A stretch of 64,000 nt of DNA from Sulfurihydrogenibium sp. YO3AOP1 (GTDB lineage: Bacteria > Aquificota > Aquificia > Aquificales > Hydrogenothermaceae). The DNA is taken from NCBI RefSeq assembly GCF_000020325.1, contig NC_010730.1:62001-126000 (forward strand). Reading direction: 5' to 3'. Of the stretch, positions 1 to 64,000 are shown in pieces (within the stretch, counting starts at the first letter, position 1; every line of letters starts with the position of its first letter). The notes beneath the pieces were generated by a model. The model saw only the letters and a program-made list of their open reading frames with translations. It had not been told where the DNA came from and did not search any database. The translations under genes were made by a program, and so were the position numbers.

Positions 1-1944
1 GAACTTTAACTCCGGTTCTTTGGAAAGCGGGTCTTTATCATCGCCTAATAACTCGTTTACCTTTCCGTATCCAAAAGGTGCAAACAGATGTTTTCTCTTT
101 ATATCTCCAAATCTTACTTTTAGCTGAATTTTTCCATTTTCAGATATAACTTCAACTGTTTCATTTTCTAAAATTCCAAGCTCCAAGGCATCCTCTTGGT
201 TCATAAGTAGAAAAGGCTCTTCTTCATTTTTTAGAAGTTCTGGGCTTTTTCCGGTTCTTGTCATAGTATGCCATTGGTTTTTTGTTCTACCTGTCGTAAG
301 TATAAACTTTGATTCTTTATGTTTATAAGAAGCTGGGTGCATCTTTGCTTTTCCGCTATCTATAGGAAAGCTAAGGTTTTCATAGAGCCATCTTTTACCC
401 CATCTCATCGGCATGTTTTCGTATGATAAACTTGATATATCACATAATCTTCCTTTTGTTATTTCCTTAAGCTCTTCAAAAACATCCTTAGAGTTCTCAT
501 AAGAGAAATATTTTTCAAAACCAAGACGGTGAGCAAATTCTTTAAATATCTGCCAGTCAGGCTTTGATTCTCCCGGAGGTTCAGAGAATTTTTGGCAAAA
601 TGTGATCGTCCTGTCTGAACCAGTCATTATCCCTTCTTTTTCACCCATCTGAGCAGCTGGGAGAATCAAATTAGCATAAGAACAAGATTCATTCCAATAA
701 GCATCCTGAACTACAAGAAAAACATTTTCTAATGCTTTGCGCACTTTATTAAGATTTGGCAGCGTGATTGCTGGATTTGTACATACAACCCATAAGAATT
801 TAATCTTTCCATCCAAGATATAATCAACAGCTTCAGTTATAGTTGGACCGGGCTGAGATTTAATACTGCCTTTTTCTAAACCCCAGAAATTTTCCACAAA
901 AGCCCTATCTTCGTCTTTTCTTACATCCCTGTATCCTGGTAATCCATTAGAAAGGTATCCCATCTCCCTCCCGCCCATTGCGTTTGGTTGTCCTGTTAAA
1001 GAAAACGGACAACCTTTGTTATTCAATCTTCCGGTGGCGAGATGTAAATTTATTAATGCAAGGTTTTTGTTAGTTCCCTGGGAAGATTGATTTAAACCTT
1101 GACACCAGAGAGAAATAACTTTTTTGCCAAAAGCGTAAAATTCTGCAAGCCTATAAATATCCTTTGCCTCAATTTCACATATTTTTGATGCTACATCGGG
1201 TGGAAAATTCATACATTCTGCTATAGCTTCTTCAAAACCTTCTACATAATTCTCTATGAACTTTTTATCAATCCATCCTTCTTTGTATAGAACATAAAGA
1301 ACTGAATTAAATAGCACTATATCAGTTCCAGCTCTAATTTGTATATGAATATCTGATCTTTTAGCTGTTTCTGTTTTTACGGGATCAATAACAACTATCT
1401 TTGCACCTTCATTTTTTCTTTTCAATACACGTTTAAAAAGCACCGGATGAGTCCATGCGGCATTTGAGCCAGCAAATATAAATGTGTCTGCATCGTCTAT
1501 ATCTTCATAATTACAAGGTGGTCCATCGGAACCAAAGGCTAATTTGTATGCAACTACTGCGGTTGCCATACATAATCTTGAATTACTATCTATATTATTT
1601 GTTCTTAAAAATCCTTTAACAAATTTGTTAATTACATAAATATCCTCTGTCATTAATTGTCCGGAGATGTAGAAATAAAGCTCCTCATGTGATAGATTTT
1701 TTATCTTTTGCTTTAAGATATCGTAGGCAGTACCCCAATCTATTTCTATAAATGATTCTTTTTTGCTTTCCCTATACATGGGCTTTTCAAGTCTTTCTTT
1801 ATTCATAACCTTTGGATAATAAAGTGGTTTTTTACATATATCACCAAGGTTAGCCGGGTGTTGTTTATTCCCCTTAATCTTCCCTTCCATAAAAATAAGT
1901 CCACATCCTACACCACAATAAGGACACTGGAATTTTGCATTCAT
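1..1944 (-). CDS. narB: Assimilatory nitrate reductase catalytic subunit, 3' part missing at window edge
   Basis: Molybdopterin oxidoreductase that reduces nitrate to nitrite in the cytoplasm. Translation from ATG at 1944 begins MNAKFQCPYCGVGCG. The Cys-x2-Cys-x3-Cys plus a later Cys (GDICKKP) form the N-terminal [4Fe-4S] site of the bis-MGD family, and typical segments follow (GSNAAWTHPVL, LTGQPNAMGGREMG, and GRTKNQWHTMTRTGKSPELL). The frame is open to base 1, so the C-terminus lies outside the window. It overlaps nrtD by 4 bp (ATGA), so it is the last visible gene of a nitrate uptake and reduction operon. A formate dehydrogenase alpha subunit is a related alternative, but the nrt context argues for nitrate reductase. 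Confidence 0.88.
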   Translation of the reverse strand, partial: MNAKFQCPYCGVGCGLIFMEGKIKGNKQHPANLGDICKKPLYYPKVMNKERLEKPMYRESKKESFIEIDWGTAYDILKQKIKNLSHEELYFYISGQLMTEDIYVINKFVKGFLRTNNIDSNSRLCMATAVVAYKLAFGSDGPPCNYEDIDDADTFIFAGSNAAWTHPVLFKRVLKRKNEGAKIVVIDPVKTETAKRSDIHIQIRAGTDIVLFNSVLYVLYKEGWIDKKFIENYVEGFEEAIAECMNFPPDVASKICEIEAKDIYRLAEFYAFGKKVISLWCQGLNQSSQGTNKNLALINLHLATGRLNNKGCPFSLTGQPNAMGGREMGYLSNGLPGYRDVRKDEDRAFVENFWGLEKGSIKSQPGPTITEAVDYILDGKIKFLWVVCTNPAITLPNLNKVRKALENVFLVVQDAYWNESCSYANLILPAAQMGEKEGIMTGSDRTITFCQKFSEPPGESKPDWQIFKEFAHRLGFEKYFSYENSKDVFEELKEITKGRLCDISSLSYENMPMRWGKRWLYENLSFPIDSGKAKMHPASYKHKESKFILTTGRTKNQWHTMTRTGKSPELLKNEEEPFLLMNQEDALELGILENETVEVISENGKIQLKVRFGDIKRKHLFAPFGYGKVNELLGDDKDPLSKEPELKF

Positions 1945-2714
1945 GCTGTCTTCCTTAAAACAGAAGTTAGGTAGTAAATTAGCTTTTCTTTTGTTTCTAT
2001 ATACTCTCGGAGCTTTACAATCTCTGACCTTAATCTTAGTCTTGGAATTTTAACTTCAACAATATCATAGATAGTAGCAGCCGGTCCATTACTAAGAACA
2101 ACAACTTTATCAGACAGATACACAGCTTCCTCTATATCGTGAGTTACCATTAGGCATGTAAGCTTATTTTCTTCCCATATACGTAAAAGTTCATCCTGTA
2201 AAACTGTTTTTGTCAGTGCATCCAATGCACCAAACGGTTCATCTAAAAGCAAAACCTTAGGTTCTACAGCTAATGCTCTTGCTATAGCAACTCTCTGCTT
2301 CATACCACCGGAGATCTGGTCTGGTTTTTTATGTCTGTGTTCATAAACCCCGACTAAACTAAGATAATGTTTTACCCTCTCCTCAATTTCTTTTTTGCTT
2401 AAACCTTTCAAAACAGATTTCACAGCTACCATTACGTTATCCCATATACTCAACCATGGTAAGAGACTATAGTTTTGGAAAACAACTGCTCTATCGGGTC
2501 CTGGGGAAGATATTTCCTTATTATCTAAGACAATGCTTCCTGTTGTAGGTTCTAACAGTCCAGCTACCATTGAAAGTAATGTTGATTTACCGCATCCAGA
2601 GTGTCCTATTAAGCATACAAACTCACCTTTATTTACAAGTAAATTGACATCTTTAAGAGCTATAAAATTTCCGAATGATTTACTTACATTAATAATTTCT
2701 AAGTATGCTTTCAT
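1941..2714 (-). CDS. nrtD: Nitrate/nitrite ABC transporter ATP-binding protein
   Basis: ATPase of a nitrate import ABC system (257 aa). Walker A is GHSGCGKST (37-45), the Q-loop Gln is near 80, the signature ISGGMKQR is at 134-141, Walker B ends in LLLDEP (D158, E159) and the switch His is near 192. It is a single-domain ATPase of the NrtD/SsuB/TauB class. It overlaps nrtB by 4 bp upstream and the reductase gene by 4 bp downstream, which suggests translational coupling. Only one ATPase gene is present here; there is no NrtC-type fusion ATPase. Substrate assignment rests on the neighbours, since taurine and sulfonate ATPases look alike. Confidence 0.9.
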   Translation of the reverse strand: MKAYLEIINVSKSFGNFIALKDVNLLVNKGEFVCLIGHSGCGKSTLLSMVAGLLEPTTGSIVLDNKEISSPGPDRAVVFQNYSLLPWLSIWDNVMVAVKSVLKGLSKKEIEERVKHYLSLVGVYEHRHKKPDQISGGMKQRVAIARALAVEPKVLLLDEPFGALDALTKTVLQDELLRIWEENKLTCLMVTHDIEEAVYLSDKVVVLSNGPAATIYDIVEVKIPRLRLRSEIVKLREYIETKEKLIYYLTSVLRKTA

Positions 2715-3481
2715 CTTTGGAACCTCCTTTGCAGGTAGCTGAAACTGTAATCAAGAATATAACCTATAACTCCTATCAAAATAATTGCAGACATTACATT
2801 ACGAAGGTTTAAAGCATTCCAAGAGTCCCATATGTAAAAGCCAATTCCTGTTCCCCCAGCTAGCATCTCAGAAGCTACAATTACCATCCATGCAATACCT
2901 ATACTTATCTTTAAACCAGTAAGTGTAAAAGAAAATGTATAAGGAACAACTACATACCTAAAATAGTTTAGTATGGAAAATCCGAAAACTTTTGATACAT
3001 TTTTAAAATCTTGTGGTATAGTAGATGCTCCGTATGCTGTATTTATTAGAGTTGGCCATATTGAAGTTATGGCTATAGTAAAAATTGATGCTTTTTCAGA
3101 GTTTTGGAATAATGCAAGACCTATCGGGAACCAAGCCAAAGGAGATACTGGTCTTAAAATTTGAATTAACGAATTAAACATGGCATTTAATCTACCAAAC
3201 ACACCTAAAATAAAACCAACAGGAATCCCAATTAAACTACCTATAAGAAATCCCAAAATGACCCTTTTTAAAGAATAGTAGAGTTGCCATCCTATCCCTT
3301 TGTCATTTGGTCCGTTATCATAAAAAGGATTTTTAAGTAAATCAAATAAAGTTTTTAAGACTTCTTGAGGTTGCGGAAGGTCCTTTACAAAGAAATAAGT
3401 AATTGTCCACCATAAAAAAAGAAAAATTGTAAATCCAACTACTGCAAAAACTAAATTTTGAATGAGCTTTGAAACCTTCAT
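2711..3481 (-). CDS. nrtB: Nitrate ABC transporter permease
   Basis: Inner-membrane permease of 256 aa from the BPD_transp_1 family (NrtB/SsuC/TauC). The first hydrophobic segment is at about residues 12-32. The cytoplasmic EAA-like loop is around EMLAGGTGIGFYIWDSWN. The ATG lies 2 bp after the nrtA stop, with GGAG inside the nrtA 3' end as ribosome site. The end overlaps nrtD by 4 bp. Confidence 0.88.
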   Translation of the reverse strand: MKVSKLIQNLVFAVVGFTIFLFLWWTITYFFVKDLPQPQEVLKTLFDLLKNPFYDNGPNDKGIGWQLYYSLKRVILGFLIGSLIGIPVGFILGVFGRLNAMFNSLIQILRPVSPLAWFPIGLALFQNSEKASIFTIAITSIWPTLINTAYGASTIPQDFKNVSKVFGFSILNYFRYVVVPYTFSFTLTGLKISIGIAWMVIVASEMLAGGTGIGFYIWDSWNALNLRNVMSAIILIGVIGYILDYSFSYLQRRFQR

Positions 3482-3483
3482 TA

Positions 3484-4701
3484 CTAAATCTCCTTGATGC
3501 TATATTTTTTTATTGAACCTTCAGGATCATTAGGATTAAAGATCACGTTGTCTATAAAGCCAGAAATAGGTTTCATATCATCTTTTGGTATCGGTATTTT
3601 CATCTCATTAGCAACACTGATATACATGTCCTGTTTTATAATAGTATCTACAACAGCCTTGTAGTTGATTGGTTCTTTAACCATTTTCCATCTTCTAAAT
3701 TGAGCTAAGAAAAAGATTCCATAAGATTTCTTTGGAAATGGAACTTCTCCGTTTTTATAAAAGAGCATATAATCGTCTTTATATGTATATTTCCCTATTC
3801 CAAGGTCATAAATACCTAACAATCTGCTTTCTAACGCATCTGCAGGAGCATTTACATATTTTTGTTGGCTCAAAATTTTAGCAAGCTTTTTCCTATTCTT
3901 AGGGTCATCACACCATTTAGCAGCTTCAAGTACTGCTTTCATTATAGCTTTTACTTCTCCTTGATTTTTTTCAAAAAATTCGTTATTGAAAGCCAAAGCC
4001 TTTTCTGGATGGTGTTTCCATATATCCTGGAATGTAATATGAGTAAAGCCTATACCTTCCTTAACAGCAACCGCATTCCAAGGCTCTCCCACACAAAAAC
4101 CATCCATTCTTCCCACTTTCATATTTGAAACCATTTGCGGTGGTGGGTTTGGAATTACTCTTACATCCCTATTTGGATTAATACCGCATGCTCCAAGCCA
4201 ATATCTTAACCATATATCATGAGTTCCACCCGGGAATGTCATTGCAAAAGTACATTCACCTTTTTTTGATTTTAATTCATTGACTACTTGTTTTACTTTA
4301 TTTATTTCTCTAAAACCTACTTTTCCTTTAAATTCATTCGAAAGAGTTATGCCCTGTCCATTAAAATTAATAGTCATAGCAATAGGAATAACTTTACCCT
4401 TAGGACCACCTATTCCGGTATATACAGACAGAGGAAGGCTAAACAGACAATGAGCAGCTGTTAACTCACCGTTTAACAGCTTATCTCTAATATTTGGCCA
4501 ACTTGTCTCTTTTACTACTTCTACATCAACGCCGTATTTTTTGAATAATCCAAGTTCTTGTGCCATGACGACGGTTGCACAGTCTGTAAGAGGTATAAAG
4601 CCTATTCTTATTTTCCCTGCAGCTCTTGAAATGTAAGGACTAAAGCTTGAAACAATTGCTGCACCAATTGCTCCTTTGATTACTTGTCTTCTGTTTAACA
4701 T
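3484..4701 (-). CDS. nrtA: Nitrate-binding periplasmic protein (NrtA/CmpA family), Tat-exported
   Basis: Substrate-binding component of the nitrate importer, about 405 aa. MLNRRQVIKGAIGAAI is a twin-arginine signal, and the mature region starts near IRIGFIPLTDCATVVMAQELGLF, typical of the NrtA/CmpA family. The start was set at 4701 because AGGAGG lies 8 nt before that ATG but only 2 nt before the in-frame ATG at 4707. It is the first gene of the operon, 40 bp downstream of a -24/-12 element on the same strand. Bicarbonate (CmpA) is the other known substrate class. The adjoining nitrate reductase favours nitrate. Confidence 0.9.
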   Translation of the reverse strand: MLNRRQVIKGAIGAAIVSSFSPYISRAAGKIRIGFIPLTDCATVVMAQELGLFKKYGVDVEVVKETSWPNIRDKLLNGELTAAHCLFSLPLSVYTGIGGPKGKVIPIAMTINFNGQGITLSNEFKGKVGFREINKVKQVVNELKSKKGECTFAMTFPGGTHDIWLRYWLGACGINPNRDVRVIPNPPPQMVSNMKVGRMDGFCVGEPWNAVAVKEGIGFTHITFQDIWKHHPEKALAFNNEFFEKNQGEVKAIMKAVLEAAKWCDDPKNRKKLAKILSQQKYVNAPADALESRLLGIYDLGIGKYTYKDDYMLFYKNGEVPFPKKSYGIFFLAQFRRWKMVKEPINYKAVVDTIIKQDMYISVANEMKIPIPKDDMKPISGFIDNVIFNPNDPEGSIKKYSIKEI

Positions 4702-4740
4702 AACCATTTCCTCCTTTTAAATGTTGTTAATGTTATTTAA

Positions 4741-4757
4741 AGCAAATACTATGCCAA
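4741..4757 (-). promoter_or_regulatory. Sigma-54 (-24/-12) promoter of the nrt operon
   Basis: On the minus strand the sequence reads TTGGCATAGTATTTGCT. It matches the RpoN consensus TTGGCAC-N5-TTGCW, with the GG and GC dinucleotides exactly 12 bp apart. Transcription would begin near 4730, leaving a leader of about 30 nt before nrtA. The match and spacing are seen directly; use by RpoN is inferred. Confidence 0.72.
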
Positions 4758-4785
4758 TTTGAAAAAATATTTATATATCAATTAC

Positions 4786-4870
4786 TTGAAAATTTTCAAA
4801 TATTTAAACTGAGAATTTTTGAACAAAAAATATACAGAGCAGAGTTCTTGATTGCATATTTTTTATGCAA
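4786..4870. promoter_or_regulatory. Two palindromes between divergent sigma-54 promoters: candidate enhancer-binding-protein sites
   Basis: A perfect 14-bp palindrome TTGAAAATTTTCAA lies at 4786-4799. An inverted repeat TTGCATA-N5-TATGCAA lies at 4852-4870. The second resembles the shape of NtrC-type upstream activating sites (TGCAnn-N5-nnTGCA). Both sit between the two -24/-12 elements, where a shared activator could serve both directions. The repeats are seen; the identity of the activator is unknown. Confidence 0.5.
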
Positions 4871-4921
4871 GAGAAAAATTAATTCTTGCTAAAATTAACA
4901 ATTATCAGATACTTAACAAAA

Positions 4922-4937
4922 TGGCACAAGTAATGCT
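4922..4937 (+). promoter_or_regulatory. Sigma-54 (-24/-12) promoter of the PDC-sensor gene
   Basis: TGGCACAAGTAATGCT has TGGCAC at -24 and TGC at -12, with the diagnostic 12-bp GG-to-GC spacing. The predicted start is about 4948, 30 bp before the ATG, with AAAGGAG as ribosome site at 4966-4972. It points away from the matching promoter at 4741-4757. Confidence 0.7.
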
Positions 4938-4977
4938 AAATATTTAATAGAAACTTTTCCTTATAAAGGAGAAAACA

Positions 4978-5901
4978 ATGGTTAGCAAAACTAAGTATTT
5001 ATTAGAATCAAACAAATATAGGCTGTGTACAGCTTTAAAAACTTACATTGATAAAATTCCTGTTGATAATTTTGACGAAGAGTTATTTTATAAAGTATTT
5101 TCTGAAGAATTTTTTATAGAGTTTCCATACATTGAGCTTGTATACGTTTTAGATAAAGATGGAGTTCAAATTTCCGACAATGTTGTTAATCCTATCTTTT
5201 CTTCAAAAATCCCAAAAAAAGTTAAAGGATATGACAGGTCTAACAGACCATACTATAAAGAAGTAATAGCAAAAAAAGATTGCACAATTACACAGCCATA
5301 TACATCTATCGTAACTTCAGACTTAACTGCAACTATATCAATTCCTATTTTGAATGAAAACGATGAAATAATCTATATTTACTGTTTTGATATAGATTTA
5401 AAAGGCTTTATGTTTAACCAAGATGTTGATGTTAATAAAGAAAGGTTTGATTTTTTTGTGAAAATATTCTATTCAATATTTAGCATTATCTTGGCTCTGC
5501 TAAGCTTAAAATTAATCATATGGGCTGTTAGTTCTTTAACAGAGTTAAGTCTTGATATTAAGCATATTTTTGAAGGTGTAATTTTAATAACTCTTTCCAT
5601 TGCAATATTTGACCTTGCAAGAACTATTTTTGAAGAAGAAGTATTGATTTATAAAGACCCAAGAAAGCACTCTGAAACAAGAAAAACGATGACAAGATTT
5701 TTAGCATCTATCATAATAGCTGTCTCTATTGAAGCATTAATGCTTGTGTTTAAATTCGCAATGACAGAGCCAAACAAGCTTTTATACTCCTTAGGCTTGT
5801 TCATAAGCGTTGGAGTTTTGATAATATCCTTAGGTATTTATGTATTCTTAGGCTCAAAAGCTGAGATTAACATAAAAAGATTTGAAAGAGAACGAAAATG
5901 A
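4978..5901 (+). CDS. Membrane protein with N-terminal PDC/Cache-like sensor domain
   Basis: 307 aa, function not established. Residues about 1-148 look like a PDC/Cache ligand-binding fold: FPYIELVYVLDKDGVQISDN, then a GYDRSNRPYYKEVIA segment, then QPYTSIVTSDLTATISIPI. Four hydrophobic segments follow (about 155-178, 190-212, 240-262 and 268-292), with a basic/acidic loop ERKHSET-like between the second and third. No kinase, cyclase or methyl-accepting domain is attached, so it may sense a ligand for a partner protein. A clear Shine-Dalgarno sequence and a sigma-54-type promoter precede it. Divergence from the nrt operon suggests a link to nitrogen or respiratory status (inference). Confidence 0.68.
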   Translation: MVSKTKYLLESNKYRLCTALKTYIDKIPVDNFDEELFYKVFSEEFFIEFPYIELVYVLDKDGVQISDNVVNPIFSSKIPKKVKGYDRSNRPYYKEVIAKKDCTITQPYTSIVTSDLTATISIPILNENDEIIYIYCFDIDLKGFMFNQDVDVNKERFDFFVKIFYSIFSIILALLSLKLIIWAVSSLTELSLDIKHIFEGVILITLSIAIFDLARTIFEEEVLIYKDPRKHSETRKTMTRFLASIIIAVSIEALMLVFKFAMTEPNKLLYSLGLFISVGVLIISLGIYVFLGSKAEINIKRFERERK

Positions 5902-5937
5902 ATAATAAAAATATAGGATTTATGAATTTCAAACCGA

Positions 5938-6100
5938 GGGTGTTCTAAAATTCCTGCAAGTTTTATAATATATGTGTAAAATGAGTTTATTTTTGTCCGT
6001 CATCCTGAGGACTTTAGTCCGAAGGATCTCTTTTTTCAAGGTCTTTTTAACAGTGAAGAAGACATAAAGGTGGAGATTCTTCGCTTACGCTCAGAATGAC
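5938..6100 (+). repeat. Dispersed palindromic repeat, type I
   Basis: The copy starts with the arm GTGTTCTAAAATTCCTGC and continues with the half-unit GTCATCCTGAGGAC...CCGAAGGATCTC. It then carries the inverse half-unit GGAGATTCTTCGC...CAGAATGAC. The two half-units are imperfect inverted copies of each other. The remaining DNA to 6340 contains a decayed half of the type II repeat (about 6117-6175) and AAGTGAGT-like words. No gene is seen there. Confidence 0.8.
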
Positions 6101-6340
6101 ACTTTAGAGGTATAAAGTATACGTCAAGTGAATAAATTCAATAAAAGTAAGAGATTCTTCCCACGACTGAAGAATAAGAATGTTAACTTTTGCACTCAAA
6201 CTGCTATTTTTTAAGACTTAAGAATAAGTGAATAAGTGAGAAGTGCAAGCGGAAGATGCATAAGTATACCATTACAAGTTTGTTATTCAGTGATTAGACT
6301 TCGCTTACAAGTGTTAACTTGGATTAACTCAATGTAAAGC

Positions 6341-8356
6341 CTAATTTCTCACAAATGGAACTCTATATCTCATATCCAGAATGTTTATAATGATAAATAT
6401 GTTTTTATATCTTTTTTGGGTTGTGATATTGTAGTCTTCCCAATAGCTAAAAGATAAACTCCAGCATCCCCTGTTCCAATCTAAAGTTAAGTTTTTATTT
6501 TGTACATATCCATACTTTAAGTTATTTAAAATACTTGCTCTAAAAGAATAATTTTTATAATTAACAAAAATACTATTAGAAATCTGCTTTTGTGAATCTT
6601 CTGTGCTTGTTCCTCTATCATAAGTGTATGCAACTGAATAGATTATGTTGTCTCTAATCGGGACAGAAAAGCTTGAAATAGTTCTTATAAGATTTTTCTT
6701 TTCCATATCATAGTAAAGAATACTATCAGCAGAGTATTTGCCAATGTTTAAATAAATACTGTTTTTAAGTGGTTTAATATGAGAGTTATACATATTTTCA
6801 CCAATATAATAATGATTTAAAAAAGTATATCCTTGAGATATCTCCCATCTTAGGAAGTTATTATTCTTAAAATTAAGTATGTTAAATAAAGAGAAATCAA
6901 TATCCTCTTTTTCATTGATTCTATCAGACCTATCATAGTATGGCAAAGAAGACTGATTTATTTTTGATATATATTCAAATGAGATTTTTGGAATGATTAA
7001 ATGATTAAAATCTTTGTAAGGTCTGAAAAATGTTGTTTGAGTAGTATTTTTAAACGGTAAAAGAAATCTTGAGTCAAAAGTATTGTTTCCTTTCGTGTTT
7101 AAGTATAAAGTTAATCTTGGAGTCATTTCAAGGGTGTTGAGAATTTTTCCAAAGTAGTTATAATTAACAACTCTAAAAATGTTATCACTTCTAAGTCCGG
7201 TAGTTCCCTCTTCTCTAAAAAAGTAATTATTATCTGATAGATAATCAAAATAAAATGGAAGGTCAAAAAGCTTAGATTCTTTCCAGTAAAATCTTAACTG
7301 AGGAAGTCTTTGCAAAGTAGTTTTGTTATTTGGCGTCGTTAAATCGTAAAGATAGTTGAAATTTAACTCTAATAGATACTTATCTGTATTAGTCCTTCCA
7401 AAAATATAAGACCTTGTGAAAGCTGTATACTTTAATCTTGAATAGTTATAAAAATCTTCAAAAAAGTATCTATCACTTGGAATATCTGCTTTTGTGAAAA
7501 ACTGCCAATTATAAAACGGAGAATAATTAGTGTCGAGAGAAAATCTGTATCTAAAAGTTTTTGGGCTTTCAGGTCTGTTTTGCCACCAATCTTTTTTTCC
7601 AGACTCTTTAAACAAATCTATATTTGTTCTAAAATTAATACCTCTTTCAAAAACTCTTCTATATTCTAAGCTTGTTCCAAGTCCTTGTTTATTTCTATAA
7701 TCTGTTGTAAAAGTAATGTCTGAAGAGTCATTTATAACATAAAAGAAAGGTTGTCTGTAAACAAATGGGTTATAAGTATCCTGTCCAATCATAGGCTGCA
7801 AAAATCCAGTTTTTCTGTCTGTTGTTGCGTATGAAAAATATGGAGTGTAAAAAATAGGAAGTCTACAAAATCTAAAAGACATATTGTATGCTTTAAGTTG
7901 GTCATTTTCTTTCAAACTTCCGGATTTGGCTTTAATACTCCAATCGTATTGGTCAAAAGGACAGCCAGAAAATTCACCATCTTTAAAATAGTAAATATCC
8001 TTTTCTTTTTTTAGATAATAACCTTTTACATAATATTGATTTTCAACTCTTCCCTGATAATCAAAAACTTCTCCTGAATCGTTTTCAAAATCATACCAAC
8101 CATGAGACCCGGTTCCTTCAAAAGTGTTTGTTTTTATGTAAAATTTTACCGGGACAGTTGCGATCTTTTTCTCAGAGTCATAGATTACCTTTTCAGATTT
8201 TAGTACTTTATCGCCAGAAGTAATAACAACATTTCCTTCAGCTATTACAATATTATCTTTTTCTCTTTCAAGTTTATCGGATTCTATGATAACTTTTTCT
8301 TGACCAAAGGATAATGTTATTAAAAGTAATATAGCAATAATTAGAACTCTTTCCAA
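6341..8356 (-). CDS. lptD: LPS-assembly outer-membrane protein LptD (OstA)
   Basis: Inserts lipopolysaccharide into the outer leaflet of the outer membrane. The chosen start is TTG at 8356, which has GAGG 6 nt upstream and gives a signal peptide (ERVLIIAILLLITLSFGQ). The longer open frame to 8719 runs through the divergent rbgA gene and lacks a signal. After the signal comes an OstA-like beta-jellyroll (SDKLEREKDNIVIAEGNVVI), then a long beta-barrel of alternating aromatic strands ending RYRVPFVRN. About 671 aa, within the family's range. The region between the two divergent genes is only 52 bp. Confidence 0.88.
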   Translation of the reverse strand: MERVLIIAILLLITLSFGQEKVIIESDKLEREKDNIVIAEGNVVITSGDKVLKSEKVIYDSEKKIATVPVKFYIKTNTFEGTGSHGWYDFENDSGEVFDYQGRVENQYYVKGYYLKKEKDIYYFKDGEFSGCPFDQYDWSIKAKSGSLKENDQLKAYNMSFRFCRLPIFYTPYFSYATTDRKTGFLQPMIGQDTYNPFVYRQPFFYVINDSSDITFTTDYRNKQGLGTSLEYRRVFERGINFRTNIDLFKESGKKDWWQNRPESPKTFRYRFSLDTNYSPFYNWQFFTKADIPSDRYFFEDFYNYSRLKYTAFTRSYIFGRTNTDKYLLELNFNYLYDLTTPNNKTTLQRLPQLRFYWKESKLFDLPFYFDYLSDNNYFFREEGTTGLRSDNIFRVVNYNYFGKILNTLEMTPRLTLYLNTKGNNTFDSRFLLPFKNTTQTTFFRPYKDFNHLIIPKISFEYISKINQSSLPYYDRSDRINEKEDIDFSLFNILNFKNNNFLRWEISQGYTFLNHYYIGENMYNSHIKPLKNSIYLNIGKYSADSILYYDMEKKNLIRTISSFSVPIRDNIIYSVAYTYDRGTSTEDSQKQISNSIFVNYKNYSFRASILNNLKYGYVQNKNLTLDWNRGCWSLSFSYWEDYNITTQKRYKNIFIIINILDMRYRVPFVRN

Positions 8357-8408
8357 CAATAACCTCAGAAAATTGTAAAATATTACTATATTATACAAGA
8401 GGTAAAAG

Positions 8409-9191
8409 ATGACAAACAAACCAAGAGAATGGCTTAGAGAAAAAAGCATAGCTAAAAAGGTTCTTACAGAATCTAATTTGATTTTAGAAGTGGTTGATGC
8501 AAGAATTCCTTTTGAAACAAGAAATAGCGTAATTGAAAGTTTAGCAAAAGAAAGGAATAAAAGTTTAATTGTAGTCTTAAACAAATCAGACCTTGTTCCA
8601 AGGGAGTTTATTAAAGAAGTCAAAGAAAAAATTGAAAAAGAATTTCCGGCGGTAATTTTTTCCGCACATAAAAATATTGGTGTTAAAGAGCTATTTGATA
8701 AAATTAAAGAGTTTTCCAACGAGAAAAAAATTATAAAAATTGGTGTTTTGGGTTATCCAAATGTTGGAAAATCTTCTGTAATTAATACATTAAAAAGAAA
8801 AAAGGTAGCAACAACTTCACCAAAACCAGGGATGACCGTTGGAGAAAAGCTTGTAAAACTTGACGAGAATATATTTTTGATAGACACTCCCGGTATAATA
8901 ACCTTAGAGTTTCCTGAAGATTTAGCATTAAAAGGTTCTTGGATTCCGGATAAATTAGAACAGCCGGCAGATGTTGCTTTAAAATTGATAGAAAAAATAT
9001 TGACTAACAAAAAAGATGCACTTGAAGAAGCATATAAATTAAAATTACCTGATGAACCTATGGCAGCTTTTGAAGGAATAGGCAGAAAGTTAAATTACAA
9101 AATTTCAGGTGGTGAGATTGATTATGATAGAGTTGCTAAAAAGATTTTATGGGATTGGCTGAAAGGAAATATAAAAGCTTACTGGATGTAA
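8409..9191 (+). CDS. rbgA: Ribosome biogenesis GTPase YlqF/RbgA
   Basis: Circularly permuted GTPase that assists late assembly of the 50S subunit. Motif order is the permuted one: G4 NKSD (58-61), G1 GYPNVGKSS (about 115-123), G2 Thr in PGMT, and G3 DTPG (159-162). An N-terminal EVVDARIPFETRN segment and a C-terminal RNA-binding helix region follow the family. 260 aa, slightly short but complete. AGAGG lies 6-7 nt before the ATG. A hairpin follows the stop. Confidence 0.93.
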   Translation: MTNKPREWLREKSIAKKVLTESNLILEVVDARIPFETRNSVIESLAKERNKSLIVVLNKSDLVPREFIKEVKEKIEKEFPAVIFSAHKNIGVKELFDKIKEFSNEKKIIKIGVLGYPNVGKSSVINTLKRKKVATTSPKPGMTVGEKLVKLDENIFLIDTPGIITLEFPEDLALKGSWIPDKLEQPADVALKLIEKILTNKKDALEEAYKLKLPDEPMAAFEGIGRKLNYKISGGEIDYDRVAKKILWDWLKGNIKAYWM

Positions 9192-9200
9192 AATAGACCT

Positions 9201-9222
9201 AAGCATCTCCTGGAGGGTGCTT
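9201..9222 (+). terminator. Possible hairpin terminator after rbgA
   Basis: AAGCATCT pairs with GGGTGCTT around a 6-nt loop (8 bp with two G-U pairs) and is followed by TTTAAAATTTT. It begins 9 bp after the rbgA stop and merges with the outer arm of a dispersed repeat, so the hairpin may belong to the repeat instead. Confidence 0.4.
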
Positions 9223-9379
9223 TAAAATTTTAACTAAACCTAGAGATTAATTAACCTTTTGGTCGTCATTCTGAAGCCGTGGGAAGAATCTCCTTCCTTT
9301 CTTACCTTTTACTTCTTACTTCTTGACCTTCTCGCTTTTTAAAAAAGAATATCCTTCGGATTAAAGTCCTCAGGATGAT
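9217..9379 (-). repeat. Dispersed palindromic repeat, type I, inverted
   Basis: Reads TCGTCATTCTGAAGCCG...AGAATCTCC at its left and ATCCTTCGGATTAAAGTCC...CAGGATGA at its right, i.e. a type I element on the minus strand. The flanking arm TTAAAATTTTAACTAAACC...TTAATTAACC also occurs near 16490 and 24200. The DNA from 9380 to 9428 is part of a separate type II repeat that continues beyond the IS110 insertion, at 12003. Confidence 0.8.
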
Positions 9380-9504
9380 AAGGAAAAGGTTGATCAATAA
9401 GCATTAAAGGAAGGATAACCTTGGATGTCATCGTATATTAAATATACTAAAAATTTTTTAAACTATAAGAGAATAAGTTTTATAATAATTATAGACATGG
9501 GAGA

Positions 9505-9660
9505 AAAAAAGAAGGACAGATCAAGTTTCTGTCATTGGTCTTTTAAGACCGATCAGGATGTTTTAGACTGCCCTTCCTCTACTTCCTAAAACCTGAATCA
9601 GAACATTAGGCTTTTAAGCCTGTATTTAACTACGATGATAGGTTATCAGGAAGTTTCTTT
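9505..9660 (+). ncRNA. Predicted IS110 bridge RNA, copy A
   Basis: Two stem-internal-loop units lie upstream of the transposase. Unit 1: outer stem 9511-9519/9568-9576, inner hairpin GGTCTT/AAGACC (9537-9550). The 5' loop strand holds CTGTCAT (9529-9535) and the 3' strand CAGGATG (9554-9560). These equal the left target TGTCAT and the reverse complement of CATCCTG. Unit 2: outer stem ACTTCCT/AGGAAGT (9581-9587/9648-9654), inner hairpin AGGCTT/AAGCCT. Its loop strands hold AGAACAT (9600-9606), identical to the element's right end, and TACGATG (9631-9637), the reverse complement of its left end CATCGTA. This is the layout known for IS621-type bridge RNAs. Exact RNA ends are not known. Confidence 0.78.
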
Positions 9661-10189
9661 CATGTCAAGTATTTTATGAAAGGAGGTACTATTATGAACA
9701 GCTACAAAATTGTTATAGGAGTTGATGTATCTAAAAACTCATTCACTGCTACAGTTTTGTATGATAACAAGAAAGAAAATTTTGAAGTTAAATCTGACCC
9801 AGTTGAGTTTGAAATGAAAGTAAAGCCTTACCTTAAGAAGTTTAAAAAGTCAGATATGCTTATCATAATGGAGCATACAGGAGTTTACCATTTAAAGCTT
9901 GCTAATTATCTGTATGAAAATGGTTATAAAGTAGCAGTAGTAAATCCATTTTCAATAAAGAAATTTATGGAAGCTAAAATGACAAGAGTTAAAACAGATA
10001 AAGCTGATTCATTCTTTATAGCAGAGTATGGAAGAACGTTTTTCGATGGAGAGCTTTATAAACCAAAATCAGATGTAGAAAAAGAAATAGAAGTAAAACT
10101 AAAGATATTGGAAGACTTACAACAGCAGCTTACAATGCTAAGAAACAAAAGAGAATCGTTAAGTCATGTACCAATGAAAAAATTGAAAG

Positions 10190-11486
10190 GAGACTTGTCA
10201 ATAATTTTGTGTCTGGATTGAAAACTTTTTATTAAACAATTGTAAAATTTCATAAGAGACTCCTTTAAAAGCAGGTATAGGCTTTTTCCATTTTCCATTC
10301 TTTAAATTGTCTCTTTGTATAAGCAGATTTATCTCAAGAATGTCCACAGATTGAAAATATCCACCTAAATTTATTCTTACCTTTTCTATCATGCTATTAA
10401 CACTTTCAACTGGATTTGTTGTGTATATGTGCTTTCTTAGATTTTCTGGATATTTTAAAAAACATAAGTATCTCTCTTTGTTAGATTGAATATGTTTTAT
10501 AAAGCTTGGATATTTAGACTTAAATCTACCGCATAAATCATCTAATTTTTCTAATCCATCTTCATAATCTAAGCTGTTTTCTTTTATGTTTTTCAGTTCT
10601 TTGTTAAATACTTGTGAATCTTCTTTATCCATCTGATTTCTAACGTTTCTTTGTAAATGGACTAAACATAGCTGATGGTCTGTATAAGGAAATAGTGTTT
10701 CTATGGCTTTTGTTATCCCAGGAAAATCATCACTTACTATAAGCATTACCCTTTTTAGTCCTCTATCTATTAAATCATTGAATACTTTTATCCAGTCTGC
10801 TTTGTTTTCACTACTGAAAAATGTGTAAAATCCAAATATATCTTTATTTCCTTGTAAATCTATTCCAAGAACTACATAGACAGAAGCCTTTCTGATTTTG
10901 TTTTTCTCTTTTATATCACAGTGATATGCGTCTATATACAGTACAAATGCATCCGATGGAAGCTCTCTTGTTTTAAAATCATTAAGTCTTTCTATAAGCT
11001 CTTTTTTGATTTTATCCATATGTTGTTTTGAGTAGTTTAAGCCCAAGCTTTTTAATGTAGAATCTATCTTGCTTTCTGAGTATCCATTGGATACTAAACT
11101 CATAAGAAGGTTTATGTAATCTTCATTAACTCTTTTGTAAGGGTCAGGTAATATTTGTGGTCTAAATCTACCCTTTCTATCTCTTGGGACATTTATGTTA
11201 AGCTTGAAAGAACCAGTATTTAGGCTTCTTTCATAATATCCGTTTGCTTTGTTGTCTTCATCATTTTCAAGGAAGAAATTTCTTTCCTGATTCATAATTA
11301 GTTCCACAACAGATTCTAAAAGCTTTCTTATACCTATCTTTTCTTCTTGAGTTGTTATACCGTTTGGGAAAAGTTCTTTTACTAATTCTTCGGTAGATCT
11401 GTCTAATATTTTTTCAAAGTATTCTTTCTTATCCATTACTACTCCTCCTTATAATTTTATTTAGACACAACATTATTTTAACTCCC
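10190..11486 (-). mobile_element. IS256-family insertion sequence, copy A (1,297 bp)
   Basis: The element is bounded by an 8-bp direct repeat ATTGAAAG (10182-10189 and 11487-11494), the target duplication expected for IS256. The ends are imperfect inverted repeats: GAGACTTGTCAATAATTTTG... at the left, and the right end reads GGGAGTTAAAATAATGTTG... on the minus strand. The terminal parts share AATAATnTTGTGTCT. It carries one transposase gene. An almost identical copy of the same length is at 37343-38639. Confidence 0.93.
10198..11436 (-). CDS. IS256-family (mutator-type) transposase
   Basis: 412 aa DDE transposase. Candidate catalytic residues are D169 (VLYIDAYHCD), D236 or D237 (IVSDDFPGITKAI) and E344 (NPVESVNSMIEKVR). 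The family Cys/His segment HQLCLVHLQRN follows the second Asp. AAGGAGGAG precedes the ATG at 11436. The frame is intact and full length. It differs from the copy at 37351 at four residues (R90, N109, K142, E146 here; K, D, A, Q there). It is probably active, inserted inside an IS110. Confidence 0.95.
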   Translation of the reverse strand: MDKKEYFEKILDRSTEELVKELFPNGITTQEEKIGIRKLLESVVELIMNQERNFFLENDEDNKANGYYERSLNTGSFKLNINVPRDRKGRFRPQILPDPYKRVNEDYINLLMSLVSNGYSESKIDSTLKSLGLNYSKQHMDKIKKELIERLNDFKTRELPSDAFVLYIDAYHCDIKEKNKIRKASVYVVLGIDLQGNKDIFGFYTFFSSENKADWIKVFNDLIDRGLKRVMLIVSDDFPGITKAIETLFPYTDHQLCLVHLQRNVRNQMDKEDSQVFNKELKNIKENSLDYEDGLEKLDDLCGRFKSKYPSFIKHIQSNKERYLCFLKYPENLRKHIYTTNPVESVNSMIEKVRINLGGYFQSVDILEINLLIQRDNLKNGKWKKPIPAFKGVSYEILQLFNKKFSIQTQNY

Positions 11487-12105
11487 ATTGAAAGAGAATT
11501 TAGAATATTACGATGAGCTAATTAGAAAAATAGAAAAAAACATAAAAGAACTTGAGAAAGAGATAAAAGAATTGTCTAAGAAGAATTATCAAGAGGAATA
11601 CAAACTTTTAAAAAGCATACCTGGTATAAGTGATAGGACTATAGGAATGATAATATCAGTATATGGAAATTTTGAAAGATTTAAGAGTGTAAAAGATATA
11701 TCGAGTTTTATAGGAATCAGTCCAAGCCCATATGAAAGTGCAGCATGTGTAAAGAAAAGTGGCTGGATAAAGAAGATGGGAAATCCATATGCAAGGAAAA
11801 TATTATACATGGCAGCATTATCAGCAATAAGGTTTAACAAATACTGCAGAGAATTATACGAAAGATTAGTAAGTAAAGGTAAGGCTAAAAAGTTAGCATT
11901 AGTAGCTGTAGCACATAAGTTATTAAGGCAGGCATACGGTGTATTAAAGAACAAAAGACCATTTGATGAAAATTTTTGTACTTGACATTTAACATAGAAC
12001 ATTCTGAGCGAAGCAAAGAATCTCCTACTTTTATTGAGTTTCTCACCCGACGTATACTTATCTGATTAAATAGTAGACCTCTTTATTCGAGTAATTTTCT
12101 TCTCC

Positions 12106-12135
12106 TTGACACTATTTATTTCATTGTCGTATAAT
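12106..12135 (+). promoter_or_regulatory. Sigma-70 type promoter of the efflux operon
   Basis: TTGACA (12106-12111) and TATAAT (12130-12135) are both perfect consensus hexamers with an 18-bp spacer. The predicted start is about 12142, inside an 18-bp palindrome. The adaptor-protein ATG is at 12168, after AAAGAGG. Confidence 0.75.
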
Positions 12136-12137
12136 TA

Positions 12138-12155
12138 TGACTGATAAATCAGTCA
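12138..12155. promoter_or_regulatory. Palindromic operator, TetR-type candidate
   Basis: TGACTGATAAATCAGTCA is a perfect 8+2+8 palindrome lying 3-20 bp after the -10 hexamer, over the probable transcription start. Size, symmetry and placement suit a TetR/AcrR-family repressor, which commonly controls efflux adaptor/channel operons. No such regulator is encoded in this window, so the link is inferred. Confidence 0.6.
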
Positions 12156-12167
12156 AAGAGGATTTAA

Positions 12168-13244
12168 ATGAAAAATAAAATCATTCCAATACTAATAGCC
12201 ATAGCAATCTTAGCCGTTGGCTTATTTATAGTCAAGTCTATAAATCCTAAAAAACAAGAACAACCAAAACAAAAACCTACACCGGTTGTAAAAGTTTTAG
12301 AGCTAAAATCTCAAGAAATTCCAATGATTTATACAGCAAATTCAACATTACAAGCAAAAACATCGGCAACCTTAAAACCACAAGTTAATGGCAGAGTAAT
12401 AAAATTATTTGTAGAAGAAGGACAGTATGTCAAAGCAGGACAGCCACTTGCAATAATCCAACCAGAAAAAGAACAATACCAAGTAGAATCACAAATTTCA
12501 GTTATAGAGCAACTTAGGGCAAACTATTTGAATAAAAAAGCTATATATGAAAGAAGAAAACAGCTGTTTGAAAAGGAACTTATAGCCAAAGAAGAAGTTG
12601 ACAATGCTAAAACAGATATGGAAATTGCTTTAAATCAACTCCGTTCAGCCGAGGCAACATTAAAAGAGTATGAAAGACAAAAAAATGAAACAGTTATAAA
12701 AGCCCCATTTGATGGAATTGTTGACAAAAGATTTATAAGCATTGGAGATTATGTAGATAGTCAAACACAAATGTTTTATATCTTAAAGCCTAATCCGTTA
12801 TGGGCAGTTTTTAGCCTACCGCAGCAGTATATAAAAAATATAAAAATTGGAGATTTGATAGATATTGATATAGATGGAGTAGGAAAGGTTAAAGGAAAAA
12901 TAGATTATATATCTTCATCCCTTGACCAAAATAACCTGATTGTGGTAAAAGCATTAGTAGAAAATCCTGATAACAAATTAAAAGAAAATATGTACGGCAA
13001 AGCCAATATAGTTATTGATGTAAAAAAAGGATTTAGAATTCCTGAGCAAGCTTTACTTTTAGCAGGAAATGAAAGTTTTGTGTATAAAATCCAGGACGGA
13101 AAAGCTTTTAAAGTAAAAGTAGATGTAATCAATCAATCTTTTGGCTATGTAGATATAGTGGGAAACCTTCAAGAAGGTGATAAAATAGCAATTACAAACT
13201 TAATGATGCTAAAAGATGGAATGCCGGTTAAAGCTATAAACTAA
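12168..13244 (+). CDS. Efflux membrane-fusion (adaptor) protein, HlyD/AcrA family
   Basis: 358 aa periplasmic adaptor of an RND-type efflux system. An N-terminal hydrophobic anchor (about 4-25) is followed by the first lipoyl half (VNGRVIKLFVEEGQYVKAGQPLAII), an alpha-hairpin coiled coil (about 105-175), the second lipoyl half (VIKAPFDGIVDKRFISIGDYV), a beta-barrel and a membrane-proximal domain (FRIPEQALLL). The gene is 11 bp upstream of a TolC-like gene, but no inner-membrane pump gene is adjacent. The pump may be elsewhere, or these parts may serve several pumps. Confidence 0.88.
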   Translation: MKNKIIPILIAIAILAVGLFIVKSINPKKQEQPKQKPTPVVKVLELKSQEIPMIYTANSTLQAKTSATLKPQVNGRVIKLFVEEGQYVKAGQPLAIIQPEKEQYQVESQISVIEQLRANYLNKKAIYERRKQLFEKELIAKEEVDNAKTDMEIALNQLRSAEATLKEYERQKNETVIKAPFDGIVDKRFISIGDYVDSQTQMFYILKPNPLWAVFSLPQQYIKNIKIGDLIDIDIDGVGKVKGKIDYISSSLDQNNLIVVKALVENPDNKLKENMYGKANIVIDVKKGFRIPEQALLLAGNESFVYKIQDGKAFKVKVDVINQSFGYVDIVGNLQEGDKIAITNLMMLKDGMPVKAIN

Positions 13245-13255
13245 AGGTGAGCAAA

Positions 13256-14482
13256 ATGAAAAAACAGCTAATACTTAGTCTAATAGCAGTACCATTAATA
13301 AACGCATACAGCATAACCTTAGAAGAAACGCTTAATATTGCAGAAAAAAATGCTACAAAAATAAGACTATCAGATAAAGATATAGAAAAAGTAGAAGCAC
13401 AGATAAAAGAAGCAAAAAGTAATATAATGCCACAAGCATCCATTACAGGCTCATATACAAGATGGGATCCAAACTATATAACAGGATTTACACCAAAAAA
13501 CCAATACTCAGCAAAAGCAGGACTAACTCAAAAAATATTTGACTACCAAGTCTTTAATCTCATAAAAGTAGCAGAAAGTAATTCAGAACTACAAAAAGTA
13601 ATAAAAGAAGATATAAAACAGCAAGTAAAAGACACAGCAAGAAGACTATTTCTTACATCCTTAACATACAAAGAAATAATGAAAATAAAAGAAGAAAATC
13701 TAAAATATTGGCAGGAAAACTATAAATACGTAGAAGCAAAGTACAACGTAGGACTACTTGCAAAATACGACTTTATGAGAGCATCATCACAGCTACAATC
13801 AGCAATCGCAGACTATGAAAACGCAAAAGCAAACTACGAAAAATCCATAGAAGACCTAAAAAGATTTCTAATGACAGAAAACATAACACCACCAGAAGGA
13901 AATTTAGAAAAACTAACATATAACAAAGAAATAAACATAGAAAACAACACAGCAGTAAAAGTAATAAACCAGCAAATAAAAGTAGCACAACAGCAAGTAG
14001 AATACCAAAAATCAGCAAACTATCCATCACTTTCAGCATTTTTAAACTACCAAACAAACAACCAAGTAAAATATCCATCTACATCAGAAGTATGGAAAAA
14101 AGGCTACAACCTTGGATTATCACTAAATTGGACGCTGTTTGACGGTTTTGCAAAAGACAGTAGAATACTGCAAGCAAAGATAGACAAAACAAAAAATGAG
14201 ATAACCTATCAAGATAAAATCATGGAATTAAAAACAACATTAAACAAAACATTGGCAGATATAAAAGCATTGGAACATCAGCTGATAGCAAATGAAGAAA
14301 ACCTAAAAGTAGCAAAAGAAGCACTTAGACTATCAACAGAAAGATTTAAAACAAACATAGCAAACACATTAGAAGTATTAGAATCAGAAAATAACTACCA
14401 ATCAGCACAGTTAACCTATCTAAACACGCTTTATAACTATAATTTAAAAATCTTTGATTTGATGAATCTTAATGGTGAGTGA
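13256..14482 (+). CDS. TolC-like outer-membrane efflux channel
   Basis: About 408 aa with a signal peptide (MKKQLILSLIAVPLINAYS) and two outer-membrane-efflux repeats of long coiled helices, e.g. ITLEETLNIAEKNATKI and a second half near NTAVKVINQQIKVAQQQVEYQKS. The ATG at 13256 was chosen over the GTG at 13247 because AAAGGTGAG is then the ribosome site. Codon use from about 13550 on is notably rich in CTA, ATA and C-ending codons compared with neighbours. No inner-membrane pump follows; a sigma factor gene comes next. Confidence 0.86.
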   Translation: MKKQLILSLIAVPLINAYSITLEETLNIAEKNATKIRLSDKDIEKVEAQIKEAKSNIMPQASITGSYTRWDPNYITGFTPKNQYSAKAGLTQKIFDYQVFNLIKVAESNSELQKVIKEDIKQQVKDTARRLFLTSLTYKEIMKIKEENLKYWQENYKYVEAKYNVGLLAKYDFMRASSQLQSAIADYENAKANYEKSIEDLKRFLMTENITPPEGNLEKLTYNKEINIENNTAVKVINQQIKVAQQQVEYQKSANYPSLSAFLNYQTNNQVKYPSTSEVWKKGYNLGLSLNWTLFDGFAKDSRILQAKIDKTKNEITYQDKIMELKTTLNKTLADIKALEHQLIANEENLKVAKEALRLSTERFKTNIANTLEVLESENNYQSAQLTYLNTLYNYNLKIFDLMNLNGE

Positions 14483-14511
14483 TAAATAGCTATATCTCTT
14501 TTAGTTAGTAT

Positions 14512-14541
14512 TTGACAACTTGTAATGATTTCTGATATTAT
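14512..14541 (+). promoter_or_regulatory. Sigma-70 type promoter of the sigma-factor gene
   Basis: TTGACA (14512-14517), an 18-bp spacer and TATTAT (14536-14541), followed 20 bp later by AAAGGTGA and the ATG at 14562. The sigma factor therefore probably has its own promoter, apart from the efflux operon. Confidence 0.55.
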
Positions 14542-14561
14542 TAAACAAAAAAAGGTGACTC

Positions 14562-15419
14562 ATGAAAAAGTTCACCCACGAAGAAAATGTTGACTTTTAT
14601 CTTAAGTCTATCTATAAAATTCCACTATTATCCAAAGAAGAAGAGGAGTCTTTACTAAAAAAAGTAAAAGAAGGAGATAAAGAAGCACTTCAAAAGCTTA
14701 TTATATCTAATTTAAGATTTGTAATCAATATAGCCAAAAGATATGCAGGCTATGGAATCCCATTTTCTGACTTAATCTCAGCAGGAAATATTGGTTTAAT
14801 AGAAGCTGCAAAAAAATTTGATACATCAAGAGGCGTTAGATTTATATCTTATGCAGTTTGGTGGATAAGACAATCAATCATAAATACCATTCAGCATGAA
14901 AGTGAAATTATAAAAAAGCCAAATAGAATGTACGCTTATGCTTCTAAAATCAATAATGCCTATTCTTACTTAAAAGATACTTTAAACAGAGAGCCATCTA
15001 TAGACGAGATTATATCTTTTTTAAAAACTCAAGGTATAAAAGTTGAAAAAGAAATGGTTGAAAATTACTTCTTATTTAAAAGCGTTTTCTTATCCTTGGA
15101 TACACCTATTGAAGGAACAGATAATGACCTGGTCTTAGAAGATACGATATCTGTTTATAATACACTTGATATTGAAAAAGATATCAATGAAGAAGATTTA
15201 AAAAGAGCCATAGAAGCATTGTTAGATACTTTATCACCAAGAGAAAGAACTATCCTTATTCATAGGTTTGGGCTAAATGGCGAAGAACCAAAGACATTGA
15301 ACGAAGTTGGAGAAATGGTTGGTTTATCAAGGGAAAGAGTAAGACAAATAGAAAATAGAATTTTAAAAAAATTAAGAAAAATAGCAAAAATTAAAAAACT
15401 TGAGGACTTGATTTCATAG
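14562..15419 (+). CDS. Alternative sigma-70 family RNA polymerase sigma factor
   Basis: 285 aa, with sigma regions 1.2 to 4 but no region 1.1, as in group 2/3 sigma factors (RpoS/RpoH/SigB-like). Region 2 is NLRFVINIAKRYAGYGIPF with SAGNIGLIEAAKKFD and the -10 recognition stretch SYAVWWIRQSI. Region 3 follows (about 130-165). Region 4 has the HTH TLNEVGEMVGLSRERVRQIE near 245-265. The regulon cannot be read from the sequence. Confidence 0.88.
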   Translation: MKKFTHEENVDFYLKSIYKIPLLSKEEEESLLKKVKEGDKEALQKLIISNLRFVINIAKRYAGYGIPFSDLISAGNIGLIEAAKKFDTSRGVRFISYAVWWIRQSIINTIQHESEIIKKPNRMYAYASKINNAYSYLKDTLNREPSIDEIISFLKTQGIKVEKEMVENYFLFKSVFLSLDTPIEGTDNDLVLEDTISVYNTLDIEKDINEEDLKRAIEALLDTLSPRERTILIHRFGLNGEEPKTLNEVGEMVGLSRERVRQIENRILKKLRKIAKIKKLEDLIS

Positions 15420-15764
15420 AAAAATTATTAAACGTAAAAAATCTAAATATTCAAAATATCTTAAAAATTGTTGTTAAACTATAGACTTAAAATTTCACTA
15501 AAAATGTCCAATTTAAATATGGTTATGAAAAACTAATTTTTTATATATGTCTTATATTTCAATATTCAATCCTTTCGCACGGGCAGGTTATATGAATTGC
15601 TCCGACATCTATCAAGATTTTCACTTTTTCATTTTGACATTTAAATCAAGTTAAAGAATCTCATAATCTCTTCAAATCCGTCATATGTCATATATATGAT
15701 TCATCTTATTTAAAAAAGATATGATAATATTGTAAAATTTAAAAAAACTTTTGGAAGGCTAATC
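15420..15764. other. Gene-free AT-rich spacer
   Basis: 345 bp between the sigma gene and mogA. No open frame, no recognisable RNA and none of the dispersed repeats were found. Short inverted AT-rich words (CATATGTCATATATATG, around 15680) lie upstream of mogA, whose promoter is probably here but has no clear consensus. Confidence 0.5.
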
Positions 15765-16298
15765 ATGGAGAAGGCAAAGATTGGAGTTTTAACAATATCA
15801 GATAGAGCAAGCAAAGGGATTTATGAAGATATTAGCGGAAAAGCTATCATAGATTATCTTAATGACGTTTTGATAACACCATTTGAAGTTGATTATAGGG
15901 TAATTCCGGACGAGTTAGAGCTTATTAAAGAAACACTTATAGACATGATAGACAATAAAGGATGTAGTTTAATCCTAACGACAGGTGGAACTGGTCCTGC
16001 AAAAAGAGATGTAACACCGGAAGCTACTGAAGCTGTTTGTGAAAAAATGATGCCCGGTTTTGGTGAATTAATGAGACATGTATCATTATCTCAAGTTCCA
16101 ACGGCAATATTATCAAGACAAACAGCTGGAATAAGAAAAAATTGTTTAATTGTAAATCTACCTGGAAAGCCTCAATCTATAAAATTATGCTTGGATGCTG
16201 TAATGCCAGCAATTCCTTATTGTATCGACCTTATAGAAGGAGCATACATAGATACAGACCCTGATAAAATTAAATCATTTAGACCTAAAAATAAGTGA
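15765..16298 (+). CDS. mogA: Molybdopterin adenylyltransferase
   Basis: 177 aa MoaB/Mog-family enzyme that adenylates molybdopterin before molybdenum insertion. Seen: an N-terminal AKIGVLTISDRASKG strand, the TTGGTGPAKRDVTPEAT nucleotide-binding loop, MPGFGELMR, and the terminal LPGKPQSIKLCL. GGAAGG precedes the ATG. It would supply Mo cofactor to the nitrate reductase and sulfite dehydrogenase encoded elsewhere in this window. The stop codon lies within the first unit of an 8-bp tandem repeat. Confidence 0.88.
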   Translation: MEKAKIGVLTISDRASKGIYEDISGKAIIDYLNDVLITPFEVDYRVIPDELELIKETLIDMIDNKGCSLILTTGGTGPAKRDVTPEATEAVCEKMMPGFGELMRHVSLSQVPTAILSRQTAGIRKNCLIVNLPGKPQSIKLCLDAVMPAIPYCIDLIEGAYIDTDPDKIKSFRPKNK

Positions 16299-16340
16299 AC
16301 AAGTGAGTAAGTGAGTAAGTGAGTAAGTGAGTAAGTGAAT
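16293..16340 (+). repeat. Tandem 8-bp repeat (AAGTGAGT x 6)
   Basis: Six consecutive units of AAGTGAGT; the first ends AC and the last AT. The TGA stop of mogA is in the first unit. Related AAGTGAGT/AATAAGTGA words occur near dispersed repeats at about 6225, 23820 and 46930. Confidence 0.85.
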
Positions 16341-16477
16341 AGGTTCTAAATAGCAAATCAAATGTGATTTACATGTATGATGAGTGATGTGATTTTCCAG
16401 TCTGCATAGAATATTCTTCGTACTTTAGTAAAGAATACTTTATACTCTAAGTTTTAGCTTATGCTTTACAATTGAAC

Positions 16478-16690
16478 TCGAAAGCGCTGCAAATTTTAAT
16501 TAAGTCTAAAAATTAATTAACCTTTTGATCGTCATTCTGAAGCTACAGCGAAGAATCTCCTGTTTTTTTTCAAAAAATCAAAAGAGGAGATCCTTCGGAC
16601 TAAAGTCCTCAGGATGGACAAAGGTAAAGTTATATTTACATGTACTTACATACACATTTTACAGCTTACAAAAATTTTGGAATACTCTCA
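16478..16690 (-). repeat. Dispersed palindromic repeat, type I, inverted
   Basis: Left arm CAAATTTTAATTAAGTC...TTAATTAACC, then TCGTCATTCTGAAG...GAAGAATCTCC, a central segment, then GGAGATCCTTCGGAC...AGTCCTCAGGATGG. The right arm TTTACATGTACTTACATACAC...CAAAAATTTTGGAATACTCTC is the reverse complement of the arm seen at 5938. The stretch 16341-16477 before it shows nothing recognisable. Confidence 0.8.
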
Positions 16691-16735
16691 TTAAAACTTG
16701 AGTTATTATAATATTATAATTGGTTATAAAATAAA

Positions 16736-16754
16736 GCACCGCCTAAAGCGGTGC
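16736..16754 (-). terminator. Rho-independent terminator of erpA
   Basis: GCACCGC pairs perfectly with GCGGTGC around a 5-nt loop. On the minus strand it is followed by TTTATTTTAT. It lies 20 bp after the erpA stop. Confidence 0.8.
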
Positions 16755-16773
16755 CATATATATTAGTTAAAGA

Positions 16774-17118
16774 TCAACCACAGAATGAGTTTCCGCAACC
16801 ACAAGAGCTTGCTGCATTTGGATTTTTAATTGTAAATCCGCCACCCATAAAGTCCATAACGTAATCTAAAACTGCTCCATTGATATAAGGAGCTGAGAAT
16901 TCATCAATAGCGATTTTTACGCCATTTTCAGCTTCAACTACTCTATCATTTTCTGCAATTTCATCATCAAATCCCATTGCATATTGGAATCCAGAACATC
17001 CACCAGGAACTACTCTAACCCTTAAAATTGGGTTTTCAATTTGATTTTCGTCTGCTATTCTTTTTATTTCCTTAGCAGCCGATTCTGTTACGATAAAGTT
17101 TACTGTTTGTACTGACAT
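16774..17118 (-). CDS. erpA: Iron-sulfur cluster insertion/carrier protein, IscA/ErpA family
   Basis: 114 aa A-type carrier that passes Fe-S clusters to apoproteins. The three family cysteines are present: GGCSGFQY and the C-terminal SSCGCG. A further Cys is in the final FCG. GGAGG precedes the ATG by 8 nt. It lies 72 bp from sppA on the same strand and ends in a good terminator. ErpA, IscA and HesB cannot be told apart with certainty from sequence alone. Confidence 0.85.
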   Translation of the reverse strand: MSVQTVNFIVTESAAKEIKRIADENQIENPILRVRVVPGGCSGFQYAMGFDDEIAENDRVVEAENGVKIAIDEFSAPYINGAVLDYVMDFMGGGFTIKNPNAASSCGCGNSFCG

Positions 17119-17190
17119 ATTTAATTCCTCCTAAATGAATTTTCCACTATTTAAAATATTACATAAAATCTTTTATTGTTATGATACATA

Positions 17191-18015
17191 TCAGAAGGAC
17201 ATCATATAATAAATTCCAGATCTAACCTTTTCCATTCCAAACTTTGAGTTCATAAGTTCATCCAATAGTGGCTTTTTAGGTTTAAGTTCTATCACAGGTG
17301 CATCTTCCTCTAACTTTCCAAGCTTTTTAGCCTCCGAGATAGCATCTTGAATGTTTCCTATTTTATCAACCAATCCAAGAGCTTTTGCCTCATTTCCGCT
17401 AAATACTCTTCCATCAGCATAGCTTTTTAGAACGTCTTTTTTGATAGGTCTGTATCTTGCAATTGCATCTAAAAACTGATCATAAACATCCATCACAGTT
17501 TTTTCAAGTAATGCTTTTTGTTCAGGAAGTAAAGGTTTTGTTGGATATAGAATATCTTTATTAGCTCCACTTTTAATTGTATTTACTTTTACACCAAATT
17601 TGTTTAAAATTTCACTTACATCAACATGCTGAATTATTACACCAATGCTTCCTGTTATTGTTCCAGGATTTGAATAGATTACATTGGCAGGGGTTGAGAT
17701 ATAGTATCCTCCAGATGCAGCAACGTTTCCCATTGATACAACCACAGGCTTTTTTTCTCTTAATTTTTCAATAGCTCTGTAAATTTCCTGAGATGCTCCA
17801 ACAGCACCACCAGGACTATCAACATCAATCACAACAGCTTTGATGCTCTCATCTTTTGTAGCTTCCGAGATTATAGACACAGTGTCTAAATAGTCTACAA
17901 TAGTTCCTTCTATTCTTATAAGTCCAACCTTGGGCTGAGATTCATAACGCAAAGCGGAGATAATATAAAAAATTACTATCAACGCTATTATTCCGATCAA
18001 GATTTTCTTCTTCAT
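17191..18015 (-). CDS. sppA: Signal peptide peptidase SppA, short (36K-type) form
   Basis: 274 aa membrane-anchored serine protease that degrades cleaved signal peptides. The N-terminal anchor is at about 4-22. The Ser/Lys dyad is likely S101 (NVAASGGYY) and K153 (KSGANKD), with the family segments DSPGGAV and NPGTITGSIGV. Single-domain length matches the archaeal/Bacillus form rather than the 67-kDa E. coli form. It starts 12 bp after proB and is probably co-transcribed. Confidence 0.9.
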   Translation of the reverse strand: MKKKILIGIIALIVIFYIISALRYESQPKVGLIRIEGTIVDYLDTVSIISEATKDESIKAVVIDVDSPGGAVGASQEIYRAIEKLREKKPVVVSMGNVAASGGYYISTPANVIYSNPGTITGSIGVIIQHVDVSEILNKFGVKVNTIKSGANKDILYPTKPLLPEQKALLEKTVMDVYDQFLDAIARYRPIKKDVLKSYADGRVFSGNEAKALGLVDKIGNIQDAISEAKKLGKLEEDAPVIELKPKKPLLDELMNSKFGMEKVRSGIYYMMSF

Positions 18016-18026
18016 TTTTCTACCCT

Positions 18027-19133
18027 CTAAAAGATGACAATGTTATCTGCATGTATAACTTCTTCAACATCTTTTCCTAAAATTTCTTTCGCTTTTTCTG
18101 TTTTAAGACCTTTTATCTTTTTAATTTCTTTGTAGCCTAAATTTACAATACCTTTGCCGATAATGTTTCCTTCTTCGTTTGCTATTGCCACTACATCTTT
18201 TTGATTGAATATTCCTTCAACTTCTTTGATACCACTTGGAAGTAAACTCTTTCCTGCTTTTAAAGCTTTTTCTGCTCCAGCATCTACGATCAGCTTTCCT
18301 TTTGGATAGGATAAAAGCTCAAGCCAACTTTTTTTACTGCTTACCTTTTTTGCTTTGTGGGGATGGATAAAAGTTCCTATTTTATTTCCGGATAAAATAT
18401 CAACTATTATATCTTTTTTCTTTGGCGCAATGATTACCGGAATTGAGTGTTGAGTGGCAATTTTTGCAGCTTCAAGCTTACTTCTCATTCCACCGCTGCC
18501 AAATTTAGATTTTGAGCTTTTGGCAAAGTTTAAAGCTTGGTCTACATCTACTTTAATCTCTTCTATCAGCTTAGCATCCGGATTAGAGGGGTCATCTGTA
18601 TAAAGACCACCGGCGGTAGAAAGAATTATTAATAGATTTGCATCTGTCAGTAGCGATACATGTGCTGCCAAAAAATCATTGTCTCCAAATACAATTTCTT
18701 CAACTGCAATAGCATCATTTTCATTTATTATTGGAACAACATTAAACTCTAAAAGCTTATTTAAAGTTTCCTTTGCATAAAGATATCTTTTTCTCTCCCG
18801 AAGCCCTTCAATTGTAAGTAGTACCTGTCCTATAATGAGGTTATACTCTGAGAAAAATTTATCGTAAATTTGCATTAAATATGCCTGTCCGACACTTGCG
18901 ACTGCTTGTTTTTCTGTAATGTTTTTTGGTCTTGATGGAAGTTTTAATTTTTTTACTCCTGCTAAAACTGCACCAGATGAAACGATAATAATCTCTTTAT
19001 CTTTTAGTAGAGATATCTGTCTTGCAAGGTCCGAGATAAACTCAGTGTCTATGTCATCATCTTTTTCAAGAAGTTGAGAACCTATTTTAATTACAATTCT
19101 TTTAGCTTTTTCTATATACTGCCTTCTTTCCAT
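18027..19133 (-). CDS. proB: Glutamate 5-kinase
   Basis: 368 aa. First step of proline synthesis: phosphorylates glutamate. The amino-acid kinase domain (about 1-255) shows RIVIKIGSQLL, SSGAVLAG, IINENDAIAV and the GSGGMRSKLEAA substrate loop. A C-terminal PUA domain (about 275-360) is present as in most bacterial ProB. It abuts trmI (adjacent bases) and is followed by sppA after 12 bp. Confidence 0.95.
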   Translation of the reverse strand: MERRQYIEKAKRIVIKIGSQLLEKDDDIDTEFISDLARQISLLKDKEIIIVSSGAVLAGVKKLKLPSRPKNITEKQAVASVGQAYLMQIYDKFFSEYNLIIGQVLLTIEGLRERKRYLYAKETLNKLLEFNVVPIINENDAIAVEEIVFGDNDFLAAHVSLLTDANLLIILSTAGGLYTDDPSNPDAKLIEEIKVDVDQALNFAKSSKSKFGSGGMRSKLEAAKIATQHSIPVIIAPKKKDIIVDILSGNKIGTFIHPHKAKKVSSKKSWLELLSYPKGKLIVDAGAEKALKAGKSLLPSGIKEVEGIFNQKDVVAIANEEGNIIGKGIVNLGYKEIKKIKGLKTEKAKEILGKDVEEVIHADNIVIF

Positions 19134-19895
19134 CTAATTTCCTTTCCTTGCGAAAATTAAATATCCGGTATGGGCTACCATCCTATCTTCCGGTCTAAGT
19201 CTATCCGGAACAGGTTTGTACTGACGAAGTAAAATCTCTTCTACTTCCAAATCTATAAAATCTAATCTTTTTAGTTCTTTTAATACTTCTGAAACTTGGT
19301 TTGTTGTTGGAACCAAAAAACCTATCATCGAACCAGGCTTTAAAACGTTTTTTACATTTTCTAAATAAAGCCAAGGTTCTCTTACATCTATAAAAGCAGC
19401 GTCAAAATCTTTTTCTTCTATCTCTTCTGATAAATCTTTTAAATGTGGCTGTACTACATAATCAAGCTTTGCAAGTTTTAGGTTGTTTAATGCATTTTTT
19501 AAAAATTTTTCTTCTTTTTCATAAACATAAATTTTACCCTTTGGCTTAACTGCATTTGCCATTACGATAGTTAAAGCACCACTACCAATCCCAGACTCAA
19601 GAACTTTCATTCCATCTGTAAGACCAAGTTTTAATGTTATGTAAGCAGAATCTTTTGGATAGATGATTTGAGTATATCTCTTAATCCCAAACATTATAAG
19701 CTCATAAAGAGTAGGACGAATTAAGATAAAAGGCTCGCCTTTATGTGTAAAAACTGTTTCTCCAAAATTTTTACCGATTATATCATCATGTTTAATGCTT
19801 CCAAGGTGGGTAGAAAGCTCCTTTCCCCTTTCTAAAATTATGAAAAAAGAGCTTTTTCTGCCCCTTAAATGAACCGTATCACCTTCTTTTATCAT
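19134..19895 (-). CDS. trmI: tRNA (adenine-N1)-methyltransferase TrmI
   Basis: 253 aa SAM-dependent enzyme that makes m1A58 in the T-loop, important for tRNA stability in thermophiles. An N-terminal beta domain (GDTVHLRGRKSSFFIILE) precedes the Rossmann fold with the SAM loop ESGIGSGALT and the catalytic-region motif FDAAFIDVREPW. It overlaps the preceding gene by 4 bp and directly adjoins proB. Confidence 0.93.
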   Translation of the reverse strand: MIKEGDTVHLRGRKSSFFIILERGKELSTHLGSIKHDDIIGKNFGETVFTHKGEPFILIRPTLYELIMFGIKRYTQIIYPKDSAYITLKLGLTDGMKVLESGIGSGALTIVMANAVKPKGKIYVYEKEEKFLKNALNNLKLAKLDYVVQPHLKDLSEEIEEKDFDAAFIDVREPWLYLENVKNVLKPGSMIGFLVPTTNQVSEVLKELKRLDFIDLEVEEILLRQYKPVPDRLRPEDRMVAHTGYLIFARKGN

Positions 19896-20548
19896 TTCTT
19901 ATGACTGAGTAATGCGATAGACAGTTGTTTGTTGTTGTATAAATCTATTGAGTAGTTGTCCCAAAATACACATGTGCCACCTGCCACAAAACAACCACCT
20001 GATGGGTCCATATATCTTGCAAACAATATTTTCTCTTTTCCAAGTAAAGATTTGGCAGTATCTTCAGCGTAAATTAAAGCTTGAACGTTATTCCCTGTTA
20101 TGGTTAAAGAATCTGTACAAGCTAAAACAACCTTTTCAATCCCTCTTTCTTTCATCTTTTCAAATGTTTTTGTTGTAGTAATCAATAAATTGTCATTATC
20201 ATAATTATTTACATCATCTGTGATGATATCACCGTTAAACTTGATTCCAAATCTTTCAGACATTGTATTACATGTGTCTGCTATTCTATCCTCGTTTTTG
20301 TAGTAAGCAAAGATTTCAACTTTTTTGCCCTTCTTTACAAGCTCCTGTATAAAATCAACTTCTTCTTTCTTAAAAGGAATTTCTGGATAGTTGAAAATTA
20401 TTACATCATAATCTGCAAATTTCTCAAACTCATCAACTTCATCAACATGAATGTCATTTTCTTTTGCGTATCTTTGCAATTTTGAAAAATAATAATGGTC
20501 CGATATTATAAATTCCTGATGTGTGGTGCTCCATGCAACTTTTACCAA
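19892..20548 (-). CDS. Conserved hypothetical protein, first gene of the trmI-proB-sppA operon
   Basis: 218 aa, function not recognised. The N-terminal half reads like a Rossmann/amidotransferase-like alpha-beta fold: a FADYDVIIFNYPEIPF strand-turn, then FIQELVKKGKKVEIFAYY. The C-terminal half has KVVLACTDSLTITGNNVQAL and a Cys/Gly-rich ARYMDPSGGCFVAGGTCVF loop. No signal peptide or membrane segment. AGGTAATAC precedes the ATG, and the 3' end overlaps trmI by 4 bp. It could be an Aquificales-restricted protein. Confidence 0.7.
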   Translation of the reverse strand: MVKVAWSTTHQEFIISDHYYFSKLQRYAKENDIHVDEVDEFEKFADYDVIIFNYPEIPFKKEEVDFIQELVKKGKKVEIFAYYKNEDRIADTCNTMSERFGIKFNGDIITDDVNNYDNDNLLITTTKTFEKMKERGIEKVVLACTDSLTITGNNVQALIYAEDTAKSLLGKEKILFARYMDPSGGCFVAGGTCVFWDNYSIDLYNNKQLSIALLSHKK

Positions 20549-20730
20549 TGTATTACCTCCATATAGATTTTTTTAAGATATTAATTTGTAGCAAGAATAG
20601 TATAAAATTATAACTCAAAAACTTAAAAATTGATGTCCTTTATGAAATAAAGCTGTAATGAATACATCAAAAAACTTGTAAAAACATAGAGAGATAATAA
20701 TTGATAAAAACATCAAAAAATCCAAAGCAA

Positions 20731-21160
20731 GAAACTTGTCAATAATTACGTGTCCGGATAGAAAACTTTTTATTAATCATTCGTAAAATTTCGTAAGAAG
20801 CTCTTTTAAAAGCAGTTTCGGACTTTTTCCATTTCAAACGATAGTTTTTCTTATTTTGTTTTTTTATCAAGGGTGTACACATTTGGTGGAAGCTTTCTTG
20901 TTTTGAAATCGTTAACTCTTTTCATAAAATATAGAATCTATTTTTACTTTCCGAATATCCATTGGATAACAATTTTTTGTAGGATTTTAATAAAATTTGT
21001 GGTCTAAATTTAGCCTTTATACATCTTGGGACTTATACGTTTACTTTGCTAAAATCATTCTTTTCAAGATAAGAATTTCTCTCTTGTTTCATAACCAGCT
21101 CCAAAACAAAAGCTAAAAGCTCTCTTATTCTTACTTTATTTGACCAAACATTATTACACT
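20731..21160 (-). pseudogene. Decayed IS256-family element
   Basis: The left part GAAACTTGTCAATAATTACG with GAAAACTTTTTATTAA copies the left end of the intact IS256 elements. Later stretches match transposase regions (TTTGGTGGAAGCTTTCTTGTTTTGAAATC; TTCCGAATATCCATTGGATA; ATTTGTGGTCTAAATTTAGCC), and the right side has GACCAAACATTATTA. Large internal deletions and many substitutions leave about 430 of 1,297 bp and no open frame. It lies between the trmI operon and the ygjP-like gene. The adjoining 20549-20730 contains nothing recognisable. Confidence 0.82.
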
Positions 21161-21188
21161 TTTCTAATTTGATAAAATATAGGATGTT

Positions 21189-21860
21189 ATGAATGATATT
21201 AGAATTGAAAAGATAATCAGGTCAAACAGGAAAACTATAGCAATAAAGCCCACAGAAAATGGAGCTATAATTGTGAAAGCTCCTAAAAAAGCAACGAATA
21301 AATTAATCATTGATGTCATTGAACAACATAAGGATAGAATTCTTGAAAAATTAAAAGAATTGGAAAAAATCAAGGAAATTAATTTTAAACAGTTTGTTGC
21401 TGGTGAAGAATTTCTTTATATTGGTAAAGCTTATAAACTCTACATCGTAGAAAATCTTGAAACTCCGTTAAAATTTCAAGATGGATTTTATTTATCAAGG
21501 GATTATCAAAATCAAGGAAGAGAAATATTTACTGATTGGTATAAAAATCAAGCCAAAATTATTATTCCTAACAGAGTAATCCATTGGGCTGGAAAATGTG
21601 GATACAATATTAAAAAAATAGGAATAACCAATGCTAACAGGCAATGGGGTTCATGTTCAGCAAAAGGTAATTTGAATTTTTCTTGGCGTTTAATACTAGC
21701 ACCTTTAGAAGTGATTGATTATGTAATTGTTCATGAACTTTCTCATTTAAAAGAACTTAACCATAGTAAAAATTTTTGGAATAAGGTTAAAAAATGTATG
21801 CCTGAATATAAAGAGTATCATGATTGGTTAAGAAAAAATAGTTTTAAATTAAAGTTTTAA
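21189..21860 (+). CDS. YgjP-like zinc metallopeptidase (DUF45/WLM)
   Basis: 223 aa. The C-terminal half carries IVHELSHLKELNHSKNFW, a HExxH-type zinc site with the third His in the NHS segment. It is preceded by the family hallmark NANRQWGSCSAKGNLNFSWRLILAP. The N-terminal half is a beta-rich substrate domain (RSNRKTIAIKPTENGAIIVKAP). No signal peptide, so probably cytoplasmic. The physiological substrate is not known for this family. It begins within 30 bp of an IS256 remnant, so its original promoter may have been disturbed. Confidence 0.85.
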   Translation: MNDIRIEKIIRSNRKTIAIKPTENGAIIVKAPKKATNKLIIDVIEQHKDRILEKLKELEKIKEINFKQFVAGEEFLYIGKAYKLYIVENLETPLKFQDGFYLSRDYQNQGREIFTDWYKNQAKIIIPNRVIHWAGKCGYNIKKIGITNANRQWGSCSAKGNLNFSWRLILAPLEVIDYVIVHELSHLKELNHSKNFWNKVKKCMPEYKEYHDWLRKNSFKLKF

Positions 21861-21937
21861 GTAATAAATGTTTGCAAATGATAAAATTGAGTATTAAATT
21901 AATATGTATGAAAACCATTAAATTGTAGGGGGATATG

Positions 21938-22825
21938 ATGGCTGACGAATATCGTGAAGAATCTCAAGAAGAACAGCGAAAACCAGAGCCAGACCTAACA
22001 GCGGTTTTTACCGGTTCCCAAGCCTTAGAAAAAGCTCCGGAAATCTATGGAGTTCCAACAGGAATTGAAGGCTTAGACGATTTATTTTTTATTGTAAAAC
22101 CAGTCAAAAAGAAATTAGAAAAAGTGTCATTAAAGGGAATCCCATCGTATTCTGTAATGAATTTAACCGGTGTATCAGATACAGGAAAATCTCTGATGGC
22201 AGAACAGTTTACCGTTTTCCGTGCAAGTCAGGGTGATAAGGTAGCATTTATTACTGTTGAATCTCCGGCTAACTTTGTTGTTGCTTCTTTAAAGCTAAGG
22301 GCAGCGGCTATGGGATTAAATTTTGATGATTTTCAAGACAACATAATTTTAATCGATGCAGCCTCTTCGACAAGAATAAGAGAAAATGTGCCGGATCTAC
22401 TTGCTACTTTAGCTTATGTTATTAAAACTTACAAAGTAAAATTTACAGTTATTGATTCAGTAACCGGTCTTTTTGAAAACAAAGAAATGTTAGCAAGGGC
22501 AATAGTTAGAAGATTATTTAATTTTATGAAAAAATGGTATCAAACCGCTATCTTTGTATCTCAAAAGAGAAGCGGTCATGAGGAGTTAACAGCTGAAGCT
22601 GCCGGTGGTTATGCAGTAGGTCATATAGTGGACGGAACTATGGTTTTAGCTAAAGAGTTAATAGATTCTCCATATAAAGCTAAAATGTATAAAAAAGAAA
22701 TAGGAGATATTGTTAGATTGTTTAGAATTGATGGTTGTAGAATGTCTGGACATGATACAAGAACACATTTCCTTGAAATCACAGAAACAGGATTAGTTAA
22801 AATAAAAGAACCAATAGGAGGTTAG
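21938..22825 (+). CDS. KaiC/GvpD-like RecA-superfamily ATPase
   Basis: About 295 aa with a single KaiC-type P-loop domain. Walker A is GVSDTGKS (about 78-85) and Walker B is FTVIDSVTGLF; a typical Thr/Glu region FITVESP lies between. The ATG at 21938 was preferred over that at 21935 because AGGGGG then sits 5 nt away. It lies 4 bp upstream of its HTH partner, the arrangement known for archaeal KaiC-domain regulators. Target process unknown; sensory or regulatory role inferred from the family. Confidence 0.82.
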   Translation: MADEYREESQEEQRKPEPDLTAVFTGSQALEKAPEIYGVPTGIEGLDDLFFIVKPVKKKLEKVSLKGIPSYSVMNLTGVSDTGKSLMAEQFTVFRASQGDKVAFITVESPANFVVASLKLRAAAMGLNFDDFQDNIILIDAASSTRIRENVPDLLATLAYVIKTYKVKFTVIDSVTGLFENKEMLARAIVRRLFNFMKKWYQTAIFVSQKRSGHEELTAEAAGGYAVGHIVDGTMVLAKELIDSPYKAKMYKKEIGDIVRLFRIDGCRMSGHDTRTHFLEITETGLVKIKEPIGG

Positions 22826-22829
22826 AAAA

Positions 22830-23492
22830 ATGGTTATTGAAATCACAGGATTGCCACCAACAGAAATTAATGAGAAAGATTTAGAACATCTTGTCAGTAG
22901 AGTATTCTTCAAATCTATCGATTTACTCGGTGGCTTAAACAAACTAACAGAGTTTAGAACATTAACATGGCTTCCAAGCTTAGCAAGGTCTGCTTATGTC
23001 ATAGTTTTAAGAGAAGAGTATCTAAAAATAGAAGAAGAAATAGCTGAAAAGGTCGGATTAACAAAAAACACTGTAAGAAATATTTTAAGAGCTGACCCAA
23101 CCTTAGCAATGGAAAAAATAAAGAAGATGGAAGAATTAGCAAAAGAAGAAGCCAAAGAATTAAGAGTTCATACAGCTGGCGGTATTGCTAAACTTGCATT
23201 CAAAATGGTCAAAGAAGGTAGCGATGCAGAAACATTAATTCACTACTGCAGTATTACAGCTACAGAAGTTGCTCAAGCTCTTGAAGTTCCGTGGGCTTAT
23301 ACAGTGTTAAAACATATTAAAGGTATTAAATATCCAATTCAAGATGCTACAGCATTAAAAGAAAGACTAAAAGGAGTAAAAATTAAAAACTACTCCGCAG
23401 AAGAAGTTTTAGATAAAGTACACTATCCTATAAAAACACCGGCTCAACTTTTACATGAGATTAAATTAGCTATTTCTGGAATGAACAGTTAA
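22830..23492 (+). CDS. KaiC-associated putative regulatory protein with HTH
   Basis: 220 aa. The N-terminal part resembles the probable regulatory domain found beside KaiC-like proteins (TIGR03879-type): LTWLPSLARSAYVIVLREEYLKIEEEIAEKVGLTKNTVRNILRADP, of which EEIAEKVGLTKNTVRNIL is a helix-turn-helix. A second helical part with ITATEVAQALEVPWAYTVL may be another HTH-like element. A paired gene with the ATPase immediately upstream, probably one operon ending at the hairpin at 23584. Confidence 0.7.
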   Translation: MVIEITGLPPTEINEKDLEHLVSRVFFKSIDLLGGLNKLTEFRTLTWLPSLARSAYVIVLREEYLKIEEEIAEKVGLTKNTVRNILRADPTLAMEKIKKMEELAKEEAKELRVHTAGGIAKLAFKMVKEGSDAETLIHYCSITATEVAQALEVPWAYTVLKHIKGIKYPIQDATALKERLKGVKIKNYSAEEVLDKVHYPIKTPAQLLHEIKLAISGMNS

Positions 23493-23583
23493 TTTAGTTA
23501 TTAATAGAAGATTATTAGAGTATAAGAGATATTTATAACAAGATAGTCCAAGAGTTGCTATCTAAGATAAATTATAAATTAGG

Positions 23584-23625
23584 CACCTCCTATAGAAGAA
23601 AACTTTAAATATTCTATAGGAGGTG
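23584..23625 (+). terminator. Strong hairpin after the KaiC-like operon
   Basis: CACCTCCTATAGAA pairs perfectly with TTCTATAGGAGGTG (14 bp, 14-nt loop). It is about 90 bp after the stop codon. A run of only two T follows, so it may act as an RNA-stabilising or bidirectional structure rather than a classic terminator. Confidence 0.55.
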
Positions 23626-23696
23626 TTATGAGAAACTCGTTTTAATCCATTGTAGAATTGACGGTCTGATGAAAGTTATAAAGTAAAGATTTAATA

Positions 23697-23894
23697 AGAA
23701 TGTTTCAAAATTCTTGTAAGTTTATTCTTTTGTCATCATAAGGACCTTATTCTAAAGGACCTCCTATTTTAAAAAGTGAGAAAAAGAGTAGAGGCAATTC
23801 ATGAATTGCCATTACAATGAATAAGTGAGAGATAAAAAGACGAAGATTCTTCGCCGACTGTAGAATGGCAATGTGGATTTTTAAAACAGTCTCA
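23697..23894 (+). repeat. Dispersed palindromic repeat, type I (decayed)
   Basis: Arm TTTCAAAATTCTTGTAAG, half-unit GTCATCATAAGGACC...AAAGGACCTCC, an inserted stretch with AATAAGTGAGA, then AGATTCTTCGCC...GAATGGCAATGTGGATTTTT. The 980-bp gap 23493-24472 holds this repeat, another at 24099, a hairpin and an array of 11-bp repeats, but no gene. Confidence 0.72.
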
Positions 23895-24098
23895 AATTTA
23901 ATGAAAAAACTTCATAAATTGCCTAATGCCTTGCTGTTGTACAATTTATAGCAAAATTCGAAATTTTTAAAATACCAAAGTTTTACAGTCATTTAAGTTA
24001 AGATAAAAAACCTTTGACTACTAAACTACCAAAAGGATTTGATTCAATCATATTACTTATCTACAATTTAATAAGATTACCAAGCCTAAAATAATAGA

Positions 24099-24243
24099 CA
24101 CCTATCCTGATGGCTTTAGTCTCAAGGTTCTCCTCTTTTGATTTTTTGAAAAGAAAAATCAGGAGATTCTTTGCCGGTTTCAGAATGACGGTCAAAAGGT
24201 TAATTAATTTTTAAGACCTAGTCAAAATTTTAAAACACTCTCT
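24099..24243 (+). repeat. Dispersed palindromic repeat, type I
   Basis: CCTGATGGCTTTAGTC...AAGGTTCTCCTC, a central AT-rich hairpin, AGGAGATTCTTTGCC...TTTCAGAATGACGG, then the arm TTAATTAATTTTTAAGACC...AAATTTTAAAACACTC. That arm is the inverse of those at 9217 and 16478. Confidence 0.75.
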
Positions 24244-24356
24244 ATAAAAAATTTCTAATTTCTCACCCAAAGCATTTTTTTACCTTCAATAATTGAGAAT
24301 GATAAAAAGATTTAACAGTCAAATACTAAATGCTTTTATATAGTTATTACTAAAGA

Positions 24357-24389
24357 AGTAAAATCTTAGTAAAATTTCAGTAAAATCTC
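24357..24389 (+). repeat. Three phased 11-bp direct repeats upstream of ndk
   Basis: AGTAAAATCTT, AGTAAAATTTC and AGTAAAATCTC follow each other without a gap, one helical turn apart. They end 83 bp before the ndk ATG and about 23 bp before a possible -35 (TTGAGT at 24413). They could bind a regulator on one DNA face; this is inference. Confidence 0.5.
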
Positions 24390-24472
24390 TTATATTTTTT
24401 CTATAACACCTTTTGAGTTATACATAACATGTGATATCATAATTCTATAAAAAATTGTGAGGAGGATTTTAG

Positions 24473-24889
24473 ATGGAAAGAACTTTAGTAATCGCTAAAC
24501 CAGATGCAGTAAGAAAAAATGTTGTAGGTAAAATTATTTCAAGGTTAGAGGATGAGGGGTTTAAACTTGTTGCACTAAAAAAAGTAAAATTAACAAAGGA
24601 ACAGGCAGGGCAATTTTATATTGTACATAAAGATAGACCTTTTTATGGCGAGCTTTGTGATTTTATGTCCTCCGGACCAACAGTTCCTATGGTATGGGAA
24701 GGAGAGAATGTAATTGCAAGAGTTAGAGAAATAATGGGAGCAACTGACCCATCAAAAGCAGCAGAAGGAACTTTAAGAAAGCTTTACGGGACTAATGTAG
24801 GAGAAAATGCAGTTCATGGTTCAGATTCTCCAGAATCAGCTGCATATGAAATACCTTTTTTCTTCAGCGGGTTAGAGCTTGTGGGATAA
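24473..24889 (+). CDS. ndk: Nucleoside diphosphate kinase
   Basis: 138 aa. Transfers the terminal phosphate among nucleoside triphosphates through phospho-His H115 (NAVHGSDSPESA). RTLVIAKPDAVRK and RPFYGELCDFMSSGP are family hallmarks. Full length. GAGGAGG precedes the ATG. The 3' end overlaps the next gene by 11 bp. Confidence 0.96.
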   Translation: MERTLVIAKPDAVRKNVVGKIISRLEDEGFKLVALKKVKLTKEQAGQFYIVHKDRPFYGELCDFMSSGPTVPMVWEGENVIARVREIMGATDPSKAAEGTLRKLYGTNVGENAVHGSDSPESAAYEIPFFFSGLELVG

Positions 24890-25391
24890 ATATGTTTTTG
24901 GCTTAATAATATTTTTATTATTCTGCCTTTTAGGTGGGAGTATATTTATAACTTTCATATATACTCCTTACCTTTTTTCTCACTACAGTACAAAAGAAGC
25001 AGGAGAAATAGTAGGCAAGATATTCCCCTTTTATTTTAAATCTGGTTGGATAATAGGAATCATTATATACACATTAGTAGGTGTCTTATCAGTAAAAGAG
25101 AAAGAAATTATTAAAAAGCTAAAATGGTTTGTCATAGCCACTACAGTTTTAATTTTAATCTCAATGGCTTTAGACAGGGCAATTTTGCCGATAGCTGAAG
25201 GTTTAAAATCGGAGTATTACGATCTTTTAAATGAAGGAAAACAAAACGAAGCTAATATTATCTTTAGTAGATTTAAAACTTTCCATGGGATATCAAGTGT
25301 TTTGAATTTAATTAATATTATTATAGAAATTTTTATGCTAATTTATATTTTAAAGTTTTTAAAAAATTTCCGAAAAAGCTATAGTCTATAA
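24879..25391 (+). CDS. DUF4149-like integral membrane protein
   Basis: 170 aa with four hydrophobic segments (about 5-30, 50-68, 75-98 and 138-160). The pattern resembles DUF4149/TMEM205-type proteins, including a central SMALDRAILPIAEGLKSEYYDLL loop and a later FKTFHGISSVLN. The only usable start is TTG at 24879, inside the end of ndk, which implies coupled translation. Function unknown. Confidence 0.62.
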   Translation: MWDKYVFGLIIFLLFCLLGGSIFITFIYTPYLFSHYSTKEAGEIVGKIFPFYFKSGWIIGIIIYTLVGVLSVKEKEIIKKLKWFVIATTVLILISMALDRAILPIAEGLKSEYYDLLNEGKQNEANIIFSRFKTFHGISSVLNLINIIIEIFMLIYILKFLKNFRKSYSL

Positions 25392-25414
25392 TACTAAAAA
25401 AGGGAGGAAGTAAA

Positions 25415-25783
25415 ATGAAAAAGTCGGTGTTAGACAAAATATTTCTTATAGTTTTGGGAGGTTCATTTATAGGTGCTATTTTTGTAGCAGTTCTCGTTTT
25501 CTTTTTAACATCAGAATTTTCTAAGTCTTTAATAGCACTGATAGGATCGCAAATTTTATTTTTAATCCCGGTTTTTGGAATTAGAAAAATTATTGATGAT
25601 ACAATAATTAAAAAACTAAGTGTAGTATCTCAAGCTATGCAAGAAGTTAGTATGGGAAATCTTGATTATGAGATAAAGGTAGAAAAAACCGGAGACGAAT
25701 TAGAAGAGTTAGCTGAATCCTTTGAAAGAATGAGGATTAGCTTAAAAACAATTATGGAAAAATTAGAAAAAGGTGAGCTTTAA
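25415..25783 (+). CDS. Small membrane protein with two TM helices and a HAMP domain
   Basis: 122 aa. Two transmembrane segments (about 9-31 and 40-58) are followed by a cytoplasmic HAMP linker (IIDDTIIKKLSVVSQAMQEVSMGNLDYEIKVEKTGDELEELAESFERMRISL). There is almost no periplasmic loop and no kinase or methyl-accepting domain. GGGAGG precedes the ATG. It is the first gene of an operon with Roadblock, DUF4388 and small-GTPase proteins. Like the sensor of actinobacterial conservons, it may feed membrane signals into the GTPase (inference). Confidence 0.72.
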   Translation: MKKSVLDKIFLIVLGGSFIGAIFVAVLVFFLTSEFSKSLIALIGSQILFLIPVFGIRKIIDDTIIKKLSVVSQAMQEVSMGNLDYEIKVEKTGDELEELAESFERMRISLKTIMEKLEKGEL

Positions 25784-25788
25784 ACCGC

Positions 25789-26706
25789 ATGGAAATAAAA
25801 ACCTTAGAAAATCTTTTAAATAAGCCTTTTGACGATATAAAACCTTATTATATAAGTATTTTTGTTAAAGGGAAAGTTATAGTTTCAAAATATATTAAAA
25901 AATCTGAAAAGTTGGAAGATTATTTTTCAAGAATGGTAGAACGTTCCTTAGAAATAAACACTGCTATTAAGAATTTCAATGCAGAGTTTTTATTTTCAGA
26001 AGGAAAAGATTTCTCAATCATGATTTATTATATAACAACTGAAATTGCCATAGGTATAATCCATATTGGAAAACCAAACTTTTCACTTCTAAAAATTACA
26101 GCACAAGACCTTGCAAGAGAATTAAAAAAATATGAAAAAGATCTATTGCTATATTATGAAGAATATTTAAAGCCAACAGAAGAACAGCTTAACTCAGAAG
26201 AAAAAGAAAATTATCAAACTGATTTAGATGAGTTAGAAAAAGTCTTAACAGGCCAAGTGGAAGAGAACATACAAAAAAAGGTAGACATCCCGGAAGATAT
26301 TTTAAAGCCTACAGAAGATACATCGCAAGCATATGAACCTAAGGAGAATAATATAATAGAAAATAAACTTCCATCATTAGAAGAAATTTTATCTATGGAA
26401 TCTCATGCTGGAAGAGAATCTGTTGCACCATCTATTAACGAAATCTTGGAACCAAATCTATCTGAAGAAAATAATTTATCAGATATTGATAACATTTTAA
26501 ATGAGATTGAAAAAGAATTTATAAAAATCATAGGACCGTTTGGGAAATATATATTCAAAAAGAGAAAAGAGGAATTTTTTAAAAAAGACAACATAACCAA
26601 ATTTTCAGTTTTAAAATTTATTCATTCTCTGGCTGAAGAAATACCAGAAATTAAAAAAAGAGATTTATTTATTGAAAATACAAAAAATTTCTTATTAAAT
26701 CTTTAA
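25789..26706 (+). CDS. Uncharacterised protein of the GTPase/Roadblock operon
   Basis: 305 aa, not recognised by name. Residues 1-125 (ending ITAQDLARELKKYEKDLL) have the beta-alpha pattern of a diverged Roadblock/LC7-like fold. Residues about 126-235 are acidic and low in complexity, probably a flexible linker. The C-terminal part (EFIKIIGPFGKYIFKKRKEE...HSLAEEIPEIKKRDLFI) resembles a small helical domain often seen at the ends of bacterial kinase and PATAN-type proteins. It starts 5 bp after the HAMP gene and ends 12 bp before the Roadblock gene. Likely an adaptor in the same complex (inference). Confidence 0.6.
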   Translation: MEIKTLENLLNKPFDDIKPYYISIFVKGKVIVSKYIKKSEKLEDYFSRMVERSLEINTAIKNFNAEFLFSEGKDFSIMIYYITTEIAIGIIHIGKPNFSLLKITAQDLARELKKYEKDLLLYYEEYLKPTEEQLNSEEKENYQTDLDELEKVLTGQVEENIQKKVDIPEDILKPTEDTSQAYEPKENNIIENKLPSLEEILSMESHAGRESVAPSINEILEPNLSEENNLSDIDNILNEIEKEFIKIIGPFGKYIFKKRKEEFFKKDNITKFSVLKFIHSLAEEIPEIKKRDLFIENTKNFLLNL

Positions 26707-26718
26707 TGGAGGATTAAT

Positions 26719-27078
26719 ATGGCTGTTAAATATACAGAAATACTTGAAGAATTTATTAGAGACTCTGGGGCAGAGGGTGCCGTATTAGTAAGCGTTGATG
26801 GATTAGCTATTGCATCTGTACTTCCAAGCTCAGCAGATGAAGATAGAGTTGCAGCTATGGGTGCTGCTATATTATCCCTTGGTGAAAGAGTGACATCAGA
26901 ATTAAATAAAGGAAATCTTGAACAGTTATACATTAAAGGTTCTACTGGATATGTTATATTTACAGGAATTAAGGATGTTGCCGTTCTTGGAGTTCTCGCT
27001 CCGGTCAATGCAAAATTAGGTCTTTTATTAATGGAAATTCAGAGAACTATAAAAAAACTTGAGCAAGAATTGGGATAA
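26719..27078 (+). CDS. Roadblock/LC7-domain protein (MglB-like)
   Basis: 119 aa single Roadblock domain: GAEGAVLVSVDGLAIASVLP, AAMGAAILSLGERVTSEL, and the C-terminal LGLLLMEIQRTIKKLEQEL helix. Such proteins act as dimers that stimulate small Ras-like GTPases (MglB for MglA; CvnB for CvnD). GGAGG precedes the ATG. The cognate GTPase is very probably that at 27803. Confidence 0.85.
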   Translation: MAVKYTEILEEFIRDSGAEGAVLVSVDGLAIASVLPSSADEDRVAAMGAAILSLGERVTSELNKGNLEQLYIKGSTGYVIFTGIKDVAVLGVLAPVNAKLGLLLMEIQRTIKKLEQELG

Positions 27079-27105
27079 TTAAAAAGTTAAAATTGGAGAT
27101 TTGTA

Positions 27106-27801
27106 ATGGCGATAGCTGGAGATTTAAAGATATTTAATTTTGTAGATATATTTCAAATTTTGTTAAAAGATAAAAAAGATGGAATTCTTGTAATAGAACA
27201 AGATCATAACAATATCGCCGTTTATTTCAAGGAAGGTGATATTGTATATATAAGAGAGGTTAAAAAAGTATTCTATATATATCTTGATGTGGATTTTGAG
27301 ACTGTATTGAAAAAAGAAGATATCCCTAAATCAGAACTATATAATGTTTTAGTGGCAAGACTCCCTAAACTATTGTCTATTAAGGAAGGTAAATTTTCTT
27401 TTACATCGGGATTTATAAAATACCCAACAGATTTAAAATCTTTAATTCCTATTGAAAAATTAATAATGTATCTTGCAAGGCAATTAACTGAAGAGGAAGT
27501 TGAAAGAAAGATTTCAGATTTAAACTTAGTGTTTGAAAAATCTCCTAATTATGAAAATATTGCAAGAAAGGCTTTTTTGACTGATTATGAAAAGAAAATT
27601 CTTCATTTAATAGATGGAAAAAATAAAGTTGTAGATATAATTTATAACACAAAAATTAACGACCTTACAGTTAAAAGAACATTATATGGTTTCTTAGCGT
27701 GTGGAATTATACAAAGGGAAAAGAAAAAAGAGAGAAAAATAGGTTTTGACTTAACAAAAAATTTACTCAACAAAATAATTTCAAAGATTAAAGGGTTGTA
27801 A
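27106..27801 (+). CDS. DUF4388 (PATAN-like) protein with C-terminal winged-helix-like region
   Basis: 231 aa. The N-terminus GDLKIFNFVDIFQILLKDKKDGILVIEQDHNNIAVYFKEGDIVYI is the DUF4388/PATAN signature, associated with two-component and GTPase systems. The C-terminal part (LTDYEKKILHLIDGKNKVVDII...TVKRTLYGFLACGIIQRE) looks like a winged helix. The stop is 1 bp before the GTPase start. Confidence 0.78.
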   Translation: MAIAGDLKIFNFVDIFQILLKDKKDGILVIEQDHNNIAVYFKEGDIVYIREVKKVFYIYLDVDFETVLKKEDIPKSELYNVLVARLPKLLSIKEGKFSFTSGFIKYPTDLKSLIPIEKLIMYLARQLTEEEVERKISDLNLVFEKSPNYENIARKAFLTDYEKKILHLIDGKNKVVDIIYNTKINDLTVKRTLYGFLACGIIQREKKKERKIGFDLTKNLLNKIISKIKGL

Positions 27802-27802
27802 A

Positions 27803-28336
27803 ATGGCAGAAAAGAAAATAAAAATAGTAGTTGCAGGACCTTACGCTGCAGGAAAAACACAATTCATAAATACAATTAGTGAAATAGAAACTGTAAAAAC
27901 AGAGGCAAGAACTACAAAAGTTGGAGAGAAAGAAAAGAAAGATCACACTACAGTTGCTATGGATTTTGGAAGGATAAAAATAGATGATGAACATACACTT
28001 TATTTATTTGGAACACCTGGTCAAGCAAGATTTGATTTTATGTGGGATATTCTTGGTAAAGGTATGGTTGGATTGGTTGTATTAGTAGACAGTACGGATC
28101 CTGCCACATTTCATGAGGCAAGAAGAATTATAAATTTTTTTGAAGCAAGGTATCCAGCTCCATTTGTTGTTGGTGCAAATAAGCAAGATTTAAAAGAAGC
28201 ATGGAATCCTGAAGATATTAGAACAGCTTTGGATTTAGGAGAAGAAATAAAAGTAATACCACTAATTGCAACAGACAAAGAAAATGTTAAAAGAGTGCTT
28301 TTAGAGTTATTGGAAGAAATCTCAAAATATATCTAA
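27803..28336 (+). CDS. Small Ras-like GTPase (MglA/COG2229-like)
   Basis: 177 aa. G1 GPYAAGKT (12-19), a T/D/H-rich switch I, G3 region FGTPGQ (69-74, with GTPG in place of the usual DxxG), and G4 NKQD (126-129). This pattern is that of the prokaryotic GTPases paired with Roadblock proteins. Last gene of the operon. By analogy it switches a polarity, motility or signalling output controlled by the Roadblock protein. No obvious effector gene is present downstream. Confidence 0.85.
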   Translation: MAEKKIKIVVAGPYAAGKTQFINTISEIETVKTEARTTKVGEKEKKDHTTVAMDFGRIKIDDEHTLYLFGTPGQARFDFMWDILGKGMVGLVVLVDSTDPATFHEARRIINFFEARYPAPFVVGANKQDLKEAWNPEDIRTALDLGEEIKVIPLIATDKENVKRVLLELLEEISKYI

Positions 28337-28403
28337 CCTAAATTCTCATTTTTCAATGGAAATTCTATGAAAAAATAAATAAAAAAATAATATATTATTT
28401 AAA

Positions 28404-28556
28404 TACGTCGGGATGAGAAATTCAAAAAAGTAAGAGATTCTTCGCCGGTTGCAGAATGGCAGCATTAGATGATTTTGTCGTCCTGAGGGCTTTAGTCCGA
28501 AGGATCTCCTTATCTAAATTTATAAAAATCCCAAATTTCTCGCTCAAAGCATAATT
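28404..28556 (+). repeat. Dispersed palindromic repeat, type II
   Basis: TACGTCGGGATGAGAAATT opens it and AAATTTCTCGCTCAAAGC closes it (terminal inverted repeat). Inside are AGAGATTCTTCGCC...CAGAATGGC and GTCGTCCTGAGGGC...CCGAAGGATCTCC. The order of half-units is opposite to type I. The remainder of the gap to 28690 shows nothing else. Confidence 0.8.
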
Positions 28557-28690
28557 AAAAAAAATGTTTGAATAATCTAAGATCTAATCGAGAATATTTT
28601 AAACAGTTAAATCTTTACTCAGATCAACCCTTTTAAATTAGATATATAAAATTTAGAGGAAAGAGATTAGTAAAAACAGTAATAAGTTAA

Positions 28691-29042
28691 GTGGAGGCGG
28701 GGGGAATCGAACCCCCGTCCGGCAAAGGCCAAGCCCAAAGGGCTTCTACATGCTTAGCCTGTGATTAAGGTTTCGCCCTAAGCTCCTCCACAGGCAGAGG
28801 AGCTTAAAGCTATCCCCGTTAGGTTTCGAGCCTTCCCTCAGGGGAGGTTGGAAAGGCCCTATCCCGTATGTCTTACGCCCTATCCCAGCCTACGGGCAAG
28901 CCAGGTAGGACGTCGCTGCGTTAATTAAGCAGCGAGAGCGATTTCGCGTTCGGGAATTGTTTTGTTTTGGTTTTTTACGTAGTGACCTTCTACGGCATGC
29001 TTCCCTTTGCTCGCCGCTTGCCGTCGAACCCGTATCGCCCCC
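28691..29042 (-). ncRNA. ssrA: Transfer-messenger RNA (tmRNA)
   Basis: The minus strand starts GGGGGCGATACGGGTTCGACGG and ends GGGGGTTCGATTCCCCCCGC plus CTCCAC, the tRNA-like ends of one-piece tmRNA with a 7-bp acceptor stem and a T-arm. The internal frame ends IPEREIALAA then TAA, close to the Aquifex tag ending ELALAA. GC-rich pseudoknot stems follow. The start of the tag is not certain: the open frame extends back to VKNQNKT. CCA is not encoded. The local G+C is far above the surrounding DNA, as expected for a thermophile RNA. Confidence 0.96.
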
Positions 29043-29087
29043 ATATTCAATTGATAATAATATATTTAAATTTAAAATAATTTCAAG

Positions 29088-29285
29088 AGCATTTGGAGGC
29101 TGCTTGCAAAAATCAACATCGTCATTCTAATCGAAGCGAAGAATCTCTCTTTTTACCCTTCTTCCTTTCAAATAACAATAAAAGAGAAGATCCTTCGAAA
29201 TAAGTCCTCAGGAGGATGACGGACAAAAATAAGTTCATTTTACACATACATTTATACAACTTACAGGAATTTTAGAACACACTCA
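29088..29285 (-). repeat. Dispersed palindromic repeat, type I, full-length, inverted
   Basis: One of the best-preserved copies. On the minus strand: GAGTGTGTTCTAAAATTCC arm, GTAAAATGAAC, GTCATCCTCCTGAGGAC, GGATCTTCTC, centre, AGAGATTCTTCGCTTCG, AGAATGACGATGTTGATTTTTGC and AGCCTCC. It fills the space between ssrA and uspA. Confidence 0.82.
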
Positions 29286-29290
29286 CCTAT

Positions 29291-29722
29291 TCACTTAACA
29301 ACTAAAACTGATTGATTAGCATACTTAACTATGTTTGAAGACGTACTTCCTATCAGCAATCTTTTAAACCCGCCAACACCTCTTCTTCCAACTACTATTA
29401 AATCACTTCCTACTTCATCAGCATAAGTCATTATCTCTTCCGCCGGATCGCCTTCCATAACTTTGTAAGTTCCATTTAGTCCTGCTTGGCTTACTTTTTG
29501 GATAGCCTCTTTCAAATATTTCTCTTCCTTAGAAATCTCTCGTTTTTCATACTCTTCAATCTCTTCAGGAGAAACATAATCTATAGTAGCAAATTCGAAC
29601 ATTCTTACAACGCCTACTACGTGCAACTCAGCATTATTGCATTTAGCTAACTCTATGGCTTTATCTAATGCCTTCAAAGAATTTTCAGACCCATCATAAG
29701 CAACTACAATTTTTTTAAACAT
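29291..29722 (-). CDS. Universal stress protein UspA family
   Basis: About 143 aa. MFKKIVVAYDGSENSLKALDKAIELA opens the Usp fold, and VGRRGVGGFKRLLIGSTSSNIV is the ATP-binding G-x2-G-x9-GS motif. Start at 29722 chosen because GGAGGG lies 7 nt upstream; the longer frame to 29749 overlaps the yeiH-like stop. It is 4 bp after the YeiH-type exporter gene, so it belongs to the sulfite operon. Confidence 0.88.
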   Translation of the reverse strand: MFKKIVVAYDGSENSLKALDKAIELAKCNNAELHVVGVVRMFEFATIDYVSPEEIEEYEKREISKEEKYLKEAIQKVSQAGLNGTYKVMEGDPAEEIMTYADEVGSDLIVVGRRGVGGFKRLLIGSTSSNIVKYANQSVLVVK

Positions 29723-29726
29723 AAAA

Positions 29727-30743
29727 TTACCCTCCGTTAAATACTGCATGAATAACTTTTGTAACTATGTATCCGCCGAAAAATAGGTATAAAAATAGAA
29801 CTGATGCTGCATAGATTGGCTTCATGCCGGCTTTTTTCATTTTTTCAATATTAGTCTCAATTCCAAGTGCTGCCATAGACATAGTTAATAAAAACGTATC
29901 TATTTGGTTAATTATATTAACATAAGTTTTGTCTAATACTGACATTGAATTTACTCCAATCATTGCAATAAAACCAAATACAAACCAAGGAATTGGGATT
30001 TCTCTTAAATTTACTCCATGCGTAGCATGTTTTTTTGCAAAGAAAAAGCTTAAAACTATAAGTAGTGGAGCAAGCATTATTACTCTTGTTAGTTTTGAAA
30101 TTGTCGCTGTGTTTGCTGCAACATCAGATACAGCAAAGCCTGCAGCAACAGCCTGAGCCACTTCATGAACTGTTGCACCAGCATAAATACCATATAAAGC
30201 ATCATCCATTCCTAACAATAAACCAGCTTTATAAACAGCAGGATATAAAAACATAGAAATCGTACCAAAGATTGTAACAGTAGCTACTGCCATAGCTGCT
30301 TGATGCATTTGTCCCTTTACTATTGGAGCGGTTGCTAATACTGCAGATGCACCACATATTGAAGAACCGGACGCAAGCATATAGCTTGTTTGTTCATCAA
30401 GACCAAAAACTTTTTTAGATACATAAACTCCAAGTAAAAACGTTGTTATAAGCATGATTGCATCGATTATAATTCCTTCAAGACCGACATCGATAACGTT
30501 TTGGAACGTTAGCCTAAATCCTAAGAAGATAATAGCAATTCTTAAAATTTTCTTTAAAGAAAAGTTAATTCCCGGTTTTAAAACTTCGGGAATTTTAATT
30601 GCATTACCTATAATTAAACCAATAATAATCGCAACAATCAATGGACTAAAATTAACGGTAGATTTTACAATTTCTAAGTTAGATATAAACATTGCGATTA
30701 TTGATAAAATAGCAGTAATCAGTATTCCCGGAATATAGTTCAT
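29727..30743 (-). CDS. YeiH/UPF0324-family membrane transporter (putative sulfate exporter)
   Basis: 338 aa with about ten hydrophobic segments. It shows the family repeats PLIVAIIIGLIIGNAIKIP and the ASGSSICGASAVLATAPIVK and GIYAGATVHEVAQAVAAGFAVSD motifs. Transport substrate is not proven for the family. Placement directly downstream of a sulfite dehydrogenase suggests export of the sulfate or sulfite produced (inference). Confidence 0.82.
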   Translation of the reverse strand: MNYIPGILITAILSIIAMFISNLEIVKSTVNFSPLIVAIIIGLIIGNAIKIPEVLKPGINFSLKKILRIAIIFLGFRLTFQNVIDVGLEGIIIDAIMLITTFLLGVYVSKKVFGLDEQTSYMLASGSSICGASAVLATAPIVKGQMHQAAMAVATVTIFGTISMFLYPAVYKAGLLLGMDDALYGIYAGATVHEVAQAVAAGFAVSDVAANTATISKLTRVIMLAPLLIVLSFFFAKKHATHGVNLREIPIPWFVFGFIAMIGVNSMSVLDKTYVNIINQIDTFLLTMSMAALGIETNIEKMKKAGMKPIYAASVLFLYLFFGGYIVTKVIHAVFNGG

Positions 30744-30759
30744 TAAAAAACCTCCCTAA

Positions 30760-31038
30760 TTATTTGTTTATTCCGTAGTTCTTGACAAGATAGTCAATTA
30801 TCTTTTTTGAATCTTCTTTGCTTATTGGCGCACCAAGTTTAATCATTTTATCTAATTCTGCTTCCCAACCTTTTTTGTCTAAAAACATTGAATTCATTAT
30901 AATATAGTCAACACTATGGCACGCAGAGCAGTAAGCTTGAGCCAACTCTTTATTTTTTCCTTCTTTTAATACCAAATTTTCTTCTCCGGCATAAGATATA
31001 GAAAATATTGTTAATATAATTGTAATAAATTTTTTCAT
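30760..31038 (-). CDS. sorB: Small c-type cytochrome, sulfite dehydrogenase partner (SorB-like)
   Basis: 92 aa with a signal peptide (MKKFITIILTIFSISYA) and one heme-binding CSACH motif (Cys37, Cys40, His41). Possible sixth ligands are Met48 and Met51. It lies 17 bp downstream of the Mo-subunit gene. It would take electrons from sulfite oxidation in the periplasm and pass them to the respiratory chain. Confidence 0.82.
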   Translation of the reverse strand: MKKFITIILTIFSISYAGEENLVLKEGKNKELAQAYCSACHSVDYIIMNSMFLDKKGWEAELDKMIKLGAPISKEDSKKIIDYLVKNYGINK

Positions 31039-31055
31039 TTTTAACTACCTCCTGA

Positions 31056-32294
31056 TTAAATGACTTTTATATTTATTTTTTGAATAGCGTTATAACCATA
31101 TCCATGAGGCTCCCATATTGCTTTTATTGGCTGTGTTTGTCCGATGCTGTTTGTAGCCTTTACCATGATTGTGTAGTTTCCTTTTTTATTAGGCTTAAAC
31201 ACATAACTAAACTGTCTCCATGAAAACTTGCCATAATCTTTATCTAATTGTGCCTCTACCCATGTTTTTCCACCATCTACAGAAACTTCTACCATTTTAA
31301 TTCCATAACCACCATCCCATGTTAAACCTTTTACTTCTATTGGCTGACCTAATTTGAATACTTGCCCTTTTTCTATGTTTGTGATAATGGAGTTTATTGT
31401 TACCTCTGTTATAGGCATATCTTCCGAGTTCATCTGAGATAAAAATCTTTCCCTTATTGGAAATTTGTCGACAGAAACCCTGTAAGCGTTTTTCATCCAG
31501 AAATTATCTAAAGGAGTAGAGATTACCGTTATATCGGTTAAATGCTTAATCCAATAAGTCGCTGTCCAGCCAGGAACTACAAGCACGAGAGGATATCCAT
31601 TTAAATATGGAATCGGCTCATCGTTCATCTCATAGGCAACCAATACCTCTTCTTGCGTAGCTTTCCAAACAGGAATACTTTTTACAAAATCAGGAGTTGT
31701 TGGCATAAGACCAGACTCAGCACCATTAAAGGCAACTTCAAGAGCGTTAGCCTTTAATCCGGCTTTATTTAAGATATCTTTTAATCTTACACCTTTCCAT
31801 TTAGCATTTCCCATAGCTCCGTATCCCCATTGTACTCCGGGTACATGAGGATTAAATAAACCTCTCATATTTCCAGAACATGCTTTAAGGGCTACAATCT
31901 CAACTTGTTCAAATTTTGTTTTTAAGTCTTCCATTGTAAGTTCTAAAGTTTTTTCTACAGCATCTCCAGTGATTTTGAGCTTCCAAGTTTTTTCATCAAT
32001 ATCTTGTGGTATATTTGCAAGATGGTATCTAACAAAGAAAACATCATTTGGAGTAAAGATTTCATCAAAGTATTTAAATGGAGTCTCGTAGTTTGGAGCT
32101 CTGAAGGCCTTTTTTATCAAAGGTTTTTTTCCGGGTAAAGCTTCTAAAATTTGCTCTTTAATCGTTCCATCCAGAAGTAAATCTGCCGCAGGTCCTAAGA
32201 GAGATTTATCAACTTGAGCAAACAGTTCCTTTGGAAGGAGTAAACCGGTTGCTGTCATAAGCAGTCCTTTTTTCAATAATTCTCGTCTGTTCAT
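31056..32294 (-). CDS. sorA: Sulfite dehydrogenase molybdenum subunit (SorA/SoxC type), Tat-exported
   Basis: 412 aa. MNRRELLKKGLLMTATGLLL is a twin-arginine signal. The Mo-ligand Cys is C139 in VALKACSGNMRGLF. The oxidoreductase Mo-binding domain (about 70-270) is followed by a Mo-co dimerisation domain (about 290-405; GYGIKMVEVSVDGGKTW). Oxidises sulfite to sulfate in the periplasm. First gene of sorA-sorB-yeiH-uspA. SoxC is the main alternative, but no soxD-like or other sox gene is present. Confidence 0.87.
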   Translation of the reverse strand: MNRRELLKKGLLMTATGLLLPKELFAQVDKSLLGPAADLLLDGTIKEQILEALPGKKPLIKKAFRAPNYETPFKYFDEIFTPNDVFFVRYHLANIPQDIDEKTWKLKITGDAVEKTLELTMEDLKTKFEQVEIVALKACSGNMRGLFNPHVPGVQWGYGAMGNAKWKGVRLKDILNKAGLKANALEVAFNGAESGLMPTTPDFVKSIPVWKATQEEVLVAYEMNDEPIPYLNGYPLVLVVPGWTATYWIKHLTDITVISTPLDNFWMKNAYRVSVDKFPIRERFLSQMNSEDMPITEVTINSIITNIEKGQVFKLGQPIEVKGLTWDGGYGIKMVEVSVDGGKTWVEAQLDKDYGKFSWRQFSYVFKPNKKGNYTIMVKATNSIGQTQPIKAIWEPHGYGYNAIQKINIKVI

Positions 32295-32395
32295 GTATAG
32301 CCTCCTTAATAAACATTGCTTAACAATCTACACAAATGGTAAGGCAAAATCAAATTTAAAATTTAAATAGAGATATTTAAGAAATCTATAAAGTG

Positions 32396-32485
32396 AGTAA
32401 TTTCTTAGGGTGAGAAATTAGTGATTTTTATAAAAATTTTGATAAGGAGATCCTTCGGTCTAAAGTCCTCAGGAGGATGACAGGA
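32396..32485 (-). repeat. Half of a type II dispersed repeat
   Basis: GGGTGAGAAATTAGTGATTTTTATAAAAA, then GGAGATCCTTCGGTC...AGTCCTCAGGAGGATGAC: one terminal arm and one half-unit only. The rest of the 241-bp gap shows nothing recognisable. Confidence 0.7.
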
Positions 32486-32535
32486 AGAGTAATAATAATA
32501 TCATTCTAATTTTGCGAGCAATCCCCCCTTACTTC

Positions 32536-33480
32536 TCACTTTTTAAAATGGTCAAAGCTTTTTTTATTCAATTCCACTATCTTGTCACCTTCTTTTAGAA
32601 ATACTCCAAATCCTTCTTCTGTATAACCAATTTCTATTAAATCTAAATCTTTTTCAGAAATTAAAGCTACTTCATACTCCTCACCACTTGTTAGGATATA
32701 ATCTAATGGGTCTTTTCCATACTTTAAGCAAAACTTTTTTAAGTTTTCATCTATTTTTAATTTTTCTTTTTCAATAATGATTTTTACATTGCTTTTTTTA
32801 GAGATATGACTTAAATCTGAAGTCAAGCCGTCGCTAATGTCTATACATGCTGAAGCTTGTTTGATTTTTTCTATCAAGTCTATCCTTGCTTTTGGTCTGT
32901 AATGTTTGTTGATTAAAGCGATTTCAAAGTCTTCATACTCTTGTTTATCCATTAGAATAAGTTCTAAGCCTGCTTTACTGCATCCAAGGTTGCCGGATAG
33001 ATAAATTTTTTGATTTGGTTTAGCCGCAGACCTTGAGATAAATTTTTCAGTCTCTCCTGCCATTGTCATATCTATCATGATTTGATTTGAAGATGAACAA
33101 TTGCCGCCGATTGTATAAAAACCGTAATAATCCTGTGCTTCTTTGATTCCAAGATAAACTTTTTCAATAAAGCTGTATTCTAAATCCTTTGGTAGTGCCA
33201 AGGATAATAAAGCCCATCTTGGTAAACCACCACAAGCAACCACATCACTAACGTTTGACGTTGCAAGCTTCCAACCTAAATCTTCTGGTTTGATTTTACC
33301 TTTTAAAAAATGTGAGTTTTCAACTTGAATATCAACAGTAAACAAAATCAACTTACCATTTATATTTACACATGCACAATCATCGCCATAACCAACTAAC
33401 ACATCTTTATCATGTATTGGCAGTATCTGGTTTAATCTCTCTATCAGTCCAAATTCGCCAATTTGATTTATCCTTTCCAT
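32536..33480 (-). CDS. thiL: Thiamine-monophosphate kinase
   Basis: 314 aa. Last step to thiamine diphosphate. Family segments: LVGYGDDCACVNI, FTVDIQVENSHF, LGWKLATSNVSDVVACGG, GNCSSSNQIMIDMTM and CIDISDGLTSDLSHI, with metal-binding Asp residues. Full length. It starts 10 bp after the GT39 gene. Confidence 0.93.
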   Translation of the reverse strand: MERINQIGEFGLIERLNQILPIHDKDVLVGYGDDCACVNINGKLILFTVDIQVENSHFLKGKIKPEDLGWKLATSNVSDVVACGGLPRWALLSLALPKDLEYSFIEKVYLGIKEAQDYYGFYTIGGNCSSSNQIMIDMTMAGETEKFISRSAAKPNQKIYLSGNLGCSKAGLELILMDKQEYEDFEIALINKHYRPKARIDLIEKIKQASACIDISDGLTSDLSHISKKSNVKIIIEKEKLKIDENLKKFCLKYGKDPLDYILTSGEEYEVALISEKDLDLIEIGYTEEGFGVFLKEGDKIVELNKKSFDHFKK

Positions 33481-33490
33481 AGGTCCACCC

Positions 33491-35029
33491 TCAATTTGAA
33501 ATCAAAACCGATACTGAATTTTCAAACAAATCTTTTTTTTGAATGATAACTTTTAAGTCTTTAATGTCTTTCAACTCTTCTAAATACTCATCCCTTGTTA
33601 GGATATAAACTCTGCCTGATTTAATAAAATTTTCAACATCTTGCTTAGAGTTTAAAGGAATTATCTTCTTCTTTAAGTAAAAAGAAAAAGCTGGATTGTA
33701 TCGTTTATAATAGCCTACGGGTCTGTCTTTTTCCATGTAATTTAGTATAATTCTAACTGATGAGTATTTGTCAATCTCTGGCAAAATAACTGTGTAAAGT
33801 GTAATGCTCATTGCAACGCTTGAAATAAAAAGAGAAAGAACAACCTTTTTAATATCCTTGAAGTAGATTAAAGCAAACAATCCACCAGCTGCCAAAATAA
33901 GAAAGTAAAAACTGTAATTTGCAAGTAGATATAGATTTTTGTCATTCTTTAATGTTGTGTATAAAACAAAAGGCAGTGATGCTGTAAAGATAAGATAAAA
34001 GATTAAAGAAAATAGATAGTTTCTAATCTTTAAAAGCGTAAGAGATAGAAGTATTGCAAAAGCTGGATATACGGGCACTGTGTAGTTTGGCAGTTTTGTT
34101 TTAGAAATGCTAAAAAATCCTGTGTATATTAATACTATCAGACCTAAGTAAAGGTAATCTGGATTTAGTCTGTTTTTGATAGTCTCTTTGACCGATTGGT
34201 AAGTAAAAATGCTAAATGGAAGCATTCCGATAAGAACGAAAATGATTGTAATTAGAAATATTCCCCCGTGTCCTTCCATTGAGTCTGTAAATCTACTAAT
34301 GTTGTGCTTTAAGAAAAATTCTTTCGTCCATTGAAAGTTTGTTTCTATGCTAACTAATATATACCAAGGAAGAGATATTAAAGCTGTTAAAATTAAACCT
34401 TTATGAAGTTTCAAGCTTTTAATGGCTGATATGCTTTTTTTTACTGAAAATAAAAACGCAAAAATTATAAAAAATGGTAAAACAATCGCAACTATTCCTT
34501 TTGCTAACATCCCAAAGCCAAGGGCTGTGTATAAAGTCCAAAGATATTTTTCTTCTTTGAATTTATAAAAAAGATAAAAATTAAAAAATGCCAAGTTTAT
34601 GAAAAATATCAAATACGGGTCTGGAACTGCCATATGAAATTGAAAAACAAAATGCAGTGATGAAATCAGAACAATGGCTGATAAAATGGCTGTTTTTGTG
34701 CTAAATATTTTTTTTGCAAAGAAGTATGTAATCATTACCGTTAAACTTCCAAAGACTGATGAGAAAAATCTTGCTGAAAATTCACTTACTCCAAAGATAA
34801 GATAAGAAAGCATCATAAAGTAATAATGTAGTGGAGGCTTGTCTGTTCTAAGTTCGTAGTTGAATGTTGGGACAATGAAGTTTTTAGATTCTAACATCTC
34901 TCTTGCACAGGATGCGTTTTTTGCTTCATCAAGACTGAAAATTGATACTCCGCCGATGTTTAAAGAAAATAGAAAAAAAGAAAATAAGCCTATCAATATG
35001 AGATTGTAATCTATTTTTTTAGTATCCAA
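33491..35029 (-). CDS. GT39 (ArnT/PMT-like) membrane glycosyltransferase
   Basis: 512 aa with about 11-12 hydrophobic segments. The early periplasmic loop IFSLDEAKNASCAREMLESKNFIVPTFNYELRTDKPPLHYYFM holds the conserved Asp-Glu and the KPPLHY motif of the PMT_2/ArnT superfamily. Such enzymes move a sugar from a lipid carrier to lipid A or protein. Acceptor and donor cannot be predicted. It is 10 bp upstream of thiL, with which it has no functional link. Confidence 0.85.
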   Translation of the reverse strand: MDTKKIDYNLILIGLFSFFLFSLNIGGVSIFSLDEAKNASCAREMLESKNFIVPTFNYELRTDKPPLHYYFMMLSYLIFGVSEFSARFFSSVFGSLTVMITYFFAKKIFSTKTAILSAIVLISSLHFVFQFHMAVPDPYLIFFINLAFFNFYLFYKFKEEKYLWTLYTALGFGMLAKGIVAIVLPFFIIFAFLFSVKKSISAIKSLKLHKGLILTALISLPWYILVSIETNFQWTKEFFLKHNISRFTDSMEGHGGIFLITIIFVLIGMLPFSIFTYQSVKETIKNRLNPDYLYLGLIVLIYTGFFSISKTKLPNYTVPVYPAFAILLSLTLLKIRNYLFSLIFYLIFTASLPFVLYTTLKNDKNLYLLANYSFYFLILAAGGLFALIYFKDIKKVVLSLFISSVAMSITLYTVILPEIDKYSSVRIILNYMEKDRPVGYYKRYNPAFSFYLKKKIIPLNSKQDVENFIKSGRVYILTRDEYLEELKDIKDLKVIIQKKDLFENSVSVLISN

Positions 35030-35121
35030 ACAAAGGCTCCGGAGAAATCTTTAAAATCTTTGATTTTGAGTTTGGAAGGTATTATAGCATATTTTAAAGA
35101 AAGATAAAAAGTCGCTACAGA

Positions 35122-35312
35122 GGATGTTCTAAAATTCCTGCAGGTTGTATAAATGTATGTGTAAAATAAGTTTTCTTTCCTTGTCATCCTGAGGACTTTT
35201 GTCTGAAGGATCTCCTCTTTTATTGTTATTTGAAAGAAAGAGAAGGACGAAAATGAGATTCTTCGCTTCGCTCAGAATGACGATGTTGGTTTTTGGCAGA
35301 CTCACGGGCAAT
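35122..35312 (+). repeat. Dispersed palindromic repeat, type I, full-length
   Basis: GGATGTTCTAAAATTCCTGC, TGTATGTGTAAAATAAG, GTCATCCTGAGGACTTTTGTC, GAAGGATCTCCTC, a central hairpin, GAGATTCTTCGCTTCG, CAGAATGACGATGTTGG and CAGACTCACG. It spans nearly the whole gap between uvrC and the GT39 gene. Confidence 0.82.
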
Positions 35313-35343
35313 TAATGAATCGTCTTTACTCATTTTTTCTAAG

Positions 35344-37074
35344 CTACAACTTTAAATACTCTTTTATCTTTTGACTTACAGATGTAGGAATTCCAAGCTT
35401 TTTTAACTCTTCGTCGCTTGCCTTTAAAATATTGTCCAATGTTTTATAAGTCCTGTATAAAATTTCCTTTCTTTTTTCACCTATACCTTCAATGTTATCA
35501 AGAACGCTTTTTAAACCTTCCTTTTCTCTTAATTTTCTGTTGTAAGTAATGGCAAATCTATGAGCTTCATCTCTGATTTTTGTAAAGAATTTTAAAAGCT
35601 CTTGATTTTCAAACAATCTAACTTCTTTTCCGTCATCTGTATAGATAATTTCCTCTTTTTTTGCTATCGAGAAGACTCGGAGATTTTCAAGCCCAAGCTC
35701 TTGTCTTACAGCCAATCCTTGGCTTAGCTGACCTTTTCCGCCATCTATTAAAACAAGCTCCGGCGGATTATCCATCTCTTTATATCTTCTAAATCTACGT
35801 GTTAAAACTTCTCTTAATGATGCAAAATCATCTATATAATTAACCGTTCTAACTCTAAACCTTCTGTACTCTTTTTTATTCATGCTTCCATTTTCCCAAA
35901 CAACGCAAGAACCAACGGTAAACTTTCCATCAAGATGGGAAATGTCAAAACATTCTACCCTGTTTGGAAGGCTAAAGCCAAACACTTTTTCAAACTCTGA
36001 TTTAAGATTTTCTATGTTTTCTATGTTTATGTTTCTTTTTATAAAGCCTTCCACCTGCTCTGGCAGAAAAGTAAGTATTTCAACTTCTTTATTTTTTGCT
36101 TTTAAAAGCCATTGTTTTAGATTTTCTAAGTCTTCTAAATCTTTATTTGTGATGATTGTTTTTGGTATGTATGTGTCTTTACTGTAATAATCAGTGATGA
36201 TGGCTGTTTCATTACCTTCTTCAAACTCTTCATTTTGAACCTTCAACTCATCCTTTCCAACTATTCTATTTCCTCTTACGATAATCAGATAAGCTCTACT
36301 TCTTGAAAAGTAAAAAATATCAGCCTCTTCAACGCCAACACCTATAACTTCTTGTTTCTTTATTGTCATCTCAATAGCTTTGATTTGGTCTCTAATGACT
36401 GCTGCTTTCTCAAACATCAGCTTGTTTGTATAGTCATTTACTTTGTCGTAGAGTTCATAAATAACATTTTTAACATTTCCGGATAAGAAAGCTTTAGCAA
36501 CCTTTGCATCTTCCTTGTACTCTTTCATAGATATTTTATCTGCACAAGGACCGGAACAAAGCCCAAGATGGTAATCAAAACATACTAAGCTTCTTTTTGG
36601 CAGTGGGTCGCAGGTTCTTAATTTAAACAGTTTATGAATTAACTCTTTCATAGCTCTTGCAGTTCTTGCAGGAAGAAAAGGTCCGAAATACTCTCCTTTT
36701 ATCTCTCCAAACTTTCTGCTGATTTTAACAGTGGGATACTCCTCATCTGTGATAACAAGCATAGGATAGCTACTTCCTGATTTTAATCTTACATTATATT
36801 TTGGCTTGTACTGTTTGATAAGTTCATTTTCAAGGACGAATGCTTCGTAATCTGATTTTGTTATTATCCATTCTATACTTGAGCTTTCTTTAAAAATTTT
36901 TCTTTCTTTTGGGTCTACTTTTAACTGCTGATAATGATTTTTTAGGCGATTTTTTATATTTACAGCTTTTCCGATGTATACGTATTGCTTTTTACTATCT
37001 TTAAACAGATAAACACCTGGCTCTTCTGGTGCTTTATTTATAAACTCTAACGCCCAATTAAAATTTTTATTCAT
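35344..37074 (-). CDS. uvrC: Excinuclease ABC subunit C
   Basis: 576 aa. Makes both incisions in nucleotide-excision repair. GIY-YIG domain at the N-terminus (EPGVYLFKDSKKQYVYIGKAVNIKNRL), Cys cluster around CDPLPKRSLVCFDYHLGLCSG, UVR motif (FEKAAVIRDQIKAIE), an RNase H-like C-nuclease domain (VECFDISHLDG, LVLIDGGKGQL) and tandem HhH at the end (LDNIEGIGEKRKEIL). Confidence 0.96.
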   Translation of the reverse strand: MNKNFNWALEFINKAPEEPGVYLFKDSKKQYVYIGKAVNIKNRLKNHYQQLKVDPKERKIFKESSSIEWIITKSDYEAFVLENELIKQYKPKYNVRLKSGSSYPMLVITDEEYPTVKISRKFGEIKGEYFGPFLPARTARAMKELIHKLFKLRTCDPLPKRSLVCFDYHLGLCSGPCADKISMKEYKEDAKVAKAFLSGNVKNVIYELYDKVNDYTNKLMFEKAAVIRDQIKAIEMTIKKQEVIGVGVEEADIFYFSRSRAYLIIVRGNRIVGKDELKVQNEEFEEGNETAIITDYYSKDTYIPKTIITNKDLEDLENLKQWLLKAKNKEVEILTFLPEQVEGFIKRNINIENIENLKSEFEKVFGFSLPNRVECFDISHLDGKFTVGSCVVWENGSMNKKEYRRFRVRTVNYIDDFASLREVLTRRFRRYKEMDNPPELVLIDGGKGQLSQGLAVRQELGLENLRVFSIAKKEEIIYTDDGKEVRLFENQELLKFFTKIRDEAHRFAITYNRKLREKEGLKSVLDNIEGIGEKRKEILYRTYKTLDNILKASDEELKKLGIPTSVSQKIKEYLKL

Positions 37075-37280
37075 GATAAATAATTTAACGATTTGGTTTT
37101 AAATAGTCAAGTTGATGCATTAAGGGTGTTGCAAAAAATTTAAGATTTGATATACTATCATTTTGCATTTGTGATAAGAAATACTATTTTTGCGTTTTCT
37201 GTCATCGTATATTAAATATACCAAAATTTTTTAAACTATAAGAGAATAAGTTTTATAATAATTATAGACATGGGAGAAAA

Positions 37281-37342
37281 AAAGAAGGACAGATCAAGTG
37301 TTTGTCATTGGTCTTTTAAGACCGCTGTAGAATGTTTTAGAC
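37281..37342 (+). ncRNA. Truncated bridge-RNA region, copy B
   Basis: Only the target-binding unit remains: the GAAGGACAG strand of the outer stem, left guide TTGTCAT (37302-37308), hairpin GGTCTT/AAGACC, and right guide AGAATG (37329-37334). The 3' strand of the outer stem and the whole donor unit are lost at the IS256 border, so no functional RNA is expected. Confidence 0.6.
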
Positions 37343-38639
37343 GAGACTTGTCAATAATTTTGTGTCTGGATTGAAAACTTTTTATTAAACAATTGTAAAA
37401 TTTCATAAGAGACTCCTTTAAAAGCAGGTATAGGCTTTTTCCATTTTCCATTCTTTAAATTGTCTCTTTGTATAAGCAGATTTATCTCAAGAATGTCCAC
37501 AGATTGAAAATATCCACCTAAATTTATTCTTACCTTTTCTATCATGCTATTAACACTTTCAACTGGATTTGTTGTGTATATGTGCTTTCTTAGATTTTCT
37601 GGATATTTTAAAAAACATAAGTATCTCTCTTTGTTAGATTGAATATGTTTTATAAAGCTTGGATATTTAGACTTAAATCTACCGCATAAATCATCTAATT
37701 TTTCTAATCCATCTTCATAATCTAAGCTGTTTTCTTTTATGTTTTTCAGTTCTTTGTTAAATACTTGTGAATCTTCTTTATCCATCTGATTTCTAACGTT
37801 TCTTTGTAAATGGACTAAACATAGCTGATGGTCTGTATAAGGAAATAGTGTTTCTATGGCTTTTGTTATCCCAGGAAAATCATCACTTACTATAAGCATT
37901 ACCCTTTTTAGTCCTCTATCTATTAAATCATTGAATACTTTTATCCAGTCTGCTTTGTTTTCACTACTGAAAAATGTGTAAAATCCAAATATATCTTTAT
38001 TTCCTTGTAAATCTATTCCAAGAACTACATAGACAGAAGCCTTTCTGATTTTGTTTTTCTCTTTTATATCACAGTGATATGCGTCTATATACAGTACAAA
38101 TGCATCCGATGGAAGCTCTCTTGTTTTAAAATCATTAAGTCTTTCTATAAGCTGTTTTTTGATTGCATCCATATGTTGTTTTGAGTAGTTTAAGCCCAAG
38201 CTTTTTAATGTAGAATCTATCTTGCTTTCTGAGTATCCATTGGATACCAAACTCATAAGAAGGTCTATATAATCTTCATTAACTCTTTTATAAGGGTCAG
38301 GTAATATTTGTGGTCTAAATTTACCCTTTCTATCTCTTGGGACATTTATGTTAAGCTTGAAAGAACCAGTATTTAGGCTTCTTTCATAATATCCGTTTGC
38401 TTTGTTGTCTTCATCATTTTCAAGGAAGAAATTTCTTTCCTGATTCATAATCAGTTCCACAACAGATTCTAAAAGCTTTCTTATACCTATCTTTTCTTCT
38501 TGAGTTGTTATACCGTTTGGGAAAAGTTCTTTTACTAATTCTTCGGTAGATCTGTCTAATATTTTTTCAAAGTATTCTTTCTTATCCATTACTACTCCTC
38601 CTTATAATTTTATTTAGACACAACATTATTTTAACTCCC
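37343..38639 (-). mobile_element. IS256-family insertion sequence, copy B (1,297 bp)
   Basis: Same ends and length as the element at 10190-11486. The flanking octamers differ (TTTTAGAC left, AAAAGATA right), so no target duplication remains. With the 817-bp gap in the surrounding IS110, this suggests recombination between IS256 copies or an IS256-adjacent deletion after insertion. Confidence 0.9.
37351..38589 (-). CDS. IS256-family transposase, copy B
   Basis: 412 aa, full length and intact, with the same D169/D236-237/E344 candidates as copy A. It differs from copy A at four residues (K90, D109, A142, Q146 here). The CTCCTCC ribosome-site region upstream is unchanged. The presence of two near-identical intact copies indicates recent transposition. 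Confidence 0.95.
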   Translation of the reverse strand: MDKKEYFEKILDRSTEELVKELFPNGITTQEEKIGIRKLLESVVELIMNQERNFFLENDEDNKANGYYERSLNTGSFKLNINVPRDRKGKFRPQILPDPYKRVNEDYIDLLMSLVSNGYSESKIDSTLKSLGLNYSKQHMDAIKKQLIERLNDFKTRELPSDAFVLYIDAYHCDIKEKNKIRKASVYVVLGIDLQGNKDIFGFYTFFSSENKADWIKVFNDLIDRGLKRVMLIVSDDFPGITKAIETLFPYTDHQLCLVHLQRNVRNQMDKEDSQVFNKELKNIKENSLDYEDGLEKLDDLCGRFKSKYPSFIKHIQSNKERYLCFLKYPENLRKHIYTTNPVESVNSMIEKVRINLGGYFQSVDILEINLLIQRDNLKNGKWKKPIPAFKGVSYEILQLFNKKFSIQTQNY

Positions 38640-38934
38640 AAAAGATATATCGAGTTTTATAGGAATCAGTCCGGGTATACATGAAAGTGGAACGAGTGTA
38701 AAGAAAAGTGGTTCAATAAAAAAGATGGGAAATCCATATGCAAGGAAAATATTATACATGGCAGCATTATCAGCAATAAGGTTTAACAAATACTGCAGAG
38801 AATTATACGAAAGATTAGTAAGTAAAGGTAAGGCTAAAAAGTTAGCATTAGTGGTTGTAGCACATAAGTTATTAAGGCAAGCATATGGTGTATTAAAAAG
38901 CAGAAGACCATTTGATGAAAATTTTTGCACTTGA
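38640..38934 (+). pseudogene. 3' fragment of IS110 transposase, copy B
   Basis: Continues in frame from KDISSFIGISPGIHESGTSVKKSGSIKKMGNPYARK to the C-terminus FDENFCT, equivalent to roughly the last 98 residues of the transposase. It has no start and no N-terminal catalytic domain. Confidence 0.9.
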
Positions 38935-39082
38935 CATTTAACATAGAACATCCTGAGCGTTAGCGAAGAATCTCCGCCTTTTACCCAATTTCTCATCCGA
39001 AGTATATTATTTATATAATTCAAGAAGATCGCAAACCTTTCGAATTCTCAACCAAAACAAAAAAGATTTGCTATATCAAAAA

Positions 39083-39850
39083 TTATTGAACTGATTTATT
39101 ATTAAATTTTAACAATCTTTTTGCGTTTTCATCGGTAATTTTTTCTAACTCACGTGATGAGATTCCAAGAAGATTTGATACAAACTCTAAAGTGTAAAAT
39201 ATATTTGATGGTTTATTTGGCTTGCCTCTTACTTTTTGCGGAGCTAAAAAAGGACTATCTGTTTCTAATAACAATCTATCTAAAGGAACTTTTTTAGCTA
39301 TTTCTCTCAAATTATCAGCTTTTGGATACGTTATATTTCCTGCAAAAGAGATGTAAAAGCCCATATCTAAAGTTGCTTCCATTAGTCTTAAGCTACCGCC
39401 AAAGCAATGCATTATTCCGCCACTTTCAAATGGTGCATATTCAGATAGTATTCTTTCAGTGTCAGCATCCGCTTCTCTGCTATGAATGATTATTGGAAGT
39501 TTTAACTCTTTTGTAAGTTCTATTTGTAATCTAAAAAATTTTTCTTGTAAATTTTTTGGAGTTTTGTCTCTATAAAAATCTAATCCACATTCTCCAATGG
39601 CTATAACTTTACTGTTGTTTTTATATAGTTTTGCTAAATTTTCTATATCTTTTTCGGATATATCACCTATGTCGTAAGGATGGTATCCTATCGATGCATA
39701 AACATTGTCAAATTTTTTTGTAAATTCTATAGCTTCATAAATCTCCCGTTTATCACAGCCAATGGTGAGCAGGTAGTCCAACCTGCCCACGCTCTCTAAT
39801 ACATCCTCTTTTGAGGAAAGCATATCTAAGTGACAATGGGTGTCTATCAT
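39083..39850 (-). CDS. tatD: TatD-family metal-dependent DNase
   Basis: 255 aa TIM-barrel hydrolase. Metal site HCHLD near the N-terminus, ASIGYHPYD, GECGLDFYRD, IIHSREADADT, MHCFGG and the final LLETDSPFLAP are all present. It lies 4 bp downstream of ftsH on the same strand. Role in DNA repair/turnover is known for some homologues only. Confidence 0.92.
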   Translation of the reverse strand: MIDTHCHLDMLSSKEDVLESVGRLDYLLTIGCDKREIYEAIEFTKKFDNVYASIGYHPYDIGDISEKDIENLAKLYKNNSKVIAIGECGLDFYRDKTPKNLQEKFFRLQIELTKELKLPIIIHSREADADTERILSEYAPFESGGIMHCFGGSLRLMEATLDMGFYISFAGNITYPKADNLREIAKKVPLDRLLLETDSPFLAPQKVRGKPNKPSNIFYTLEFVSNLLGISSRELEKITDENAKRLLKFNNKSVQ

Positions 39851-39854
39851 CTTA

Positions 39855-41753
39855 TTATGCTGGCGCTGGAAGTTCTGCAGGTGGAGTTTCCGAACTTGAA
39901 GAATCTGTTATTGTAACTACGCTTTCAAACTTTCTGCATCTATTTAATACTGGAACACCGTACTCTTTTAAAATCGCAAACATTTCTTCACAAGTTATCG
40001 TTTCCTTATCAAGTAAAAGCTGAACCACCGCCACAACGGCATCCTTATAGCTTTCTATTATGTTTTTAGCTTTTTGATAAGATTCTCTTAATATTTTGTT
40101 TACCTCTTCATCTATTTTTCTTGCAGTTTCTTCACTAATTTCCGGTCCTTGGTTTCCAAAGAAAAATCCACCACTTCTGTTTGTAGAAACGTGTATTGGT
40201 CCTATTTCATCACTCATTCCCCAAGCTGCAACAATCCTATAAGCCAATTCTGTTGCTCTCATTAGGTCATTTTCAGCACCTGTTGTAATTCCATCTTTTC
40301 CATAAAATACCTCTTCTGCTGCTCTTCCTCCAAAAAGCTGTAAGATTCTTGCCATCAGATCTTTTTTAGAGTAGAGATGCTTGTCTTCTTCCGGAAGATT
40401 GACAGTTACACCGAGAGCAGCACCTCTTGGAATTATAGAAACTTTATGCAATGGGTCAGCTTCCTCCAACATTACTCCAACTACTGCATGACCAACTTCA
40501 TGGTATGCTATTTTTTCTTTTTCTTTTTCTGTTATTGCCATTCCCTTTCTTTCTAATCCCATCATAATTCTATCTAATGCATCTTCTAATTCCTGCATGC
40601 CCACTTTTTCTTTATTTCTTCTTGCTGCAAGAAGTGCTGCTTCATTTATAAGGTTTGCAAGGTCTGCACCCGAAAATCCGGGTGTTCCTTTTGCTATTGT
40701 CATTAAATCCACATCTTCGTCAAGTGGTATGTTCTTTTTATTTACGTGAACTTTTAGTATCTCATATCTTCCTTTTACGTCCGGCTTTGGAACAGAAATC
40801 TGTCTGTCAAATCTTCCTGGTCTAAGTAATGCTGGGTCAAGAATATCTGGTCTGTTTGTCGCCGCAATTACTATTATTCCTTCATTTGTATCAAATCCAT
40901 CTAATTCAACAAGTAACTGGTTTAATGTTTGCTCTCTTTCATCATGACCACCACCAAAACCGACACCTGATCTTGCTCTACCTACTGCATCGATCTCATC
41001 TATAAATATTAAACATGGAGCATGTTTTTTTGCAGTTTCAAATAAATCTCTAACTCTTGCAGCACCAACACCAACAAACATCTCAACAAAATCTGACCCT
41101 GATATAGAAATGAAAGGAACGTTAGCTTCCCCGGCTATAGCTTTAGCCAATAATGTTTTACCAACGCCTGGGTCTCCATAGAGTAATATTCCTTTTGGTG
41201 CTCTACCACCAAGTTTTTGATATCTTGATGGGTCTTTAAGATATTCTATTAACTCTTTTACTTCCTCTTTTACTTCATCCATTCCAGCAACATCATCTAG
41301 TTTTACATTAGGCTTTTCTTCTAAATATAGCTTTCCTTTACTTTTTGCAAATGAAAATGCCCTATTTGGACCACCAGACATCTGTCTCATCATAAAAATC
41401 CAAAGACCAATAAAAAGCAGTATTGGCAACCAAGAAACTAATAAAGTTAAAAACCAATTGCTGCTTTCACTTGGTAATACTTTTATCTGCACACCATTTT
41501 CAGATAAAATATCATAAAGTCTTGAATAGCCGGATGGAACTATAGTTTCAACCTTTTTCCCATCTTCTGTAACAGCTATAAGCTCTTCTCCTCTTATTGT
41601 GGCTTCTTTAATATTTTTCTCATTTACCATATTGATGAATTCAGTAAAAGGAACCTTGTTATCAACAAGCTGTTTTGAACCAAACATATTGAAAGCCAAA
41701 ATCATCATAGCACCGATTAAAAACCATATCAATAAACTTCTTGTTAGTTGCAA
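39855..41753 (-). CDS. ftsH: ATP-dependent zinc metalloprotease FtsH
   Basis: 632 aa membrane AAA+ protease. Two TM helices (about 5-25 and 105-125), Walker A GDPGVGKT, Walker [33 protein letters not shown], and zinc site HEVGH. The only in-frame start after a stop is TTG at 41753. A TnpB-like element lies immediately upstream. Restoring the pre-insertion sequence places AAGGAGG 10 nt before this same TTG. Today only AGG sits in that position, so translation may be reduced. Confidence 0.95.
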
Positions 41754-41774
41754 CTTTGTACCTGGTCAACCAAA

Positions 41775-43412
41775 CTATGCAAATCTTGCACAGCTTGGGT
41801 TGGGGTATTTGTATTCCGCCTTTTCAGACACTTCCGTCCCCAACAGGCGGTATTTTGGAAGTGTCATAGTCCCTGTCCCAAGTACAGGAGCTAACCTATT
41901 AGCCACTACTGTCCAATCCTTTGAAACGATTACACGCTTCAAAGGAGAAAAATCTCTGTAAGACTTTTCAAGACAGCAGAAGGCTAAGGCTATGGAGAGA
42001 ACTTGCCAGCTTTTATGTCTGCTTGTAGGCAGACCCCTCACCTGTTCCTTCCGTCGGTTGACAGGTTGTCGGGAAGATGACTCACTCTTTCCACTTTCTA
42101 AATATTTCTGCAATGTTTTTAAACTCTTTCTGAGTTTTGCTAATTTACTTTTTAATCCATTTCTCTTATACTCATTCTTCTCTTCTTTTAGATCTTCTTT
42201 TAGTCTTTTAATATCGTCTTCAATTTTTGCTATAGTGTATGATAGAAAGTCAGCATCATTTAATAGTTCTTTGTAATTTTTAGGTAATTTCTCTTTATAT
42301 CCTAATCCTCTTCTTGCTATTACATAAGCTCCTGCTATGTCTTTGTCTATGTTGTATTGTGGTGCATATTTTAGCTTTCCAATTACTGATGTATATGCAG
42401 GATTAACTTTTCTTATTTCTATCCCGTTTCTCTTTGCCAGTATTTCTATTTTGTCTAATAATCTTTTATAGCTCCATTTTTGTAGTCTTCCTCTTAATTT
42501 GGCAAATCCGTCCCCTCTTTTGCCTTTTGGTAGTTTCTTTAAGTTTTCAATAGTAATAGCTTTATTCTCTTCCTTTGCTATCTCTATTATCTTATGTGCT
42601 ATTTGCCATTCTAAATACTGTCTTTTTTCTGAGTTTACTTCTAATAATTCGTTTAAACTAATACTTTGATATTTCTCTAAATTTCCATCTTTACTTGCAA
42701 AAGCTAATGCTAAATGAAATGGATATGCGTTTACATCTATGCCTATTATTCCATTATCTCTTTTAATCGTGATAGGTGGTAGTTTTTCATCGATGGATAT
42801 AAAGGCGTATACATTACCGTTTTTTACTTTTAGTCTGACTGGGTATGGAAACCACTCTCCGTATTTATATGCATTTTCAAGCATAAACATAAACTCTATC
42901 CATTTATCTTTTTCTCTTTTAACGTCTCTAACTACTTTTGCGTAAATATATTGCCTATCTCCTGTGTTTATTCTCAAGTATAACTCATTATTAATCCACT
43001 GAAATCTTAAATTCAGATTTCCTTGTTTAGACTTATCTCCTGTTGAGTATAAATTTCCTTGCCTGCTTTCTTTCCATTTTGTTTTTAATTCCTTTCTTCT
43101 TTTTCCTGTTAAATGGTTTTTCTTTAGTTGTTCAAATGATTTCCTTGAACCAAATATAAGCTTTTTTGGATTTTGTTCTCTTTCTTTGCATGACGTAATT
43201 ATTGACTGTGCTAAAAATATAGCATCATCTGAGTATCTTGTGTTTATGTTAAATAGTCTTGATAATTGCTTTTTTAAATCTTTTCTTTTTTCGCCTTCTA
43301 ATAATCTTTGGTATGCATATCTCATGGCAGATGAAAATCTACACATTAAATCTAATACAATCTCTTTATCTTGCATATTTTGGAATTCAAGTAAGCATTG
43401 CAGAGTTATCAT
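41775..43412 (-). CDS. TnpB-like RuvC-domain protein (IS605 OrfB family) lacking the zinc ribbon
   Basis: 545 aa. RuvC residues are likely D226 (GIIGIDVNAYP), E289 (AITIENLKKL) and D358 (YNIDKDIAGAYVIARRGLG). TnpB proteins usually have two CxxC pairs between the second and third residues; here there is no Cys at all in 290-358. A charged coiled coil (about 395-450) and a 90-residue tail encoded by GC-richer DNA follow. That tail overlaps a predicted RNA pseudoknot. Known TnpBs are RNA-guided nucleases; activity here is uncertain. Confidence 0.82.
   Translation of the reverse strand: MITLQCLLEFQNMQDKEIVLDLMCRFSSAMRYAYQRLLEGEKRKDLKKQLSRLFNINTRYSDDAIFLAQSIITSCKEREQNPKKLIFGSRKSFEQLKKNHLTGKRRKELKTKWKESRQGNLYSTGDKSKQGNLNLRFQWINNELYLRINTGDRQYIYAKVVRDVKREKDKWIEFMFMLENAYKYGEWFPYPVRLKVKNGNVYAFISIDEKLPPITIKRDNGIIGIDVNAYPFHLALAFASKDGNLEKYQSISLNELLEVNSEKRQYLEWQIAHKIIEIAKEENKAITIENLKKLPKGKRGDGFAKLRGRLQKWSYKRLLDKIEILAKRNGIEIRKVNPAYTSVIGKLKYAPQYNIDKDIAGAYVIARRGLGYKEKLPKNYKELLNDADFLSYTIAKIEDDIKRLKEDLKEEKNEYKRNGLKSKLAKLRKSLKTLQKYLESGKSESSSRQPVNRRKEQVRGLPTSRHKSWQVLSIALAFCCLEKSYRDFSPLKRVIVSKDWTVVANRLAPVLGTGTMTLPKYRLLGTEVSEKAEYKYPNPSCARFA
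41816..41888 (-). ncRNA. Possible omega-RNA-like pseudoknot at the 3' end of the tnpB-like gene
   Basis: On the minus strand GACACTTCC (41865-41857) pairs with GGAAGTGTC (41835-41827). CCGCC (41850-41846), inside that loop, pairs with GGCGG (41820-41816) beyond it, an H-type pseudoknot with 9- and 5-bp perfect stems. A hairpin CCTGT/ACAGG (41888-41872) lies just 5' of it. Right-end guide RNAs of TnpB elements are transcribed from this place and contain a pseudoknot. The pairing is seen; the RNA is inferred. Confidence 0.45.
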
Positions 43413-43493
43413 TTCTCAATCTCTCTCTTTTTTATTATTTACAACTTACACTTTTTGTTTTTGTATTTTTGTTATACATCTTTTTATACTTTT

Positions 43494-44867
43494 TTACAGA
43501 AAATAGCAATTGTTGTGAACCTCCTTATATCTAAAACAAATAACTTTCGTTGAATTTTCTGAAACTGGATAATATCCAGACCTTTTGTATCCAATTATCC
43601 ATAGTATTTTATTATTATACACCAAAAGGGGTATGCTATCTCTCACATATTTTGGAATTTTTAAATCAATAAAAACATCTTTTATTTTTTTTTCCGTCTT
43701 TCTATTAAAAGGTAAAAATCTATCTCCTTCTTTTCTTGTTCTAATTTCCAAAATACTATCCTCTGGCAAATCAAAACATTCTGTATTATTATCTTTTTTA
43801 AAGTCTTTAGCGTCGATTACATAGCTTTCTAATTCCATACAAAACTCTTTTAAGAAAATTTTCTGACCAACTTTTAATTTATATTCTATTTGTAAATTTT
43901 CCATATTTTCAGATGTTGAAATTTCAAGTTTATCGTATGTTTTTACAACTTTAATATCTCTTGAAATTTTTATCTCTTTTTGTCCTTGTTTATCTAAAAT
44001 TTCCATTAGGTTTAAAATTTGCTTGTAAGATGGGTAAGTATCAGTGTTTTCATATATCCATTTAATTAAAAGTCTATATTTCAAAGCGTTTGGAAGCTTA
44101 TTAATAAAAGATAAGTCTAATAAATTTTTATTATCAAGTTGGGAATAATATTCCTCCGTTAACTTGTCTAAATAGAATTCATCAAAATATGATAATTGAG
44201 ATAAATTTAACATTGAATTTTCTAAATCTGGATTGATTTTTTTCAAAATTGGTATAACATCTAAACGAACTTGATTTCTTAAATACTTCCTTGAAAAGTT
44301 TGACTGGTCTATTAAATATTCCAATCCGTTTTTTTGGCAATATTCTTCAATCTCTTCTTTTGTGATTAGATATAATGGTCTTATTATATTGTTTTCTTTT
44401 GGACGAAAACCCTTTAGTCCTCGTTTATTTCCTTGGATGAACCAAAGAACTATAGACTCTGTTAAATCTGAAAGATGATGTCCTGTTGCTATTTTATTTA
44501 GATTTTCTTTTTGAAGAATTTCATTGAAAAATTTATATCTCTCTAACCTTCCTGCTTCTTCTACAGAAATTTTTTGCTCTCTAGCAACCTTTTTAACATC
44601 GGCTTTCTTAACATGAATTTTTAAACCAAGGCTACTGGCAAACTTTTCGCAAAATTCTTGGTCTTGGTCTGACTCTTTTCTTAGAGTATGATTTAGATGT
44701 GCAAGCTGAATTTTTGCTATATTCAAAGTTTTTTGGAATTTTAGCAGTAGATTGGTCAAAACTAATGAATCAGGACCACCTGAGAATGCTATAAGAATTT
44801 TATCTTGGTTTTCAATAAGATTAAATTTTCTAACAGCTTTTAGAAATTTGCTTTCAAGCATAGTCAT
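43494..44867 (-). CDS. tilS: tRNA(Ile)-lysidine synthase
   Basis: 457 aa. Converts C34 of tRNA-Ile(CAU) to lysidine. PP-loop SGGPDS (about 30-35), HLNHTLRKES, and ATGHHLSDLTES are the N-type ATPase core; TilS middle and C-terminal domains follow. The current C-terminus (NNCYFL) is created by the neighbouring element; without it the gene would end NNCN. Start is ATG 44867 or ATG 44861, only 2-8 bp after the tRNA 3' end, so tRNA processing releases a nearly leaderless mRNA. Confidence 0.92.
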   Translation of the reverse strand: MTMLESKFLKAVRKFNLIENQDKILIAFSGGPDSLVLTNLLLKFQKTLNIAKIQLAHLNHTLRKESDQDQEFCEKFASSLGLKIHVKKADVKKVAREQKISVEEAGRLERYKFFNEILQKENLNKIATGHHLSDLTESIVLWFIQGNKRGLKGFRPKENNIIRPLYLITKEEIEEYCQKNGLEYLIDQSNFSRKYLRNQVRLDVIPILKKINPDLENSMLNLSQLSYFDEFYLDKLTEEYYSQLDNKNLLDLSFINKLPNALKYRLLIKWIYENTDTYPSYKQILNLMEILDKQGQKEIKISRDIKVVKTYDKLEISTSENMENLQIEYKLKVGQKIFLKEFCMELESYVIDAKDFKKDNNTECFDLPEDSILEIRTRKEGDRFLPFNRKTEKKIKDVFIDLKIPKYVRDSIPLLVYNNKILWIIGYKRSGYYPVSENSTKVICFRYKEVHNNCYFL

Positions 44868-44869
44868 AA

Positions 44870-44943
44870 TGGCGGTACAGGGATTCGAACCCCGGACACC
44901 ACGGATATGAGCCGTGTGCTCTAACCAACTGAGCTATACCGCC
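44870..44943 (-). tRNA. tRNA with CAT anticodon (elongator Met, or Ile2 if lysidinylated)
   Basis: Cloverleaf on the minus strand: acceptor GGCGGTA/TACCGCC, D-arm AGCTCAGTTGGTTAGAGC, anticodon arm CACGG-CTCATAT-CCGTG, variable GTGTC and T-arm CGGGGTTCGAATCCCTG. Discriminator A; CCA not encoded. The loop CTCATAT gives anticodon CAT. It is not the initiator, as it lacks the three G-C pairs below the anticodon loop. Elongator Met is the default call. The adjacent tilS makes tRNA-Ile2 worth testing. Confidence 0.88.
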
Positions 44944-44980
44944 AGTTTTTTTTATATAATATTTTATTTAAGATTTAAAA

Positions 44981-45295
44981 TTATGCAACCTGTTGTGTTT
45001 TTTCTAAAGCTGCTTTTATTCTTTTAGCTGCTCTTGAAACTCTTCTTGCAGCTTCATTTTTATGAATAGCTCCTTTAGCTGCAGCCCTGTATGCAAGTTT
45101 TTGACATAATGGCAAGTACTTAGATGCTGCCTCCGGACCTTCTTTTTTAAGAACTGAATAAAGCTTTTTGAATGCAGTTTTCATTCTTGAAATATGATAT
45201 CTATTTTCAAGTCTTCTTCTTTCAGCAACTCTAACATTTTTCTTTACTCTTCTTTTGTGCTTCTGTTTCTTTGGTGATAATACAGCTTTAGCCAT
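44981..45295 (-). CDS. rpsT: 30S ribosomal protein S20
   Basis: 104 aa, basic and helical. SPKKQKHKRRVKKNVRVAERRRLENR and the C-terminal GAIHKNEAARRVSRAAKRIKAAL are characteristic; S20 binds 16S rRNA. GGAGGATT precedes the ATG. Upstream of the tRNA-tilS cluster on the same strand. No terminator is visible between them. Confidence 0.95.
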   Translation of the reverse strand: MAKAVLSPKKQKHKRRVKKNVRVAERRRLENRYHISRMKTAFKKLYSVLKKEGPEAASKYLPLCQKLAYRAAAKGAIHKNEAARRVSRAAKRIKAALEKTQQVA

Positions 45296-45411
45296 TTAAT
45301 CCTCCGTCTTAAAAAATGTAGATAAATATTTTAACCTGTTTAATTAAAATTTGCAAGCACATTTAAAATATGGTAATTTAATATTCTTAAAATTTTTCAG
45401 GAGGTAAAAGA

Positions 45412-46614
45412 TTGGCAAATATTAACGTCGGAATTTTAGAGTTTGAAAAAGTAAGTCAGCAACCTGTAGAAATTGTAGAAAGAAAAGGGACAGGACATCC
45501 TGACACAATATGTGATGCATTGGCAGAAGAATTGTCAATAGCATTATCTAATCTATACAGAGAAGAATTTGGAGCAATCATGCACCACAACGTTGATAAA
45601 GCCTTACTGATTGGTGGAATTGCAGACCCACAATTCAAAGGCGGAAAAATTATTGAGCCAATAGAAATATATTTAACCGGAAGAGCGATTGATGAAAAAG
45701 GAAATAAAAAATTACCGGTAAAAGAGTTGGCTATAGAGACAGCTCACAGATGGTTAAAAGAAAACATTCCTAACTTAGACATAACTAATCATGTTATTAT
45801 TCATCCAAAATTAAAACCTGGTAGTAAGGATTTAGTTGAACTCTTTGAAAGATTTCAATTAAAAGGTGAAATTCCTCTTGCCAATGATACATCTTTTGGC
45901 GTTGGATTTGCTCCGTTTTCTGATATAGAAACAATCGTTTATGAGCTTGAGAGAGCTTTAAACAGCAAGGAGTTTAAAAAAGAACATCCATATGTTGGTG
46001 AAGATATTAAAATTATGGGTGTTAGAAACCATGATAACATCAGAATAACAATAGCTATGGCTTTCGTTGATAAGTATGTTAATGATGTTAAAGATTATGT
46101 TGAGAAAAAGGAAATTGTTACCAATTATGCTTACTCAATAGCTCAAAGATTAACAACCAAACATGTTGATATATTTATAAATACAGCGGATGATATAGAT
46201 AATGAGTCTGTTTATATAACTGTTACCGGAACATCTGCAGAAGCTGGTGATGATGGTCAGGTTGGAAGGGGTAATAGAGTTAATGGCTTAATCACTCCTT
46301 ACAGACCAATGAGCTTAGAAGCTGCTGCTGGTAAGAACCCGGTATCTCATATAGGAAAAATATACAATACTGCAGCAATGGATATGGCAGAAAGAATCGT
46401 TGCAGAGATTGAAGAAGTTGAAGAGGCTTACTGTTATTTAGTTAGCCAAATTGGTAAACCAATCACTGAACCACAAGTTTGTGATGTTAAATTAAGAGTA
46501 AATGGCGATTTAAATAAAATAAAAGAAAAAGTAATGAAAATTGCACAAGAAGAATTGGATAAACTTCCTTCTACATGGCAAAAATTCTTAAATAGACATT
46601 TTAGATTGTATTAA
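45412..46614 (+). CDS. mat: S-adenosylmethionine synthetase, archaeal type
   Basis: 400 aa. Makes SAM from methionine and ATP. The N-terminus has VERKGTGHPDTICDALAEELSIAL, MHHNVDKALLIGG and later GDDGQVGRGNRVNGLITPYRPMSLEAAAGKNPVSHIGKIYN, which are hallmarks of the archaeal (COG1812-type) enzyme, not bacterial MetK. Starts at TTG with AGGAGG 8 nt upstream. A strong terminator follows, so it is probably monocistronic. Probable ancient acquisition from archaea. Confidence 0.92.
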   Translation: MANINVGILEFEKVSQQPVEIVERKGTGHPDTICDALAEELSIALSNLYREEFGAIMHHNVDKALLIGGIADPQFKGGKIIEPIEIYLTGRAIDEKGNKKLPVKELAIETAHRWLKENIPNLDITNHVIIHPKLKPGSKDLVELFERFQLKGEIPLANDTSFGVGFAPFSDIETIVYELERALNSKEFKKEHPYVGEDIKIMGVRNHDNIRITIAMAFVDKYVNDVKDYVEKKEIVTNYAYSIAQRLTTKHVDIFINTADDIDNESVYITVTGTSAEAGDDGQVGRGNRVNGLITPYRPMSLEAAAGKNPVSHIGKIYNTAAMDMAERIVAEIEEVEEAYCYLVSQIGKPITEPQVCDVKLRVNGDLNKIKEKVMKIAQEELDKLPSTWQKFLNRHFRLY

Positions 46615-46633
46615 TTTTAAGATTTCAAGATAA

Positions 46634-46675
46634 CCTCTCGCTATTGTGTTAAAATGTAGCGAGGGGGGTTTTTTA
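46634..46675 (+). terminator. Rho-independent terminator of mat
   Basis: CCTCTCGCTA pairs with TAGCGAGGGG (10 bp, one G-U), followed by GG and six T. It is 19 bp after the stop. Confidence 0.9.
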
Positions 46676-46732
46676 TTTTATATTGACTTAAGTTGCTGCC
46701 CTCTTTTATGATAGAATGTGCTAAAAATGATG

Positions 46733-47006
46733 GATACATCGGGCGGGAAATTTAGTAAAAGTAGAAGATTAATCGTCGCTGCATAATGACAAAAAAGCAA
46801 CCGTTAACGTATGATGTGTACGGGCAATTCATGAATTGCTTTCACTTTTGTTGTCATCCTGAGGACGTGAGTCCGAATGATCTACTCTTTTAAAGAAAGT
46901 AGGTAGGTAAGTAAGAATTGCCCATACAATGAGTAAGTGAGAGGTAAAAGGAAAGAGATTTTTCGCACAACTGCGGAATGACGATGTTGAATTTTGTAGG
47001 CAGCCA
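46733..47006 (+). repeat. Composite of dispersed repeats (half type II, then type I)
   Basis: ACATCGGGCGGGAAATTTAG with AGTAGAAGATTAATCGTCG at 46735-46790 is a decayed type II half. GTCATCCTGAGGACGTGAGTCCGAATGATC begins a type I element at about 46853. It ends with AGAGATTTTTCGCACAACTGCGGAATGACGATGTTG and GCAGCCACG near 47006, with AAGTGAG-type words inserted in its centre. Confidence 0.72.
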
Positions 47007-47044
47007 CGAAAGAGTTAGGAGTAAGAAATAATAGCTTAGTTTAT

Positions 47045-47197
47045 AAATACGTCGGATTATAAATTTAGTAAAATTAGGAGATTCTTCGCTTCGCTCAGAA
47101 TGACAGCATTAGGCGGTTTTGTCATCCTGAGGACGTGAGTCCGAAGGATCTCATTATCTAAATTTTATAAAAATCCTAATTTCTCACTTAAAGTAAT
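47045..47197 (+). repeat. Dispersed palindromic repeat, type II
   Basis: TACGTCGGATTATAAATTTAG ... AGGAGATTCTTCGCTTCGCTC, AGAATGACAGC ... GTCATCCTGAGGACGTGAGTC, GAAGGATCTC ... CCTAATTTCTCACTTAAAG. It holds an unoccupied GTCAT^CCTGAG site like those used by IS110. Confidence 0.8.
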
Positions 47198-47218
47198 CTA
47201 CTAATCATTTATACAGAT

Positions 47219-48127
47219 CTAAACTTTCTCTAAGTAATAAATCATTCTCTCTCCAATCAATAAAATATCGAAACATAACTTTACCCATATAATAAATGTA
47301 AAGATAGAACCCATGGTTAAATAAAGAGGATTGGTTGAAAGAAAGTTTAAAATTAAAAAAGTAAATGCAATTTTTAAAAGAAACATGATTATGCTTATAA
47401 AAATTGAAATTGTTAAAACATGTTTAACAAAACTCTTGCTTTTTTCTTGGACAGGCGTAAAAAAGTAGTAAATAAGCCATATTATAAGAGCGAAAATCAA
47501 TATTTCAGAAAGATTTAAAATTATCTGAAGCAAACCTAATTTATTATTGATGAATTCAAGGAAATTTTTAATTCTTTCGATAAAAAGAATGTCTTTACTT
47601 ACACCAGAAGAAATTTTTTCTATATTAGAAAATAAAAATTTTACAATGAATAAAAAAACATAGAAGATAAGAATTAATGTAACCAAAAAAGGTAAGGCTA
47701 ACATGGATATAATTAAAATTACTTTACCTTCGGCAACCTTTGCCTCGTATATATAACTAAAAGCTTGAGATATAGCTACAAACAGGTCTTTTGAAAAAAA
47801 TATAGAAAGAAGAATAGTTATAACGATAGACTTTTGAGCAACTTGAGATTGTGAGAGTTTTAAAACAGTATTCAAAAAACTTTCTGCAGAATTAGGGAAG
47901 ATTTTATAAAGTATGAAATAAATTTCAGAAATATTGATAATTGCAATTAAAGAAATTACAGATATTATGAAAAATAATAAAGGAAAAATTGTCATTAAGA
48001 AATAGAATGTCAAGGCTGAAGAATGGTAAGCGTAATTATTTGCTATATAGTCTTTTAGTGATAGATACAGAATTTTAAAAGGGGTTTTTACAACCCCTAC
48101 CTTGTTATTAACTTTCTGCTTTAACAA
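47219..48127 (-). CDS. YihY/BrkB-family inner-membrane protein
   Basis: 302 aa with six hydrophobic segments and the family pattern YAYHSSALTFYFLMTIFPLLFFIISVISL near the N-terminus. Once called RNase BN, but the family is a membrane protein of unsettled function. The only suitable start is TTG at 48127, inside the 3' end of the YtxH-like gene (20-bp overlap). A hairpin followed by a T-run lies within its first codons. Confidence 0.75.
   Translation of the reverse strand: MLKQKVNNKVGVVKTPFKILYLSLKDYIANNYAYHSSALTFYFLMTIFPLLFFIISVISLIAIINISEIYFILYKIFPNSAESFLNTVLKLSQSQVAQKSIVITILLSIFFSKDLFVAISQAFSYIYEAKVAEGKVILIISMLALPFLVTLILIFYVFLFIVKFLFSNIEKISSGVSKDILFIERIKNFLEFINNKLGLLQIILNLSEILIFALIIWLIYYFFTPVQEKSKSFVKHVLTISIFISIIMFLLKIAFTFLILNFLSTNPLYLTMGSIFTFIIWVKLCFDILLIGERMIYYLEKV
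48073..48097 (-). terminator. Hairpin in the first codons of the BrkB-like gene, possible attenuator
   Basis: On the minus strand GGGGTT pairs with AACCCC around a short loop and is followed by TTTTAAAATT. It sits 11 bp after the YtxH-like stop and inside the start of the BrkB-like frame. It could terminate the upstream operon or attenuate the downstream gene. Confidence 0.5.
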
Positions 48128-48401
48128 CTTCTTCTAATTTTTTAACTTTCTCTTCAATTTCAGCTAAAGTTTTTTCTTTTTCTTCTTTTGTTAAAGTTTC
48201 TTCTTTTTTGATTAAAGAAGTTAATCTTTCAATTAAATCATTAACCGCTGTTTTTGCTTTTTCTGTAAGCTCGGCTTCTTTTAGGCTTTCTTGGATTTCT
48301 GATAATTTTGCTAAGATTTCATCCTTTCTTTTGTATGCAAAATATGCTCCTACTGCTCCAAGAACAGAACCTACCGCGATTAATAGTGTTGATTTTTTCA
48401 T
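48108..48401 (-). CDS. YtxH-like small membrane-anchored protein (1)
   Basis: 97 aa. A glycine/alanine-rich N-terminal TM segment (STLLIAVGSVLGAVGAYFAYKRKDEI) is followed by a long charged coiled coil, as in YtxH-type proteins. It shares its plan with the next upstream gene (96 aa) and is probably an old duplicate. GGAGG precedes the ATG. Function unknown; envelope stress roles are suggested for the family. Confidence 0.65.
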   Translation of the reverse strand: MKKSTLLIAVGSVLGAVGAYFAYKRKDEILAKLSEIQESLKEAELTEKAKTAVNDLIERLTSLIKKEETLTKEEKEKTLAEIEEKVKKLEEVVKAES

Positions 48402-48413
48402 TTTACTTACCTC

Positions 48414-48704
48414 CTAAGATTGTAATATTTTTTCTAATTTTTTTATTTTTTCTTCTACAATATTAAGTATATCCTCTTCTTCCTCTTTTGCAACCTTTTC
48501 AGATTTATCCAAAAACGACTTTACTGATTCTATTACATCTTTTGCCTTGTCTTTGATTTCATTGGCTAAATCATTATCTTTTATTTTCTTTTCAAGATTT
48601 TCTATTTTTTCTAAAATTTCTTTTTTTCTATCAGCAACAACATATCCAAATAAAGCTCCTAAAATAAACGCTATTAACGCTAATAGAAGGTTTTTGTTTT
48701 TCAT
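48414..48704 (-). CDS. YtxH-like small membrane-anchored protein (2)
   Basis: 96 aa with TM segment LLLALIAFILGALFGYVVADRKKEIL, then a charged helix ending in KIKKLEKILQS. Same layout as the adjacent 97-aa protein. It overlaps the upstream 76-aa gene by 4 bp, so translation is probably coupled. Confidence 0.65.
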   Translation of the reverse strand: MKNKNLLLALIAFILGALFGYVVADRKKEILEKIENLEKKIKDNDLANEIKDKAKDVIESVKSFLDKSEKVAKEEEEDILNIVEEKIKKLEKILQS

Positions 48705-48931
48705 TTCCTTCTCCTAAATATTCTCATAAATCCCAAAAATCTACCCATGCCCTGAAAGCCTTGAATAAATCCTATTATTTTTGGAGAAATGGTTTTATAA
48801 TCATTTCTTATATCATTAATCAAAGTCATTAATTTCATCAAAACAAGTATCCAAGCTATAGTTCTTATTAAGGCGAAAATTGCCATGAATACCATTGAAA
48901 TTGCAATTATTCCTAAAAATACAGCCTCCAT
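48701..48931 (-). CDS. Small hypothetical membrane protein
   Basis: 76 aa with one long or two short hydrophobic segments (about 3-38) and a basic C-terminus (FMRIFRRRK). AGAGG precedes the ATG. It lies between the OsmC gene (11 bp away) and the YtxH-like genes in one operon. No family recognised. Confidence 0.55.
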   Translation of the reverse strand: MEAVFLGIIAISMVFMAIFALIRTIAWILVLMKLMTLINDIRNDYKTISPKIIGFIQGFQGMGRFLGFMRIFRRRK

Positions 48932-48942
48932 CTTAAAAACCT

Positions 48943-49326
48943 CTATACTAATTTAACTTCTATCTCTGGTGCTTTTAACATTGAGTTGCTAACCGTACAA
49001 CCTCTTTTTCCAATAACAATAACCCTCTCTCTTTGTTCTGGTGTTAAATCTCCATCAAACGATACTTCTAACGTTATATGTTCATATCTATTCTCTGTTT
49101 CGTGCTTTTTACCATGAACGTTTATTTTTAATTTTGATATATTAAGTTCCTTGTGTTTTGCATAAGCATCAACTGTTATACCAAAGCAGTAGCCGATGGA
49201 TATTAGCATTAAATCTGTTGCGTTGAAGGTAGTATTTGATAAATTTAAAACAAAATCTTTATTTTCCATTTTTCCTAAGAAACCTTTATCTGTTAGTTCT
49301 ACTATTGCCTTTTTTTCTTCTGCCAT
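48943..49326 (-). CDS. OsmC-family peroxiredoxin-like protein
   Basis: 127 aa. OsmC/Ohr fold with two conserved cysteines (Cys in IGYCFGITVDAYAKH and Cys in GKRGCTVSNSM), which reduce organic hydroperoxides in characterised members. Short version, closer to the YhfA-like branch. It is 1 bp from the endonuclease V gene, giving a small stress/repair operon. Confidence 0.83.
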   Translation of the reverse strand: MAEEKKAIVELTDKGFLGKMENKDFVLNLSNTTFNATDLMLISIGYCFGITVDAYAKHKELNISKLKINVHGKKHETENRYEHITLEVSFDGDLTPEQRERVIVIGKRGCTVSNSMLKAPEIEVKLV

Positions 49327-49327
49327 T

Positions 49328-50008
49328 TTAACCTCCGATTAACTTCTTTCTGTAATCAGATAAAAAATTGTGTGCTAATCTGACTGGCTCAGGAAGTTTA
49401 TATCCATTCAATGACTTTATTATAACATAAAGAGAATTTTCTATTGAAATGTTATTTCCCGGTGATATAAATATTGGTTTAGTGTTTTTCTTAGTTCTTA
49501 AAGCATAACCTATTTTTTCATTAGTTTTTGGGTCATATATAAAATTATATGCTAAATCTTGATTTGGTGGATCTTGATACTTTCCATATAGAGGTGTTTT
49601 GCCGCACCCAATAGAAACTGTATCAGTAATAACTCCAAAATGTGATGCAATGCCCATTCTCCTTGGATGTAATATCCCCTGTCCATCAAGGATAAAAACG
49701 TTAGCCTTTGTCTTAAGTTTTTTATAAGCTTCTAAAATAATCGGCAGTTCTCTAAAGGCTAAGAAAGTAGGAACGTAAGGAAAATCTATCTCTTTCTCTG
49801 CCAAAACTTTTTCTACAATCTCAAATGATTTTATATCTATTACCACAATCGAAGAAATGGCTAAAGTTGGATTTTGATAAGGATTCAAAAACGTTGTATC
49901 TATCCCTGCAATATATCTTATTTCATCTGTATTTATCCTATCTTTTAAACTTAATTTTTTAGATAACTCTATTTGTTGTTTTTTCAGGCTTTCTAAATCT
50001 ATCTCCAT
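49328..50008 (-). CDS. nfi: Endonuclease V (deoxyinosine 3' endonuclease)
   Basis: About 226 aa. Repairs deaminated adenine, useful at high temperature. IAGIDTTF (metal Asp), PYVPTFLAFRELPIILEAY, FILDGQGILHPRRMGIASHFGV and the final LNGYKLPEPVRLAH match Nfi. Start chosen at 50008 (MEIDLESLKKQQ), which aligns with known Nfi starts and has GGAG 6 nt upstream. The longer frame begins at 50041. Confidence 0.92.
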   Translation of the reverse strand: MEIDLESLKKQQIELSKKLSLKDRINTDEIRYIAGIDTTFLNPYQNPTLAISSIVVIDIKSFEIVEKVLAEKEIDFPYVPTFLAFRELPIILEAYKKLKTKANVFILDGQGILHPRRMGIASHFGVITDTVSIGCGKTPLYGKYQDPPNQDLAYNFIYDPKTNEKIGYALRTKKNTKPIFISPGNNISIENSLYVIIKSLNGYKLPEPVRLAHNFLSDYRKKLIGG

Positions 50009-50064
50009 TTTTAACTCCATAAAGTACTTAAACTTGTCCATTTTCTTTTAATAATTAAAATACG

Positions 50065-50166
50065 TTGTGATGATAAATTTAATAAAAGTAGGAGATTCTT
50101 CGCCGGCTTCAGAATGACAAATTAGACTACCCTTTTTCCAATACTTATCATTTAACCTTTGAATGT
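50065..50166 (+). repeat. Left part of a type II repeat split by IS110 copy C
   Basis: ACGTTGTGATGATAAATTTAATAAAAGTAGGAGATTCTTCGCCGG..., CAGAATGACAAATTAG, then CCTTTGAATGTCAT. The right part continues at 51437 (TCTGAGGCTTTAGTC ... AATTTCTCACCC, to about 51508). An uninterrupted relative of the same layout is at 61442. Confidence 0.82.
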
Positions 50167-50244
50167 CATTGTATATTAAATATACTAAAAATTTTTTAAA
50201 CTATAAGAGAATAAGTTTTATAATAATTATAGACATGAGAGAAA

Positions 50245-50393
50245 AAAGGAAGGACAGATCAAGTGACTGTCATTTGTCTTTTAAGACCGCTGTAGAATGT
50301 TTTAGACTGTCCTTCCTCTACTTCCTAAAACCTGAATCAGAACATTAGGCTTTTAAGCCTGTATTTAACTACGATGATAGGTTATCAGGAAGT
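50245..50393 (+). ncRNA. Predicted IS110 bridge RNA, copy C
   Basis: Same scaffold as copy A, with a perfect outer stem GGAAGGACAG/CTGTCCTTCC. Target guides: CTGTCAT (50267-50273) and AGAATG (50294-50299, preceded by GCTGT in place of copy A's GATC). AGAATG pairs with CATTCT, exactly the right flank of this copy. Donor guides AGAACAT (50339-50345) and TACGATG (50370-50376) are unchanged. The left end here is CATTGTA, so the second donor guide pairs with one G-T wobble. Confidence 0.76.
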
Positions 50394-50432
50394 TTCTTTC
50401 ATGTCAAGTATTTTATGAAAGGAGGTATTCTT

Positions 50433-51419
50433 ATGAATGGCTACAAAATTGTTATAGGGGTTGATGTATCTAAAAACTCATTCACTGCTACAGTTTTGTA
50501 TGATAACAAGAAAGAAACTTTTGAAGTTAAATCTGACCCAGTTGAGTTTGAAATGAAAGTAAAGCCTTACCTTAAGAAGTTTAAAAAGTCAGATATGCTT
50601 ATCATAATGGAACATACGGGAGTTTACCATTTAAAGCTTGCTAATTATCTGTATGAAAATGGTTATAAAGTAGCAGTAGTAAATCCATTTTCAATAAAGA
50701 AATTTATGGAAGCTAAAATGACAAGAGTTAAAACAGATAAAGCTGATTCATTCTTTATTGCAGAATATGGAAGAACGTTTTTCGATGGAGAGCTTTATAA
50801 ACCAAAATCAGATGTAGAAAAAGAAATAGAAGTAAAACTAAAGATATTGGAAGACTTACAACAGCAGCTTACAATGCTAAGAAACAAAAGAGAATCATTA
50901 AGTCATGTGCCAATGAAAAAATTGAAATAGAATTTAGAATATTACGATGAGATAATCAGAAAAATAGAAAAAAACATAAAAGAACTTGAGAAAGAGATAA
51001 AAGAATTGTCTAAGAAGAATTATCAAGAGGAATACAAACTTTTAAAAAGCATACCTGGTATAAGTGATAGGACTATAGGAATGATAATATCAGTATATGG
51101 AAATTTTGAAAGATTTAAGAGTGTAAAAGATATATCGAGTTTTATAGGAATCAGTCCGGGTATACATGAAAGTGGAACGAGTGTAAAGAAAAGTGGTTCA
51201 ATAAAAAAGATGGGAAATCCATATGCAAGGAAAATATTATACATGGCAGCATTATCAGCAATAAGGTTTAACAAATACTGCAGAGAATTATACGAAAGAT
51301 TAGTAAGTAAAGGTAAGGCTAAAAAATTAGCATTAGTGGCTGTAGCACATAAGTTATTAAGGCAGGCATATGGTGTATTAAAGAATAAAAGACCATTTGA
51401 TGAAAATTTTTGCACTTGA
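50433..51419 (+). pseudogene. IS110 transposase with one in-frame amber codon
   Basis: About 328 codons from ATG 50433 (GGAGG upstream): MNGYKIVIGVDVSKNSF ... EHTGVYH ... KTDKADS, then TAG at 50928-50930 where copy A has GAG (Glu), then NLEYYDEIIRK ... ESGTSVKKSG ... FDENFCT. Everything else is in frame and near-identical to copy A. A single G-to-T change thus truncates the protein after the RuvC domain, before the Tnp_20 catalytic-serine domain. Confidence 0.9.
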
Positions 51420-51515
51420 CATTTAACATAGAACATTCTGAGGCTTTAGTCCGAAGGATCTCCTTTTAAATTCTATAAAAACCACTAATTTCTCACCCAA
51501 AGCATTCACTTTCTT

Positions 51516-52640
51516 TTAATAATTTAAAGCGTCTTGACTGTGAAATCTAAAACCTTCTTTTTTGTTTATATATTCGATATTTAAAACCATCATTATCATC
51601 AGGCTAAACATTATTAAAGCGGTTCCACCGTAGCTTAAAAACGGCAATGGAACGCCAACAACAGGTGCCATTCCTACATTCATCGCGATATTTATAAATG
51701 CTTGAAATCCGATGATTGAAGCAATTCCATAGCACAAAAACTTTCCAAATAATTCATTAGTCTTCATTCCAATGTAAAAAATTCTTAAACTTAAAATAAA
51801 GTAGACTGTTAAAATTAAAAATGAAACTACAAAGCCCCATTCTTCTCCAATAGTTGCGTAGATAAAGTCTGTATGCTGTTCTGGTAAGAAGTAATATTTA
51901 GACTGGGAGCCTTGAAGGTATCCTTTTCCGGTTAGCATTCCAGAACCAATTGCAATTTTAGACTGAATAATATGATAGGCTGTTCCTTTTGGGTCGCTTT
52001 CCGGATTTAAAAAAGCTATAATTCTATTTTTTTGATAATCTTTTAAGTGTGTCCATATAAAAGGACTTAAAATTATTCCTGTCAACACAAATCCAATTAT
52101 ATATTTAATGTTAAACTTTGCTAAAAATACCATAACCAAAACTGGCAAAACAACAAGAATTGCGCTTCCAAGGTCTGGTTGAGAATAAATTAGTATGAAG
52201 GGGATAGCCGATAATCCCATTATTTTTAGAAAGTCTTTAAAAGATAGAGGAAGTTTTGTGTTAGATATAAAATACGCTGAAAAGATGATCATTGAAAATT
52301 TTGCTACTTCTGACGGTTGAAGTTGGAAAAAGCCTAAATTTATCCATCTTTTAGCTCCAAGAATAGAAACACCAAAAAATTTGACAAAGATAAGAAGAAT
52401 AACGCTTACTAAGTATAAATAAAAAGATATATATCCAAACTTCCTGTATTCTATCAAAAAAGGCAAAAAAGTAATTATAAAGAAAGCAATAGAAACGAAG
52501 ACAATTTGCTTTATGTATAAATTTGAATACTCATGATAAGATGCACTATAAATGTTAATTACACTCCAAATCAGTAAAAAAGCTGTAAGTAAATAAACAA
52601 TTAGGTCTGTTTGCTTAATTTTTTTGAATAAATTAAACAT
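51516..52640 (-). CDS. rodA: Rod-shape determining protein RodA (SEDS glycosyltransferase)
   Basis: 374 aa with about ten TM segments. Polymerises lipid II for side-wall growth. Signatures: FGAKRWINLGFFQLQPSE-type loop (here SILGAKRWINLG), QPDLGSAILVV, GSGMLTGKGYLQGSQSKYYFLPEQHTDFIYATIGEEWG, and NVGMAPVVGVPLPFLSYGG. It follows the PBP2 gene with overlapping ends. Confidence 0.95.
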   Translation of the reverse strand: MFNLFKKIKQTDLIVYLLTAFLLIWSVINIYSASYHEYSNLYIKQIVFVSIAFFIITFLPFLIEYRKFGYISFYLYLVSVILLIFVKFFGVSILGAKRWINLGFFQLQPSEVAKFSMIIFSAYFISNTKLPLSFKDFLKIMGLSAIPFILIYSQPDLGSAILVVLPVLVMVFLAKFNIKYIIGFVLTGIILSPFIWTHLKDYQKNRIIAFLNPESDPKGTAYHIIQSKIAIGSGMLTGKGYLQGSQSKYYFLPEQHTDFIYATIGEEWGFVVSFLILTVYFILSLRIFYIGMKTNELFGKFLCYGIASIIGFQAFINIAMNVGMAPVVGVPLPFLSYGGTALIMFSLMIMMVLNIEYINKKEGFRFHSQDALNY

Positions 52641-54439
52641 TACTCAGTCTCGATGATTTTTTCTTTAAAAATTCTTTTTAATATGTATGCCATTAACGGA
52701 GCAGCCACTTTTCCACCACTTTCACCGTGTTCAATAAATACCACGCCGGCTATTTTAGGTTTATTATATGGTGCATAATCTATAAACCAAGCATGGTCTC
52801 TAAAATCCCACGCATGATGACGTTTTTTTCTTGTATCATAAGAATACACTTGCGCTGTTCCTGTTTTTCCGGCATTTAGTACAGGAACCCTTTTCAATGC
52901 TTTTGCTGTTCCGCTTGGTCCATAAACAACAAGATACATGCCATATCTTACCGCATCTAAATTCCGTTTTTTTATGTCTATTTTTCTTATTACTTCTGGA
53001 TTTGTATGAACTAATCTTTGAGATTTGTTGTCAAAGTAAGCCTTCAATATATGTGGTTTTAATACATATCCACCATTTGCAATTGGCACAACTATCTTTG
53101 TTGCATCAAAAGGTGTTATTGTAATATATCCTTGTCCGATGCTGAGGTTTACTGTATCTCCGTGAAACCAGTTTTGCTTTAAAACTTTTCTCTTCCATTC
53201 TTTGCTTGGAATTGTTGCAACTTTAACCTCTAAGTCCGGGTTCAATTTTTCTCCTAATCCAAATAGCTTTGAATATTTTACAATATTCTCTACCCCAAGC
53301 TTTAACCCAACTTGATAGAAAAAGGTATCGCAGGATGTTTCCAAAGCTTCAGATACATTTATGAATCCACAACCTCTTTTATTCCAGTTTCTATAAACCC
53401 ATTTTCCTATTCTAAACTCAGAACCACTGCTTATCCTTGCCTCAGGAGCTATCACACCTTCTTCCAATGCAGCTATACTGACCAAAGGTTTATAGATAGA
53501 CCCGGGCGGATATTTCCCTAAGAATACTTTATTCATTAAAGGCTTATACTTGTTCTCCGTTAATTCTTTCCATTCTTCTTGAGAAAAACCTTCATAAAAT
53601 TTTTGTAAGCTATAGGTTGGATAGCTTAATAAAGCTAAGATTTCGTAAGTGCTTGGGTCTACTAAGACAACAGCCCCTGATGGATGTTTTGAAGAGCTAA
53701 AAGCTTCGAAGGTTATTTTTTGTATTCTTATATCTATTGATAAATAAATATCATTGCCTTTTCTTGGGTCTTTTTCCCATAAAACTTTTTTCTGTCTACC
53801 AAATGCATCTACTAATACTGCCTTTTGTCCAGATTCACCTCTTAACAATGAGTCGTAAATTTTTTCTACTCCCGCTTTTCCCACAAGAATGTTTGGAGAA
53901 AGATTAGGATTTTCTTTTAGCTCTTTCTCTGAAGGATATCCAACGTATCCAATTATATGTGCAAGATAATTTGCTTCTTCTGTGTAAACTCTCTTTGGAA
54001 CAACTTCAAGATAGAATCCATTAAATAGATAGTTATAATTATAAAAGTTTTCTATATCCTTCTGAGTTAAATCTTTTTTTATAATAACGCTGGGATATAA
54101 GTTTTTTTCAATGATATTTAATGTTTTCTCGTCTAATTCAATGTTAAGATAATTTTTTAAATTTTCCTTTAGTTCTTGCACAGTGTAGTTTTTCTTAACT
54201 ATGTATGGGAATGCTATCAAGCTATAGGTTGGAACGTCATAAGCTAATAAGACTCCATTTCTATCGTAAATTTTACCTCTTGGTGGGTTTGAATAGAAAA
54301 TTTTTATGTAATTCCTGTCTGAAATTTCTCTGTAATATTCCCCCTTAATGATCTGAAGATAAAACAACCTTCCTACTAATGCAAAATAAAATACCGTTAG
54401 AACGAAAATTAGAAAAGTTAATCTATTAAACTTTATCAT
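52640..54439 (-). CDS. mrdA: Penicillin-binding protein 2
   Basis: 599 aa transpeptidase for cell elongation. One N-terminal TM, the pedestal domain with NPPRGKIYDRNGVLLAYD, then the active-site PGSIYKPLV (SxxK), SCDTFFYQVG (SxD variant) and KTGTAQ motifs. The 3' end abuts rodA and the 5' end overlaps mreD by 14 bp. Confidence 0.95.
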   Translation of the reverse strand: MIKFNRLTFLIFVLTVFYFALVGRLFYLQIIKGEYYREISDRNYIKIFYSNPPRGKIYDRNGVLLAYDVPTYSLIAFPYIVKKNYTVQELKENLKNYLNIELDEKTLNIIEKNLYPSVIIKKDLTQKDIENFYNYNYLFNGFYLEVVPKRVYTEEANYLAHIIGYVGYPSEKELKENPNLSPNILVGKAGVEKIYDSLLRGESGQKAVLVDAFGRQKKVLWEKDPRKGNDIYLSIDIRIQKITFEAFSSSKHPSGAVVLVDPSTYEILALLSYPTYSLQKFYEGFSQEEWKELTENKYKPLMNKVFLGKYPPGSIYKPLVSIAALEEGVIAPEARISSGSEFRIGKWVYRNWNKRGCGFINVSEALETSCDTFFYQVGLKLGVENIVKYSKLFGLGEKLNPDLEVKVATIPSKEWKRKVLKQNWFHGDTVNLSIGQGYITITPFDATKIVVPIANGGYVLKPHILKAYFDNKSQRLVHTNPEVIRKIDIKKRNLDAVRYGMYLVVYGPSGTAKALKRVPVLNAGKTGTAQVYSYDTRKKRHHAWDFRDHAWFIDYAPYNKPKIAGVVFIEHGESGGKVAAPLMAYILKRIFKEKIIETE

Positions 54440-54911
54440 ATCTTATTTCTAAAATTTCTTTTAAATAGTAAAGAAGATATATCAAAACTATATTACTGAG
54501 CCAATAGAAGATTATAAGATTTATATCTAAAATAAAAAATTTTGATGTCATAAATCCATATAATTCCTTTATCAATATTATAAAAAAACTAATGCCTGTT
54601 ATTATCAAAACTTTCATAAATATGTTTGATATTAAAAACTTTTCTTTTAACCGAAAGATTGTAAATGCTACAGATAAATAAATTAAAACATTTATAAAAC
54701 TTTTAAATGGCATCAATAAATCCAAAAGTAAGCTACCGATTAAAGTTGTAATTAAAGCTATATCTTCTTTATTGTAGATAGATAGCCAAAAAATATAAAC
54801 TAAAAATAAATCTGGAGTAATATATAAATTAAGCATGTTTTTAAAAATTAGAGAAGATTCTATTGCAACAATTATAAAAGCTATCAAAATATATTTTAAA
54901 TAATAAATCAT
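54426..54911 (-). CDS. mreD: Rod-shape determining protein MreD
   Basis: 161 aa with five to six hydrophobic segments, no long soluble region. Weak sequence similarity is normal for MreD; position between mreC (4-bp overlap) and mrdA makes the call. The fifth visible helix is near IILIKELYGFM. Confidence 0.85.
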   Translation of the reverse strand: MIYYLKYILIAFIIVAIESSLIFKNMLNLYITPDLFLVYIFWLSIYNKEDIALITTLIGSLLLDLLMPFKSFINVLIYLSVAFTIFRLKEKFLISNIFMKVLIITGISFFIILIKELYGFMTSKFFILDINLIIFYWLSNIVLIYLLYYLKEILEIRYDKV

Positions 54912-55693
54912 CTTTTGACTACCAGCACAATATCTAAATTGTATGGATAATAGAATGTTTCAACTTCTACTTCTCTAAAAAACTCTCCTTCCTTAGGAGA
55001 TATTTTTCTTATAATACCAATTGGAACTCCTTCTGCAGCTTCTGAATTAATTACTGTTGTTTCTACAATATCCCCAATTCTTATATCTTGCTCTGGACGG
55101 ACATATTTCAAAATTCCTTTGTTTTTTTCTAAACCTTGGAAAAAGCTAATTTCTTGTGTTTTCCTCGTTCTTACAGTTATTTTAAAGTTTTCATCTGAAA
55201 CAGTTAAAACCTCTGAAGAAAAATCTCCAACATTTTTAACTACTCCTATCAAAAATCCATCTTTTAAAACTAAATCACCTATTTTTATTCCGTTTTTTCT
55301 GCCTTTATCTATGAAGAAAAAATCAGACCAGTTGTCTGAAGATATTCCTATAACTTTTGCAATTTCATAATTTTGAATTTGATACTTTTTTATAAAATCT
55401 AAAATTGGATAAATTTTCTCTATTTCTGAAATTTGATTTTTATATTTTAATATTTCTGCTTTTAGTTTTTGATTTTCTTCTTCAAGATTCTTTAATTTAT
55501 GATATGTAAAGTCTTTTTCATAGAAAAAGTGATATATGTAAGACAATGTATTATTGATAAGAGAAATTCCTTTTTGAACAGGATAAACAATATCTAAACT
55601 TTTAGATTTAAAGAAATTTGATGATAGAATGAAGAAGAATGTTGCGAGAGAAATGATTATTAATAATAACTTTTTATTAACAATCCTTTTCAA
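54908..55693 (-). CDS. mreC: Rod-shape determining protein MreC
   Basis: 261 aa. An N-terminal TM (LLLIIISLATFFFIL), a coiled coil (about 60-95) and a periplasmic beta domain (AKVIGISSDNWSDFFFIDKGRKNGIKIGDLVL) as in MreC. Overlaps mreD by 4 bp and follows mreB after 12 bp. Confidence 0.92.
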   Translation of the reverse strand: MKRIVNKKLLLIIISLATFFFILSSNFFKSKSLDIVYPVQKGISLINNTLSYIYHFFYEKDFTYHKLKNLEEENQKLKAEILKYKNQISEIEKIYPILDFIKKYQIQNYEIAKVIGISSDNWSDFFFIDKGRKNGIKIGDLVLKDGFLIGVVKNVGDFSSEVLTVSDENFKITVRTRKTQEISFFQGLEKNKGILKYVRPEQDIRIGDIVETTVINSEAAEGVPIGIIRKISPKEGEFFREVEVETFYYPYNLDIVLVVKR

Positions 55694-55705
55694 GTTTTTT
55701 CCATC

Positions 55706-56743
55706 TTACTTCATCGATACTCTTCTTATAAGGTCTAAGTTCTGTAAAGCTTTTCCTATTCCGCGTGCTACCGCAGTAAGAGGGTCTTCACAGTATACAA
55801 CGGGAAGATTTGTTTCTTCCATCAATCTTTTATCGAGACCATATATTAAAGAACCACCACCTGCAAGGACTATTCCCCTTCCAACGATATCTGCAGCAAG
55901 TTCGGGTGGAGTTTTTTCTAACGTTGATTTAACCGCATTTACAATTTGAATAATAACATCTTCTAAAGCTTCTCTAATATCTTTTCCATAAATTATAACA
56001 CTTCTTGGCATTCCGGTCATATCTCTTCCACGTATTTCCATTTTTTTCTCGTCTCTGTCTGATGTTATCGCAGAGCCTAAGTTTATTTTTATATTTTCTG
56101 CCGTTTGCTCACCTATCAAAATATGGTAATTTCTTTTAAGATAGTTTATTATAGCTTCATTCATCTCATCACCGGCAACTCTAATAGAGCTTGAGATTAC
56201 TAAGCCGGATAAAGATATAACCGCTATTTCAGAAGTACCACCGCCAATATCTACAATCATATTGCCACCCGGCTGGTCTATAGGTAAACCAGCGCCGATC
56301 GCCGCCGCCATAGGTTCTGCAATTAAATAAACTTCTCTTGCTCCAGCTTGCTTTGCTGCATCTATAACTGCTCTTTTTTCAACCGTTGTAATTCCAGATG
56401 GAACGCCGACCACTACTCTTGGTCTTGGATTTGTTAACCTTGCCAATGGAAAATTTGTGTGAACTTTTTGTATGAAGTACTTTAACATTGCTTGTGTAGT
56501 ATCAAAGTCTGCAATGACTCCATCTTTTAATGGTCTAATAACTTGTATATGCTCTGGCGTTTTGCCTATCATCTCTTTTGCTTCTTTACCAACAGCTAAT
56601 ACTTTGTTAGTAGTTTTATCTATAGCGACAATAGAAGGTTCTGTTAAAACTATACCTTTACCTTTAACAAATATTAATGTATTTGCGGTACCTAAATCTA
56701 TTCCGATATCATTTGAAAAATATCCAAGCAATTTATCTAACAT
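55706..56743 (-). CDS. mreB: Actin-like cell-shape protein MreB
   Basis: 345 aa. DIGIDLGTANTLIFVKGKGIVLTEPSIVAI opens the actin fold. IVDIGGGTSEIAVISL is phosphate 2, and GIVLAGGGSLIYGLDKRL lies near the C-terminus. First gene of mreB-mreC-mreD-mrdA-rodA, the complete elongasome core. AGGAGAGG precedes the ATG. Confidence 0.97.
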   Translation of the reverse strand: MLDKLLGYFSNDIGIDLGTANTLIFVKGKGIVLTEPSIVAIDKTTNKVLAVGKEAKEMIGKTPEHIQVIRPLKDGVIADFDTTQAMLKYFIQKVHTNFPLARLTNPRPRVVVGVPSGITTVEKRAVIDAAKQAGAREVYLIAEPMAAAIGAGLPIDQPGGNMIVDIGGGTSEIAVISLSGLVISSSIRVAGDEMNEAIINYLKRNYHILIGEQTAENIKINLGSAITSDRDEKKMEIRGRDMTGMPRSVIIYGKDIREALEDVIIQIVNAVKSTLEKTPPELAADIVGRGIVLAGGGSLIYGLDKRLMEETNLPVVYCEDPLTAVARGIGKALQNLDLIRRVSMK

Positions 56744-56794
56744 TACCTCTCCTTTACATTCATTTTTAAGTTAATATAAATGACAATATTGCGA

Positions 56795-57080
56795 AGTGTT
56801 CTAAAATTCTCGTAAACTTACCTTTCCGTGTCATCCTGAGGCTGTAAGCCGAAGGATCTCCTCCTTTGATTTTTTAACTTGAAAAGAAAATTAGGAGATT
56901 CTTCGCCGGCTGCAGAATGACGATTTTGATTTTGCAAGCAGCCTCATATTGTACCTTAACCGTCATCCTGAGGTTGTATGACCAAAGTCTCCTTCTTTTG
57001 TTTTTTGGAGAAAAGAGATTCTTCGCTATCGCTCAGAATAACATTATAGAATTTTTGTCATCCTGAGGACTTTAGCTCAA
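56795..57080 (+). repeat. Dispersed palindromic repeat type I plus a second partial unit
   Basis: GTGTTCTAAAATTCTCGTAA, GTCATCCTGAGGCTGTAAGCC, GAAGGATCTCCTCC, centre, AGGAGATTCTTCGCCGGC, CAGAATGACGATTTTG and GCAAGCAGCCTC (to about 56945). Then comes a second, more decayed run of half-units (GTCATCCTGAGGTTG...; AGAGATTCTTCGCTATCG; GTCATCCTGAGGACTTTAGC). It fills the gap between mreB and thrS. Confidence 0.8.
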
Positions 57081-57117
57081 AGATTACCTATTCAATTTTA
57101 CAAAATTTACTCTATTC

Positions 57118-59049
57118 TCAAAGTACATGTTTATTAGAAATTATTTCTTTAATTTTCGACACAAACTCATCGATGCTTAAAGTTTGGCTTCCCTGTTTGC
57201 CTTTTTCTCTTACTGCAACCGTGCCTGTTTCAGCTTCTTTATCACCAACTACAAGCATAAACGGTATTTTCTGAAGCTCAGCATCTCTAATTTTTTTATT
57301 CATTCTTTCATTTCTATCATCCAATTCTACTCTGATATCATTTTCTAATAATTTTTGTTTTACAGTTTCTGCATATTCTAAGTGCTTATCAGCAATTGGT
57401 ATAATCTTAACTTGAACTGGAGATAACCATACTGGTAAAAATCCTGCGTAATGCTCAAGTAATACACCAATAAACCTTTCTATAGAGCCAAATATTGCTC
57501 TATGAATCATGTACGGTCTGTGTTTTTGATTGTCTTCACCTATGTAGTACATATCAAATCTCTCCGGAAGATTAAAATCAAACTGAATAGTTGAACATTG
57601 CCACAATCTGCCGATAGCATCTTTTATTTTAACATCTATTTTTGGTCCGTAAAATGCTCCACCGCCATCATCTATTTTATAGTCCAATCCTGTACTTTCT
57701 ATTGCTTTTCTTAGTGAGTTTTCTGCGACCTCCCACATTTTGTCATCGCCAACGTACTTCTCCGGTTTTGTTGATAGATATACTTCAAACTCATCAAATC
57801 CATAAGATTTAAGGGTATTTAGCGCCAAGTTTAAGACTTCTCTTATTTCATCTTCAACTTGGTCTTCTCTGCATATGATGTGTGCATCATCTTGAGTAAA
57901 TCCTCTAACTCTCATTAGTCCATGTAAAGCTCCACTTCTTTCGTATCTGTAAACTGTTCCAAGTTCTGCAAGTCTGATTGGAAACTCTTTGTAGCTTCTT
58001 TGTTTTGATTTATAAATCTCGACATGGAAAGGACAGTTCATAGGTTTTACATAGTATCCTTCTTCTTCTATTTGCATTCTTGGATACATGTTTTCCTGGT
58101 AGAAAGATAGATGCCCGCTTGTTTGCCATAGCTGTTCTTTTCCAACATGAGGAGTGTAAACTAGTTGATAACCTCTTTTTAGATGCTCTTTTTTCCAAGC
58201 ATCCTCTATTTCTTTTCTGATAATTGCACCCTTAGGTAGCCAAATAGCAAGACCGCCGCCGATCTCTTCATCTATTAAAAACAGCTCAAGGTCTTTTCCG
58301 ATCTTTCTGTGGTCTCTTTTTTTAGCCTCTTCAAGCATATTTAAGTAATCTTTAAGCTCTTTTTCGCTCCAAAATGCAACGCCGTATATTCTTTGAAGCA
58401 TTGGGTTTGTTTCTTTTCCTCTCCAATATGCTCCTGAGACAGATATCAGTTTAAATGCTCCTGCTTTATCGGTTGAAGGAAGGTGTGGACCTCTGCATAA
58501 ATCTACGAAGTCGCCCTGTTTGTATAATGAAATTGGCTCTCCTTCCGGTATGTTATGCTTTATTATATCTATCTTATAAATTTCCTTTTTATTTTCAAAA
58601 AATTTAATAGCTTCTTCTCTTGGAAGCTCAAATCTTTCTATCTGATATCCTTTTTTAATGATTTCTTTCATTTTTTCTTCAATTTGTGGAAGGTCTTCAT
58701 CTGTAAGGCTTTTTCCTTCTATTTCAACATCATAATAAAATCCATGCTCCGTTGTTGGACCTATACCTAAATGAACATTCTCATCTCCGTAAATCTCTTT
58801 TAAAGCCTGTGCCATGATGTGGGCTAAGGAGTGTCTAAGTATTTCAAGGCTCTCTTTATCTTCTTTTTTTAGAAATTTTAGATTTCCGCTTTGATTGATT
58901 GGTGTGTGTATATCAATGATTTCACCGTTTAGTTTTCCACCAACAACATCTTTAAATTTTCCATTAAGATTTTTTAAAATATCTTTTAATGTAATTCCTT
59001 CGTTGAAAGTAAATTTTTGATTCAAGTCTTCTATAAATATTTCAATCAT
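57118..59049 (-). CDS. thrS: Threonyl-tRNA synthetase
   Basis: 643 aa. TGS domain (1-65), editing domain with HSLAHIMAQALKEIYG and DLCRGPHLPST, class II core (GALHGLMRVRGFTQDDAHI motif 2; motif 3 HRAIFGSIERF), and anticodon domain (VKIIPIADKHLEYA). Zinc ligands include Cys in MNCPFHVEIYK. It overlaps the YbbR-like gene by 4 bp. Confidence 0.96.
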   Translation of the reverse strand: MIEIFIEDLNQKFTFNEGITLKDILKNLNGKFKDVVGGKLNGEIIDIHTPINQSGNLKFLKKEDKESLEILRHSLAHIMAQALKEIYGDENVHLGIGPTTEHGFYYDVEIEGKSLTDEDLPQIEEKMKEIIKKGYQIERFELPREEAIKFFENKKEIYKIDIIKHNIPEGEPISLYKQGDFVDLCRGPHLPSTDKAGAFKLISVSGAYWRGKETNPMLQRIYGVAFWSEKELKDYLNMLEEAKKRDHRKIGKDLELFLIDEEIGGGLAIWLPKGAIIRKEIEDAWKKEHLKRGYQLVYTPHVGKEQLWQTSGHLSFYQENMYPRMQIEEEGYYVKPMNCPFHVEIYKSKQRSYKEFPIRLAELGTVYRYERSGALHGLMRVRGFTQDDAHIICREDQVEDEIREVLNLALNTLKSYGFDEFEVYLSTKPEKYVGDDKMWEVAENSLRKAIESTGLDYKIDDGGGAFYGPKIDVKIKDAIGRLWQCSTIQFDFNLPERFDMYYIGEDNQKHRPYMIHRAIFGSIERFIGVLLEHYAGFLPVWLSPVQVKIIPIADKHLEYAETVKQKLLENDIRVELDDRNERMNKKIRDAELQKIPFMLVVGDKEAETGTVAVREKGKQGSQTLSIDEFVSKIKEIISNKHVL

Positions 59050-59471
59050 TTAATCTCCTCTTCAGGTTGATTTTGGTTAATTTTTCGTGCATATATTATA
59101 ACATTTTCAGGTCTTATCGAAACTACTTTAATTTTTTCAGATGGTAGCAACACTTGTACAGGCAAAACATTTTTTCCTTCTTTCAACCTCTTACCATCGA
59201 CATAAATCGAAACGTTTGTTAATTCTGATTGGTTTAATACATTTTTCCTTCCTTCTAATGCAATGCTTACCTTTTCAGGTTTAACACTTTTTACTTCAAT
59301 ATCTGGTGGTATATTTATTACGTCTATATATCCGTGAATTTGGTATTTTGCATTTGAGTATGACGAAATATTTAGCCACATTAATAGTGCTACAAAAAAA
59401 GATAGTATTTTCAAATATAAATTGTTAAATAATGCTAACTTTAGCTTTTTTATGGTTTTATTTATCTTCAT
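59046..59471 (-). CDS. YbbR-domain protein (CdaR-like, one domain)
   Basis: 141 aa. One TM near residues 15-35 (LKILSFFVALLMWLNIS), then a single YbbR repeat (IDVINIPPDIEVKSVKPEKVSIALEGRKNVLNQ). Typical CdaR proteins have three or four repeats, so this is a short form. It overlaps cdaA by 14 bp, the usual partner gene order, and probably modulates the cyclase. Confidence 0.83.
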   Translation of the reverse strand: MKINKTIKKLKLALFNNLYLKILSFFVALLMWLNISSYSNAKYQIHGYIDVINIPPDIEVKSVKPEKVSIALEGRKNVLNQSELTNVSIYVDGKRLKEGKNVLPVQVLLPSEKIKVVSIRPENVIIYARKINQNQPEEEIK

Positions 59472-60285
59472 ATTTTGCCTTTTTAAGTTTTTTTCTTAGC
59501 ATTTCAAAGGTTGAAGGTTTTTCTATCTCTAATAGTTTGTATAACTTTTTTCTTAGCATTAATACATCCAAATTTCTATGGAGTTTTCCATCAACTGCTA
59601 AAGATATTTCACCTCTTTCTTCTGATACTACGACTGCAATAGCATCTGTCTCTTCGGTTATTCCTAATGCTGCTCTATGTCTTGTACCAACGTTTTCTGG
59701 TATATCTGTAGATACGGTTAAAGGTAAAAATGCCCTTGCAAATGCTATTTTCTTTTCTTTAATTATCACCGCTCCATCATGTAAAGGTGTCTGTGGCGTG
59801 AATATGGTTATAAGTATTTCTGGTGTAATTTCTGCATCTATTCTAACGAATCCTTCAATATAATTTGTCAAATCAACCGTCCTTTCAAATACGATCAAAC
59901 TTCCTATTTTTCTATCTGACATAAATAAGCATGCCCTAATTACATCATCAACAACTTTTTTATTCGATGGTGATAAAAATTTGAATATTCCTTTTTCTCC
60001 AAGCTTAGCCAATCCTCTTCTTAACTCTGGTTGGAATAAAACCACGATAATAAATATTCCGATACTCCATAGATTTTCAAAAATCCACCCTAAGGTTTCA
60101 AATTGAAAGATTTTTGCTACAATCCAAAAAAGTAAAAGAATGAGTAAACCTATTAGTATTTGCCATCCTCTTGTTCCGGCCAAAAATTTAAGAAGATAGT
60201 AAATAATAACAGAAACTATAAGAATATCTAATACATCAGTAAATCTTATGTTTAAAAGCGTTTGTATAATTTCTGTTTCATTCAA
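59458..60285 (-). CDS. cdaA: Diadenylate cyclase CdaA
   Basis: 275 aa. Three TM helices at the N-terminus (about 15-85), then the DAC domain with the catalytic LHDGAVII (DGA at 170-172) and ENVGTRHRAALG (GTRHR, 200-204). Makes c-di-AMP from ATP. In an operon folP-cdaA-ybbR-thrS with overlapping ends. The usual third gene, glmM, is not adjacent. Confidence 0.93.
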   Translation of the reverse strand: MNETEIIQTLLNIRFTDVLDILIVSVIIYYLLKFLAGTRGWQILIGLLILLLFWIVAKIFQFETLGWIFENLWSIGIFIIVVLFQPELRRGLAKLGEKGIFKFLSPSNKKVVDDVIRACLFMSDRKIGSLIVFERTVDLTNYIEGFVRIDAEITPEILITIFTPQTPLHDGAVIIKEKKIAFARAFLPLTVSTDIPENVGTRHRAALGITEETDAIAVVVSEERGEISLAVDGKLHRNLDVLMLRKKLYKLLEIEKPSTFEMLRKKLKKAKYEDK

Positions 60286-61348
60286 TCTTGTATCCTCTGA
60301 TTGTGTCTAATATGGTTAAAAATTCTGCTGTTTCTTTTACATCATGAACTCTTACGATATGTGCTCCTTTTAAAACTGCGTAGGCTGTTGCTCCAAGAGT
60401 TGCTGATAATCTTTCTTTCGGCAAAGTATCCGGTCTATTTAATAGATTTTTTAATATTATATTTAAGAATGATTTTCTTGATATGCCTATCAGAATTGGC
60501 AGTCCAAGAATTTTAAACTCATCTAATCTTTTTATAATTTCAACGTTATGCTCGACTTTTTTCCCAAATCCTATTCCTGGGTCTATGATAAACCTGTCTG
60601 GTTTAATTCCTCTTGAAATTCCAAAGCTAATTTGATTTTTAAAAAATTCTATAATTTCATAAACAACATCATCATAGTAAATCTCCTGTGTTTGCCATGT
60701 TTGCGGCGTTCCTTTTATGTGATTCATAACGATATGACAGTCGTGCTTAGTTACTACGTCAGCCATTTTATCATCAAAAGTCATTCCGCTTATGTCGTTG
60801 ATTATATCAGCTCCTTCGCTTACTGCAATGTCAGCAACAGTTGATTTATATGTATCAACTGATAACAAAAATCTATCTCCGAGATTTTTTCTGATTGCTT
60901 GGATTACTGGAATAACCCTCTCTATCTCTTCATCTGTAGAAATTGGCATAGCTCCCGGTCTTGTAGACTCACCTCCTACATCTATAATATCTGCTCCATT
61001 TTCAAGCATAAATTCTACTTTTTTAAGGATTTTGTTAATATCTTTATAATCCTCACTACCATTTGAAAATGAGTCAGGAGTAACGTTGATTATGCCCATT
61101 ATGGCGGTTTTAACTCCAAGATTTAAAAACTTTCCATGATAATTTAGTTTAAAATGCTCTTTTTTAAGATTTATCCACTGCTGAGTAAGTTCTTTAGCTT
61201 CTTCTTGCCTTTTATTTGCTATAAGATTTTGAATTAACTCTTTAAATTGTTCTTCAGTCTCAATAATGGCTGGCTTTAAATATGGGTCTTTAAATTCAAT
61301 TTTAAAAAATTTTTTATCTATAGGCTTGATTACAGGAAAACTCTTCAT
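60278..61348 (-). CDS. folP: Dihydropteroate synthase
   Basis: 356 aa. TIM-barrel enzyme of folate synthesis. Core motifs: IMGIINVTPDSFSNG, DIIDVGGESTRPGA, FLLSVDTYKS, INDISGM, MNHIKGTPQTWQ, FIIDPGIGFGK and GISRKSFL. An extra N-terminal stretch of about 80 residues precedes the barrel and is not part of the standard fold. Overlaps cdaA by 8 bp. Confidence 0.93.
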   Translation of the reverse strand: MKSFPVIKPIDKKFFKIEFKDPYLKPAIIETEEQFKELIQNLIANKRQEEAKELTQQWINLKKEHFKLNYHGKFLNLGVKTAIMGIINVTPDSFSNGSEDYKDINKILKKVEFMLENGADIIDVGGESTRPGAMPISTDEEIERVIPVIQAIRKNLGDRFLLSVDTYKSTVADIAVSEGADIINDISGMTFDDKMADVVTKHDCHIVMNHIKGTPQTWQTQEIYYDDVVYEIIEFFKNQISFGISRGIKPDRFIIDPGIGFGKKVEHNVEIIKRLDEFKILGLPILIGISRKSFLNIILKNLLNRPDTLPKERLSATLGATAYAVLKGAHIVRVHDVKETAEFLTILDTIRGYKIE

Positions 61349-61441
61349 TGATGCTCCTTTTTTGTGAAAAATTGGGATATTATTATAGCATTCAGAGGCT
61401 TGGATGAAGAGGTATTTCTAAAGATTGTATTAGTACAGGAA

Positions 61442-61618
61442 AATACATCGGGTGAGAAATTTAATAAAAGTAGGAGATTCTTCGCCGGCTTCAGAACGAC
61501 ATCGTAGGTTATCTTTCCTTTAATGTTTATCAATCAGCCTTTCGCTGTCATCTCGAGGACTTTAGTCCGAAGGATTTCCTTTTTAAATTCTATAAAAACC
61601 ACTAATTTCTCACCAAGG
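61442..61618 (+). repeat. Dispersed palindromic repeat, type II, complete and unoccupied
   Basis: ACATCGGGTGAGAAATTTAATAAAAGTAGGAGATTC..., GCCGGCTTCAGAACGACATCG, a 45-bp middle (GGTTATCTTTCCTTTAATG...), TGTCATCTCGAGGACTTTAGTC, GAAGGATTTCC ... CACTAATTTCTCACC. The terminal inverted repeat is GGTGAGAAATT/AATTTCTCACC. This is the empty-site counterpart of the split repeats around IS110 copies A and C. Confidence 0.85.
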
Positions 61619-61716
61619 TATATTTATTAGTATAAGAAAACGTCAATGCAAAGCTCCATTCGATTAATTTTTTACGATGTTCTTTCATATTCTTCAGCCC
61701 ATTAAAATTAAAAAAT

Positions 61717-64000
61717 TTATTTGCCTGACTTTAAATAGCTAATCCATTTTCTTAACTCTATCATAATAAATGTTATAAAAGGGATTATAAAAATATACAT
61801 TAATTCATTCATTGTAAGTTTGACAGCATGGAAATAGTGCGGTATTAAGCTAATTGCAATTATTTGTAGAATAGCTCCAATAAAGATTCCTAAATAGATG
61901 TATGGATTTAGCTTTATATACTCAATAGGATTTTTAAAAAATGGCTTTTCTCCTATTTCTTGTATTCCAACTGACCATTGAGAAATTACAGCCGATGTAA
62001 AACTTATAGTTAAAGCAACTTCATAAGAATATATATTTAACAAATATTTGAACAAAAAGAAATGAGAAATTCCCATTATCAGACCATTATAAGCAACCTT
62101 TATAAATTGCTCTTTTCCGGTGAATGCTTTTTCTGGTCTTTTGGGTTTTTCCTTCATTGGGTCGCCTTCATACTTTGTAAAAGGATAGGCTTTATCTTGA
62201 ACGCCATCTGTTACTAAGTTGATCCAAAGTATTTGAGTAGCGTATAGTGGTAGCGGTAAACCCATTAATACTGCTAAGGAGTTATAAGTAAGTTCAAATA
62301 GGTTTGTTGATAATAAGTATCTTATTACTTTTGAAATATTTTTTGTTATAAGCCTTCCGCTTTTTACTGCGTTAATGATAATGGAAAGATTGTTGTCAGT
62401 TATAATCATTTTTGCTGCATCTTTGGCTGCCTGTGAACCGGAACCCATAGTGACTCCCAGGTCTGCAACTCTTAAAGCCGGAACATCATTAACTCCATCC
62501 CCGGTAACCGCTACAATTTCTTTATTTGATTGTAAAACTTTTACTATACGATATTTATCCTCCGGTGTAGCTCTTGCTACTACTGTTATATTTTTTAAAT
62601 GTTGATAAAGCTCTTCATCTGAGTATTTTTCAAGGTCTTTTCCTTCGATGGCTATATCTCCATCAGAAAATATACCTACCATTTTAGCTATCGCTTTGGC
62701 AGTTAAAAGGTTATCTCCTGTAATCATAATTACTTTAATACCTGCATTTTTTGCCATCTCAACAGATTCTTTTACCCCTTCTTTTGGTGGGTCTAAAAAT
62801 CCGACAAGACCTACTAAGTTTATTTTTACATCTTTTATGCTTTCTGGAACTTTATCAAGCTTAGCATATCCAAAAGCTAAAACCCTCAATCCCTCTTCAG
62901 CTAATTTATCATGGTTTTTAAAAACTTCTTCAGGGCAAGTAGATTCACACATGGTAGATAGGCTTTCCAAAGCTCCTTTTATGTATAGTTCTATACCCAC
63001 ATCTGATTTAACCACGACAGCCATAAGTCTTAGCTTTGTATCAAAAGGATGCTCCCATATTTTTTCATACTTATTTTTTAAATTATTCCAATCTATCCCT
63101 TCCTTTTCTAACCAGTAAAGTAAAGAAATTTCTAATGGGTCTCCTTTTTCTTTTCCATCATAAATTTCAGCATCATTACATAACGCAGCAGCTAAATAAA
63201 GTTTTTCCTTATCATAAGGCACATAATCTTCTACTCTAAGCTTTCCAACTGTTATGGTTCCGGTTTTATCCGAACATATATACGTTGCACTACCAAGAGT
63301 TTCAACTGCTGGTAAATGTTTTACAAGAACTTTCTCTTTTGATAATCTGATAGCACCAACAACCAAGGCAATCGTTACAACTATTGGCAATCCTTCCGGA
63401 ACAGCAGAAACTAACTGTGCAATTGCAAAAAATACAAGACTTTTAGCTTCTCTGCCTTGCAAAATTCCAATAATTACAAGAAAAGTTAAAATTAAGATTA
63501 ATACGAATATCCATTTTTTTCCAAAATCTCCCAATGCTTTTGTTAATGGACTTTCTGGCGGCTTCTCTTGCATTCTTTTTGCAATCTTTCCCAGCTCTGT
63601 GTTTTCTCCTGTAGCAAAAACAACACCAATAGCTTTTCCCCTAACTATGGTTGTTCCTTTGAATAAGATATTTACTCTCTCATGAACAGGTGCATCTTGA
63701 TTAAGAATAACGCCGGCATTTTTTTCAACAGGAATTGATTCACCGGTTAAAATAGCTTCATCTACCATGAGACCAACCGATTCTATCAATCTAATATCTG
63801 CAGGTATAACATCTCCCTCAAAAAGTAAAACTATATCCCCCGGAACCAATTCTTTTATATTTATTTCAATCTCTTTACCATCTCTTAACACTCTTATAGT
63901 AGGTAAAGTTAGGCTTTTCAACGCTTTTACTGAAGCAAGGGCTTTTATTTCTTGATAAAAACCTATAAATCCATTTATAAGCAAAAGTCCATAAACGACT
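61717..64000 (-). CDS. P-type cation-transporting ATPase, N-terminus outside window
   Basis: At least 760 residues; the frame stays open to the right window edge. Actuator TGES (ILTGESIPVEKN), phosphorylation site CSDKTGT, hinge TGDGVNDVPALRVADLGV, and six C-terminal TM segments (QILWINLVTDGVQDK). This is a P2/P3-type (Ca2+ or H+) pump without heavy-metal CPx motifs. The exact ion cannot be read. The spacer 61619-61716 before the next gene is featureless. Confidence 0.88.
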   Translation of the reverse strand, partial: VVYGLLLINGFIGFYQEIKALASVKALKSLTLPTIRVLRDGKEIEINIKELVPGDIVLLFEGDVIPADIRLIESVGLMVDEAILTGESIPVEKNAGVILNQDAPVHERVNILFKGTTIVRGKAIGVVFATGENTELGKIAKRMQEKPPESPLTKALGDFGKKWIFVLILILTFLVIIGILQGREAKSLVFFAIAQLVSAVPEGLPIVVTIALVVGAIRLSKEKVLVKHLPAVETLGSATYICSDKTGTITVGKLRVEDYVPYDKEKLYLAAALCNDAEIYDGKEKGDPLEISLLYWLEKEGIDWNNLKNKYEKIWEHPFDTKLRLMAVVVKSDVGIELYIKGALESLSTMCESTCPEEVFKNHDKLAEEGLRVLAFGYAKLDKVPESIKDVKINLVGLVGFLDPPKEGVKESVEMAKNAGIKVIMITGDNLLTAKAIAKMVGIFSDGDIAIEGKDLEKYSDEELYQHLKNITVVARATPEDKYRIVKVLQSNKEIVAVTGDGVNDVPALRVADLGVTMGSGSQAAKDAAKMIITDNNLSIIINAVKSGRLITKNISKVIRYLLSTNLFELTYNSLAVLMGLPLPLYATQILWINLVTDGVQDKAYPFTKYEGDPMKEKPKRPEKAFTGKEQFIKVAYNGLIMGISHFFLFKYLLNIYSYEVALTISFTSAVISQWSVGIQEIGEKPFFKNPIEYIKLNPYIYLGIFIGAILQIIAISLIPHYFHAVKLTMNELMYIFIIPFITFIMIELRKWISYLKSGK

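What the first reader, a model, noticed from the sequence alone, without database searches (positions are those of the whole stretch)
41816..41888. Predicted pseudoknot inside the tail of the TnpB-like gene
A 9-bp perfect stem (41827-41835/41857-41865) and a 5-bp GC stem (41816-41820/41846-41850) interlock as an H-type pseudoknot, next to a CCTGT/ACAGG hairpin. In TnpB elements the omega/reRNA comes from exactly this 3' overlap. If so, the guide would be the DNA just beyond the right end, i.e. the first codons of ftsH starting CAACTAACAAG.
Basis: partly seen in the sequence, partly recalled or inferred. Interest (0 to 1): 0.66.

Follow-up and report, generated by a model that had tools for sequence, protein, structure and literature searches.

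The report
Transposon guide RNA reused as leader
A knotted RNA at the end of a jumping gene that lands between the ribosome-binding site and the start of essential bacterial genes appears also to survive alone, without the jumping gene, as a conserved leader in front of core genes such as rpoA and htpX.

Summary
The stems are real and, across 56 distinct relatives, strongly covarying. The RNA lies on the minus strand at the 3' end of a TnpB-like gene and stops at the element's right end (GG, 41761-41762), so it is best read as that TnpB's guide RNA (omega/reRNA). The element is IS607-type: GG at both junctions, an exact empty site in a relative, and serine-recombinase tnpA beside related tnpBs; this copy lacks tnpA. 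It split the Shine-Dalgarno AAGGAGG from the ftsH start codon, as did the copies at hslU, lexA and trpS. Of 83 right flanks, 67 have a start codon 3-16 nt downstream (background 14%). AGGAG is a published IS607 TnpB TAM; I found no paper linking it to Shine-Dalgarno sites. Unexpected: the knotted core also occurs without TnpB directly upstream of start codons in many Aquificota, at the same gene in related genomes (rpoA 10, htpX 9, napA-like 8), with compensatory changes. It matches no Rfam family. I read this as a guide RNA turned 5' leader; no transcript or function has been shown.

The parts
43520..43526 (-). AAGGAGG, the original Shine-Dalgarno sequence of ftsH (inside the tilS 3' end), left flank of the element and presumed TAM
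   Evidence: Sequence; the same AAGGAGG precedes the ftsH start in 6 of 6 other genus genomes, and in G005 (L161) it is followed directly by TACAAAG-TTG
41763..43519 (-). body of the tnpA-less IS607-type element (LE at 43519, RE ending GG at 41762-41761)
   Evidence: Alignment of four copies in the genome; joined flanks identical to the empty site of G005
41775..43412 (-). TnpB-like ORF, 545 aa; RuvC residues D226, E289, D358; the last ~40 residues overlap the RNA and are predicted disordered
   Evidence: TIGR01765/TIGR01766 above cut-off; residues invariant in 29 sequences; model pLDDT under 50 for 507-545
41761..41912 (-). structured RNA (presumed omega/reRNA scaffold) as modelled
   Evidence: covariance model R1
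41872..41888 (-). hairpin H1 (41884-41888 with 41872-41876)
   Evidence: helix 1, 99.2% paired
41827..41865 (-). stem A, 9 bp (41857-41865 with 41827-41835)
   Evidence: helix 2, 9 of 9 pairs with compensatory changes
41816..41850 (-). pseudoknot PK1, 5 bp (41846-41850 with 41816-41820)
   Evidence: helix 3, 100% paired, 2 compensatory cells
   Evidence: helix 4, 6 of 7 pairs compensatory
41770..41798 (-). terminal hairpin H2 (41786-41798 with 41770-41782)
   Evidence: helix 5, 98.8% paired for its six outer modelled pairs; the two inner modelled pairs (helix 6) only 62.1%
41761..41762 (-). right-end GG (IS607-type core), also the replacement Shine-Dalgarno ACCAGG
41741..41760 (-). presumed guide TACAAAGTTGCAACTAACAA: SD-start spacer, TTG start (41753-41751) and first codons of ftsH
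   Evidence: position after the right end; guide function inferred
43494..43519 (-). left-end sequence that now supplies the last codons and stop of tilS
   Evidence: tilS ORF ends at 43494 inside the element; in the empty site the frame runs into the ftsH start

Best explanation
The pseudoknotted minus-strand RNA is the guide-RNA scaffold (omega/reRNA) of an IS607-type TnpB nuclease. Shown: the RNA structure by covariation; the exact ends; insertion by a GG-GG junction between a Shine-Dalgarno sequence and the start codon of ftsH; the same placement for most relatives; intact RuvC residues; and copies of the RNA core without TnpB in front of core genes, with conserved structure. Inferred: TnpB binds this RNA and takes its ~20-nt guide from the DNA after the right end, so the RNA is aimed at the uninterrupted site AGGAG(G)+gene start and favours keeping or restoring the element there. 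The right end brings its own AGG, so that the downstream essential gene keeps a ribosome-binding site. After loss of tnpA and then tnpB, the RNA core was kept as a cis-acting 5' leader of some host genes.
For: Covariation of all helices and strand polarity, G.U 71 against A.C 9. Ends from four copies and an exact empty site. Left flank GGAGG in 17 of 22 left ends, background 0.0024 per window. Start codon 3-16 nt after the right end in 67 of 83 distinct right flanks (53 ATG), background 13.8%/4.7% of 8204 CAGG sites. IS607 tnpA at 14 distinct places next to related tnpBs. Published TAM AGGAG for 18 of 22 strains with IS607 TnpBs (PMC11061315). RuvC D226/E289/D358 invariant in 29 sequences; Cas12f-like model Z 15.7, rmsd 4.2, 311 aligned, and ISDra2 TnpB Z 13.2, rmsd 4.5, 281 aligned. 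Stops in the RNA-overlapping tail of relatives show that it is not kept as protein. Solo copies.
Against: No transcript, cleavage or TAM data exist for this TnpB. It lacks the zinc ribbon, scores below the guided_TnpB cut-off (40.5 against 100 bits) and below Pfam PF07282. The RNA matches no known omegaRNA family in Rfam. No tnpA lies in this element; the only full-length IS607 tnpA found in this genome sits beside a different TnpB. 16 of 83 right flanks show no nearby start codon, three of the 83 ends are mis-assigned, and 5 of 22 left ends lack GGAGG. TnpB relatives of the Thermus group have no R1 match in their genomes, nor do many of the ~45%-identical Thermocrinis group, so not every relative uses this RNA.
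Confidence: 0.8

Rival explanations
1. The RNA is primarily a cis-acting translation leader that the transposon carries so that landing behind a Shine-Dalgarno sequence does not kill the host; it is not TnpB's guide RNA.
For: Solo copies without TnpB sit at the same place relative to the start codon, keep the knotted core, and as I read them mostly lack hairpin H1.
Against: In TnpB-linked copies H1 is kept at 99%; the position at the tnpB 3' end/right end is that of all known omega/reRNAs; no other candidate scaffold is evident in the element; IS607 elements are known to make such RNAs (PMC10711439).
Confidence: 0.12
2. Solo copies are decaying relics of past insertions without function.
For: Copy number varies widely (1 to 31 per genome); most solos have lost the left Shine-Dalgarno sequence (15 of 68 have GGAGG/AGGAG nearby, 7.1 expected).
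Against: The same gene in related genomes with compensatory stem changes: htpX 9 genomes (RNA core about 0.9 identity, upstream flank 0.3-0.5), rpoA 10 genomes; 43 of 45 solos keep a stem A of 6 bp or more against 18.6 with partners dealt anew. Within the rpoA and napA-like sets alone the stem test does not separate from shuffles.
Confidence: 0.25
3. The structure is a DNA hairpin recognised by a Y1 transposase (IS200/IS605 mechanism), not an RNA.
For: Subterminal hairpins are typical of IS200/IS605 ends (recalled).
Against: GG junctions and adjacent serine-recombinase tnpA in relatives; no Y1 relative in any of the 159 loci then held except its own locus L037; excess of G.U over A.C; solo copies lack transposon ends.
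Confidence: 0.03

Closest known systems
IS607 TnpB with RAGATH-18-derived reRNA (ISFba1; PMC11061315; passages and sections 10 and 12 read)
   Same: IS607 type, TAM 5'-AGGAG (the left flank here), reRNA with two pseudoknots, RuvC triad, guide after the right end
   Different: There TnpB is about 390 aa and the reRNA is described as independent of the coding sequence. Here the protein is 545 aa, has no zinc ribbon, and the RNA overlaps the ORF and matches no Rfam family. The words ribosome and start codon do not occur in that paper's main text
ISXfa1 IS607 TnpB (PMC10711439; passages and section 25 read)
   Same: GG crossover; ~150-nt reRNA running past the right end; flanking nucleotide part of the scaffold
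   Different: TAM GGG; no link to gene starts described in what I read
ISDra2 TnpB / Cas12f
   Same: Fold and RuvC residues
   Different: No zinc ribbon; different RNA; IS607-type ends here
TldR (TnpB-like nuclease-dead regulators; search listing and start of abstract only, PMC13418256)
   Same: A TnpB relative whose RNA acts on host genes
   Different: Catalytic residues are intact here, and the solo leaders lie in cis and have no protein partner identified

Membership tests
IS607 family | junctions at GG dinucleotides, no target duplication | tested here: met
   AAGGAGG | element ...ACCAGG | TACAAAG; the empty site has a single GG
IS607 family | serine-recombinase TnpA encoded in the element | tested here: not met
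   About 107 bp lie between LE and tnpB in this copy, no room for tnpA; met in 14 distinct relatives' loci. Called an IS607-derived, tnpA-less element
IS200/IS605 family | Y1 TnpA beside tnpB | tested here: not met
   no Y1 relative beside any of these TnpBs; single Y1 in the genome at L037
TnpB RNA-guided nuclease | RuvC D-E-D triad | tested here: met
   D226, E289, D358 invariant in 29 sequences
TnpB RNA-guided nuclease | zinc ribbon between RuvC-II and RuvC-III | tested here: not met
   No cysteines in the segment (alignment); PF07282 matches only positions 1-29 of 60, below cut-off
TnpB RNA-guided nuclease | overall fold | tested here: met
   Z 15.7 to Cas12f1 9i8y (rmsd 4.2, 311 aligned), Z 13.2 to ISDra2 TnpB 8exa (rmsd 4.5, 281 aligned)
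TnpB RNA-guided nuclease | structured RNA from tnpB 3' end to right end | tested here: met
   (structure); transcription not testable
TnpB RNA-guided nuclease | guided DNA cleavage next to a TAM | not testable with these tools
   Left flank AGGAGG is consistent with the published AGGAG TAM
RAGATH-18 RNA | match to an Rfam covariance model | tested here: not met
   No such match in the window at gathering score, at E up to 10 over 41500-43700, or in 8 related loci
TldR | loss of RuvC catalytic residues | tested here: not met

The most novel reading that the evidence does not exclude
A transposon guide RNA has been domesticated as a cis-acting mRNA leader. The interlocked core (stem A + PK1 + PK2) of a Shine-Dalgarno-targeting TnpB omegaRNA persists without TnpB as the 5' leader of housekeeping genes (rpoA, htpX, napA-like, rho, ribosomal proteins, hfq) across Aquificota and some Firmicutes and Thermodesulfobacteria, and controls or supports their translation. 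It would be an unrecorded structured RNA family.
Probability: 0.55. Interest if true: 0.88.

Novelty: new variant of a known kind. Interest (0 to 1): 0.75.

Why it matters
It connects two fields. An RNA-guided nuclease whose target motif is the ribosome-binding site would naturally aim at gene starts, which makes the published AGGAG TAM biologically intelligible. The solo leaders would be a clear case of a TnpB guide RNA turned into a cis-regulatory mRNA element, testable in cultured thermophiles. If the reuse is only a relic, the Shine-Dalgarno targeting and the new RNA scaffold still stand.

Tried and rejected
Rfam at gathering score and at E up to 10 gave nothing relevant. Plain MFE folding does not find the pseudoknot and is only weakly significant. 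A plain MAFFT alignment put gaps in stem A out of register, so helices were counted on a model-based alignment, with the two pseudoknots left out of the model. A left Shine-Dalgarno sequence at the solo copies, expected if each arose by an SD-splitting insertion, is mostly absent; only a few, such as rpoA of G045, keep it. The stem-A shuffle test on single-gene sets separates weakly for htpX and not for the rpoA (5 rows) and napA-like sets, which are too small or too alike. The full IS607 element of this genome (L059) does not share the ends. A first version of the stem-arm script stopped with an error and was rerun. The 83 right flanks include three mis-assigned ends at solo loci (L212, L277, L290), kept in the count. 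Papers: PMC11061315 passages and sections 10 and 12; PMC10711439 passages and section 25; PMC8632094 and PMC2864571 passages; PMC13418256 listing and start of abstract; all others search listing only. That no paper links IS607 TAMs to Shine-Dalgarno sites or describes this leader rests on searches in one open-access library.

Full report
What is at the spot. The RNA strand is minus, the same as the TnpB-like gene (41775-43412). The organism is not told; the genome is one contig of 1,838,442 bp, and close relatives are Sulfurihydrogenibium.

Ends of the element. Four full copies exist in the genome (the other three are 85-88% identical to the window protein). Aligned, they share a left end (…AACAGTTGCTATTTTCTGTAAAAAAGTG) and a right end (…TTTGGTTGACCAGG), after which the sequences diverge. 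In G005 the tilS-ftsH junction is empty and reads …TAAGGAGG TACAAAG TTG…, identical to the joined flanks of the window copy. The element thus sits between AAGGAGG and the ftsH start codon with a GG at both junctions, as IS607 elements do (PMC10711439). Its left end now supplies the last codons of tilS. The other three copies lie in the same position before hslU, lexA and trpS (gene names from the translations, recalled).

Shine-Dalgarno targeting. Among 22 left ends of the Sulfurihydrogenibium-type elements, 17 have GGAGG directly at the junction (background 0.0024 per 10-nt window). Of 83 distinct right flanks in all loci then held, 67 have a start codon opening an ORF of 50 aa or more within 3-16 nt (53 are ATG), against 13.8% (4.7%) of 8204 other CAGG sites in the same DNA. 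The right end ACCAGG replaces the lost Shine-Dalgarno sequence. Published TAMs of 22 IS607 TnpB strains are AGGAG (18) or GAGGG (4) (PMC11061315); that paper's main text does not contain the words ribosome or start codon.

The RNA. Model R1 found 59 matches in 99 sources. On the resulting alignment (56 distinct rows), 94.7% of cells in 34 pairs are standard, with 323 both-side changes against 90 after shuffling. Order on the strand: H1; then stem A enclosing the 5' halves of PK1 and PK2; then their 3' halves; then terminal hairpin H2; then ACCAGG. H1, stem A and H2 were part of the model and may be flattered by it; PK1 and PK2 were not. In several relatives the tblastn match to this protein runs through stops, mostly in this tail (L103, L108, L113, L116, L117, L118, L120, L151, L152), and the predicted structure of residues 507-545 is disordered, so the tail is conserved as RNA, not as protein.

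The protein. TIGR01765 and TIGR01766 match above cut-off; guided_TnpB matches below it. The RuvC residues D226, E289 and D358 are invariant in 29 sequences; the zinc ribbon is absent. The model resembles Cas12f (Z 15.7, rmsd 4.2, 311 aligned) and ISDra2 TnpB (Z 13.2, rmsd 4.5, 281 aligned). At 14 distinct places an IS607 serine recombinase gene lies directly upstream of a related tnpB (tblastn over all 159 loci then held). The window copy has none.

The RNA without TnpB. Short elements of about 450-500 bp with both ends and the RNA but no tnpB exist in G002 and G005 (L051, L053, L054, L055, L064). Beyond these, R1 hits occur in 74 of 101 related genomes; of the 33 genomes among 61 in which no relative of this TnpB was found, 19 carry the RNA (my cross-count). 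In 29 chosen genomes (chosen because one search gave hits) I collected 68 solo copies. One has no ORF start near its end, and 54 have one 1-15 nt downstream of the RNA end; for the remaining 13 the script met an alternative start slightly inside first, and most of these have a better-placed start downstream. The solo copies keep PK1 and PK2 (97.6% paired, 41 both-side changes against 13.7, 45 sequences) and stem A (43 of 45 with 6 bp or more, 18.6 expected); 45 of the 68 were given to these two tests. G045 has 31 hits, before genes that I read as korB, nuoB, rpsU, hfq, rplY, metE, rpoA, rpsK, ftsH and others; G041 has three and no TnpB match at all. Four solo copies in Firmicutes or Thermodesulfobacterium genomes also precede start codons (L317, L318, L319, L326).

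Same gene, related genomes. The copy between rpsD and rpoA is present in all 7 genomes of the genus, in G012 and G019, and in G045 of another family; 20 of the 30 rpoA loci examined lack it, and those I read have a plain GGAGG there (30 of 45 rpoA loci were fetched). The htpX copy occurs in 9 genomes, with the RNA core at about 0.9 identity, its upstream flank at 0.3-0.5, TTGACA-type promoter sequence just upstream, and stem A changing on both sides. A napA-like gene carries it in 8 genomes. No Rfam family matches.

Judgement. That the RNA is TnpB's guide scaffold rests on position, structure and family, not on a transcript. That the nuclease is aimed at Shine-Dalgarno sites rests on flanks and on published TAMs of relatives. 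That the solo copies are functional leaders rests on conservation with compensation at the same genes; the direction guide RNA to leader (rather than a host leader captured by transposons) is my inference, favoured because intermediates exist and TnpB-linked copies span several phyla. Against it: most solo copies show no left Shine-Dalgarno remnant, and nothing is known of their effect.

Noticed in passing
G000:C1:282150-282278(-) and 1099034-1099173(-), outside the window: Two solo copies of the RNA in the window's own genome, before rpoA and before a gene starting MAQRGIREYDGK; the first is shared by the whole genus.
   Followed up: yes
L202-L210, L277-L296 (G045): 31 copies in one 1.5-Mb genome, about nine nearly identical from stem A to H2 with unrelated flanks, as if a ~95-bp RNA unit had spread recently.
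   Followed up: partly
L310 (G103): A copy whose right flank reads like the middle of an mnmE gene: not all insertions are at gene starts.
   Followed up: no
L127, L130, L131, L136 (Thermus group): Related TnpBs (about 40% identical), most with IS607 tnpA; the three genomes searched have no match to this RNA, so they may use another scaffold.
   Followed up: no
window 37351-38589: A second, unrelated transposase-like ORF (412 aa, looks like the mutator/IS256 kind, recalled) close to the element.
   Followed up: no
window 28689-29042: tmRNA gene (Rfam RF00023).
   Followed up: no
L049, L053, L054, L056, L057: Several copies share a deletion that removes hairpin H1 but leaves the pseudoknot core.
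   Followed up: partly

What the first reader, a model, noticed from the sequence alone, without database searches (positions are those of the whole stretch)
50245..50300. Target guides vary between IS110 copies while the scaffold is constant
Across copies A (9511-9576), B (37284-37342) and C (50249-50313) the stems are nearly invariant. The left-guide strand differs (TTTCTGTCAT, GTTTGTCAT, GACTGTCAT) and the right-guide strand differs in sequence and length (GATCAGGATG versus GCTGTAGAATG). Copy C's AGAATG pairs with its own right flank CATTCT. Copy A's CAGGATG pairs with its CATTCTG flank through one G-T wobble. Variation confined to guide segments suggests natural reprogramming, or gene conversion of guides from targets.
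Basis: partly seen in the sequence, partly recalled or inferred. Interest (0 to 1): 0.75.

Follow-up and report, generated by a model that had tools for sequence, protein, structure and literature searches.

The report
IS110 bridge-RNA guides vary between copies
A jumping gene present in more than 20 copies in this hot-spring bacterium carries a built-in address RNA whose outer address letters differ between copies, yet every copy examined still lands in the same family of repeated DNA, so this is fine-tuning of a known RNA-guided mechanism and not copy-by-copy retargeting.

Summary
The window holds three broken copies of an IS110-group element (DEDD recombinase, relative of IS621) with a two-loop bridge RNA. 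Across 27 copies from three genomes of one genus, the three outer left-guide bases (NNN of NNNTGTCAT) are the most variable 3-base stretch of the RNA. The donor guides and stems are nearly constant, and the right guide varies in its 5' part and at one A/G position. All variants keep TGTCAT and AG[A/G]ATG, matching one dispersed repeat, [T/C]GTCAT[T/C]CTGAG.

Guides do read targets at population level: in sister genome G002 all copies carry TTC, and TTC best explains their left flanks of all 64 triplets (P=0.0004). The right-guide A/G tracks the target's T/C across three genomes (combined P about 0.0001). The proposed copy-by-copy test fails in this genome: left guide versus own flank P=0.29 (0.20 stratified over genomes), right guide P=0.60, exact left matches 1 of 24 (1.5 expected). 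Guides copied from targets get no support. The copies are mosaics whose alleles reassort across the whole element, left and right guides included, which points to recombination between copies. Natural guide reprogramming was already reported in 2024.

The parts
50164..50169 (+). left target half, TGTCAT, of copy C (left flank; CAT is shared with the donor core)
   Evidence: the same hexamer (or CGTCAT) lies left of nearly all copies
50170..51436 (+). IS110-group element copy C (about 1267 bp), recombinase gene broken by an in-frame TAG after codon 165
50247..50257 (+). 5' arm of the target-binding-loop stem (AGGAAGGACAG)
   Evidence: fold z=-3.28; nearly invariant pairs in 27 copies
50265..50273 (+). 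left target guide GACTGTCAT; the first three bases vary between copies
50289..50299 (+). right target guide GCTGTAGAATG; AG[A/G]ATG pairs with CAT[T/C]CT of the target
50307..50317 (+). 3' arm of the target-binding-loop stem (CTGTCCTTCCT)
50339..50345 (+). left donor guide AGAACAT, identical to the element's own right end AGAACAT
   Evidence: no variation in 27 copies
50370..50376 (+). right donor guide TACGATG, reverse complement of CATCGTA at the usual left junction (copy C itself has CATTGTA, one G-T wobble)
50433..51419 (+). IS110 recombinase gene of copy C, interrupted by TAG at 50928-50930; intact 328-aa versions occur elsewhere in the genome
51437..51442 (+). right target half TCTGAG of copy C
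9432..12002 (+). IS110 copy A; its recombinase gene is split by a Mutator-family IS (ORF 10198-11436, minus strand)
37206..38951 (+). IS110 copy B; its middle, including the donor-binding loop, is replaced by the same kind of IS (ORF 37351-38589, minus strand)

Best explanation
Copies A-C are members of one IS110-group insertion-sequence family, with more than 20 copies in this genome and more in two sister genomes. Each complete copy carries a bridge RNA upstream of the recombinase. One loop (LTG NNNTGTCAT, RTG ...AG[A/G]ATG) pairs with the chromosomal target and the other (LDG AGAACAT, RDG TACGATG) with the element's own joined ends. The target is a dispersed repeat, [T/C]GTCAT[T/C]CTGAG. 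The inner guide bases read the conserved repeat and stay fixed. The three outer LTG bases fall outside the repeat, and one RTG base reads a T/C difference between repeat subtypes. These tolerated positions diversify, and recombination or gene conversion between copies shuffles LTG and RTG alleles independently, so a copy's present guide often is not the one that placed it. Shown here: architecture, guide-target complementarity, hypervariability, population-level guide-target association, mosaicism. Inferred: RNA expression, transposition, and conversion as the shuffling process.
For: Recombinase hits PF01548 and PF02371 and IS621 8wt6 at E=4.7e-37. The RNA folds into two stem-loops, z=-3.28, with all four guides matching target or donor. 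The target pattern TGTCATYCTGAG occurs 221 times in the genome against 0 for the reversed pattern. G002: 14 distinct left flanks match the shared TTC guide at 2.14 of 3 positions, against 0.85 at unoccupied repeats (P<5e-5) and 1.03 at C-subtype repeats; TTC is the best of 64 triplets, P=0.0004. RT base C:T is 19:7 in G000, 11:3 in G002 and 1:10 in G005, following RTG mostly G, mostly G, and A; combined P about 0.0001. Mosaics: 1797 of 3003 informative site pairs are incompatible, fewer when sites are close (23% within 50 bp against 64% beyond 500 bp); LTG GAC and GTT each occur with three RTG types; copy C and L014 share one nonsense codon but have different guides.
Against: In G005 the occupied left flanks favour ATA although the copies carry TAT or CTT. 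In G000 no triplet is favoured (P=0.36). Flanks are not fully independent because repeats have related 5' modules. The between-genome comparison rests on three genomes. Point mutation plus selection could also produce the isolated LTG change seen in L012. No stem pair shows compensatory change, because the copies are too alike.
Confidence: 0.8

Rival explanations
1. Copy-level natural reprogramming: each copy's guide matches its own flanks because new guides go with new targets, or because guides are converted from target DNA.
For: Copy C's RTG pairs perfectly with its right flank, and L006 has GAC in both guide and flank.
Against: Permutation within G000 P=0.29, stratified P=0.20; exact matches 1 of 24 against 1.5 expected; RTG against own right flank P=0.60; copy B is mismatched.
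Confidence: 0.08
2. Neutral drift only: the distal LTG bases and the RTG 5' part are not read at all, so they vary freely.
For: No NNN preference in G000; all variants sit in the same repeat.
Against: G002 flanks recover the carried TTC as best of 64 triplets (P=0.0004), and the RTG A/G base tracks the RT base across genomes (combined P about 0.0001).
Confidence: 0.2
3. Trans mobilisation: broken copies are moved by recombinase and bridge RNA from other copies, so a copy's guide need not match its site. This can act together with the main explanation.
For: The copies in the window are all broken. Copy C and L014 share the same nonsense codon at different loci, consistent with a broken copy being moved or converted. 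IS621 accepts bridge RNA supplied in trans (PMC11208160).
Against: The mosaic block pattern already explains the shared stop codon by conversion; a single source cannot be identified.
Confidence: 0.3

Closest known systems
IS621 (IS110 group) and its bridge RNA, Durrant et al. 2024, PMC11208160
   Same: DEDD recombinase, long left-end non-coding region, target and donor loops each with left and right guides, insertion into a dispersed intergenic repeat, target tolerance at some positions
   Different: target repeat and core differ (the sequence shared here is CAT, IS621 has a CT core); a thermophile host; many guide variants within a single genome
ISEc11 / ISXne4 natural reprogramming, Nat Commun 2024, PMC11187229
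   Same: close relatives with a conserved RNA scaffold and different target-matching bases
   Different: those elements are IS1111-type and target different sites; here the variants still hit the same repeat family
16 IS110 guide bins with consensus targets, Extended Data Fig. 5 of PMC11208160
   Same: guide sequence predicts the consensus target across natural copies
   Different: that work compares orthologues; here copies of one element inside a genome and its sisters are compared

Membership tests
IS110 family, IS110 group | DEDD (RuvC-like) recombinase with Transposase_20 C-terminal domain | tested here: met
   PF01548 7.3e-23 and PF02371 4.7e-23; D11, E60, D102, D105 and the serine of HESG align with IS621
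IS110 family, IS110 group | long non-coding region upstream of the recombinase, short right end | tested here: met
   about 264 bp upstream, 17 bp downstream
IS110 family, IS110 group | bridge RNA with target-binding and donor-binding loops | tested here: met
   two stem-loops, z=-3.28, consensus fold; guides match target and donor. Predicted, not shown as transcript
IS110 family, IS110 group | guide-target covariation | tested here: met
   at population level; not at copy level within G000
IS110 family, IS110 group | circular intermediate, RNA-dependent recombination | not testable with these tools
   needs experiment
IS1111 group | non-coding region downstream of the gene | tested here: not met
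   the non-coding region is upstream
IS1111 group | long sub-terminal inverted repeats | not tested
   only inspected by eye; no dedicated search of the ends was run

The most novel reading that the evidence does not exclude
Left and right target guides act as separately exchangeable cassettes: short-tract conversion between resident copies builds new LTG-RTG pairs and so retunes the subtype of repeat that the family invades, a recombinational route of guide evolution not described for IS110 in the papers found.
Probability: 0.25. Interest if true: 0.6.

Novelty: new member of a known kind. Interest (0 to 1): 0.4.

Why it matters
It gives a small natural experiment on bridge-RNA specificity: one element family, several guide alleles, three sister genomes, and dozens to hundreds of nearly identical unoccupied sites as background. 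It indicates which guide positions are constrained and which are free, and suggests that guides are reshuffled among copies. That bears on how RNA-guided transposons change targets and on off-target tolerance in bridge-RNA tools.

Tried and rejected
An Rfam search found no bridge-RNA model match. RNAalifold found no compensatory pairs. An orthologous empty site for copy C could not be used to fix the boundaries, because the sister genomes lack the whole target repeat there. Search for relatives beyond the genus: only distant IS110 proteins (up to 39% identity over part of the protein, apart from one short 44% piece), not pursued. The idea that the target repeat forms a stable hairpin was not supported for the tested 33-mer. 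The Aquificales ncRNA paper (PMC4227106) was checked by keyword; no passage about this RNA was seen.

Full report
What is there. The window is G000:C1:62001-126000 of a 1,838,442-base single-contig genome. Copies A (9432-12002), B (37206-38951) and C (50170-51436) belong to one element family; 26 left-end matches and 27 right-end matches, some partial, occur in the genome. The intact 328-aa recombinase of other copies is IS110-type and related to IS621. The three copies in the window are all broken: A and B by a Mutator-family IS, C by an in-frame TAG.

Anatomy. The non-coding left end folds into two stem-loops. The first holds LTG NNNTGTCAT and RTG ...AG[A/G]ATG, matching the left flank TGTCAT and right flank CAT[T/C]CT. 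The second holds AGAACAT and TACGATG, matching the element's own right end and left end. CAT is shared by all four pairings, so the core lies in CAT. The target is a dispersed repeat: TGTCATYCTGAG occurs 221 times, with 0 for the reversed pattern.

The observation. In 27 copies from three genomes the LTG triplet is the most variable three-column window of 145 (0.52 against a mean of 0.036 outside guides); TGTCAT and AGAACAT do not vary. RTG varies in its 5' part, in length, and at the A/G position. Variation is not limited to guides over the element as a whole: 102 variable columns in 12 full copies, in reassorting blocks.

Do guides relate to flanks? Copy by copy in this genome, no: LTG P=0.29 after removing duplicates, stratified over genomes P=0.20, RTG base against flank base P=0.60, exact triplet matches 1 of 24 with 1.5 expected. 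By genome, yes: all G002 copies whose guide could be read carry TTC and their flanks match it at 2.14 of 3 positions against 0.85 at 71 unoccupied repeats, or 1.03 at repeats of the C subtype; TTC is best of 64 triplets, P=0.0004. The RT base follows the RTG base: C:T 19:7 and 11:3 where the guide is G in most copies, 1:10 in G005 where all copies read (apart from the relic L120) carry A; Fisher G005 against G000 P=7e-4, combined against unoccupied sites P about 1e-4. G005 left flanks favour ATA, which its guides do not match; this is unexplained.

How guides change. LTG GAC and GTT each occur with three RTG types in G000. L012 is identical to several TTC-group copies over alignment columns 5-373 except at two LTG bases. 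Copy C and L014 share a nonsense codon but differ in guides. Incompatible site pairs are common and rarer at short distance, the pattern of recombination. I infer conversion between copies; recurrent mutation at the guides is not excluded.

Known or new. Bridge RNAs, guide-target covariation over 5,511 target pairs, and insertion into repeats are published (PMC11208160), and natural reprogramming is reported for ISEc11 and ISXne4 (PMC11187229). This is a new member of a known kind; the within-genome guide shuffling is the part that may be new.

Noticed in passing
window 50039-50056 and 51507-51524: The repeat that copy C sits in is itself missing at the matching locus in two sister genomes, and is bounded by 18-bp direct repeats (CA[T/C]TTTCTTTTAATAATT), so it looks like a mobile MITE-like unit.
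   Followed up: partly
window 10198-11436 and 37351-38589: A Mutator-family IS (412-aa transposase) has inserted into IS110 copies A and B; the product at 10198-11436 hits PF00872. A third ORF of the same length lies at 31056-32294 but was not compared.
   Followed up: partly
window 50928-50930 and L014: The same in-frame TAG breaks the recombinase in copy C and in L014 at another locus, although their guides differ.
   Followed up: partly
L120 1440-1780: A diverged relic in G005 has a target loop with quite different guide letters (GCTTGCTCTTCAG); its left flank does not resemble TGTCAT.
   Followed up: partly
G005 copies (L084, L090, L092, L096, L098, L100, L102, L104): Left flanks favour ATA although guides are TAT or CTT.
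   Followed up: partly
window 28689-29042: tmRNA gene, Rfam RF00023, 187.7 bits.
   Followed up: no
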